From: a virus | Direction: 5' to 3' (one strand) | Length of the DNA: 34,039 nucleotides | IMG/VR virus record: IMGVR_UViG_3300035661_000209 | Span: 1 to 34,039 of that record | Shown: positions 1-34,039 of the stretch, in pieces | Layout: each line of letters begins with the position of its first letter | How positions within the stretch are numbered: position 1 is the stretch's first letter | Notes under the pieces: model-generated | Databases searched by the model: none | What the model was told of the DNA's origin: nothing | What the model saw: only the letters and a program-made list of their open reading frames with translations | Made by a program: the position numbers and the translations under genes

Positions 1-51
1 GACGGTTACGGTTCCGGTTACGGTGACGGTTCCGGTGACGGTGACGGTTAA
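1..51 (+). CDS. 3' end of a Gly-X repeat protein (partial)
   Basis: The window opens inside a reading frame that ends at a TAA at 49-51. The 16 visible residues strictly alternate Gly with Asp, Tyr or Ser (DGYGSGYGDGSG and so on), encoded by GGT alternating with GAC, TAC or TCC. The 5' end lies outside the window, so start and full length are unknown. The next tiny gene also ends in a Gly dipeptide repeat, so the two are probably related in design. I recall similar low-complexity Gly-Asp/Tyr/Ser tails on small proteins in metagenomic phages, but I know of no assigned function. The GC-rich repeat stands out against the AT-rich surroundings. Confidence 0.6.
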   Translation, partial: DGYGSGYGDGSGDGDG

Positions 52-67
52 ATATATCGAGGATAAT

Positions 68-133
<66 letters not shown>

Positions 134-159
134 AATATAGTTAAAAACGGCAGAAACCG

Positions 160-186
160 CCCAGGTTTGAAAGTTTCAGACTTGGG
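160..186. promoter_or_regulatory. 27-bp near-palindrome, candidate operator
   Basis: Two 13-bp arms (left CCCAGGTTTGAAA) flank a single central G at 173, and 11 of 13 positions are complementary. The half-site consensus is CCCA(G/A)GT(T/C)TGAAA. In RNA the two mismatches become G-U pairs, so the site could also fold as a hairpin. No T-run follows, so it is not a standard terminator. It covers the -35 element and spacer of the promoter candidate at 167-194, as expected for a repressor operator. No repressor gene was recognised in the window. Confidence 0.5.
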
Positions 187-194
187 CATACAAT
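167..194 (+). promoter_or_regulatory. sigma70-type promoter candidate
   Basis: TTGAAA at 167-172 and TACAAT at 189-194 each match the sigma70 consensus at five of six positions and are separated by 16 bp. The predicted start would lie near 201, just upstream of the first long + strand gene at 225. The interval 134-224 has no gene, so it is a sensible place for the promoter of the early operon. In AT-rich DNA such matches can arise by chance; overlap with the palindrome at 160-186 raises the likelihood. Confidence 0.45.
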
Positions 195-224
195 TAACCT
201 ATAAACTAAAAAAAAGGTCTTAAA

Positions 225-581
225 ATGGATTTTTCACAAGCGATGGATTTTTACGAAAACAAGGGTGTCATCTACGATATTGACAATGAAAAATTTTATT
301 CAATCAAAGGAATGCCTTTAAAAGAAGCAGAATACGAAAACTACAAAAAAAGTGAGTGGAAGCTTGTAGCTATGGAGCAGTTTGACTTTTTTAGCGCATT
401 TGAAATTTCTTATCTTAAAGAACTTTTTAACGGACAAAAAGAATTTATATATGAATACGTTCCTAGTTTAAAAAAATTAATGTGTAAAATAGAGGACGCA
501 TTTTGGCGAAAAGACGACAAGGATATTGTTTCTTGTTTACGTGATATACTAGTATTGACTGAACCCTACCCAAATTTATGA
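225..581 (+). CDS. hypothetical early protein, 118 aa
   Basis: ATG at 225 lies downstream of an AAAAGG-type ribosome site at about 212-216. I do not recognise the family. The product is acidic and aromatic-rich with no membrane segment, a soluble mixed alpha/beta protein by eye (for example MEQFDFFSAFEISYLKELF in the middle and KKLMCKIEDAFWRK towards the end). It is the first substantial gene after the promoter/palindrome region and is followed 12 nt later by another small gene. By position it is an early phage gene, possibly host-directed. No key motif is visible. Confidence 0.7.
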   Translation: MDFSQAMDFYENKGVIYDIDNEKFYSIKGMPLKEAEYENYKKSEWKLVAMEQFDFFSAFEISYLKELFNGQKEFIYEYVPSLKKLMCKIEDAFWRKDDKDIVSCLRDILVLTEPYPNL

Positions 582-593
582 CGTAGGAGTTAT

Positions 594-893
594 ATGAAAG
601 TATCCGAATTGAGCAATTACTATCCCGAAAAAAGAATACTTGGAGTTGCATATTCATTATCAAAATGTCTTTGTTTTCATTTTAAAAGTTTAAAAGAATT
701 TTATGCATTTTATCGCAGCGAATATATAATACGGGAAGTTATAAAAAGATCTAATACGTCTTTAGATGAAATTGAACAAACAATTTTAGAGTCTAAAAAG
801 TACAATGTTTTCACTTCTTCAAACGAAGAAGTTGTTATTGATAATATCATAAGTTGGTTGATAAACAGAAAAAATATTATAAAGGAATATTGA
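594..893 (+). CDS. hypothetical early protein, 99 aa
   Basis: ATG at 594 has a strong TAGGAG site eight bases upstream, in the short gap after the preceding gene. The family is not recognised. The sequence is basic and aromatic at the N-terminal half (LCFHFKSLKEFYAFYRSEY) and then looks helical, with no membrane segment and no Cys pairs. The next gene, a micro-membrane protein, starts two bases after the stop, so the two are probably translationally coupled. The dense packing argues for a genuine gene, but the function cannot be stated. Confidence 0.7.
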   Translation: MKVSELSNYYPEKRILGVAYSLSKCLCFHFKSLKEFYAFYRSEYIIREVIKRSNTSLDEIEQTILESKKYNVFTSSNEEVVIDNIISWLINRKNIIKEY

Positions 894-895
894 AA

Positions 896-1033
896 ATGAA
901 GTATTTTATAGGTTTTATTTTATTGCTTTCTATATCTTACCTAGTCTTTAAAAGACGTTTTGAATTTACTCGCAGAAAAAAAATAGTCCTTGGAAAAAAC
1001 AAATACAACGTGCAAAAATATAAATATAAATAG
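896..1033 (+). CDS. 45-aa single-pass membrane protein
   Basis: ATG at 896 follows the upstream stop by two bases, with AAAGGA at 882-887 as a ribosome site, and the frame ends at TAG 1031-1033. Residues 3-18 (YFIGFILLLSISYLVF) form one hydrophobic segment. A strongly basic tail rich in Lys, Arg and Tyr follows, which by the positive-inside rule should lie in the cytoplasm. The protein is too short for family assignment. Small basic-tailed membrane peptides in early phage operons can act as inhibitors, superinfection factors or lysis regulators; none of these roles is shown here. Confidence 0.55.
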   Translation: MKYFIGFILLLSISYLVFKRRFEFTRRKKIVLGKNKYNVQKYKYK

Positions 1034-1043
1034 AGGATAAAAA

Positions 1044-1172
1044 ATGAAATTTAAAAATTGCATAAATTGCGAGGAAGAAATAGACGATAATCCATCTTCT
1101 GATGATTTTTGTTCTGAAGATTGTGAAAAAATATTTTATAACGAACAAGATGACGAGGAAAATAATGAGTGA
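1044..1172 (+). CDS. 42-aa zinc-ribbon-like protein
   Basis: ATG at 1044 follows a GAGGA site at 1033-1037, and the frame ends at TGA 1170-1172. Two cysteine knuckles are visible, C6-x2-C9 (CINC) and C23-x3-C27 (CSEDC), separated by an acidic loop. This is the spacing expected of a small zinc ribbon. The C-terminus is very acidic (EQDDEENNE). The last eight bases overlap the start of the YqaJ-type exonuclease gene, implying coupling. The partner and role are unknown; a nucleic-acid or protein adaptor is possible. Confidence 0.6.
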   Translation: MKFKNCINCEEEIDDNPSSDDFCSEDCEKIFYNEQDDEENNE

Positions 1173-2028
1173 TTTTTTATATAGATGCTCCTACATAGGA
1201 AGTACGGATGTATCAGCAATTCTAAACGCAAACCCATTTAAGACTATTTACGATGTTTGGTGCGAGAAAAAAAACAAAGTACAAAGTACTTTTTTAGATG
1301 ATCAGCTTGAAAGAATGAAGTGGGGTTTGTTGTTAGAAGATATTGTTTTAAAAGAGGCTTGCGAACGCATGTCATTAGTTTTAGACAAAACACAGGTTCA
1401 CACAACTCATCATAAGTATGACTTTTTAAGAGGAACGGCAGACGGAATTACGAAAGAAAATTTTCTTTTAGAATCTAAAACTTCTGGTGAATTTAATAAA
1501 AGTTATGATGATGAAATACCTCCATATTACTACATACAAGCAAATTATTTAATGGGTTTAAACAAAGTTTTAGGGTGCATTTTTCCTGTTCTTTTTGGAG
1601 GGAATAGACTTAAAATTTATACTTTAGAATTTGATAAAGAATTTTACGAATTATGTATTGATTCTTGTGTTAAATTTTGGAATAAGTCTGTTTTAGGAAA
1701 TGAAGTTATACCAACTCCAATTGATAAAATTAAAGTAGAAACAGGCACGCAAGCGCTAATTTTTGAAGACACAAAAGAATCAATAGAAATTTTAAAGAAA
1801 TTGAAAAGTGATATTAAAACTCTAGAAAAACATGCTGAATTTCATGAAAATGTTATTAAAACAAATTTTGGTTCTGCCGAGATTTTAGTAAATCAATCTG
1901 GAAATAAAATTTGTACATATAAAGAATCATCAAGAACTTCATTTGATGACAAGAAATTGAAAGAATTTTTAGGTGAGAATGTTTCCTCCTATCAAAAAAC
2001 AACAAATTATAGAACATTAAGGATATAG
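1165..2028 (+). CDS. YqaJ/lambda-exonuclease-type recombinase exonuclease
   Basis: This is a 287-residue PD-(D/E)xK nuclease of the YqaJ viral recombinase family. Family role: it degrades one strand of double-stranded DNA ends to give 3' overhangs for the annealing partner. Visible motifs are YIGSTDVSAI near residues 10-19, E58 in the WGLLLED helix, D93 in GTADG and the E103-x-K105 pair in LLESKTSG, matching the active-site Glu, Asp and Glu-x-Lys. The start at 1165 is preferred over an upstream extension to 1102: it has a GAGGA site and gives the normal family N-terminus. It overlaps the zinc-ribbon gene by 8 nt, and the RecT gene follows after two bases, forming a classic two-component recombination module. 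Confidence 0.9.
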   Translation: MSDFLYRCSYIGSTDVSAILNANPFKTIYDVWCEKKNKVQSTFLDDQLERMKWGLLLEDIVLKEACERMSLVLDKTQVHTTHHKYDFLRGTADGITKENFLLESKTSGEFNKSYDDEIPPYYYIQANYLMGLNKVLGCIFPVLFGGNRLKIYTLEFDKEFYELCIDSCVKFWNKSVLGNEVIPTPIDKIKVETGTQALIFEDTKESIEILKKLKSDIKTLEKHAEFHENVIKTNFGSAEILVNQSGNKICTYKESSRTSFDDKKLKEFLGENVSSYQKTTNYRTLRI

Positions 2029-2030
2029 AT

Positions 2031-3182
2031 ATGTCAGCACCATCGAAAATAAACGCAATGAAACAACAAGTACAAAACGATTTTTCAAATAATAAACCTA
2101 CGCAAATTCAAACACAATTGAGTCAACTTCCTCAAAAAAAAGAAGTTACTTTATTAGACGCTTTGCAAGATTCTGTCATTAAACAATTAGGTCAAAGATG
2201 GAATTCACAAGACATAAGTTATGCTACAAATTTAATACAAACTGCATACGTTAAAGCAAAATCAAACACAAAATTAATGAATGCAATCAATACAAACAGA
2301 GAATCATTTTTAAATTGCATTAGTAAAGCTATTAATTTGAAACTTGGTGGAGCAGCAAGAGATCTTTTTTATTTAATTCCGTATGAAATTAAAGGTCAAT
2401 TAAGCGTTCAGTTTCAAATATCGTACATGGGGATAATGGAACTCGCTTATCGTTCAGGGCTTGCAAAATTGTTTGTAAGAGAAGTTTATGAATGCGATAC
2501 ATTTGTATGTAAATTTGGATTTGACCAAGTTTTAGAACATGAACCAAATTTTGAAGAGAGACCAAATTCAAAAATTATTAGGTATTATGCTGTTGTAAAA
2601 TCAAAAGATTGCGATCCTATCTGCGAAGTAATGAGTGTAAACGAGATTAATGATCACATGAAAAAATATAGTAAATCTTATAATCGTTCTGATTCTGCAT
2701 GGATTACAGATTTTGATGCAATGGCAAAGAAAACCGTTCTTTTGAAAGCTCTTAAATGGGTTAAAAAATCACCTGAGTTGGAAGAACAATTTTATAATGA
2801 TTTACCTGATAATTATAATCAAAATGAAGAACCAAAACTGATTAATGATAATTTTGAAAATGTAATAGATGTAGAAGAAAATAATATAAAAGAAAAAAAA
2901 ACTTTAATAAATGACACATCAAAAGAATTTAGTTCTAATTTTAATGACTCAATTAAAAATCAACTTACTACAATTATTAACGATTTAACTAGTAAAGTAA
3001 AAATGGATGAGCCTACAAAAAAGAACTTTAAAACAGATATTTTTATTGAAACTAAAAATCAGTTTATAAATTTAAAATTAGAATCCCTCATTGATCTTGA
3101 TATTAAAAAGATTATGAATGATTTAATACAGAATAAGTACGACTTTTGGAACGATACAGAGAAAGAAACAGAGGTACTCTAA
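2031..3182 (+). CDS. recT: RecT-family single-strand annealing protein
   Basis: A 383-residue protein with the RecT domain across roughly residues 60-270. Diagnostic segments are AINLKLGGAARDLFYLIPY, SYMGIMELAYRSG, VREVYECDTF and FDAMAKKTVLLKALKW. By family it coats single strands made by the partner exonuclease and pairs homologous DNA, serving replication, repair and mosaic exchange. The gene follows the YqaJ nuclease by two bases, with AAGGA upstream of ATG 2031. The C-terminal ~110 residues are charged and poorly conserved in appearance, longer than in many RecT proteins, and could carry protein-interaction contacts such as with SSB (inference). The stop overlaps the next ATG by one base (TAATG). 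Confidence 0.92.
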   Translation: MSAPSKINAMKQQVQNDFSNNKPTQIQTQLSQLPQKKEVTLLDALQDSVIKQLGQRWNSQDISYATNLIQTAYVKAKSNTKLMNAINTNRESFLNCISKAINLKLGGAARDLFYLIPYEIKGQLSVQFQISYMGIMELAYRSGLAKLFVREVYECDTFVCKFGFDQVLEHEPNFEERPNSKIIRYYAVVKSKDCDPICEVMSVNEINDHMKKYSKSYNRSDSAWITDFDAMAKKTVLLKALKWVKKSPELEEQFYNDLPDNYNQNEEPKLINDNFENVIDVEENNIKEKKTLINDTSKEFSSNFNDSIKNQLTTIINDLTSKVKMDEPTKKNFKTDIFIETKNQFINLKLESLIDLDIKKIMNDLIQNKYDFWNDTEKETEVL

Positions 3183-3460
3183 TGAGTAAAACTAAAGACA
3201 ACGTTCCTGATTGGCTATTACATATTCCCCCTGGTCTTTATAGCACTCTAGACTTAATTAAAATAACGAATCACACAAGGTTTAACATATGGGCAAGAAT
3301 GAACGCTTTAGGTGTTAATGTTGAAAAAGTGAAACAAAAAGGATCGGGGCATTATGCTGTTAATATGTACAACTGGAAGGGCGCAAAGTTTTATATACAA
3401 AAACAGTTTGATGATAAAATAAATAAAATGGAGGGAAATAATGGCAAAGAAAAAATCTAA
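3182..3460 (+). CDS. 92-aa hypothetical protein, possible winged helix
   Basis: ATG at 3182 shares a base with the recT stop, so this start is chosen over an upstream in-frame codon inside recT. The middle reads STLDLIKITNHTRFNIWARM, then NALGV, a basic stretch (KVKQKGSG) and an aromatic beta-like end (HYAVNMYNWKGAKFYI). The helix-turn-helix-like spacing with a following hairpin suggests a winged-helix DNA-binding fold, but I match no named family. Lying between RecT and an HNH nuclease, it plausibly belongs to DNA metabolism. The 3' end overlaps the HNH gene by 20 nt. Confidence 0.7.
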   Translation: MSKTKDNVPDWLLHIPPGLYSTLDLIKITNHTRFNIWARMNALGVNVEKVKQKGSGHYAVNMYNWKGAKFYIQKQFDDKINKMEGNNGKEKI

Positions 3461-3968
3461 CTACTACACTCGAATGTTGAAAATTTGTCGACAGCAATGG
3501 ACCAGATCTAATGTAGAACGCAAAGAATGTTTAAACAAAGCAAAATTACCTGATTTAAAACCTTCAAAATGGATGTGCGCTCATTGTTTTGATTTTTATG
3601 CACTTTCAGAAATAGATTGTGATCACATCAACCCTATAGAAAACTCTACACCTCAAACTAAAGAAGAGTTTATCTATTGCTTTGAGCGTCTTCATTGTCC
3701 TAGCGAATGTTTACAGATTCTTTGTAAAACTTGTCACAAGATTAAAACAAAACATGAAAAAACACTGAATGAAAGTGCATGGTATCGAAGTGAAATTAAG
3801 AATCTTCTTGAAAAAATGAACATGGACGATATTGAACTTGAAGACCTTGAGTACAAACAACTTCAAAGACTTTGTAATATTATTCTAAAAATAGGTGAAT
3901 CTGTGGAAGAGAAGAAAAAACAAACTTGGAGAAAAAAACTTTTAGAATTTATGAAAGGATTGAGATGA
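3441..3968 (+). CDS. HNH endonuclease
   Basis: A 175-residue protein with a Cys-type HNH (beta-beta-alpha metal) domain: CAHC (C46, C49), DCDHINP (D61, H62), then LQILCKTCHKIKTKHE (C95, C98, H99). The four Cys bind structural zinc; the DH pair and the last His form the nicking/cleaving metal site. The classical Asn before LQ is a Cys here (C90), a variation I recall in phage HNH proteins of this type. ATG 3441 has GGAGGG at 3431-3436 and overlaps the previous gene. A helical, basic C-terminal half may contact DNA. It is grouped with the recombination genes rather than beside the terminase, so a role in recombination intermediates or host DNA is likelier than packaging; homing activity cannot be excluded. 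Confidence 0.88.
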   Translation: MAKKKSNYYTRMLKICRQQWTRSNVERKECLNKAKLPDLKPSKWMCAHCFDFYALSEIDCDHINPIENSTPQTKEEFIYCFERLHCPSECLQILCKTCHKIKTKHEKTLNESAWYRSEIKNLLEKMNMDDIELEDLEYKQLQRLCNIILKIGESVEEKKKQTWRKKLLEFMKGLR

Positions 3969-4186
3969 AAATATATAAAGTCTTCAAAAAAGATGAACCA
4001 TTTAATTTTCGCTATTTTAAAATATTTTGGACATGGAAATATGTTAAAATATTTCTTAAAAATAACCTAGATTTTGACTGGAAAAAAGATGATTTTTTTT
4101 TGGATAAAGATGATCCTTTAAGAAAAACTATTGAAAATTACAAATTTATTAAAAAGGGGGAAAGATATGACAGATTTATACATTGA
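3965..4186 (+). CDS. 73-aa hypothetical protein
   Basis: ATG at 3965 overlaps the HNH stop (ATGA) and has AAAGGA at 3954-3959, so it is preferred to an in-frame ATG at 3926 within the HNH gene. The sequence is rich in Phe, Trp, Lys and Asp (FRYFKIFWTWKYVKIFLK) and strongly amphipathic. No family is recognised. The 3' end runs 20 nt into the best start of the SPFH gene. Its position between a nuclease and a membrane protein gives no firm clue to its role. Confidence 0.6.
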   Translation: MKIYKVFKKDEPFNFRYFKIFWTWKYVKIFLKNNLDFDWKKDDFFLDKDDPLRKTIENYKFIKKGERYDRFIH

Positions 4187-5012
4187 GGATAAAGGAATTA
4201 AAATGAAACAGAAACATTTGATAATTATCGCTATTTTAGTATTTTGTGTTCTATTTTTTACGTTCACATCATGCAGTCGAATAGACAGTGGAGAAGTAGG
4301 AATTGTCACTACTTTTGGAAAACCTTCCGAGGAAATATTAAATCCAGGACTGCACTTTTTGAATCCTTTTTCCTCAGTAACTACTATTGATTTGAAAATA
4401 AGAACTGTTGTTGCAGAAAGTGAAGCTGCATCTTCAGATTTACAAAGAGTTCATACAGCTATCACGCTTAATTACAAAGTTGATTACGCCAATGCAGTAA
4501 AACTTTTTACAAAAGTTAGTAAAGATGAGAAGTATATTGAATCAGCTATCGTTACTCCTTTTGTAAATGAATCTTTCAAAGCCGTAGTGGCGCACTTTAC
4601 TGCTGAAAATCTTGTTAATAAGAGAGATGAAGTAAGTAGAGAAATTCAGGACCTTCTAAATAGTAAGCTTAATAAAACTTATCTTGATGCTATTTCTATT
4701 TCTGTAACCAACTTTAAATTTTCTGATTCTTTTAATGCAGCAATAGAAGGGAAAGTTACTGCACAGCAAGAAATTCTTACGACTCAGAATAAGCTTTTAA
4801 AACAGCGTGTTGATAATGAAATCGCAATTACAAAGGCTCAAACAGAATCTCAAGCTATTGTGTTGCGTGCCGAGGCTGATGCTAAAGCTCTTAATCTTAA
4901 GAAGATGGCTCTGACTCCAGAGCTTATCCAACTAAATGCTATTGAAAAATGGAATGGAGTTTTGCCGGTTTATTCTAGTAATAGTTTACCATTTATCAAG
5001 GAGATTAAATGA
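4167..5012 (+). CDS. SPFH/Band 7 (prohibitin-like) membrane protein
   Basis: A 281-residue protein with an N-terminal membrane anchor (HLIIIAILVFCVLFFTFTSC, residues 17-36) followed by an SPFH core: SGEVGIVTTFGKPSEEILNP, GLHFLNPFSSVTTID, a helical ALNYKV-type middle and a C-terminal coiled coil rich in Ala and Glu (RAEADAKALNLKKMAL). SPFH proteins oligomerise into membrane rings; bacterial HflK/HflC bind and restrain the FtsH protease, and prohibitins do the same in mitochondria. The SPFH domain should face the periplasm. ATG 4167 has a run of five Gs six bases upstream; ATG 4203 (AAAGGA site, 269 aa) is an alternative start. The cysteine after the anchor gives an imperfect lipobox. The 3' end overlaps the next gene by 4 nt. 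Confidence 0.88.
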   Translation: MTDLYIEDKGIKMKQKHLIIIAILVFCVLFFTFTSCSRIDSGEVGIVTTFGKPSEEILNPGLHFLNPFSSVTTIDLKIRTVVAESEAASSDLQRVHTAITLNYKVDYANAVKLFTKVSKDEKYIESAIVTPFVNESFKAVVAHFTAENLVNKRDEVSREIQDLLNSKLNKTYLDAISISVTNFKFSDSFNAAIEGKVTAQQEILTTQNKLLKQRVDNEIAITKAQTESQAIVLRAEADAKALNLKKMALTPELIQLNAIEKWNGVLPVYSSNSLPFIKEIK

Positions 5013-5308
5013 AACCCCGTTATGAAAAAGAATGTATCAAACTTGGAGAGATGGCAAATGAGGCTCTTAATCTGCCGAAGAATGTGGATAAGCCTAAGTT
5101 TGAGACTATTAATATAATTAAAATATATAATTTATTAGAAGAAGAAATAGAAGAATTAAAATATGAATTTTTTCATCATGGACAAATTAATACTCAAAAA
5201 GATATTCATGAAATTGACTTTAAACGTGCCAAAGAAGAGCTTTCCGATTGTGCGGCGGTATTAACAGGACTATTAGCATGGATTAATAAACAAGAAAAAA
5301 TTAAATGA
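5009..5308 (+). CDS. MazG-like all-alpha NTP pyrophosphohydrolase
   Basis: A 99-residue helical protein with the metal-binding signature of the all-alpha NTP-PPase (MazG/HisE/dUTPase) superfamily: LLEEEIEELKYEF at about residues 42-54 supplies ExxE, and AKEELSDCAAVLTGL supplies E77-x2-D80. The family hydrolyses nucleoside triphosphates to monophosphates; phage members are proposed to clean the nucleotide pool or lower (p)ppGpp. The gene overlaps the SPFH stop (ATGA) and has AAGGAG upstream. One MazG domain is normal for phage proteins. The exact substrate cannot be read from the sequence. Confidence 0.8.
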   Translation: MKPRYEKECIKLGEMANEALNLPKNVDKPKFETINIIKIYNLLEEEIEELKYEFFHHGQINTQKDIHEIDFKRAKEELSDCAAVLTGLLAWINKQEKIK

Positions 5309-5326
5309 GATTATGAAGCTTAAAAT

Positions 5327-5605
5327 ATGACAATAGAAGAACAATACAAAGATTTACCAAAAGTTAAAGAGTTATCTTTTAAAGATGAAAGAATAAGTTT
5401 TTTACAAAATTTAATTGATACTATTGTAAAGACACCAACTGAAATGAAATTCTTTAAAGAAGAACACTCTATGTTTTTTGGTTGTGGTATTAATTTTTGT
5501 TTACGTATTATATATTCACAAATGAACAATTTGATGGAACAGGAAATATGTATGAATAATTGGTTAAAAGAACAAGAAGAAATTAAACAAGATAATGGAG
5601 AGTGA
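5327..5605 (+). CDS. 92-aa hypothetical protein
   Basis: ATG at 5327 is 18 nt after the MazG-like gene and lacks a strong ribosome site, unlike its neighbours. The product is helical: an acidic N-terminal half (KVKELSFKDERISFLQNLID) is followed by a Cys/Phe-containing middle (FFGCGINFC) and a charged end. No family is recognised. It overlaps the weakly supported early start (5595) of the next gene but ends just before the preferred start at 5607. Confidence 0.6.
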   Translation: MTIEEQYKDLPKVKELSFKDERISFLQNLIDTIVKTPTEMKFFKEEHSMFFGCGINFCLRIIYSQMNNLMEQEICMNNWLKEQEEIKQDNGE

Positions 5606-5606
5606 A

Positions 5607-5819
5607 ATGAAAAAAATAATACCAGGATTTAGATTGTTTAGATGTGACACTTGTAATAACGAATGGAAATACCCTTGCAGAGATTGCCACAGCTCTTCTG
5701 GTGATAGTTGTAGATGTGGTGATTCTGTATACCCTTTGGAAGGTGAAGAACACCCAGAATGGCCAGTAGATGTGTCAGGAAATATAATTAATGAGGAACA
5801 ATATGAAAACAAAAATTAA
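5607..5819 (+). CDS. 70-aa Cys-rich zinc-ribbon protein
   Basis: The start at 5607 is chosen over 5595 because GGAGAG lies at 5595-5600 at normal spacing. Visible metal ligands are C13-x2-C16 (CDTC), C24-x2-C27 with H28 (CRDCH) and C35-x-C37 (CRC). The segment with WKYPCRDCHSSSGDSCRCG resembles small zinc-ribbon proteins common in phage genomes whose function is unknown. It probably binds one or two zinc ions. The C-terminus is acidic. Its last 17 bases overlap the next micro-gene. Confidence 0.72.
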   Translation: MKKIIPGFRLFRCDTCNNEWKYPCRDCHSSSGDSCRCGDSVYPLEGEEHPEWPVDVSGNIINEEQYENKN

Positions 5820-5913
5820 CTTCGCTCTAAACATAGGCGCAATAGTTCTTTGTGCTGGATTGTGTGTAATCCTTAGGGCCCACGAGTGGAAAAATAAAAG
5901 GAGTAAATCATGA
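5803..5913 (+). CDS. 36-aa single-pass membrane peptide
   Basis: ATG at 5803 follows GAGGA at 5793-5797, and the frame ends at TGA 5911-5913. One hydrophobic segment spans residues 7-24 (FALNIGAIVLCAGLCVIL), followed by a basic tail (RAHEWKNKRSKS). It starts inside the zinc-ribbon gene and its stop overlaps the next ATG, so it sits in a coupled chain of micro-genes leading to the lysozyme. A role in lysis (holin, antiholin or regulator) is suggested by position only. Confidence 0.6.
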   Translation: MKTKINFALNIGAIVLCAGLCVILRAHEWKNKRSKS

Positions 5914-6038
5914 TTGAAACTATACTTCACGCTACTTTGTATTCTACGATAGCCACTATAGTTATCGGGCTATTTATGTATTTATATTTCCTATGGATTA
6001 AAAGAAAAATTAAAAATTTATTTAGAAAGAATAAGTAA
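5910..6038 (+). CDS. 42-aa membrane peptide, candidate holin
   Basis: ATG at 5910 overlaps the previous stop (ATGA), with AAGGAG at 5898-5903. Residues 8-29 form one long hydrophobic, Thr/Ile/Tyr-rich segment (TIATIVIGLFMYLYFLW), then a very basic tail (KRKIKNLFRKNK). One membrane span with a charged end, two genes before an endolysin, fits a small holin or antiholin, but no sequence family is recognised. The next start follows the stop with no gap. Confidence 0.6.
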   Translation: MIETILHATLYSTIATIVIGLFMYLYFLWIKRKIKNLFRKNK

Positions 6039-6143
6039 ATGAATATCATACAACTATTTGATAACCACCCGTCAATAATTCTAACAATAATTATATGTTT
6101 CACAGTAGTTAACTGTGTGGTATTTTGGAGATGCCGTAAATGA
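6039..6143 (+). CDS. 34-aa membrane peptide directly before lysozyme
   Basis: ATG at 6039 abuts the previous stop, and the frame ends at TGA 6141-6143, which overlaps the lysozyme start by 4 nt. A hydrophobic stretch covers residues 12-29 (SIILTIIICFTVVNCVVF), then WRCRK. The perfect coupling on both sides argues that it is translated. It is the nearest partner of the endolysin and could be a holin-like or pinholin-like peptide, though it is shorter than typical holins and no family match is claimed. Confidence 0.55.
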   Translation: MNIIQLFDNHPSIILTIIICFTVVNCVVFWRCRK

Positions 6144-6598
6144 CAACAAAATATGATTTATCATTTCAACTTGTGTCTGGATTCGAGAGCTTGTTGCTTG
6201 TAGCCCAGAAAGATACTTTCGGTGATATTAATATCGGGTACGGACTTAAGAAATACTATAATGATGGAACTCCGATTAAAGTAGGTGATGTCTGTACACA
6301 ACAACAAGCTACTAACTGGTGTAATTGGCACCTAGTACATAGGGTTTACCCTCTCGTTGACAAATTCCAAGAGGCACATCCTGATTTATTTACTGATAAA
6401 GTTTATGCAGGACTGTCTAGCTTGTTTTACAATTGCCCTATAGCGGCTCAGGGGGTTTCTATTAATCACGCCATAAATAACGAGAATCTTGAATTATTGT
6501 GCGCTGCTTTTAAACTTTATATCAACGTCAACGGCGAACCTTGCAGGGGTTTAATAAATAGAAGAAACGCCGAAATAGACTTTATGAAAGGATTATGA
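6140..6598 (+). CDS. GH24 phage lysozyme (endolysin)
   Basis: A 152-residue T4-lysozyme-type muramidase that cleaves the glycan backbone of peptidoglycan at lysis. The catalytic Glu is E16 in SGFESLLL; D25 in KDTFGD lies at the same +9 distance as E11-D20 of T4 lysozyme. The third catalytic position, Thr in T4 (T26), is Asn31 here (GDINIGYG), and the usual GYGH reads GYGL. C-terminal landmarks such as LINRRNAEIDFMKG match the family's GL..RR..E pattern. No signal peptide or wall-binding domain is seen, so export would need a holin. GGAG at 6127-6130 serves ATG 6140, which overlaps the preceding membrane peptide. Confidence 0.9.
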   Translation: MTTKYDLSFQLVSGFESLLLVAQKDTFGDINIGYGLKKYYNDGTPIKVGDVCTQQQATNWCNWHLVHRVYPLVDKFQEAHPDLFTDKVYAGLSSLFYNCPIAAQGVSINHAINNENLELLCAAFKLYINVNGEPCRGLINRRNAEIDFMKGL

Positions 6599-6600
6599 TT

Positions 6601-6870
6601 ATGATGAGGATCAATAGACCTACTTTAACAAAAAACAGAGTAAATACGATACTTTAATCGTCAAGCCTTGAAAATGCTAATGGACTAGAATTATTTAGAG
6701 CAAAAAAAGAAGAATCAATTAAAGAAGGGTTTTGGTCTAGATGTAACTCAGTTATAACTCGTTTTGTAGGTAACATAGAAGTTAGACTAGAAAACAAAAT
6801 AAGCGTAATGAATAAACAAACCGCGATATTTAATATATTGAATAAAGTAGAAAATTTTAAAAGTGTTTAA
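6601..6870 (+). pseudogene. paralog of the 6910 gene, interrupted by in-frame TAA
   Basis: From ATG 6601 (AAAGGA at 6587-6592) the frame reads 18 codons, meets TAA at 6655-6657, then stays open to TAA 6868-6870. The two parts together align with the N-terminal ~90 residues of the gene at 6910: TLTKNRVNTIL, stop, SSSL then ELFRAKKEESIKEGFWSR matches SLSRNRLKTLL then DIFKQKKSISLREGPWAR, and ILNKVENFKSV matches VLDELEDFKAL. This makes it a tandem paralog inactivated by a nonsense codon, or one expressed only by readthrough. It accounts for the 311-nt interval 6599-6909. No restart codon in the distal part has a good ribosome site. Confidence 0.65.
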
Positions 6871-6909
6871 ATTATCTTTAGAGAAATATTAAAAAAAAAG
6901 AGGTTAATA

Positions 6910-7566
6910 ATGACAAATGTAAGTCTTTCAAGAAATAGACTAAAAACTCTGTTAAAAACAACAAATTACAAAAAAGAGAATACATGCGACTTAGATATTT
7001 TTAAACAGAAAAAATCAATATCCCTGAGAGAAGGACCTTGGGCCAGATTTAAAGTTTTTATCAGGACTTTGTTTTTAACTGATTATCATACGAGTAATTA
7101 TTTTCAAAAAACAATTGATAAACAAAAAAAAATACTTGCAGTGTTAGATGAGCTTGAAGACTTCAAAGCCCTCGCAATGACTAGCTCTTCAGTTAATGAA
7201 GAGTTATTAAATAATAAATGTTATTCTTCATTTAATGAAGAGTTATTAAATAATAAATGTTATGTAATAAATAGCTTTTTTGAAGATTCTCCTTTTTGCT
7301 TTAATTACACATTCCATCGGCATGGAGGGAACGCAGTACTTAAAATCTTTTTAGTAGATAAACTATCAGGGTACATCGTGAAAGACTCTGAACAAAATAT
7401 TATCTTCATGAATCATTGTTCAAGCTCATTAACTTATAGTAATTATTTGCATATTAAATACTTGGGAAACGGTATTTATCCAAGACGCATAAATTATAAA
7501 ACTATATCAAATGAGAATGGGATCGTTAAAAAAGTCTATAGATTTACAGGTAGTATAAAGGAGTAG
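6910..7566 (+). CDS. hypothetical protein, 218 aa, member of local paralog family
   Basis: ATG at 6910 follows AAAAGAGG. The family is not recognised. Residues 1-90 are basic and helical and match the interrupted copy upstream. Residues 93-118 contain two tandem copies of a 13-residue unit (S-S-V/F-NEELLNNKCY). The C-terminal ~100 residues look beta-rich (LKIFLVDKLSGYIVKDSEQN). There is no membrane segment. It is flanked by degenerate relatives, so this is the only intact copy in a decaying or diversifying locus just behind the endolysin. The role is unknown. Confidence 0.7.
   Translation: MTNVSLSRNRLKTLLKTTNYKKENTCDLDIFKQKKSISLREGPWARFKVFIRTLFLTDYHTSNYFQKTIDKQKKILAVLDELEDFKALAMTSSSVNEELLNNKCYSSFNEELLNNKCYVINSFFEDSPFCFNYTFHRHGGNAVLKIFLVDKLSGYIVKDSEQNIIFMNHCSSSLTYSNYLHIKYLGNGIYPRRINYKTISNENGIVKKVYRFTGSIKE
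7186..7263. repeat. 39-bp direct tandem duplication (2 copies)
   Basis: The blocks 7186-7224 and 7225-7263 are the same 39-bp unit with a single G/T difference (TCTTCAGTTAATG versus TCTTCATTTAATG). The length is a multiple of three, so the host frame is kept and 13 residues are duplicated. Near identity implies a recent event or ongoing slippage. Confidence 0.95.
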
Positions 7567-7572
7567 TGAATC

Positions 7573-7726
7573 ATGGGGGGGAGTAATTTCATGTTTATGC
7601 CCACAAAAAAAAGTGGTAAATAAGACTCATAAAGACGTCGAAACAAACACTTATTTCAGAGAAACTAAAGTTATATTTTATGTAATAGATACAAAGACAG
7701 GTATAGTCCTAATTGAATCCGAATAG
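7573..7726 (+). pseudogene. short gene frameshifted at a homopolymer
   Basis: ATG 7573 has AAAGGAG at 7557-7563 and is followed at once by a run of seven Gs. As written, the frame stops after 16 codons (TAA 7621-7623). The -1 frame is open through the same interval to TAG 7724-7726. Removing one G from the G7 run (7575-7581) gives a continuous 50-residue protein beginning MGGVISCLCPQKK and ending GIVLIESE; removing one A from the A8 run at 7605-7612 also restores a frame. The end (VIFYVIDTKTGIVLIESE) resembles part of the 6910 protein (LKIFLVDKLSGYIVKDSE). It may be decay, a sequencing error, or slippage-dependent expression. Confidence 0.5.
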
Positions 7727-7736
7727 AAAGGAAATA

Positions 7737-7967
7737 ATGCTAGAGATAACAAAGCCACGCGCCAGAGATGATATAACCTTAGTTACAGTTTCACTCAATA
7801 TTCCAAGATACATAAATGTAGTTATAAGCAAAAAAATCACTGTAAAATGTGATTCTTTACACTTTAAAGAAGATTATTTTTATGTGGCTGGAAGTTGGAA
7901 ATTGACGTTAGTTAGGTACAAGGATGATTACAGGTTAAAAAAAGAGAGGAAAGATTGTGGAAGTTAA
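7737..7967 (+). CDS. 76-aa hypothetical protein
   Basis: ATG at 7737 has AAAGGA at 7727-7732 and is preferred over an upstream TTG at 7713, which lies in the preceding broken gene. The product is basic and beta-rich by eye (LVTVSLNIPRYINVVISKKI and FYVAGSWKLTLVRY), with no membrane segment. No family is recognised. Its last 11 bases overlap the GTG start of the next gene, implying coupling. Confidence 0.62.
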   Translation: MLEITKPRARDDITLVTVSLNIPRYINVVISKKITVKCDSLHFKEDYFYVAGSWKLTLVRYKDDYRLKKERKDCGS

Positions 7968-8166
7968 ATTAAATGGGTATTCAGCTACCATTGATATATA
8001 TCATGAAGAAAAAGGTTATGTATGTGGTTATTTAGATTTTTGCAGAAAAATTTGTGATTTAGAAGAACTCATAAGATATCAAGATTTTTTTAATGAAGTA
8101 ATAAGTAAAATAATAGAATTAAATATAGGAAATAAAAATGCCAACAATAAACTACCAATTAAATGA
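7957..8166 (+). CDS. 69-aa hypothetical protein, GTG start
   Basis: GTG at 7957 is the best start because GAGAGGA lies at 7943-7949, and no ATG is suitably placed. The product has a short beta-like N-terminus (VKLNGYSATIDIYHEE), a Cys-containing middle (GYVCGYLDFCRKICDLEEL) and a helical end. No family is recognised. A 25-codon frame overlaps its 3' end. Confidence 0.6.
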   Translation: MEVKLNGYSATIDIYHEEKGYVCGYLDFCRKICDLEELIRYQDFFNEVISKIIELNIGNKNANNKLPIK

Positions 8167-8215
8167 TGAAGATTTTATTCTATTTGAAATTACTATGAAG
8201 GAAATTTTAGAATGA
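8138..8215 (+). CDS. possible 25-aa micro-gene between two overlapping genes
   Basis: ATG 8138 follows AGGA at 8127-8130, and the frame ends at TGA 8213-8215, overlapping the next gene's ATG at 8212 by 4 nt. It also overlaps the preceding gene by 29 nt. The acidic peptide (MPTINYQLNDEDFILFEI and so on) has no recognisable family. The ATGA junction and ribosome site are the only support; it may act mainly as a coupling leader for the next gene. Confidence 0.35.
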   Translation: MPTINYQLNDEDFILFEITMKEILE

Positions 8216-8484
8216 AATACAAGGTTAAAATACGTAACAATGATACTAAAGAAATAAGAATATGCGACCAAAGAAGTTTAGACTGGGATCGTAATAATGA
8301 TGAAGGACAATTGTTTTGGTGGACAGAAGGAAATTTTGGGTGTGATTGTAATCGTGGTAATGAGTTCGAAAAATCAAAAGATATGAATTATAATATTAAT
8401 AATTCTGTTTGCGGTGATAGTAAATATTCAGTCATTGAAGCTATTTTTGAGAATGGGGATATATTAGAAATAGACGGAGAATAA
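8212..8484 (+). CDS. 90-aa hypothetical phage protein with CDC motif
   Basis: ATG at 8212 has AAGGA at 8199-8203. The central stretch GQLFWWTEGNFGCDCNRG and a later single Cys in NSVCGD recall a small family of phage proteins with a W-x-E-G-N-x-x-C-D-C-N-R pattern, which I know only as uncharacterised. Beta-rich, acidic and soluble. Three Cys could bind a metal, but the ligand set is incomplete. It closes the continuous + strand gene chain before a small hairpin. Confidence 0.65.
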   Translation: MKYKVKIRNNDTKEIRICDQRSLDWDRNNDEGQLFWWTEGNFGCDCNRGNEFEKSKDMNYNINNSVCGDSKYSVIEAIFENGDILEIDGE

Positions 8485-8505
8485 CACATAAGCATACTTA
8501 TGTGT
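8484..8505. promoter_or_regulatory. perfect 9-bp inverted repeat after the 8212 gene
   Basis: ACACATAAG and CTTATGTGT flank a CATA loop, directly after the stop codon of the 90-aa gene. The stem is AT-rich and followed by AATTATTG rather than a T-run, so it would be a weak terminator at best. It may act as an operator or an mRNA-stabilising end. It lies in the 85-nt gap before the membrane protein at 8570. Confidence 0.45.
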
Positions 8506-8569
8506 AATTATTGATAACCATTAATAATAAAACAGCCTAATTTTAAAACAAAATAAACAGGAGACAACC

Positions 8570-9112
8570 ATGGTTAAACACCTTATGCATATTTTTACAT
8601 TATGTTGCATTTTTTTTGTGGGAGTAATTGTCGGGAGAATGTTTTCAGCTAAGCCAAGCAAAATTGTTGCCACAACCCAAGTCAACAATGTTACAACTCA
8701 AAAAACAGAGGTAGTAACACAAGCAGACGTTAAAAAAGATTCAACTACGGTCAAGCAAACGATTCTGGTGCGTAAAACATTCAATTCTAAAGGAAAAGTT
8801 ACAAGCGAGACACATGTACAAGAACAGGTGGGAACTTCAACTCTTGAAAATTGGGCAATAGCGGCCGAACTTTCAAAAAACTCCATTGAGCAAGTTTCTG
8901 AGATTACAAAGACGGTGAAGACGTATCAGCCAAATTTATTTGTTGGTTTAAGTTTTCCCGTTAATAAAATAACTAAACCCCAAACTATTGAATTTAAGGA
9001 CGTTGATTTTACAATTGATTATAGATTAATTAGCAATTTTTATATTTTTGGTAATTCAAATTATACTTTAAAAAATGTGAAAGGGGGAGTAAAATTGGCT
9101 GTAAATATATAA
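8570..9112 (+). CDS. membrane-anchored hypothetical protein, 180 aa
   Basis: ATG at 8570 has AGGAGA at 8559-8564. Residues 6-24 (MHIFTLCCIFFVGVIVGRM) form an N-terminal anchor or signal segment. The Thr/Val/Lys-rich part that follows (about 35-90) looks extended, and the last ~60 residues alternate polar and hydrophobic residues (LFVGLSFPV and FYIFGNSNYTL). The bulk should be periplasmic. A spanin-like or envelope role is possible from its place after the lysis genes, but no spanin signature is seen and no family is recognised. It is the last + strand gene. Confidence 0.7.
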   Translation: MVKHLMHIFTLCCIFFVGVIVGRMFSAKPSKIVATTQVNNVTTQKTEVVTQADVKKDSTTVKQTILVRKTFNSKGKVTSETHVQEQVGTSTLENWAIAAELSKNSIEQVSEITKTVKTYQPNLFVGLSFPVNKITKPQTIEFKDVDFTIDYRLISNFYIFGNSNYTLKNVKGGVKLAVNI

Positions 9113-9124
9113 TTTTAAAATTGG

Positions 9125-9160
9125 TGGGATGGTATTTGCAAGTAGTTTAATACCATCCCA
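9125..9160. terminator. 12-bp stem hairpin between convergent operons
   Basis: TGGGATGGTATT (9125-9136) pairs perfectly with AATACCATCCCA (9149-9160) around a 12-nt loop. It sits 12 nt after the last + strand stop and just beyond the last - strand stop. That position suggests a bidirectional terminator for early and late transcription. On neither strand is a long T-run next to the stem, so it may be only partly factor-independent, or it may act to stabilise mRNA ends. Confidence 0.65.
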
Positions 9161-9168
9161 AAATATAT

Positions 9169-9417
9169 TTAATCTTGTACGGCTGTAAATTCTTCTTCTG
9201 GTACGATAGATAAAACTGGAGTTTCTTCTTTTTTCTCTTCTTTTTCTTTCTCAAATGCAATAACTAGAGCAGACATAATTTGCGTAAATGCAAGTTTAGA
9301 TTGTTCATGATCTTTTTGAGATGAATAATACGGGTTTAATTTTAATAAATATTGAACATTCATTAAAGCGGCTTCAAAATGTGATTCTACTTGGTTTGTT
9401 TTTACTTGCGGTTCCAT
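9169..9417 (-). CDS. 82-aa hypothetical helical protein
   Basis: The last gene of the - strand transcription unit. Its ATG at 9417 has GGAGA upstream. The product is helical (FEAALMNVQYLLKLN and LAFTQIMSALVIAFEKEKEE) with an acidic, Glu-rich C-terminus and no clear membrane span. No family is recognised. It is separated from the holin-like gene by 65 nt, in which I see only a weak 5-bp inverted repeat. Confidence 0.6.
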   Translation of the reverse strand: MEPQVKTNQVESHFEAALMNVQYLLKLNPYYSSQKDHEQSKLAFTQIMSALVIAFEKEKEEKKEETPVLSIVPEEEFTAVQD

Positions 9418-9482
9418 TTTTAAATCTCCATGAGCTTAATTGCTCAAATTAAATGTAAGTCTTATTCTTAAATTAACAAGTA

Positions 9483-9728
9483 TCAATCTTCTTTTTCGTT
9501 TTCTTTTTTATCTTCTTTTTTATTTTCTGAGCATTTATGTCTTATCAAAAATCCAGACAACGTACCAACCACAAGAGTCATTAAACCCTCATTATTAACA
9601 AGATTTTCTAAAAATTTATGAAGTACTGCTTTATCTTGATAAGTTTCGTATCCAATAAATAAGCCAATAAAACCTAACCATGTGCTAGGCCTTTTAAGAT
9701 TATCCAACCACCAATCTAAATGTTTCAT
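9483..9728 (-). CDS. putative holin
   Basis: An 81-residue protein with two hydrophobic segments (TWLGFIGLFIGYETY, about residues 15-30, and MTLVVGTLSGFLI, about 49-62) and a highly charged Lys/Glu/Asp tail (KKEDKKENEKED). Two spans and a charged end are typical of class II phage holins, which permeabilise the inner membrane so that the endolysin can reach the wall. The internal start at 9728 is chosen because GAGGT lies at the right distance; a start at 9740 would add four residues and lacks a ribosome site. The endolysin is on the opposite strand about 3 kb away. Confidence 0.6.
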   Translation of the reverse strand: MKHLDWWLDNLKRPSTWLGFIGLFIGYETYQDKAVLHKFLENLVNNEGLMTLVVGTLSGFLIRHKCSENKKEDKKENEKED

Positions 9729-9750
9729 AAAATACCTCATAAAAAAATAA

Positions 9751-10050
9751 TTACTTACGTGTAGTACTTATGGATGGTATTCTATCTGTTAATAATTTAA
9801 GTACTTTATCTATTTGGTTACCAAATGATAACATTTTTTCATTCACATTAGTAATTTTTTCACTATGCACAGCAAGAGATTTCTTTACATCAAACATGTC
9901 AATTTTCAATTCTTTCACATCTTCTCTAATTTCATGAACATCTTTTTCGGAACGTTTTAATAAAAACCATCCCGAACCTGTCGAAAAAATAACAATTGCA
10001 ATTGATAATACAAAATCAAGAGTTAAAGCAAATTCTGTGTGCATAGGCAT
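9751..10050 (-). CDS. single-span membrane protein with coiled coil, 99 aa
   Basis: The N-terminal segment (FVLSIAIVIFSTGSGWFLL, about residues 13-31) is hydrophobic. It is followed by a long charged helix with heptad-like spacing (EKDVHEIREDVKELKIDMF and EKITNVNEKMLSFGNQIDKV). The layout is like that of XhlA-type or other holin-accessory proteins, but reversed in order, so the assignment is only suggestive. ATG 10050 directly abuts the previous stop, with GGAGA inside that gene. Its position beside a holin-like gene supports a lysis or membrane role. Confidence 0.6.
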   Translation of the reverse strand: MPMHTEFALTLDFVLSIAIVIFSTGSGWFLLKRSEKDVHEIREDVKELKIDMFDVKKSLAVHSEKITNVNEKMLSFGNQIDKVLKLLTDRIPSISTTRK

Positions 10051-10410
10051 CTATTTTTTTCTCCATTTTTGATACTTGTCTATCCATAGATAAGTATAAG
10101 TAAACATGATTATATCTATAATAATATAAAATAATTGACGGTTACTTGGAAAATTTAACAAGTCAATTGTATCTTCTATTGTATAGTAAAAATTTCTAAA
10201 TAATAGAAAAATAGCAAGATAAAAAAATAACTTAAGGTAACTAACATTTTTTGTAAATAATGTAGGTACTAAAAACACTATAGATACAATTGCAGTTACA
10301 AAATTTATTGGATTAAATAACCATGCTTCCCCGGCTAAAAATGTCCATCTAAACCCTAGGTACCAAATGAACATTGAAATACCAGTTACATTGTATAAAA
10401 TATTTAACAT
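10051..10410 (-). CDS. multi-span membrane protein, 119 aa
   Basis: Three to four hydrophobic stretches are visible (FIWYLGFRWTFLA, FVTAIVSIVFLVPTLF, YLKLFFYLAIFLLF, FYIIIDIIMFTYTYLWI), ending in a basic tail KWRKK. GAGG lies upstream of ATG 10410 at somewhat long spacing. The family is not recognised. It follows the fiber gene in the late operon and precedes two other small membrane proteins, so a role in lysis, membrane modification or exclusion is plausible but unproven. Confidence 0.65.
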   Translation of the reverse strand: MLNILYNVTGISMFIWYLGFRWTFLAGEAWLFNPINFVTAIVSIVFLVPTLFTKNVSYLKLFFYLAIFLLFRNFYYTIEDTIDLLNFPSNRQLFYIIIDIIMFTYTYLWIDKYQKWRKK

Positions 10411-10431
10411 AATTTATCGTGAACCTCATAA

Positions 10432-13400
10432 TTATCCAATTTGTGTAACTTTTACAAAACTTCCTGTAGGCCCAGAAGGTGAATCCAGTACTATGTACTG
10501 ACCTGACGCAATCTCATATATATTAATAAATACTTGTGTAGTACCAGATGTCACAGTAATAATTGATGTAGCCGGGTTTGAAACGGTCCAACTAGAAGCC
10601 CAGCCCGCCGCGCCCGTCGTTTGAACAAATCCTTTTTTATTTGATGAACCTATAAGAGTACCAGACCCATTTGTGATCTGGAATTTAGCCCAGCCCGTGG
10701 AACCATCCGCCGCATATAGATTGGCTTCAACATAAAATATACCTATTCCTAGAGTAAAAGAGAACGCTAAATTTGCTGGTCCTGTAATATTAGATTGATT
10801 GTTTTTAACATAGCCATAATTAGAAAATGCGACATTTTTGGTTAAACCAAAATAAAGTAAATTTTGAGATGCAATGGAAATAAATGCAAAAGACGGGAAT
10901 ATTCCAGGATAAGCCGAGCTTTGCAATGCAACTGAGCCATTTATGTTTAAAGAATTTTGTACATTAAATCCGTATACTGTTGCATTTGTTGTACTAGCAT
11001 TTACTCCTAGTCCCCCGTAAGAGGTTCCTATAATACCAGCCTGCCAAGTTCCTGTAGCAATTGTACCTACGCTTGTAAGTGAACTTGTCACGACTGTAGA
11101 ATTTAGTGTTGTTCCACTCAAAGTACCCGCAGGCGCAATAACTGCATTTGTGCTCGCCGCTGTGAGTAGGCCTTTCCCGTTCACTGTGATGCTCGGGATT
11201 GCCGTGCTACTGCCAAAGCTACCAACGTTTGCATTTACTGTCGCTAATGTTAAAACTCCAGTATTGTTTATTGTTGCATCACCCGATAGAGCTACACCAG
11301 AAGCTACATTCATAGAATTACCAACCAACAAAAATGCTGATGTTAAAACTTTTGTAAGTCCATTCGTAATCTGAGCTATTGTATAATCGCCTGTCGTTGC
11401 AACTACAGCTCCAGTACGACCAAATACGCTAACAATAGTTGTTTGATCAATTAACCAATTTGATGAAGTTTGACCTGGAACATTAATAAGTGCCGTAACA
11501 GAATCATTCGGATATACTACTGTACTTCCTAATGTACCTTGTACTGTAATATACCAATAATCTCCGGCTCTTATTGCTCCAGCCGTACCTGATCCACCTG
11601 TTGCAGGAAATAAATTTGTGGACGCATTATATCCACCTCGAAATGAAACTCCGTTTAGGACCGCATTGTTAATAGCTGTTGTTACAGCTTGCGAGGTTGG
11701 TAAAGTTAAATTCGTGTTTGTTAAAGTTGTTTCTACTGAAATACCAGAATCAATAACTTGACCACTCCCATTAACATAAACAATGTTATTTGCCGTTGGT
11801 GAACTTATCAATGGTTGTACAGAAACAGTATTACTTACTACTCCATTAATTATGCTTGTTAAAGTTACGCCTGTTAGTCCAAGTGCATTACTGTTTATGA
11901 TATTCACTGGACTTGATGCAGTCCCGCCATTAACAGCTACAGTCATACTATTAACTGAGCTATTAAGAGTACCAGTTAATCCAGTTAATGAACCACCATT
12001 AATAGCTGGTAAAGTAGTAACTAGACTAGGTACTCCACTACCATTGGTTGCAAGTACTGCATTATTTATTGGTGCTACATATCCTGTCGTCGCACTCGCA
12101 GACTGATACGGGATACTGTTTACCGTGGTTTCGGCGAGATTTGTTGAAGTCGTTGCGGTTGTCGCATTTCCTGTCGTTGATTGATTGAGAATTGGGAAAT
12201 CTGCCGCAACAGCTATCGTTAGTGCCCCGGTTCCTGTCGTTGACTTTAGAATACCCGTGCCCAACGCGCTTGTACCTGCGCTGTAGTCCGTGCCTGAGAC
12301 TGCCGCGCTTAGCGCGGTTCCGTCTCCTTTTACTAGTCCTGTCACTGTCGTTGATAAAGTAATAGCTGGCGTCGTTGACGCTGTCGCTACAGTTCCGGCT
12401 AATCCGTTGGCACTTACTACGCTTACGCTAGTGACGCCTGATGCCGCTAGGATATTGCTTAATGCTAAATTTAAGGCTGCACTTGTAGTCGTTGTCGGAT
12501 CTACGACTTGAGTTGCACCTGTATCACCGCTAGTCAATATGCCTACACTTGTTAAAGAAGAACTAACAACGTTTGACGCTAATGTTGTACCTGTGAGAGT
12601 TCCAGATGGCGCAATTACTACGCTGCTTCCTGCTGCTGTAAGTAAACCTTTTCCATTTACTGTGAAACTCGGGATAGATGTTGAGGAACCAAATGAACCA
12701 ACATTGCTATTAACTGTTGCTAGAGTTAATGCGCTTGCACCTGGCCCGGTTGCTGTTGCGTCACCCGTAAGTGAAGTAATTGCTGCCCCTGATGTTCCGC
12801 TGACTTGAGCTTGTAAATTTTGAAATGCTGTTAAAATTGAATCTGTGGCTACGATAGGTGTGTTTGTTCCTGCTACATAACCAGTCAATAATTTTCCTGT
12901 GACTGTCGTATTAGAAATAGCGGTTACTAACGATCCTACTGTATTTGTCACATCTCCGGTTAACGCTGGAAATTGAGCCGCTTGTAGAACTCCACTTGCA
13001 TAATTAGTTAGATCTATTGCTGTTGCATTCCATATACCAGTTATTAAAGTACCAACGCTAGTCAATGAAGATGAAACTACATTAGATGCTAATGTAGTTC
13101 CTGTGAGAGTTCCAGCCGGTGCAATGACCACGCTTGAACTTGCTGCCGTTATTAATCCTTTTCCGTTCACTGTAAATGAAGGAATTGAGGTAGATGACCC
13201 GAAAGATCCAACGGTCGCGTTCACAGTTGCAAGTGTTGTTAAGCCTGTGTTGCTTATGCCAATGTCGCCCGATAAAGATACGCCTGTGGCAATTCCAGAA
13301 CCATTACCTACGAAAATATTTGCCGATGGCAGTACATTGCTCAAACCATTCGTTATTTGAGATATATTATAATCTCCAGATACTGCAACAATGTTACCAA

Positions 13401-13869
13401 ATCTACCGAATACGCTGGAAACTCCGGCCGCATTTATAAACCAATTTGTTGAAATTTGGCCCGGGTCTTGTATTAACGCTGTTAATGTATCACCCACTAA
13501 AACTAATATTGATCCGACAGTCCCGGCGACTGTAATAACCCAATAGTCGCCCGCACCTATCTCGCCGCCCGGTAATGACCCCCCCGTTGAAGGATAAGCA
13601 CCGCTGGACGCGTCATAACCGCCGCGAAATGATTTTCCGCTTACAATTGCCGCTGCAATTGCTTGCGTTACAAAAAATGATGTTGTTGCGTCAGTGTGCG
13701 ACGGTATGCTTGTATAAAGGTCATTAATGATAACTACACCGGAAGTCGTGGTAGTAGAATTATTAACACTCAATACTCCACTATTTATAACAAGAGGTAA
13801 TACAACGGAGTTAATAGTAGCATTTCCTCCTCCTCCAACTCGCCAATCTGGATAATCTGTTCCGCTCAT
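10432..13869 (-). CDS. large repetitive tail fiber protein, 1145 aa
   Basis: A low-complexity, Ser/Thr/Gly/Val-rich beta protein typical of phage tail fibers, which bind the cell surface at the tip. It has two ~198-residue modules (about residues 80-278 and 742-939), each with SFRGGY(D/N)AS, AGDYW, SVFGR then GDY(N/T)I, QITNGL and TVNGKGL(I/L)TAA. A third copy of the last part lies at 383-448. The middle (about 450-600) carries the widespread fiber motif DYSAGTSALGTGIL, and its DNA is unusually GC-rich. The last ~170 residues are unique and aromatic, the likely receptor-binding or chaperone-dependent tip. GGGAG precedes ATG 13869. It lies next to last in the baseplate-fiber gene order, followed only by small membrane proteins. 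Confidence 0.85.
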   Translation of the reverse strand: MSGTDYPDWRVGGGGNATINSVVLPLVINSGVLSVNNSTTTTSGVVIINDLYTSIPSHTDATTSFFVTQAIAAAIVSGKSFRGGYDASSGAYPSTGGSLPGGEIGAGDYWVITVAGTVGSILVLVGDTLTALIQDPGQISTNWFINAAGVSSVFGRFGNIVAVSGDYNISQITNGLSNVLPSANIFVGNGSGIATGVSLSGDIGISNTGLTTLATVNATVGSFGSSTSIPSFTVNGKGLITAASSSVVIAPAGTLTGTTLASNVVSSSLTSVGTLITGIWNATAIDLTNYASGVLQAAQFPALTGDVTNTVGSLVTAISNTTVTGKLLTGYVAGTNTPIVATDSILTAFQNLQAQVSGTSGAAITSLTGDATATGPGASALTLATVNSNVGSFGSSTSIPSFTVNGKGLLTAAGSSVVIAPSGTLTGTTLASNVVSSSLTSVGILTSGDTGATQVVDPTTTTSAALNLALSNILAASGVTSVSVVSANGLAGTVATASTTPAITLSTTVTGLVKGDGTALSAAVSGTDYSAGTSALGTGILKSTTGTGALTIAVAADFPILNQSTTGNATTATTSTNLAETTVNSIPYQSASATTGYVAPINNAVLATNGSGVPSLVTTLPAINGGSLTGLTGTLNSSVNSMTVAVNGGTASSPVNIINSNALGLTGVTLTSIINGVVSNTVSVQPLISSPTANNIVYVNGSGQVIDSGISVETTLTNTNLTLPTSQAVTTAINNAVLNGVSFRGGYNASTNLFPATGGSGTAGAIRAGDYWYITVQGTLGSTVVYPNDSVTALINVPGQTSSNWLIDQTTIVSVFGRTGAVVATTGDYTIAQITNGLTKVLTSAFLLVGNSMNVASGVALSGDATINNTGVLTLATVNANVGSFGSSTAIPSITVNGKGLLTAASTNAVIAPAGTLSGTTLNSTVVTSSLTSVGTIATGTWQAGIIGTSYGGLGVNASTTNATVYGFNVQNSLNINGSVALQSSAYPGIFPSFAFISIASQNLLYFGLTKNVAFSNYGYVKNNQSNITGPANLAFSFTLGIGIFYVEANLYAADGSTGWAKFQITNGSGTLIGSSNKKGFVQTTGAAGWASSWTVSNPATSIITVTSGTTQVFINIYEIASGQYIVLDSPSGPTGSFVKVTQIG
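11053..11646 (-). repeat. fiber module copy 2
   Basis: Encodes fiber residues about 742-939, which repeat residues about 80-278 (encoded at 13036-13632). Both copies contain the SFRGGY, VFGR/GDY, QITNGL and GSFGSST blocks in the same order. A shorter third copy of the last block is at 12526-12723. Confidence 0.8.
12526..12723 (-). repeat. fiber module, short third copy
   Basis: Encodes fiber residues about 383-448, with VGSFGSSTSIPSFTVNGKGL nearly identical to residues 220-239 and followed by the same TLTGTTLASNVVSSSLTSVG stretch. It stands alone without the VFGR/GDY part that precedes the other two copies. Confidence 0.8.
13036..13632 (-). repeat. fiber module copy 1
   Basis: Encodes fiber residues about 80-278, the first full module. 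It parallels the copy at 11053-11646 block by block. Such shared blocks are natural sites for recombination that lengthens, shortens or swaps fiber segments. Confidence 0.8.
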
Positions 13870-13871
13870 AA

Positions 13872-14255
13872 TTATACTCCCATATCAAATCTAATTAAAA
13901 TATAATTACAACCCGTAACTTCTGTACAAACTGCATTAACTTGGTAAATAGATCCCATAGGAAAAGCCATATTTTCACCTGTAGAAAGATTTAACAGACC
14001 ATTTTGTATGTTACTCCATGCACTATCTATAGTTGTTCTAGCTTGAATATTTATGGTTCCAGAAAGACCCGATAAAACAGGAGTATTTGGGGTTATAACC
14101 CCGGTAGGACCTGGAGAACTAATTCCATTATAATAAATGCATGTTATTTGATTGACTGAAGGGGATATTATTGTATCAAGATTTTGGTTTACAGGTAATG
14201 CAGACGGCCATATTAAAGATCCCGTATTACTAATTACGTATTGAAATACTAACAT
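13872..14255 (-). CDS. 127-aa beta-rich tail-associated protein
   Basis: Located between two fiber-like genes. The family is not recognised. The sequence is beta-rich with Pro/Gly turns (GISSPGPTGVITP), a TINIQARTTIDSAW stretch and a compact end (VCTEVTGCNYILIRFDMGV), consistent with a small beta-sandwich. It could be a fiber adaptor, fiber tip or fiber chaperone. AAAAGGA lies upstream of ATG 14255. The stop is two bases before the fiber start region, with the fiber's ribosome site inside this gene's last codons. Confidence 0.65.
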   Translation of the reverse strand: MLVFQYVISNTGSLIWPSALPVNQNLDTIISPSVNQITCIYYNGISSPGPTGVITPNTPVLSGLSGTINIQARTTIDSAWSNIQNGLLNLSTGENMAFPMGSIYQVNAVCTEVTGCNYILIRFDMGV

Positions 14256-14282
14256 TTTATTTTATCCTTTTAATTAAATTTT

Positions 14283-15449
14283 CTAAGGCCATGGGATTGC
14301 AATTAAATTACCGCCCGCAGTACAAGATGATGAAGCAGTTACATTTGCGTATAAGTATAAAACACGAGGTGAATTTACAATTATGAACCTATTAGTTAAT
14401 GAAATTGATATAATTGCCTCACCTGTTGATACGCCAAATGATTGAGTTAAAGCATTAATACCCTCATCTAAATCAGAAGGAACACCTACCCCTCCTTCTA
14501 TTCCTACATATAATGTAGCAGTAAAAGGGGTACTAGTTGTTATATTAAATTGCGCATGTCCACAGATTAAGTATTTTCCAGTTTGTAATGTCGATCCTGG
14601 AGCAACAGAATACCATGTAGATAAAGGGAATGTTACTAAACTTGAGCTTGTATTTAAAGGTTGTATATTTCCCCAACTCATATTCCCACTTGTATCACTT
14701 ACTAATGATTGTCCTGATGTTGTTGGTAATGCAGGCGGTAAAATATAATCTTGTTGTGTCGCAGTAGGATGTGATTTAAATGAAGTAGAAGCAGTTTCCG
14801 CTACATTATATAATGATAATTTATTCCCATTTTTAACAGTTAAACCTGTTGAGGCAATAACTAAATTAGCATTAACATTACCGGATGGAGCATTTAAATC
14901 ACCATTATCTGATGTTATATCACCCATTGATGATATTTCCCCGGCTGATGCTATAATATTTCCGGTTGTAGCTGTTATTCCTGTTCCTGCCGTGATTGTT
15001 GTTCCTGCACTTATATTTGTATTGGATGTTACACTATTTGCATAAACATCAGGATATCTCCACCATGCCGTATCTGTTACTAAATGATTTAAATTTGTAT
15101 TTTGCAATGATATGTATATTTTTTCTCCAACTTTTACAAAATCATTTATAAAATATGTCGTTCCTGCATCCCATTCAGGTATTCCTTTTTGTAATAAATA
15201 AGCGATTTGATATGATAAAAGATAAAAAAGAGAGTTATGATCTTGAATTGTAGGACTATATGCTCCACCAGTTGCTGCGTATAAACCCTCTAAATAGTTA
15301 GATAATTGTTGTACAATTGCTGGAGTTATTGTTGATCCATTATACAAATTTCCTGGTGGAGATGCTATGAAAGAACCATACTCAGATAATTGATTATTTC
15401 CTGCTAATGATGCAAATATTTGTTGTGTATATCTTAATAAATTTGACAT
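14283..15449 (-). CDS. tail fiber / baseplate-attached fiber protein, 388 aa
   Basis: The N-terminus (YTQQIFASLAGNNQLSEYGS) resembles baseplate-attachment regions of phage fiber proteins. Residues about 92-131 (PEWDAGTTYFINDFVKVGEK then IYISLQNTNLNHL and AWW) have the W, Y, G-x-x-V, Y-x-S spacing of small carbohydrate-binding (CBM5/12-like) modules. A Thr/Ile/Ala repeat region (TNISAGTTITAGTGITATTG) forms a beta-helical shaft. The C-terminal ~120 residues are a predicted globular head. It probably links fibers to the baseplate or binds cell-surface glycans. AGGA precedes ATG 15449. Confidence 0.75.
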   Translation of the reverse strand: MSNLLRYTQQIFASLAGNNQLSEYGSFIASPPGNLYNGSTITPAIVQQLSNYLEGLYAATGGAYSPTIQDHNSLFYLLSYQIAYLLQKGIPEWDAGTTYFINDFVKVGEKIYISLQNTNLNHLVTDTAWWRYPDVYANSVTSNTNISAGTTITAGTGITATTGNIIASAGEISSMGDITSDNGDLNAPSGNVNANLVIASTGLTVKNGNKLSLYNVAETASTSFKSHPTATQQDYILPPALPTTSGQSLVSDTSGNMSWGNIQPLNTSSSLVTFPLSTWYSVAPGSTLQTGKYLICGHAQFNITTSTPFTATLYVGIEGGVGVPSDLDEGINALTQSFGVSTGEAIISISLTNRFIIVNSPRVLYLYANVTASSSCTAGGNLIAIPWP

Positions 15450-15457
15450 TTTTATTC

Positions 15458-16378
15458 CTAATAAATAAAATTATTGTAGTCTAAATATAACCAATTTGTA
15501 TCAAAATTTTCGTATGTATTATATGGTTTAACTACTGGATTTATTCCACCCTGTTCATATGTACTATATCCAAAAAAATCATTTACAATAGGAGGAACTA
15601 AAACAGAAAATCCAACACCCATTGGTTTTGGTATTAATTTTTCTTGAATAATTGCTTTAAATAAATCAGGACTACCTATAGATTGTGAAAATATATAACT
15701 CATATACATATTTTTATAGTCTGTTATAAGAAAATTTCCAGGAAAAAATATATTTAAATTTTGTTCAATTGTTTCTAATGAACTACCTGAATTATTTTGT
15801 ACAATAGAGAATTTAATTAAAATTCTAAAATCTGAATCATTTAATGTTATTGTTTGTGTAGGTGTACTTATTGTTCTTTTAACACCTGTATATTTTCCCA
15901 ATATATCTAACTGAACTCCAATTGCAGTATCTAAATTAAAGGCATCTTGAATAGCAAGAGGTAAAGTCAAGTCTGTTTCTTTAATTGTTATTGTTACAGG
16001 ATTTCCTGTGGATAATAAATTACTTGAAAATATGACTAATAATTGAGCAACTAATGTTAACCCTACAAAATTTATTGTTAAACCCGAAGAGATTGAGCCT
16101 GTAACAATTACTTGGCTTAAAGCCGGAATGGTCCGTAAACTAGTTTGTATTGTAGAATATGAATCATTCCAATTTATTGTAGAACTATTAACTCCATTAT
16201 AGGACAAGACAAATGTACCAGAAGTAGGAATTGGATTAAATTTAATAGTTTGTACAGATTGTTGAGGAATTAATAATGGTGTTATTGTTGTTTCAACAGT
16301 TCCACTTGCGTTAGGTAAACCAGAATATTGTTTTATAAGAAGATTTTTATAATAATTTACAAGATCAAGAGTACTCAT
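15458..16378 (-). CDS. DUF2612 baseplate protein with inserted beta domain
   Basis: The family part is split. Residues 1-42 (YYKNLLIKQYSGLPNA) and 138-306 (LPLAIQDAFNLDTAIGVQLD then ILGKYTGVKRT) match DUF2612 phage baseplate proteins, which usually sit after baseplate J and connect to fibers. Residues about 43-134 hold an inserted ~90-residue beta domain (SGTFVLSYNGVNSSTINWND and VTGSIS) shared with the sheath and baseplate J. The C-terminus is Tyr/Asn-rich (YSTYEQGGINPVV, NFDTNWLYLDY). ATG overlaps the baseplate J stop by 4 nt. Confidence 0.82.
   Translation of the reverse strand: MSTLDLVNYYKNLLIKQYSGLPNASGTVETTITPLLIPQQSVQTIKFNPIPTSGTFVLSYNGVNSSTINWNDSYSTIQTSLRTIPALSQVIVTGSISSGLTINFVGLTLVAQLLVIFSSNLLSTGNPVTITIKETDLTLPLAIQDAFNLDTAIGVQLDILGKYTGVKRTISTPTQTITLNDSDFRILIKFSIVQNNSGSSLETIEQNLNIFFPGNFLITDYKNMYMSYIFSQSIGSPDLFKAIIQEKLIPKPMGVGFSVLVPPIVNDFFGYSTYEQGGINPVVKPYNTYENFDTNWLYLDYNNFIY
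15977..16252 (-). repeat. dispersed beta domain, copy in DUF2612 protein
   Basis: Residues about 43-134. Shared signature with the other three copies: S-G-x-F-x-L-x-Y-x-G, then S/T-x-I-x-W-N, I-Q-x-x-L, V-x-G-S-I, and a closing L-x-T/S-G-x-P/V-V-x-I-T-I. It interrupts a domain that is normally continuous. Confidence 0.75.
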
Positions 16379-18225
16379 ACAGTCACCAATATTGTTGCTG
16401 TTGCAGTGTTTCCAAAAGCATCTTTAACTTTAGCTATATCAGTACCAATTCCTGCACCTGCGGTATATAATCCTGTTTGGCTATTTATTGTTCCACCACT
16501 TGGATTAGATTGCATAGAATAAATTAAATTATTAGTAACAGGGACTGAAGGATATTGATTACCATATCCACCTAAACCAGTTAATTGCAGAGTAGCAAGA
16601 GAAGATAAAGTTGATATAGTTGGAGATAATATCATAGGCAATATTATAATATTTTCAGCACTTAATATAAATTTATCTTTTTTTAAAGTTGGTGATAAAA
16701 TACTTGAATAACCTTCATTAAATGAAAATGAGACAGGAACAGAACCACTTGTAATAATAGAGTTATTTATAACTGTTATCAAACTAGCAGAAGATAATAC
16801 ATTTAATGTAATTGTTAAAATTTGACTTGCAATTGAACCTGATACTGTAGCATTTGATAATCCAGTTATTGCTTGCAATTTTGTTTGGATAGTTCCTACT
16901 GCGTCATTCCAATTTATTGCAGATGAATTATTCCCGTTATATGAAAATTGAAATGTTCCACTTGCTGCCACACCTGAAAGATTAGCTATTTGAGTAAGAG
17001 ATAAACTTAAACCAGCATTTGTCACTAAACAATTAGGATCTGCTTGTTGTACAATAGTGGCCATTTGATTTATATTAATTTCTTCAGCTACACTAAATTT
17101 ATAATTAGCAACGAGAGATGATATAATTCCTCTAATATTTGGCTGGTTCAATGAATTAATTGAAGTAGCTGTAAAAGATATATAAAGATTTTGCTCTGCT
17201 ACAAAATCCCATAAAACAACAAATTGATTATTATCAATTTGAGTTATCGTATAACTAGTTTGGCCATACATGCCACATCCTGCATTTCTTTTTGCATATA
17301 TATTTTGCGCTATTGGATTATATACACCCCAATAAAATGTATTAGTGACTGCATTATTTAAATTGTTATTTTTCCAAGATATATAATTTATTCCTGCATA
17401 TGTAACTATTTGTCCGTATGAATAAATAGTAATAGATGACCATGCAGTTACTGGTGATATTGTAGGAGTCCCATCTATGATCACCCATATTGAATGCCCA
17501 GGTACACCATTTGCATCTATTGTTCCGCCATTATTTTCATAAACTAAAGCAGATGCTACGCCGTTGATGTTTTCTAAAGCTCCAAGTAAACCTTGAAGAT
17601 ATCCTTGAGATGAAATTGATACAGATGATTGCCTTCTAATTCTTAGCGAAGGGTCTGTTTCTTCGTTAATTCCAACTATACTTTGGGATGTTGGATTATT
17701 TATTGATTGAACACCTAAAACAATAGTTACAGGAACATTAATTGTATTTGGTATGGTAATATTTGCGCCAGGAGTTGCGGCTTGAAATGAATAAATAACT
17801 GTTCCAGGTCCTACACCTAATTGAGTTTGTTGTAAATTCCATAGATTACCAATATTATCAGATACAGTGTAAACAGGTTGAATATTTTGATCCAAACCAT
17901 ATAAATTTACAGATTGAGTAAGTACAAGATTTATTGACGTTGTAGAATATGTCCCTGCTTGTCTTTTCACTCCATTTATTGCGCATCTTTGATCTAATTG
18001 TGTGCCTACTGCTTGATCCGGATCAAATGAAGTATATATTTGTACAGCTAATTCTTGGACATCAATTTGGGCTTGAATATTTATATTAACAGCTTGGCCG
18101 TCTGGAGTATTAGAACTTAAATCAATATCTGTACCATAAATTGCTTGCAAATTTGCAGTTTGATTTGCAAGAAGTTCTGCTTGACTTGATGTGGTTATTC
18201 CTGTTGCTGTTAAACTATTTGGCAT
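16375..18225 (-). CDS. baseplate J-like protein with three extra domains
   Basis: A 616-residue baseplate wedge protein (Mu gp47/T4 gp6 type). The core is shown by SFDPDQAVGTQLDQRCAING, EETDPSLRIRRQSSVSIS, GYLQGLLGALENINGV and the closing FILSAENIIIL. Three additions are visible: a W/Y-rich CBM-like insert at about 257-303 (AWSSITIYSYGQIVTYAG), placed exactly between VIIDG and IAQNIYAKRNAGCGMYG, which are adjacent in ordinary relatives; a copy of the dispersed ~90-aa beta domain at about 412-503; and a C-terminal Ig-like domain at about 540-616 (GGTINSQTGLYTAGAGIGTD then VKDAFGNTATATI). By family it forms the ring that joins hub and fibers. AGGTAG precedes ATG 18225. Confidence 0.88.
   Translation of the reverse strand: MPNSLTATGITTSSQAELLANQTANLQAIYGTDIDLSSNTPDGQAVNINIQAQIDVQELAVQIYTSFDPDQAVGTQLDQRCAINGVKRQAGTYSTTSINLVLTQSVNLYGLDQNIQPVYTVSDNIGNLWNLQQTQLGVGPGTVIYSFQAATPGANITIPNTINVPVTIVLGVQSINNPTSQSIVGINEETDPSLRIRRQSSVSISSQGYLQGLLGALENINGVASALVYENNGGTIDANGVPGHSIWVIIDGTPTISPVTAWSSITIYSYGQIVTYAGINYISWKNNNLNNAVTNTFYWGVYNPIAQNIYAKRNAGCGMYGQTSYTITQIDNNQFVVLWDFVAEQNLYISFTATSINSLNQPNIRGIISSLVANYKFSVAEEININQMATIVQQADPNCLVTNAGLSLSLTQIANLSGVAASGTFQFSYNGNNSSAINWNDAVGTIQTKLQAITGLSNATVSGSIASQILTITLNVLSSASLITVINNSIITSGSVPVSFSFNEGYSSILSPTLKKDKFILSAENIIILPMILSPTISTLSSLATLQLTGLGGYGNQYPSVPVTNNLIYSMQSNPSGGTINSQTGLYTAGAGIGTDIAKVKDAFGNTATATILVTV
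16717..16992 (-). repeat. dispersed beta domain, copy in baseplate J
   Basis: Residues about 412-503 (GVAASGTFQFSYNGNNSSAI then WNDAVGTIQTKLQAITGL and VSGSIAS). DNA similarity to the DUF2612 copy is visible by eye (for example CATTCCAATTTATTG in both, read on the + strand), suggesting fairly recent duplication. Confidence 0.75.
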
Positions 18226-18227
18226 AT

Positions 18228-18608
18228 TTAACTACCTGTTCCCGCTAAATTTATAAGATCATACTGAAATATATCTCCAGTCACAGAATAAACTGTTTGT
18301 GCTTTATAAGATATAGATGATCCTCTTTGTGCATTTAGACTTATATTTAATTGTAAAATACCCGTAACACCTGTAGTATTCAAAATAATTGAACTAACAT
18401 TGAGATTTAAAACTAATTCATTTTTAGAACCACTTAATAAATTAAACCAATCAATACCAGCCGTAATATCAAAAAAACAATCACCTAAAAAAGACAATAA
18501 ACGTGTTTTTATATTTTGTTTTATAGCATCATTTCCAGATAAATAATAATTCAAAGATTTTCCAAATAGCCAATCGTTATTTTGATTTAAAGCTCGTACT
18601 ATAGTCAT
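18228..18608 (-). CDS. gp25/GpW-like baseplate wedge protein
   Basis: A 126-residue protein with LSGNDAIKQNIKTRLLSFLG and DCFFDITAGIDWFNLL, the pattern of the gp25-like baseplate wedge family (LysM-free, lysozyme-related fold). It links hub to wedge and helps nucleate sheath assembly. ATG 18608 is chosen over a TTG at 18623 because GAGGT lies at the right distance and the spike gene ends at 18616. The baseplate J gene follows after two bases, the usual neighbour. Confidence 0.75.
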   Translation of the reverse strand: MTIVRALNQNNDWLFGKSLNYYLSGNDAIKQNIKTRLLSFLGDCFFDITAGIDWFNLLSGSKNELVLNLNVSSIILNTTGVTGILQLNISLNAQRGSSISYKAQTVYSVTGDIFQYDLINLAGTGS

Positions 18609-18615
18609 TATTACC

Positions 18616-19374
18616 TCACTCAATCAACTGCGCTATATTAGATGCAATGCTAGTGATATTAGTTCCTATCGTCGTTATTGCAACCGAATTTACTGGTATT
18701 CCGCTTATTCCTGTTACTGGAACACTAGCCACATTAAATGTACCAGGAATAACAGTAATTGCCGATATAGCTGTCGTTAAATTTTCTAATTGAGTACATA
18801 AATTTTGCAATAATGTATTCAAAGAAGTTCCATTTGTTAATGTTAATTTGTTAGTTTGGGGATTAATCCCGTTTTTAACAGTACCGTTTGTTATGATAGC
18901 ACGTATTGCATCATAATTTTCTATAACTGTGTTTAAATTATTTGGACCAATTAGTGCTACAGCATCAGAAAAAGAATGAAGCCGTGGAGATTGATTAGCA
19001 CTTGTTGTTGATCCAGAGTACCAATTGTCAATATCTCTGTCGTTGAACATTAATATACATTGGTCTCCTTTTGAAATAGGAAAAGTAATATGGCAAGTTC
19101 CTCCTCCCAAAACAATAACCGGACAATCTGCAATAATAGGATAATCTACTAAAAAAGGCACATGTTGTTTACTAGTCGAATCTGTTTTAAAATATGTTTT
19201 TTTATAATTTAATGTTACTTGGACGGTTTGATTGTCTGGATTAAAACTTTGAATAGTTCCTAAATGATGACAGTTTAAATTTAATAATGTTTGTTTTTGG
19301 TATAAATCAAGCAAATCTTTTAAAGATGGATTACGGACAGGATTAAGATTTTGATTTATACTAGGTACACTCAT
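18616..19374 (-). CDS. Gp138-type baseplate spike protein
   Basis: A 252-residue protein with an N-terminal OB-fold like Gp138_N of phage baseplate spikes: CHHLGTIQSFNPDNQTVQVT, then DYPIIADCPVIVLGGGTCHI, TFPISKGDQCILMFNDRDID, NWYSG and LHSFSDAVALIG. The C-terminal third has the repetitive Thr/Ile/Gly pattern of a triple beta-helix needle (SVPVTGISGIPVNSVAI). As a trimer it would cap the hub and pierce the outer membrane. ATG 19374 overlaps the hub stop (ATGA) and is preferred to a start 21 codons upstream inside the hub gene. Confidence 0.85.
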   Translation of the reverse strand: MSVPSINQNLNPVRNPSLKDLLDLYQKQTLLNLNCHHLGTIQSFNPDNQTVQVTLNYKKTYFKTDSTSKQHVPFLVDYPIIADCPVIVLGGGTCHITFPISKGDQCILMFNDRDIDNWYSGSTTSANQSPRLHSFSDAVALIGPNNLNTVIENYDAIRAIITNGTVKNGINPQTNKLTLTNGTSLNTLLQNLCTQLENLTTAISAITVIPGTFNVASVPVTGISGIPVNSVAITTIGTNITSIASNIAQLIE

Positions 19375-20294
19375 GTTACTCTTTCTAAAGGCGCTGATGG
19401 TGAAAAAAATTCTAGGGTTGTAATGGCATCTCCGCAAACTGCCGGTGAAATTAATGCTTTATGAGTCATAGATGTTACTTTGTAATAACCATTTACATTA
19501 TTATTTTGATTATAACTTGCACTATTTAATTCCTGAAATGTAGAAGAATTTAATTCTATAAATTGACCTATAATTATTCCAGGCTCAAAAATCATGTTAA
19601 CAGTAACAATACTATTTTCTCTTAAAGGTGTATCTAAAAGTCCACTTTGATTATTAATAAGAGCTACGTTACCACTAATGCATTCATGATCAGCTAAAAT
19701 ATATGTTTGTCCATTATCTATGAAAAAAGCATTTCCAGTTAAATTTCTCAAAACATCCCCTGCATTTCCAGTGTATGACGTATATCTAGATGTTTTTAAT
19801 AAAGAAGATGTGCCTTTTTCATAAATAAATGATGGACCAATTGCTCCAAAAGTTGTGTTAGGCATGTAACTCATTAATTTTTTATAAATACTTTGTAATG
19901 GTGTACCCGCTGGAAATCCCGCTGTCCCTGGTATTAAACCATTTATAAAACCATCTCCTCCGTCATAACATTCGATTGTAGTAATAAAGTCAGTACCTTC
20001 TCGAAATGACCACGCTTGACTTATATTCCCTATAAATATTACGGGTAGATTTGTTCCATATCCTGCATATAACTTTAAATTTCTAATTGTAGAATAATCA
20101 GACATGTCATATCTAATTAAATTTCTATTTTTTGGAGATAAATTATATATTCTTATATTACAATTATTTATTCCACCTAAATTTTTTCTAATTATATTAA
20201 ATTCAATAGTAAATGGTAAAAATATTTGCAAGATACTATTATCAGCAAGTTCTATATTTAAAAAATAGTTTCTATCTAATTTATATTGTGCCAT
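19371..20294 (-). CDS. baseplate hub protein (gp27/Mu gp44-like)
   Basis: 307 residues. Typical hub features: an N-terminal barrel with FTIEFNIIRKNLGGINNCNI then RIYNLSPKNRNLI, the LYAGYGTNLPVIFIGNI strand pair, IECYDGGDGF, and a second barrel ending in GYYKVTSMTHKA with DAITTLEFF. The protein forms the trimeric hub that continues the tail tube and holds the spike encoded just downstream. GAAAGA lies upstream of ATG 20294. The order tape measure, Dit-like, plug, hub, spike agrees with this call. Confidence 0.82.
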   Translation of the reverse strand: MAQYKLDRNYFLNIELADNSILQIFLPFTIEFNIIRKNLGGINNCNIRIYNLSPKNRNLIRYDMSDYSTIRNLKLYAGYGTNLPVIFIGNISQAWSFREGTDFITTIECYDGGDGFINGLIPGTAGFPAGTPLQSIYKKLMSYMPNTTFGAIGPSFIYEKGTSSLLKTSRYTSYTGNAGDVLRNLTGNAFFIDNGQTYILADHECISGNVALINNQSGLLDTPLRENSIVTVNMIFEPGIIIGQFIELNSSTFQELNSASYNQNNNVNGYYKVTSMTHKALISPAVCGDAITTLEFFSPSAPLERVT

Positions 20295-20303
20295 TTAAAT
20301 CTT

Positions 20304-20657
20304 TCATGAAGGTGCATTATTACTTAATAATATAGCATATTCGTCAATTTCTGTTTGGTCTAAAATATATAGATTAAAATTACCGCTTGAAAAATCTTGT
20401 TGTTGCGTTGGTTCTCTTAATAATGTTGTAAAACATCCCAATCCAAAAGGTATTTGATTTATAAATTGATTTAACATATTTGGTATTACTACTATTCTTA
20501 TTCCATTTAGGATAAATTTTTCATACGTTAAATTTGTTATAAACCAACCTTGTTGTGAATTACTATAATAAAATGTTACTGTAAGTATTTTTCCATTATA
20601 TAAAATAAATGTTTGCTTTTGTAATGGTGAATTTGTAAGTTGTTGAATTAAATACAT
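20304..20657 (-). CDS. baseplate plug-like protein (Pam3 gp18-like, DUF6983)
   Basis: A 117-residue beta-rich protein: QKQTFILYNGKILTVTFYY, GWFITNLTY, NGIRIVVIPNMLN and NLYILDQTEIDEYAIL. The length, strand pattern and position between the Dit-like and hub genes match the small plug protein family I know from Pam3-type baseplates (DUF6983). Its proposed role is to seal the tube lumen next to the hub. The start shares a base with the preceding stop (TAATG) and has GGAG upstream. The family match is from pattern memory only. Confidence 0.6.
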   Translation of the reverse strand: MYLIQQLTNSPLQKQTFILYNGKILTVTFYYSNSQQGWFITNLTYEKFILNGIRIVVIPNMLNQFINQIPFGLGCFTTLLREPTQQQDFSSGNFNLYILDQTEIDEYAILLSNNAPS

Positions 20658-21568
20658 TAAAATACTCCTGGAAAACTTGCAGAAGTAGGGCCTTTTAATC
20701 CGTCACTTAATGACAATCTATTGGGTGGAGTTGATATACCTTGACTAGTTACTGAAGATGATTGGTTAGATAATCTTCCTTGTGAAACAGAACTTTGAGG
20801 TAAAGATGTTGCTGATTGTGCTGTTCTTATTTGTTTAAAAATACATTCAAATGTAGAGATAGTATTTGTATCTTCTCCTTGAACTGGCCTAAGTTTTTCT
20901 ATCACCATATTTTGAAATATAGCCCATGGAGTTTGTATCGTGAAAAATGTTCTATTGTACCAATATCCATAAAATGTTTGAAATGCTGTTTGTTGTTTAT
21001 TTTGCGCTGGCTGAACAGCAATTGGGAAATTACCAGAAATTACACTTGTACCATTTCCTGATAAAGATGCCCAAGCAGCAATTGCTGAATTTATTGCATT
21101 TGTTGCAATTTGATAAGCTTGAAATGCTTGGTTATATGCAAGTGTTGCAGTTAAAGAGACAGAAGGAGCATAAGAATTTATTGATGTTAATTTTTGAGAA
21201 ACTGTTTTTAATGGTTGTAAAATTCCTGGAACGACATCATTTAACTCTGAAATAAAACCTTTTGTCGTTACACGTACAGGTTTAAGAGCAATCTGGTCTT
21301 GAATTGCTGTATTATCTTCGATGTAATGATCTGTAATATCAGAATTTAACTCAAGAGATTGCTCTCCTTCGTAATCAAACATAAATGCTGGAGGTTGTTT
21401 AGCTTGTGAAGGTGTACCATCAGAATTAGGAGGATTTTGTGGCTGATATCCTTGTGTTTTACTTGGAATAACAAGAGCTAAATTTCCTAAATTTGCAGCC
21501 GTTGTCGTTACATTTGATAATAAAGGTGAGGCTGTAGAGATATTTGGGCTAAATGATGGCAATGACAT
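20657..21568 (-). CDS. Dit-like / tail-tube initiator baseplate protein
   Basis: A 303-residue protein following the tape measure. The segment AFMFDYEGEQSLELNSDITD then HYIEDNTAIQDQIALKPVRV and TTKGFISEL has the phage pattern in which a beta strand is followed by D-H-x-I/V-E-D and P-x-x-V/I-x-x-x-G, as in Dit-like tail proteins. A long helical/Ala-rich part and a Ser/Gln-rich tail follow. It likely forms the ring that starts the tube at the baseplate. ATG 21568 is preferred to a start 15 codons upstream inside the tape-measure gene. The stop overlaps the next start. Confidence 0.65.
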   Translation of the reverse strand: MSLPSFSPNISTASPLLSNVTTTAANLGNLALVIPSKTQGYQPQNPPNSDGTPSQAKQPPAFMFDYEGEQSLELNSDITDHYIEDNTAIQDQIALKPVRVTTKGFISELNDVVPGILQPLKTVSQKLTSINSYAPSVSLTATLAYNQAFQAYQIATNAINSAIAAWASLSGNGTSVISGNFPIAVQPAQNKQQTAFQTFYGYWYNRTFFTIQTPWAIFQNMVIEKLRPVQGEDTNTISTFECIFKQIRTAQSATSLPQSSVSQGRLSNQSSSVTSQGISTPPNRLSLSDGLKGPTSASFPGVF

Positions 21569-21569
21569 A

Positions 21570-22868
21570 CTATGTTGCCTGACTTTGTGCTGATAATTGT
21601 TTCCACGCATCAACTATAGATTTATTCACAGATTCCTTTATTTGACCGTATTCTTTTCCTTCATGTTGAAAATACAAATTTTGATTTATGCTAGTATTAT
21701 TAACTTTATTAGATGAATTTTGTGTATAAGGAACAGGTGGAGTTATTACTCCCTGTTGATTATTTGGTAAATAATTAAATATATTATTTAATATATCTTT
21801 AAAATCTGTGCTTTTATCAAGCTCGGGATTCAAATAACTTTTACTATTTGATAAACTATCTCTAATGCTTCCAAAAAATGATGGTAATATATTTCCAATT
21901 TGTTCTCTTTTTAAACTAAATTCTATATTTTTTTGAGCCATTTCTAAATTTTTTTGAGCTGATAATTTTTCATCTTGTATAACTGCCGGTCCTAACAGTT
22001 TATTTTTTTCTAATTCTTTTGTAGATTTTCCTTCTAATAAATCAGAAACTGTTTGTAATAAAACAGACCATCCTTTAAAAACATCCGTAATGTGATCCAT
22101 AGCATGTAATTTTGAAGATATTTTTTCTAATGCTTCAGCTATTTTAAATAACTGATCCACTGTTTTAGAAATATTTTCAATCATTTCTTTTCCGTTTTTT
22201 GCGGTAAAATGTCCAAAAAACATAGCAACTTTATTTTCTAAATTATCCCATAATACTTTTACTTGATTGAGACTTTTTATCTCCTGATCATTATATGTAG
22301 GTGCTCTTTTTATATTTACTGTGTTAAAAACGCCTTTTCTCATAGCTGCAATAGTATTTTCAGACAATCCAAATGATTTTAAAACAGGATTTTGTACGAG
22401 AGTGTCAATATTTGATTTTGCAAATTCTTGCAATTTACTTAGAGTGTAGAAAATATCATGATAAGATTTTTCAATATCAAAACCACCTACAGCCTGCGAA
22501 AATATTGCAAATCCTTCGGGTCTTTGTTTCCCCATGCGCATTTGTGCAATTTTTTCATAAACTGATTTTAAAGAAGCGGTAAATTCTTCTCCCGATTCTC
22601 CCGCTTGTCTTGCAGCAAATTGCCATTGTTGTAGCTGTTTTGTTGAAATTCCTAGGTATTGAGAAAGATTTGATAATTCAGTACCACGTTCTGCAGAAGA
22701 ACTCATAAGCTGTTCCAAAGCATATGTAGCCCCAATGATTGCCGCTTTTGCTTCAAAAGACATAGTAGCAACGTTTTTTATGCCTGTTCCAACTTTCGCA
22801 AAAGCTTCAACAGTTTTTTCAGATCCTTTTACTCCGAGTGTGACAAAAAGTTCCGAGATACTTGGCAT
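21570..22868 (-). CDS. tape measure protein (short, 432 aa)
   Basis: The N-terminus (SELFVTLGVKGSEKTVEAFA then VGTGIKNVATMSF) and the block ELSNLSQYLGISTKQLQQWQ followed by FAARQAGES are typical of phage tape measure proteins. The rest is mainly helical, with a hydrophobic segment near residues 40-55. The protein sets tail length and occupies the tube lumen. At 432 residues and the usual 0.15 nm per residue the tail would be only about 65 nm long (inference). AGGTGAG precedes ATG 22868, and it lies directly after the frameshifted chaperone gene, as in most phages. Confidence 0.85.
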   Translation of the reverse strand: MPSISELFVTLGVKGSEKTVEAFAKVGTGIKNVATMSFEAKAAIIGATYALEQLMSSSAERGTELSNLSQYLGISTKQLQQWQFAARQAGESGEEFTASLKSVYEKIAQMRMGKQRPEGFAIFSQAVGGFDIEKSYHDIFYTLSKLQEFAKSNIDTLVQNPVLKSFGLSENTIAAMRKGVFNTVNIKRAPTYNDQEIKSLNQVKVLWDNLENKVAMFFGHFTAKNGKEMIENISKTVDQLFKIAEALEKISSKLHAMDHITDVFKGWSVLLQTVSDLLEGKSTKELEKNKLLGPAVIQDEKLSAQKNLEMAQKNIEFSLKREQIGNILPSFFGSIRDSLSNSKSYLNPELDKSTDFKDILNNIFNYLPNNQQGVITPPVPYTQNSSNKVNNTSINQNLYFQHEGKEYGQIKESVNKSIVDAWKQLSAQSQAT

Positions 22869-22872
22869 TTAC

Positions 22873-23100
22873 TCACCTTTTGTTTATTTCAATAAAACTG
22901 TTTTCATAATCAGTACAAAACTTTTCATAATTAAGTGCCTGTAAAACTTTCCTCGCGTCCCATTGTTCTATTTGATTTACTGTTCCATAACCCGCTTTAG
23001 AAAGTCTGAAATATATCAATAAATCATCATCTGTGGCCTCTATTGCGGGACGCTTGGAAGTCTCTGCATAAACCGTTGAAACTCTACATAAAGGCCGCTC
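22873..23100 (-). CDS. -1 frame extension of the tail assembly chaperone (GT-type)
   Basis: A 75-codon open frame running from the slippery site to TGA at 22875-22873, with no ATG/GTG and no ribosome site of its own. It is reached from the upstream chaperone by a -1 shift, giving a fusion of 188 residues. The distal part (EATDDDLLIYFRLSKAGYGT then VNQIEQWDARKVLQALNYEK) resembles the T-type half of phage chaperone pairs. It fills the gap between the chaperone and tape measure genes, the conserved position of GT proteins, which bind the tape measure before tube assembly. Confidence 0.8.
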   Translation of the reverse strand, partial: ERPLCRVSTVYAETSKRPAIEATDDDLLIYFRLSKAGYGTVNQIEQWDARKVLQALNYEKFCTDYENSFIEINKR

Positions 23101-23438
23101 AAAAAAGGCGTAATATTTTCCTCGATTACTGCGGTATAAGCAGAAATGTAGTCAATTCGATTTTCTGCACTTTCAAAAGTCTGTGAATCAATTTTTAAAT
23201 CACCTTTTCCAGAATCATATAGACATCTTTTAAAACAAGTTTCAACACATGATTCTATTTTTTTGCTAGAAAATGCAATAAAAGAAATGTTTTTAAATAC
23301 CGCAGAAACTTCCATTCTTGGCGTTATATCTGTGAATTTTAATTCTTCCAGTATTGCTTGATACAATGATTTTGATTCTGCAAATGGAGCTAATGAAATT
23401 TTTAATGTAGCTCCACTTGGTAATTTAATTTCTTTCAT
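23040..23438 (-). CDS. tail assembly chaperone (G-type)
   Basis: A 132-residue protein between the tail tube and tape measure genes. It begins MKEIKLPSGATLKISLAPFA, a pattern common in tail chaperones, then is mostly helical and Cys-containing (SCVETCFKRCLYD). By analogy with lambda gpG it coats the tape measure during tail assembly. A heptamer T TTT TTG lies in its zero frame at codons 112-113, and the -1 frame then continues past its TAG stop for a total of 75 codons, so a minor longer product is expected. AAGGT precedes ATG 23438. Confidence 0.8.
   Translation of the reverse strand: MKEIKLPSGATLKISLAPFAESKSLYQAILEELKFTDITPRMEVSAVFKNISFIAFSSKKIESCVETCFKRCLYDSGKGDLKIDSQTFESAENRIDYISAYTAVIEENITPFLSGLYVEFQRFMQRLPSVPQ
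23100..23106 (-). promoter_or_regulatory. -1 ribosomal frameshift slippery heptamer
   Basis: Read on the - strand, T TTT TTG (X XXY YYZ form) places codons TTT-TTG of the zero frame over TTT-TTT in the -1 frame. The -1 frame is then open for 75 codons, past the zero-frame stop at 23042-23040. No other heptamer of this form was found between here and the stop. Confidence 0.7.
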
Positions 23439-23445
23439 ATTTACC

Positions 23446-23901
23446 TTAAGTTAAAGTTCTTGGTGCGTTTGAAAATTTCAACATATATACGGAAATAGAT
23501 TGAGCGGCATCCCCCTCAACGTTACTTTTTGCTTCAACTTGTTTTTGAAAAATTCCACCGCTTAAAATATATGTATCACTTGTTATATTTCCTGCACCAT
23601 CACCAATTTTCTTAATAAATTGTCCAATCATTAAAGGAAAACCTGCAAAATTATTATTTTGCTGAACAAGTAAATTATTTGTAAAAATATCATCAGGAGA
23701 GCCACGAATAAGCCTAATTTTAACTTCACATTGTAAACCTGTAGTATTTAACCCATAAATACTATTACCATTTTTACCCGTTTTTACTTGGGCAATATCA
23801 CTAGGAAATGTCAATTCAACAACATCTCCGTCTCCGAAATCTACATACGATCTATTATTGAGAATTATAGTATCATTCCCAGACATGGCCGTTGTTGACA
23901 T
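23446..23901 (-). CDS. tail tube protein
   Basis: A 151-residue protein directly after the sheath gene. Tube-family features include VDFGDGDVVELTFPSDIAQV, KTGKNGNSIYGLNTTGLQCE, VKIRLIRGSPDD and SDTYILSGGIFQ, followed by SISVYMLKFSNA. Hexamers stack to form the inner tube through which DNA passes. AAAGGAG precedes ATG 23901. No domain insertion is seen here, in contrast to the sheath. Confidence 0.88.
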   Translation of the reverse strand: MSTTAMSGNDTIILNNRSYVDFGDGDVVELTFPSDIAQVKTGKNGNSIYGLNTTGLQCEVKIRLIRGSPDDIFTNNLLVQQNNNFAGFPLMIGQFIKKIGDGAGNITSDTYILSGGIFQKQVEAKSNVEGDAAQSISVYMLKFSNAPRTLT

Positions 23902-23917
23902 TTTTTACTCCTTTTTA

Positions 23918-25663
23918 TTAATTATTAATATAAACAATGATATTTGCACTTTGTATAGCACCGGCTTCTTTCAATGCAATTTGAATTAAAGGCGCTATAC
24001 GTCCCGCGCGCGCAGTTGCCTGTTGTTGTGAAATTGGTTGAGAATAAATATAGTATCCAAATTGGGAAATATTTTGATAAAATAAAGTTTGATTTCCAAA
24101 TGTAGTTGAACTTGTCCATGTTCCTGGAGCTGCGTATTGATTTGTAACTGCTTGGTCACAAACAATCCTTTGAGACCCTTTTAATCCATCCATACCTTGT
24201 TCAGTTTGCGGAACTTTTGTTGCACTTTGAGCAAGATAATTAAAGGCTGCAACTTTTAATGACCCAACAAACCATTCTTGGTTATAAACTTGGTCAAAAA
24301 ATTTATTTGCACCAGAGATAAATACGCAAGGATCTCCTTGAATTGAAACATAACAATCAGCACCCGCTATTTTAGCTAAATTAAGAATAGTTTGAGTCAT
24401 TGTAGGATCTGGTTCAATTCCTAAAAGTGTTTTTAAGTGCATAGTAGTAGTTGTATTACTGCCGTTAAAATTTACAGATAAAGCAAGACCGGCGTAGGCT
24501 GCCATGTATAATACCGCGTTAATTCCAACCAATGATGAATCACCATAGTAAAGTCCTCGTGTATTATGAAAAGAACCCGTTGTTAACAAAGAAATCATTC
24601 CGCCAGGAAGCAAATCAGCACTATCATATGATACAAAGAAGCCAATTAAGTTTAATGGTAAAATAATTGAAGCTGCGGCAAGCATATCTGTTTGCCCTAT
24701 TACTGCTAAAGTTTCTGTTGGCATAACGCCAAAATATTGTACTACCCCTTGAGTACGGCTAATAACTTCTCCGTATGATTCTCCAACTACCAAACTTGCC
24801 ACTGTTATCGTAATTGCAGCGGGAGCGGACGTTGCTAAAGTATTTGTTGGTACTGTAATAGGTAATGCTATTCCATATACCCCATTAAATATTATTGTTA
24901 ATAATTCTCCTGGCAAACCACCAATAACTTGAACACCGGCAAGTCCTGGTAATAATTGAAGCGCTGCTTGTATTTGAGATACTGTTGAGTTGTAGGAAAG
25001 ACTTGTAGTTGTATTTCCATTGTATTCTAGTTCAAAAGCTCCACTTGCGGGAATACCTGAAAGAGTTAATGTCTGTTGCGATACATTACTAAGTATAGCA
25101 ATTAATTGCCCGCTACCTGCCAAAATATTTGGCTGTTGTCCAAATATATCATTAGCCATTTGAAATGTTCTAGACGAAGTTCCGAAATCTAACCCTACTT
25201 GGGTTGGTGAATTATAAATAGCATAACCTAACGCTTGGCCACTCCATCCAATTGAAGTATTAATAGGAGTTACTGTAATCGCTACAGATCCAGAGGTAGC
25301 AAGAGTATTTGTTGGTACAATGGCTAATGGAATTTTTCCTAAATTTCCTGGTTGAGTTAAAGTCAAATTTTTACTAGCAATTGAACCACTTACAACAACG
25401 CTTTCTAATCCAGATAAAGCATTAATATCGCTTTGTATAGTTGAAATAGTTGCATTCCATGCAATTGATGCTGTTGTCAATAATCCAAATTGCAACACAA
25501 ATGCGCCACTTGCCGCTACACCTGAAAATGTAATGTTTTGCACAGCTTGTGTAACTGCTTCACCTGTTATGATTGCTAAATTGCTTGTGTTGTATGCATT
25601 TACCCCAATATTTGAGGATGCAACTGAAACATTAACTACATTGTCTATTGATAGAGACGTCAT
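23918..25663 (-). CDS. tail sheath protein (DUF3383) with two inserted domains
   Basis: 581 residues. Sheath features: an N-terminal SLSIDNVVNVSVASSNIG, the outer-domain stretch RTFQMANDIFGQQPNILAGS, a middle domain (YGEVISRTQGVVQYFGVMPT) and the C-terminal handshake region (RAGRIAPLIQIALKEAGAI then IIVYI). DUF3383 is the sheath family of this phage class. Two copies of a ~90-residue beta domain are inserted in the N-terminal part (about 41-132 and 196-288), probably on the outer surface of the sheath. The contracted sheath drives the tube into the cell. GGAG precedes ATG 25663. Confidence 0.87.
   Translation of the reverse strand: MTSLSIDNVVNVSVASSNIGVNAYNTSNLAIITGEAVTQAVQNITFSGVAASGAFVLQFGLLTTASIAWNATISTIQSDINALSGLESVVVSGSIASKNLTLTQPGNLGKIPLAIVPTNTLATSGSVAITVTPINTSIGWSGQALGYAIYNSPTQVGLDFGTSSRTFQMANDIFGQQPNILAGSGQLIAILSNVSQQTLTLSGIPASGAFELEYNGNTTTSLSYNSTVSQIQAALQLLPGLAGVQVIGGLPGELLTIIFNGVYGIALPITVPTNTLATSAPAAITITVASLVVGESYGEVISRTQGVVQYFGVMPTETLAVIGQTDMLAAASIILPLNLIGFFVSYDSADLLPGGMISLLTTGSFHNTRGLYYGDSSLVGINAVLYMAAYAGLALSVNFNGSNTTTTMHLKTLLGIEPDPTMTQTILNLAKIAGADCYVSIQGDPCVFISGANKFFDQVYNQEWFVGSLKVAAFNYLAQSATKVPQTEQGMDGLKGSQRIVCDQAVTNQYAAPGTWTSSTTFGNQTLFYQNISQFGYYIYSQPISQQQATARAGRIAPLIQIALKEAGAIQSANIIVYINN
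24800..25078 (-). repeat. dispersed beta domain, second sheath copy
   Basis: Sheath residues about 196-288 (LSGIPASGAFELEYNGNTTT then SLSYNSTVSQIQAALQLLPG and closing TNTLATSAPAAITIT). It shares the closing TNTLATS block with the first sheath copy. Confidence 0.75.
25268..25543 (-). repeat. dispersed beta domain, first sheath copy
   Basis: Sheath residues about 41-132 (FSGVAASGAFVLQFG then ASIAWNATISTIQSDINALS, VVVSGSIAS and closing TNTLATSGSVAITVT). The GVAASG start is the same as in the baseplate J copy. Confidence 0.75.
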
Positions 25664-25674
25664 ATTTATAACTC

Positions 25675-26418
25675 CTATGGGTTAACCAGTACAGTCGATT
25701 GATTAAATGTATCATAATAATTTACAGATTGAATTAATTGAACAAAATACTGCATATTAACTTGTATTTGAAAACGGTAGGGAATTGCTGCTCCATCTGT
25801 GTGGGATAAATTTATAAAACTTGAATTTGCTGGCAAAGTCCCAATTTTAAAACTATTACATTCTTGTTGTTGTTCTGAGTAATTGCTATTCAACGCCATT
25901 AAAATATTTGCTCTATTATCACGCGCAGAAGGGCCACGGCTTATGGCATCTATTTGTAATGTATCTAGCATGTTTATTGATTGAATAGATTGTTGTGTCG
26001 CACCATTAAAATAATTTGTATTGCCGAAAGGCTTTGAATTAAAAACACTTACTGCAATATAAAGATTATAATCTGTAGGCTCCATTAATTTTTGATTCCA
26101 AACGTAAATATGATCATTAGCAAGACCTAATTGATTTTGTAAAATATCGCAAAATAATGTAAGAGCGGTTCCTACAAGTATTTTCAAAGTTAAAAGAGTA
26201 CTTGTTGCATCTATGACTTGAATAGTATCGTAAGCATTATTAACAGAAGAAGGAACATTAATAGGAGAAAAATATTGTCCCGTAGAAGCATTTATTGATC
26301 CTCCCGCTCCCATAGGAAGTACGGAATAAATGTATGGCGCAGTTCCTCCAGACGCAAGAAAATACGTTGTTAATCCGGGACCTATTGCTGAAACATTTGA
26401 TACCAATGTTAATGTCAT
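25675..26418 (-). CDS. neck / tail terminator protein with N-terminal Ig-like domain
   Basis: 247 residues. About residues 85-247 (FCDILQNQLGLANDHIYVWN, LDTLQIDAISRGPSARDN, RANILMALNSNYSEQQQ, PYRFQIQVNMQYFVQ) resemble neck or tail-terminator proteins that cap the tube and join it to the head. Residues 1-80 (FLASGGTAPYIYSVLPMGAG then GSINASTGQYFSP) form an Ig-like module similar to the C-terminal module of baseplate J. The start overlaps the upstream stop by 4 nt, and the sheath gene follows, as expected for a terminator. Confidence 0.75.
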   Translation of the reverse strand: MTLTLVSNVSAIGPGLTTYFLASGGTAPYIYSVLPMGAGGSINASTGQYFSPINVPSSVNNAYDTIQVIDATSTLLTLKILVGTALTLFCDILQNQLGLANDHIYVWNQKLMEPTDYNLYIAVSVFNSKPFGNTNYFNGATQQSIQSINMLDTLQIDAISRGPSARDNRANILMALNSNYSEQQQECNSFKIGTLPANSSFINLSHTDGAAIPYRFQIQVNMQYFVQLIQSVNYYDTFNQSTVLVNP

Positions 26419-26831
26419 GGTGTTGGTGGTCCTGAATTTAAATAGTCTTCTACAAGATCATATTCTTGGTATTGCTCAAGGGTAAAATCTTTATTTGCCA
26501 TAACTCGATATTGTTTTGTTAAGTAAATAATAACATCATCTATTTTTAAATTTAATTGCCTTTGTGAAAATAATTTCCACCAAGACCAAGCTCTTTGACC
26601 TTCTGGTTTCATGACTAATTGTCTTCCAGAAAGAGGTTGCCACACACCTAAAAATTTAATGTTAACAATAGTTTCAATCACCTGAAAGTCTGAAACAGTT
26701 TTTGTAATTAATCCAAAAGTCATAGGTTGATACCAGTCATCAAGCGCTGTGCTTGCGTCGGGGACTGTTCCGCTATTAGCATTTAGCGGCACATTACAAG
26801 CATTATTAATCCAACCAATTGACGAACTCAT
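26415..26831 (-). CDS. head-tail connector / head-closure protein, 138 aa
   Basis: A 138-residue protein lying in the neck cluster between the gp10-like and terminator genes. Landmarks are DWYQPMTFGLITKTVSDFQV, LGVWQPLSGRQLVMKPEGQR, AWSWWKLFS and DDVIIYLTKQYRVM. It is probably a small beta-barrel connector that closes the head or joins neck rings. No precise family name is claimed. Both ends overlap neighbours through ATGA junctions, so it is a tightly coupled member of the neck operon. Confidence 0.7.
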   Translation of the reverse strand: MSSSIGWINNACNVPLNANSGTVPDASTALDDWYQPMTFGLITKTVSDFQVIETIVNIKFLGVWQPLSGRQLVMKPEGQRAWSWWKLFSQRQLNLKIDDVIIYLTKQYRVMANKDFTLEQYQEYDLVEDYLNSGPPTP

Positions 26832-27352
26832 TTTTTACTCTTTACATCAAAAGTTACGCTATCTCTAAGCTGATGAGTTTCTACAAGCGTTTGTTTAACT
26901 TTTTTATAATGCATATTTGATTCTTTCCATTTTCCAAACCCTGCCGAATCAAATGCCATCAACACAGTTCTAACGGCTAGTACGCCTATTTTATTTGCAA
27001 ATTGTCTAAAACTAGAATTTTTAATAACTTCCTGAATATCTTTATCATTAAAAATACCTGCTTTAGTTAATTCTTTTGGAAATTGTTCAGCAATAGGCAT
27101 TCTTAAAAATGAACGGACAGGTAAATTTGTAGTACCAAATTCATGCGCCGCGCCAATTTCTGCATTAGAAATATTTGCAGGTGACTTTTTATTGATTTTA
27201 TATTTACTTTTTTCTTGATTATATGTGGCATTATTACGAACATTTTTACCACCTAAAATACCAACTCTAACAATAACTTTACTATCCTTTAAAGCTTTGT
27301 TAAGCGCATCTAATGCTTTTGTATTTATCTCGTCATTTCCAAAACTAGCCAT
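26828..27352 (-). CDS. HK97 gp10-like neck protein
   Basis: 174 residues from the ATG that shares a base with the upstream stop (TAATG); the longer frame to 27424 lies inside the DUF4054 gene and is rejected. Family features include VIVRVGILGGKNVRN, then AEIGAAHEFGTTNLPVRSFL, the EFGT...P.R.F pattern of HK97-gp10/Mu-type virion morphogenesis proteins. The C-terminal half is helical and basic. It is likely a neck or tail-completion component. Confidence 0.78.
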   Translation of the reverse strand: MASFGNDEINTKALDALNKALKDSKVIVRVGILGGKNVRNNATYNQEKSKYKINKKSPANISNAEIGAAHEFGTTNLPVRSFLRMPIAEQFPKELTKAGIFNDKDIQEVIKNSSFRQFANKIGVLAVRTVLMAFDSAGFGKWKESNMHYKKVKQTLVETHQLRDSVTFDVKSKK

Positions 27353-27816
27353 TACCACGTCCCATACGGGCCACTTGGGCCATCCGGTATTGTTTGACCA
27401 TAAGAAATAAATGTTTGTCCACAAAGACCAGGTAGGATCATCTCTAAATATTTTGCTCCATATCTTGTCTGAGTTAACATGGCCATACTTGGATTATCTA
27501 ATATACGTTGAGGTATTGTAAAACTTGAACTTAAATTAGATGCACTTTTAGATGATTCAAGCCAATTGTAACGCCCGGCAATACCTTGCGAACTTGCGCG
27601 CATATCAATTACTAAATAATGCGCAGAAAGCCAAAGATAACCAAGAGTATAATTAGCTTGATTTGTAAATAATCCTTGATTTATTTGAAAATTAACTTGT
27701 CCATAAGCTTTACCAATATCCGCATCTAAAATAGAAACATCAGGGTCAGTCCCAAAAGGAAAATCCCTTGTGAAATAATTTTTAAATGTTGGAATATCAG
27801 GATTGATATATGTCAT
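27352..27816 (-). CDS. DUF4054 head-tail adaptor
   Basis: 154 residues. TFKNYFTRDFPFGTDPDVSI, ADIGKAYGQVNF, YLWLSAHYLVIDM and SKSASNLSSSFTIP match DUF4054 head-to-tail connector proteins that dock on the portal (gp6-like fold). It lies directly after the major capsid gene, the usual position in this phage class. AAGGGA precedes ATG 27816. Confidence 0.82.
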   Translation of the reverse strand: MTYINPDIPTFKNYFTRDFPFGTDPDVSILDADIGKAYGQVNFQINQGLFTNQANYTLGYLWLSAHYLVIDMRASSQGIAGRYNWLESSKSASNLSSSFTIPQRILDNPSMAMLTQTRYGAKYLEMILPGLCGQTFISYGQTIPDGPSGPYGTW

Positions 27817-27833
27817 TTAATCCCTTTTCAATA

Positions 27834-28922
27834 TTAAACAAATGGTAACGGAGTTGGACATACAAAATACATCATCTCAAGAGGACGATAAGTTTGAACA
27901 CCAGTAAATTGACCATAAGCAGCATTTTGAAACATGAAATTATCCAAACTGTTGGCTAAGGTAGAAGTATAATCGACTGGGATATCCATTCTTAAACTTT
28001 TTTCATCGTAACGAAGAAGTGTATAAATTTGTGTTTGTGCTGAAGGTGCTAAAGATTGTGACAGTCCGTAAGGTCCGTCGCCATATGCTAAAGGCAAAAT
28101 CTTGAAATTTTTGTTTCTACAAATTGTTTGGAAACCTTCTTCAAGTAATTGAAGAGTGCTTTTAATAGGAAAGTTAGCCGCAGCTTGAGAAATCAACCCA
28201 TTATAATCACTTTCAGGAATGATAAAATGTGTTGGCCAAGCTGTACGGTTACAATTTGTTCTATATGCCTCAACAACTTTTTGTTGAAATGTTTTTAATT
28301 GATCTGGAGTCATTGCAGAAATTGGTCCAGGAATTACCGTAGTATTTGTAGTAATATTTTGTTGGTTTAAAAGTCCTAAACATTGATTATTTGTGCCATT
28401 ATTAGAACCAAGAAAAGCTATTTTTTGAATACCTAAGTCCCAGTTTTTTTTGCGCGCTTCTTCTTTTGCACTTACAATATCCCAATTTCCAGAACGAGCA
28501 GCTAACTCAAGATCAAAAATATTCCATCCGATTGATTTTGCCCAGTTAAATACTTGAACACTTACGCTATCAACACCTGCATCAGTTGTTGCAATTTTAG
28601 TGTTGTTTGCACCTGTATTAACAATACCTTCCTCAAATAAACCACCTAATTCAAAACTTCTGTATGTTACTAAATTAGATGACCAAGCACCTTCACCAAC
28701 CCGAATTGGCATATAATCAGCCGGTGGAATTTCAAAGAATTTTTGCTCACTTATCCTTTTTACAATTGTAGTTAGAGAAGTGATATTAATTTCATATCCT
28801 AAACTATTTTTAAATTGTCCCTGACCAAATATCTTCATTTGATTATGCACTTGACTCGTAAGTAAATCAGATTGCATAATCTCCATTTCATTTAGAATTG
28901 TTTTTCTTGCTTCTTGAATCAT
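27834..28922 (-). CDS. major capsid protein (DUF2184)
   Basis: 362 residues with the HK97-like DUF2184 pattern: FEIPPADYMPIRVGEGAWSS, FELGGLFEEGIVNTGANNT, WNIFDLELAARSG and QKIAFLGSNNGTNNQCLGLL, then a P-domain helix (LKTFQQKVVEAYRTNCNR) and a beta-rich end (FTGVQTYRPLEMMYFV). There is no N-terminal delta domain of HK97 length, so the scaffold is probably the charged tail of the protease gene (inference). AAAGGA lies upstream of ATG 28922. Confidence 0.88.
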   Translation of the reverse strand: MIQEARKTILNEMEIMQSDLLTSQVHNQMKIFGQGQFKNSLGYEINITSLTTIVKRISEQKFFEIPPADYMPIRVGEGAWSSNLVTYRSFELGGLFEEGIVNTGANNTKIATTDAGVDSVSVQVFNWAKSIGWNIFDLELAARSGNWDIVSAKEEARKKNWDLGIQKIAFLGSNNGTNNQCLGLLNQQNITTNTTVIPGPISAMTPDQLKTFQQKVVEAYRTNCNRTAWPTHFIIPESDYNGLISQAAANFPIKSTLQLLEEGFQTICRNKNFKILPLAYGDGPYGLSQSLAPSAQTQIYTLLRYDEKSLRMDIPVDYTSTLANSLDNFMFQNAAYGQFTGVQTYRPLEMMYFVCPTPLPFV

Positions 28923-28936
28923 TTTATTTTCCTTTA

Positions 28937-29698
28937 TTAATTAGTTAAAAAGCTTGGTGAACTTATTATAACTCTGATAAGTGATCCATACCCTGGAGAC
29001 TGATCAAATGCATAACCTACAATAGTATTCGATCCTGTTGCTGCTTGAACAGAAGCAGGACTTGTTAAATCTAGTACTACTTTTTGTCCGCGTGTTATTG
29101 CAGTAGTTGCGTATAAGAACATGCATGTACCAGCTTGGGCAATTTCACAACGTGCGCCAATCGGATAATTTTGAGATTTAATATCATAAACAATAAATCC
29201 CCAAATGTTATCTGTTGCGGCCGCTGCACCAATTACTGTTGGAATTCCATTAGGACCATTTACAATTTTAACAGCATTTCCGCTAAATAAAGGTCCACTT
29301 TGTGTAACATCAATTTGTGCAGCTGTTACATTTGTATTTCCTACTCTTAGATCTGTCATTCCTAAAAATGGAGACATTGCAAATTGGTTAATATTTACTG
29401 TAGATGGAATAGTTGTAACTGTTAATTGTGCTGACGTGATTGTTGCGCTTGATGCTCCTACATCTGTAAAAACTACTTTGTAATAATAAGTTGTGTTTGG
29501 AATAAGAACAGAATCATTTAATGTTAAATCTGTTTGTCCGTCGAGTATATTACCGCTTCCAGGTGTAAAACCTGTTGTTGTAGATCTATACCATTGTTGA
29601 GTGTATGGGCCAGTTCCTCCACTTGCTGGAGTAGTAATAAGCTGAGTTGTGTTAGAACCAACGCTTAAAAGTGTTAAAATACCTGCTGTCAAAACCAT
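28937..29698 (-). CDS. head decoration protein with Ig/FN3-like N-terminus
   Basis: 253 residues directly before the major capsid gene in transcription order. Residues 1-95 (PASGGTGPYTQQWYRSTTTG then FTPGS and TTYYYKVVFTDVG) form an Ig/FN3-like module. Residues about 100-253 (FAMSPFLGMTDLRVGN, NIWGFIVYDIKSQNYPIGAR, ITRGQKVVLDL) look like a capsid cement/decoration barrel of the type encoded beside DUF2184 capsids. The Ig module may project from the capsid and bind surfaces or glycans. GGAG precedes ATG 29698. Confidence 0.75.
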   Translation of the reverse strand: MVLTAGILTLLSVGSNTTQLITTPASGGTGPYTQQWYRSTTTGFTPGSGNILDGQTDLTLNDSVLIPNTTYYYKVVFTDVGASSATITSAQLTVTTIPSTVNINQFAMSPFLGMTDLRVGNTNVTAAQIDVTQSGPLFSGNAVKIVNGPNGIPTVIGAAAATDNIWGFIVYDIKSQNYPIGARCEIAQAGTCMFLYATTAITRGQKVVLDLTSPASVQAATGSNTIVGYAFDQSPGYGSLIRVIISSPSFLTN

Positions 29699-29719
29699 AA
29701 TATTTCTCCTTTTTATTAA

Positions 29720-30787
29720 TTAATTTGATCCATATCTTGAAATTCCGCGCTCTACTTTATCCTGTGATAAATCTACGTGAAAATTTTGTGGTGTATTTGT
29801 ATTTGCATTTTTAAGCTTTTCAAAGTTTCCACTATTTTTCATTTTCTTATTTTTAATTTCTTTATCTTCATGCTCAACAAGTTCTTCAGCCTTTTTCTTT
29901 GCTTTTTTATCTTCTTTTTCGTCTTCTTCATCTTCGTTAGACATGCAATCTTCAACTTCTTTGTCTTTGTTCTTCATTTTTTTCTTTTTATCTTCGTCAT
30001 CTTCTTCGTTATGAAGATCTCCTTCTACATCTAAAGATACTTTTTCTTTTTTTAAACCAGTTTGACTTGTATCTGATTCATTTTCTTTTTTCTTCATTTC
30101 CATTTCATCCATAGCATTAACTATTTGATAAATAGAAAATTCAATTCCTGATTTTGGAAGAGTAACTGATATATTTTCAATATCAATAGAATTTTCCACC
30201 GCCTTTTTGTTCCAAAATTTCAATTTACTCAACATACTTTCTTTCTCCTTTGGTTTAGAATTAGATATTTTATTCAACTCTATTTTTAGTTTTTCGTTAT
30301 ACATTTTAAATTCATCGGGGGTCATTATAACCGATTCCGCATAACGAGGGTTATCTACTATAGCAAGATGTTCGTATTCACCTGCTATAACTTCATTTTG
30401 ATAATCTATACCATTCCATTGACCTGATTTATTATTAAGAGTTGGTATATATGCATTTGATAATCTAAAACCATTTTTTATTGCTCTATCTCCTCTATCG
30501 GAGACGACAATAAATTTTACCCAATGTTTTCCATCTGCTTCATTAAAAAAGCTTTCTACTACCCAACCATCGCTTTCTTTTCTAAGTTGATCTAAATTAG
30601 ATTCTACTTCATTTACGTGATCAACAAAGATTGGTCTTCCTGCAAAACTTGCATCCATTTTTCGAAGCGTATTTTCATTTAAAAATATTTTAAATGGTTC
30701 TTTATTTGGTTCGCTGTATTGGGCTAAACCAGGGTAAAAATGCATACCATAATAAATTTTACCTACTGAATTTTGTGTTAAAGTCAT
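29720..30787 (-). CDS. DUF2213 prohead protease fused to scaffold-like tail
   Basis: 355 residues. The N-terminal ~160 residues match DUF2213 proteases: AGRPIFVDHVNEVESNLDQL (H57), GFRLSNAYIPTL (S110) and EYEHLAIVDNPRYAES (H140), a His/Ser set consistent with herpes-type assembly proteases. From about residue 165 the chain is helical, then extremely Lys/Glu/Asp-rich (for example EEDDEDKKKKMKNKDKE), typical of an internal scaffold that is removed on maturation. The stop of the Mu-F-like gene overlaps its ATG (TAATG). Confidence 0.83.
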   Translation of the reverse strand: MTLTQNSVGKIYYGMHFYPGLAQYSEPNKEPFKIFLNENTLRKMDASFAGRPIFVDHVNEVESNLDQLRKESDGWVVESFFNEADGKHWVKFIVVSDRGDRAIKNGFRLSNAYIPTLNNKSGQWNGIDYQNEVIAGEYEHLAIVDNPRYAESVIMTPDEFKMYNEKLKIELNKISNSKPKEKESMLSKLKFWNKKAVENSIDIENISVTLPKSGIEFSIYQIVNAMDEMEMKKKENESDTSQTGLKKEKVSLDVEGDLHNEEDDEDKKKKMKNKDKEVEDCMSNEDEEDEKEDKKAKKKAEELVEHEDKEIKNKKMKNSGNFEKLKNANTNTPQNFHVDLSQDKVERGISRYGSN

Positions 30788-31791
30788 TATTTAAATCTCA
30801 CAATTGGCAAAGCAAAACATCTACAATTATAATCTTGGCCAGGGTTGTTTCTTCTTTGAATTTGTCCTGGCGGTGTAGTCACAGGGGGATCGCTCCATTT
30901 AAAAATTTTTCCTTCAAGTACCCCATGTGCATATCGCACTTCTCCATCTTTATATGGAGTTTTTGGTGTAGGTTGATGAGGCATATGAACGCATCTCCAT
31001 TCGTACTCTGGCACACCAGCTTCAACGTATTTTGTTTCTTTAAATTTAGCCATCAACAAATTTGTCTCTTGTCGAGCCCAAAATTTTGCTTTACTTTCAG
31101 TCACATTGTAACTGTGCATAAATCCTTTTACAAGAGCTTCTCGTCTATTTCCTGCTTTAAAAACATTGTCTTGTACAACTTCTCTTAAATCTACTACTTG
31201 AGCATCAGAAAATTTTTTAATATCAAGTTCCATATTATATTGCCAGTCTTTTGCTATTTTCTCTCTTTGAACCTTTGAAAGTCTTGGAATGATAGTAATG
31301 CTCTTTATTGACTCTTGAAATTCTTTATCTATTTTTAATAAATTTTTATCAAAAATAGGTGAAATATTCAACTTACTAATCATCTCATTTGTGTTAAAGT
31401 TTGATAAATTTTTGTCTATTTTGTTTAATTTTTCTTCAAATCTTGCTTTTGAAATTGATATTTCACTTCTAATATCCATGGGCAATTTTTCTAGTTTAAT
31501 AGAATATGTTGAATTTATTGAATTCCATTTTGCACCATATTCTATCAATTTTTTTGATATTGAAGAGGTAAATTTTCCTTGGAATTTTCCATTTGAATAG
31601 AATATTTTTCCAGAAGATAGCGCTTGTCTAATGGAATTTGTATTCGAGTTTAAAATTTTTTTATCTTCGTTTAATAAAGATAGTATTGGCAGATAAAATT
31701 CTTTTCTGAATAATTCTATTATCTTTTTTTCTATCTCATCTTGATATGAAACATCTTCAAAAATTGGTTTTAATTTTATAATACGTTCCAT
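30787..31791 (-). CDS. Mu gpF-like minor head morphogenesis protein
   Basis: 334 residues. The C-terminal domain shows the phage Mu F signature: ARQETNLLMAKFKETKYVEA then VPEYEWRCV, KDGEVRYAHG and the hallmark PGQDYNCRCFALPIV at the end. The N-terminal ~200 residues are helical and Lys-rich. The family helps head assembly and sits with the portal; some members carry toxin domains, but none is visible here. Both ends overlap neighbours by one base. Confidence 0.85.
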   Translation of the reverse strand: MERIIKLKPIFEDVSYQDEIEKKIIELFRKEFYLPILSLLNEDKKILNSNTNSIRQALSSGKIFYSNGKFQGKFTSSISKKLIEYGAKWNSINSTYSIKLEKLPMDIRSEISISKARFEEKLNKIDKNLSNFNTNEMISKLNISPIFDKNLLKIDKEFQESIKSITIIPRLSKVQREKIAKDWQYNMELDIKKFSDAQVVDLREVVQDNVFKAGNRREALVKGFMHSYNVTESKAKFWARQETNLLMAKFKETKYVEAGVPEYEWRCVHMPHQPTPKTPYKDGEVRYAHGVLEGKIFKWSDPPVTTPPGQIQRRNNPGQDYNCRCFALPIVRFK

Positions 31792-32039
31792 TACGCTACT
31801 TGTGATTTACCTCGCGCTCTCAACATGTATTCTTCTTGCTTTTGGCGTTCATATTCTTTTAACTCTTCTGCTTTTACCCATTCTTTTTGATGTTTTTTTA
31901 GTTTTTGGGTGAATTGCTGAATTGTTAATTTTAAAGAATCGGCGGCTGTTTTTTCATCTTTATAAAAATCCATAGCCGCTTTGATAACTTGTTCTTCAAC
32001 TGAATCCAGTGTTGTTCCAGGGTTCCATATGAGCATCAT
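31791..32039 (-). CDS. small protein with Fis-type helix-turn-helix
   Basis: 82 residues. TLDSVEEQVIKAAMDFYKDE then KTAADSLKLTIQQFTQKLKK closely follows the Fis/NtrC C-terminal HTH pattern (V-E-x-x-x-I-x-x-A-x-x, T-A-A-x-x-L, T-x-x-x-K-L-K-K). A charged helical tail follows. It lies between the portal and Mu-F-like genes with one-base gaps or overlaps. It could regulate late transcription or bind DNA during packaging; neither is shown. A start at the second ATG (32036) is equally possible. Confidence 0.7.
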   Translation of the reverse strand: MMLIWNPGTTLDSVEEQVIKAAMDFYKDEKTAADSLKLTIQQFTQKLKKHQKEWVKAEELKEYERQKQEEYMLRARGKSQVA

Positions 32040-32040
32040 T

Positions 32041-33576
32041 TTAACTTTTTCCTTTAATTTTAATATTTACAGAAGTCGATTTAGAATCAGATGCTTTAAT
32101 TTTCATGGTGTCTTCTTTGTTAGATCCAGAATCTTGCGTAGACGGTTTTGATTCTCCGTCTTCTGAAGCTTCGTCAGGTTTTGATTCTGCCATTTTTCTT
32201 TTCATAATTTCTTCTACTTCAGAATCATCAGGGTTAAGTTTATCTTTTGTATTATCAAGTTGAATTTCAACTAGTTTTGCTCTGTTACAGGCATCTCTAA
32301 ATTCAGATGTTGACATTAATCCTGCTTGCGTAGCTTGCATGATACGTCCAAATTTTTGGGTTTTAACTGTTTCTTCGTCAACACTTGAGAGCATACGAAG
32401 AGACTTAAAAGCTATAGATAAATCTGTTGGTATAAACCCAAATAGTTTTTGGCATCTAATTTCTACAACGCGCAATACGTCAAATTCTGCTTTTCCACGG
32501 ACATCGCCTTCAACCATTGCATTATAGTTTTCAATGTCATCCTCGCCACTATTAAATCCAGCGGCACTTATGCCAAAAAGTTTTGTCAAAGGAATTCGCA
32601 TATCGGATGCAATTTGCATACGAATTTCCTTCATCGTGTCCGCAAGACCTGCAAACGAAAGTTGTTTTTGTACAAAATCGTCTTTGCTATCCATCGTCAC
32701 AGCATTTTGATAACTTTTTTGCCAATTCATGTCTTGTACACGACGTTTTACAGCCGCTTGTCCATCCGCAGATAGAAGCGTGCTACTAAGTCCTTCAAGC
32801 TTGTACATATCGATCTTAAACTCGTCTAAAACTTCATACGTAAGGTTATTTGATTTTAAATATTGATTAATAGATCTCACTAAATGCTCGACGACAGAAA
32901 ATCCCCAACCACGCAGACGAGGGCGAATAAATGATGGCGCTGTTAATCCTTTCATTCTCATTACGCGGGATTTATCGACTAAAGTTCCATAATAATCGTA
33001 AGATGTAAACTTTTCACTTTGAATAGCTGGGTTGTATCCTTCTGCATTTTGTTTATCGTAAAAAAGTTCCCACATATCCACAGCTCTAAATTCTAAATTT
33101 GAGTCTTCTGTAATTTCTTCTACATCAAGTGGTTCTATTGGATCTTGATCAGTCATGATCAAAACTCCAGAACCTCCAAAAAGCCTGTTCCATTTTATTG
33201 CTTGTGCAACTATATTTAAATCATTATTTCTTTTTATAGATATCTGTAATTTTTGTAATTCTTCCTCATCTAATTGTTTGGATGAAATTTCAATTCCACC
33301 CCTAAATGCATCATCAACTGGAAGATCTACTATTGTGCGAATAAGTCCATGTTCAACGTATAATTCTGATAGTAGCTGTCTCATATTTGAGATTAAATAC
33401 CATCTATTGTTGTTAAACAGTTCATTGACTTGGCTTAGCTGGGTTCCAAATGTATTTTGGTTCATTCCCCAACTTTGTATACCAGCTCCATTAAAATCAT
33501 TTTTAATAGAATTTGAACCGCTATTAATGGGGATTACATTATCAATTCTTTTTTGTTGTCTATGTTTTTTTGACAC
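32041..33576 (-). CDS. portal protein (DUF1073)
   Basis: 511 residues from a GTG start with AGGA upstream. Family landmarks include HGLIRTIVDLPVDDAFRGGI, IKWNRLFGGSGVLIMTD, RPRLRGWGFSVVEHL and IPLTKLFGISAAGFNSGEDD then IENYNAMVEG. The C-terminal ~70 residues are Ser/Asp/Lys-rich and disordered-looking. The dodecameric portal is the channel for DNA packaging and ejection, and nucleates head assembly. It lies between TerL and the HTH gene, in standard packaging-module order. Confidence 0.88.
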   Translation of the reverse strand: MSKKHRQQKRIDNVIPINSGSNSIKNDFNGAGIQSWGMNQNTFGTQLSQVNELFNNNRWYLISNMRQLLSELYVEHGLIRTIVDLPVDDAFRGGIEISSKQLDEEELQKLQISIKRNNDLNIVAQAIKWNRLFGGSGVLIMTDQDPIEPLDVEEITEDSNLEFRAVDMWELFYDKQNAEGYNPAIQSEKFTSYDYYGTLVDKSRVMRMKGLTAPSFIRPRLRGWGFSVVEHLVRSINQYLKSNNLTYEVLDEFKIDMYKLEGLSSTLLSADGQAAVKRRVQDMNWQKSYQNAVTMDSKDDFVQKQLSFAGLADTMKEIRMQIASDMRIPLTKLFGISAAGFNSGEDDIENYNAMVEGDVRGKAEFDVLRVVEIRCQKLFGFIPTDLSIAFKSLRMLSSVDEETVKTQKFGRIMQATQAGLMSTSEFRDACNRAKLVEIQLDNTKDKLNPDDSEVEEIMKRKMAESKPDEASEDGESKPSTQDSGSNKEDTMKIKASDSKSTSVNIKIKGKS

Positions 33577-33584
33577 AATTAATC

Positions 33585-34039
33585 CTATCTATATGCATCT
33601 AAAATAGATACAGTTTCACAAAGGGCATTAAATGCGCCTGAAAATGCATCAACTATATCATCATGCTTGCCCAATGGAAAATTTTCAAGTTCATCAAAAA
33701 ACTCTTTGTTCCAAGCTCCACGCAATACTTTTATGTTTCCAACTTCACATTGAGCAGAACACGGCCTAGCGCGTGTTTCTTTATCTTTTGTTGGTCTTGC
33801 TATTTTAACTATATATCCCATTAACATACGCGCAAAGTTTCCGACATCTGATACTCCAGCACTTCCCGGATCTTGTTCCCCGTACACAACAACGGAACGA
33901 CCGTCTTGTGAAGCTGTATTTTTAACAAGCTGTTCCACTGCTAAAGGCGTGTCTCTTATTGATCTTACATCAGCAACAAGAAAAGTACCATTTGAATATT
34001 TGTATAATTTAACACCCCGTGTCCAATCTGGATCTGTAT
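33585..34039 (-). CDS. terL: terminase large subunit, C-terminal nuclease part (partial)
   Basis: The 150 visible codons run off the right end of the window; the protein begins outside. The visible part starts with TDPDWTRGVKLYKYSNGTFL then VADVRSIRDTPLAVEQLV, followed by YGEQDPGSAGVSDVGNFARM and HDDIVDAFSGAFNALCET. These match the RNase H-like nuclease domain of TerL, with the D/E and final H-D-D...D metal ligands, which cuts concatemers at packaging. An internal GTG at 33938 is not the true start, since the family sequence continues upstream to the edge. Confidence 0.9.
   Translation of the reverse strand, partial: TDPDWTRGVKLYKYSNGTFLVADVRSIRDTPLAVEQLVKNTASQDGRSVVVYGEQDPGSAGVSDVGNFARMLMGYIVKIARPTKDKETRARPCSAQCEVGNIKVLRGAWNKEFFDELENFPLGKHDDIVDAFSGAFNALCETVSILDAYR

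Follow-up and report, generated by a model that had tools for sequence, protein, structure and literature searches.

A PHROG_200-type phage prohibitin carried as accessory cargo in a variable locus of a phi1422-like dwarf myovirus

The phage sequence analyzed here (34,039 nucleotides; IMG/VR record IMGVR_UViG_3300035661_000209, hereafter the window) belongs to a phi1422-like dwarf myovirus and encodes an SPFH protein that is, to judge from sequence comparison and a predicted structure, a phage prohibitin, with PHB1/PHB2 nearest to it in sequence and fold. The gene is accessory cargo in the early/recombination region, and it adds one member to an already known phage family of unsolved function. 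Phage SPFH proteins were observed in three builds: anchored by a membrane helix, lipoprotein-type with a two-helix partner (mostly PHROG_1130), and headless. A full SPFH protein, a headless SPFH protein, and a one-helix peptide share one variable locus within a single dwarf-myovirus lineage. The best explanation, to which we assign a probability of about 0.42, is that the window carries, as accessory cargo, a PHROG_200 prohibitin forming a periplasm-facing ring that organizes the membrane and perhaps restrains proteolysis.

The SPFH gene runs from ATG to stop over 281 codons without internal stops. The initial annotation had called it an SPFH/prohibitin-like gene, with coordinates that proved exact, and the call was borne out by Band_7 (PF01145) over residues 38–212 (E = 1.8e-33; 116.5 bits against a cut-off of 23.6) and by a full-length match to the PHROG_200 profile (residues 11–272; E = 2e-55). 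The membrane anchor, SPFH core, and C-terminal helix that it described are likewise all present in the sequence and in an AlphaFold2 monomer (mean pLDDT of 86.6) built from a 28-row alignment of viral and prophage rows. The model has helices at residues 15–33, 187–248 (62 residues), and 251–261 and a disordered tail, and its matches to solved SPFH proteins confirmed the fold. An alternative start at 4203 would give a protein of 269 residues with a signal-peptide-like N-terminus, and a Shine-Dalgarno-like stretch can be read 5' of each start (4167 and 4203). Within the C-terminal motif, W, G, and P are invariant in two alignments (A2 and A4), and the whole of LNAIEKWNG is invariant in another (A1). 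PADLOC defense models gave no match to the SPFH protein, and a promoter scan returned hits no more numerous than in shuffles.

Table 1. Coordinates of the SPFH gene, its parts, and the surrounding variable locus in the window
Feature	Position	Strand	Basis or remark
92-aa ORF, left edge of variable locus	3182..3460	+	conserved in siblings G002 and G003
HNH endonuclease, same variable locus	3441..3968	+	phrog_1985, E = 2.6e-7
Small soluble 76-aa ORF overlapping the first SPFH start	3956..4186	+	no membrane helix by inspection
SPFH/prohibitin-like protein	4167..5012	+	PF01145, PHROG_200, AlphaFold2 model
Anchor: K-rich start, hydrophobic helix, lipobox-like FTSC	4203..4274	+	Cys36 = 4272–4274; Cys24 from start 4203
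SPFH/Band_7 domain	4278..4802	+	E = 7.7e-36
Long C-terminal helix, residues 187–248	4725..4910	+	AlphaFold2 model
Prohibitin-type C-terminus LNAIEKWNGxLP...PFI	4911..5009	+	motif conservation
Small protein, probably MazG-like NTP pyrophosphohydrolase	5009..5308	+	G002 homologue, motif

Among solved structures searched by sequence (phmmer), prohibitins matched best (E = 2e-17 to 6e-15), followed by HflC (7e-6) and QmcA (1e-4). Fold comparison of the model gave Z scores of about 20 over 208–251 residues for PHB1/PHB2 (PDB 8rrh, 9o9z, and 9urz), 15.9 for HflC, and 14.1 for QmcA. Identity to PHB1/PHB2 is about 25%, and those proteins are mitochondrial, whereas that of the window is phage-borne. 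The curated hflC model TIGR01932 scored 36.5 bits on the SPFH protein against a cut-off of 134.4, so that the protein did not pass the TIGR01932/NF008259 threshold for HflC/HflK. In a 70-row tree, inferred by a quick search with SH-aLRT as its sole measure of support and weak in the deep order of the phage clades, a branch with SH-aLRT support of 100 separated all phage prohibitins from HflC, HflK, and QmcA, and forcing the window protein to join HflC cost 33 log-likelihood units (p-AU = 0.0006). The curated cut-off, the tree, and the AU test rule out membership in HflK/HflC. The specific HflK/HflC affinity advanced in the initial annotation is thus abandoned, human prohibitins being closer in both sequence and fold; of the phylogeny against HflC and QmcA that it had proposed, the SPFH/prohibitin-like identity survives and the kinship to HflC does not. 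What the protein does share with HflC/HflK is the SPFH superfamily, an N-terminal anchor, and a domain predicted to be directed toward the periplasm; besides the low score and the rejected grouping, it differs in that no hflK gene accompanies it in the window.

Relatives of the SPFH protein were found by tblastn in 730 of 50,697 phage records and in 641 plasmid records. The phage family to which it belongs, PHROG_200, is labeled 'lipoprotein' or prohibitin and includes proteins of Burkholderia phage CSP3, Faecalibacterium phage Toutatis, and Acinetobacter phage nACB2. They have the same layout of anchor, SPFH domain, helix, and tail and are likewise accessory genes of the early region, but the window protein is only 26–39% identical to the annotated phage matches listed. 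Its closest relative among viral contigs (L193) is 46% identical. No relatives of a Subdoligranulum plasmid protein were found in the viral contigs. Reports of SPFH genes in phages go back to at least 2006 (PMC1524935), and a role in adsorption or entry has been suggested for such proteins (PMC13239085); no functional test of any phage SPFH protein was found in the literature searched. A separate observation concerns genes with a pilin-like N-terminus (MKKGFTLIELLVTIAIIG), which lie directly 3' of the SPFH gene in two contigs (L225:6713-6955 and L265:6765-6893); in the T4-like phage 44RR, a pilin-motif ORF is numbered next to the SPFH ORF (PMC1524935).

By analogy with solved SPFH complexes, the protein would be inserted with its N-terminus inside and with its SPFH domain and helix on the periplasmic face, and many copies would assemble into a closed ring or dome, within which an area of the inner membrane would be set apart. 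The anchor would be either a retained membrane helix or a segment that is cleaved and lipidated at Cys36. FtsH-type proteases are known clients of prohibitins and HflKC. In the last and least certain step, the ring may organize or stabilize the membrane during infection and keep host membrane quality control off the enclosed proteins, to the benefit of the phage.

The nature of the anchor bears on the alternative that survives best. The hydrophobic segment ends FTFTSC-S, and this agrees with the PROSITE PS00013-type pattern when translation begins at 4203 (Cys24) and not when it begins at 4167 (Cys36), under a rule that combines the PS00013 lipobox with a Cys at position 15–35 and K or R within the first seven residues. 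Signal peptidase II might cut at Cys36 and leave a lipid-anchored periplasmic ring, probably at the outer membrane, that would change either the way in which later phages adsorb or deliver their DNA (superinfection exclusion) or the stability of the envelope. We regard this envelope lipoprotein as possible, though clearly less probable than the inner-membrane ring. A lipobox-type site occurs in 21 of 80 independent phage SPFH groups, and the same rule is satisfied by 2 of 54 bacterial HflK/HflC/QmcA-like control rows. Asp at +2, the inner-membrane retention signal of E. coli, is missing in 19 of the 21 lipobox groups. An HflK/C-like SPFH protein of a Pasteurella multocida prophage, reported to occur in outer-membrane vesicles and to act via TLR1/2, offers a precedent (PMC9872710). 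The window, however, has Phe at –3, which is unusual in a lipobox, the Cys is replaced by Ile in its sister L193, and the pattern holds from the second start alone.

Across the SPFH tree, the lipobox state flips at least eight times. A uniformly lipoprotein family, as one alignment implied (A1; 13 of 13 rows), did not survive wider sampling, in which the nearest relatives of the window protein are mostly anchored by a membrane helix. Lipobox-bearing relatives would lose their membrane helix, so that a single, constant way of contacting the membrane throughout the family is hard to maintain.

One clade of 13 groups (support of 92) is lipobox-bearing throughout, with a small two-helix membrane gene directly 5' of the SPFH gene at an overlap of ≤17 nt or a gap of ≤25 nt in the printed examples. 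This clade spans a crAss-like phage, a Lak phage, a 110-kb E. coli plasmid, and Pseudomonas phages. PHROG_1130 was matched by 7 of the 10 two-helix genes scanned (E < 0.05; six at < 0.003), and 3 of 59 non-lipobox groups have a two-helix gene upstream. In this lipoprotein clade, the two-helix gene and the SPFH gene have the look of a two-gene module. The association of lipobox and two-helix gene was strong over the 80 groups (Fisher p = 4e-8) and not significant, with few origins, in a pair test controlled for relatedness; it is therefore a trait of one clade rather than a repeated co-gain. QmcA-YbbJ and stomatin/NfeD pairs resemble this arrangement in joining an SPFH protein to a small membrane partner, but the window differs from them: PHROG_1130 is absent from it even at E = 10, the upstream ORF at 3956–4186 is not two-helix, no NfeD-type neighbor was recognized, and the QmcA fold matched at Z 14. 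The two-helix genes (L185:4821-5021, L188:2811-3014, L189:2724-2975, L021:4942-5124, L033:5792-6007, L009:5783-5992, and others) carry a loop motif, PxLxSxxS.

The portal protein of the window is 53% identical to that of Bdellovibrio phage phi1422, its closest isolate, which is one of the dwarf myoviruses and lytic (PMC3391216). Because phi1422 is the closest isolate by portal sequence, the host is plausibly a relative of Bdellovibrio, a predatory bacterium. Band_7 was found in none of 30 portal relatives (about 19 of them larger than 35 kb, many being incomplete records), and the SPFH gene is therefore accessory; a more distant relative (L194) does have an SPFH gene. Another idea is that the protein mimics HflKC and acts on a lysogeny regulator whose stability depends on FtsH, as that of lambda cII does, by shifting that stability. 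A lysogeny role has been suggested for phage SPFH proteins, and the mimicry has been put forward for other phages (PMC8540360, PMC4936722). Regulation of FtsH by SPFH proteins is real, but relatives of the window protein are carried by lytic phages, the lytic way of life is also that of phi1422 (PMC3391216), the window protein is unrelated to HflC/HflK within SPFH, and no integrase or repressor was recognized among the genes scanned, which were part of the ORFs of an incomplete record. We consider such mimicry unlikely.

Comparison with sibling phages shows how the SPFH gene sits in its locus. The order in the window is HNH nuclease, 76-aa ORF, SPFH gene, and MazG-like gene. In G002 (portal 71% identical), the locus contains a phrog_93-family endonuclease, a 49-aa one-helix membrane ORF, and a homologue of the MazG-like gene, and the SPFH gene is absent. 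In G003 (portal 66% identical), it contains a 141-aa protein made of a membrane helix and an SPFH-type coiled coil and tail, with the SPFH domain absent. When window positions 3182–5308 are set against L350:9650-10760, the HNH gene, 76-aa ORF, and SPFH gene take the place of a phrog_93-type nuclease and a 49-aa membrane ORF, and the edges of the exchanged segment are conserved. The SPFH stop and the MazG-like start overlap by 4 nt (ATGA). Since the 49-aa membrane ORF of G002 overlaps the MazG-like start there by 4 nt as well, the overlap is not specific to SPFH. The direct coupling to a MazG-like gene that was first noted is thus real as an overlap but is not peculiar to the SPFH gene, and the joint host control drawn from it is not supported, given that G002 has no SPFH gene and that BLASTP recurrence of any neighbor family reaches at most 5 of 83 neighborhoods.

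The MazG-like label itself is plausible. No Pfam or PHROG profile matched the gene at threshold, and a single-sequence model was all-helical with low confidence (pLDDT of 54). The pattern sought, ExxE-x(12-28)-ExxD, represents the metal-binding spacing of MazG-type pyrophosphohydrolases, and E46xxE49...E77xxD80 is kept in both the window protein and its 44% identical G002 homologue. The label rests on this conserved motif and on the weak match of the G002 homologue to phrog_173, an NTP-pyrophosphohydrolase family (E = 0.008). That sibling gene is the only relative found; phages and viral contigs yielded none. A comparison did not support homology to the 'pyrophosphatase' gp04 of phi1422, and no dedicated partner gene for the window SPFH protein is conserved.

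The neighborhoods of 82 SPFH groups and the window (83 in all) were compared within four genes, and by BLASTP no neighbor family recurred in more than five of them. Recognized families among 131 direct neighbors in relatives were, besides PHROG_1130, mostly those of DNA and nucleotide metabolism (for instance thymidylate synthase, primase, and exonuclease), a setting more in keeping with an accessory gene of the early region than with a structural gene or one devoted to lysis. A role in timing lysis, through holin assembly or through the envelope, is accordingly doubtful: lysis genes do not recur over the 83 neighborhoods, where DNA metabolism dominates, although the region 1.1 kb downstream of the SPFH gene has three very short membrane ORFs together with a T4-type lysozyme gene, the Kayvirus SPFH gene comes after holin-endolysin, and that of Acinetobacter phage nACB2 is near rIIB. 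A virion or injected protein is highly improbable, since the gene is in the early region, distant from the structural module and on the opposite strand, and the recognized families found most often beside its relatives do not include structural ones; in its favor, gp131 of Erwinia jumbo phage RisingSun is an SPFH protein in a virion mass-spectrometry list (PMC6034870).

The headless protein of G003 (L354:8047-8472) matches phrog_11227, labeled 'protease' (E = 7e-51), and its C-terminal part matches PHROG_200 (E = 7e-5). Headless SPFH proteins were found by tblastn in 84 phage records, with best matches 56–62% identical over about 100 residues; relatives occur in Salmonella phage SPN1S, Synechococcus phage S-PM2, and Klebsiella jumbo phages, and the tally includes Halorubrum viruses. 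The headless form is thus strongly conserved among phages that are not related to one another. The headless genes inspected are stand-alone and encode 128–145 aa. Strong matches in 150 Pseudomonadota genomes fill open frames of 152–161 aa, and the headless form is therefore a stable small family and not a broken gene. It is conceivable, though rather unlikely, that the three builds are interchangeable and that SPFH rings of the host are either joined or poisoned by headless proteins and by phage rings, host membrane scaffolds then being a regular phage target; the co-assembly and the targeting are speculation.

The prohibitin placement, together with sorting by anchor and partner, splits the FtsH idea into narrower questions: whether the protein is lipidated, whether it has a two-helix partner, and whether it has its SPFH domain or is headless. 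Should phages indeed take over membrane scaffolds, the finding would be relevant to how membrane domains of the host limit or help infection.

Elsewhere in the window, three chained tiny ORFs with hydrophobic stretches (5803–5913, 5910–6038, and 6039–6143; 5803–6143 overall) lie directly 5' of the T4-type lysozyme gene at 6140 and are candidate holin/spanin-type genes. A 39-bp in-frame tandem repeat at 7186–7263 (two copies; 97% matches) falls within ORF 6910–7566, and short tandem repeats with 6- and 18-bp units occupy positions 1–131 at the left end of the record. Positions 10432–13869 encode a repetitive 1145-aa protein, probably tail-fibre-like, of which only 7–13% matches related phages, in short stretches.
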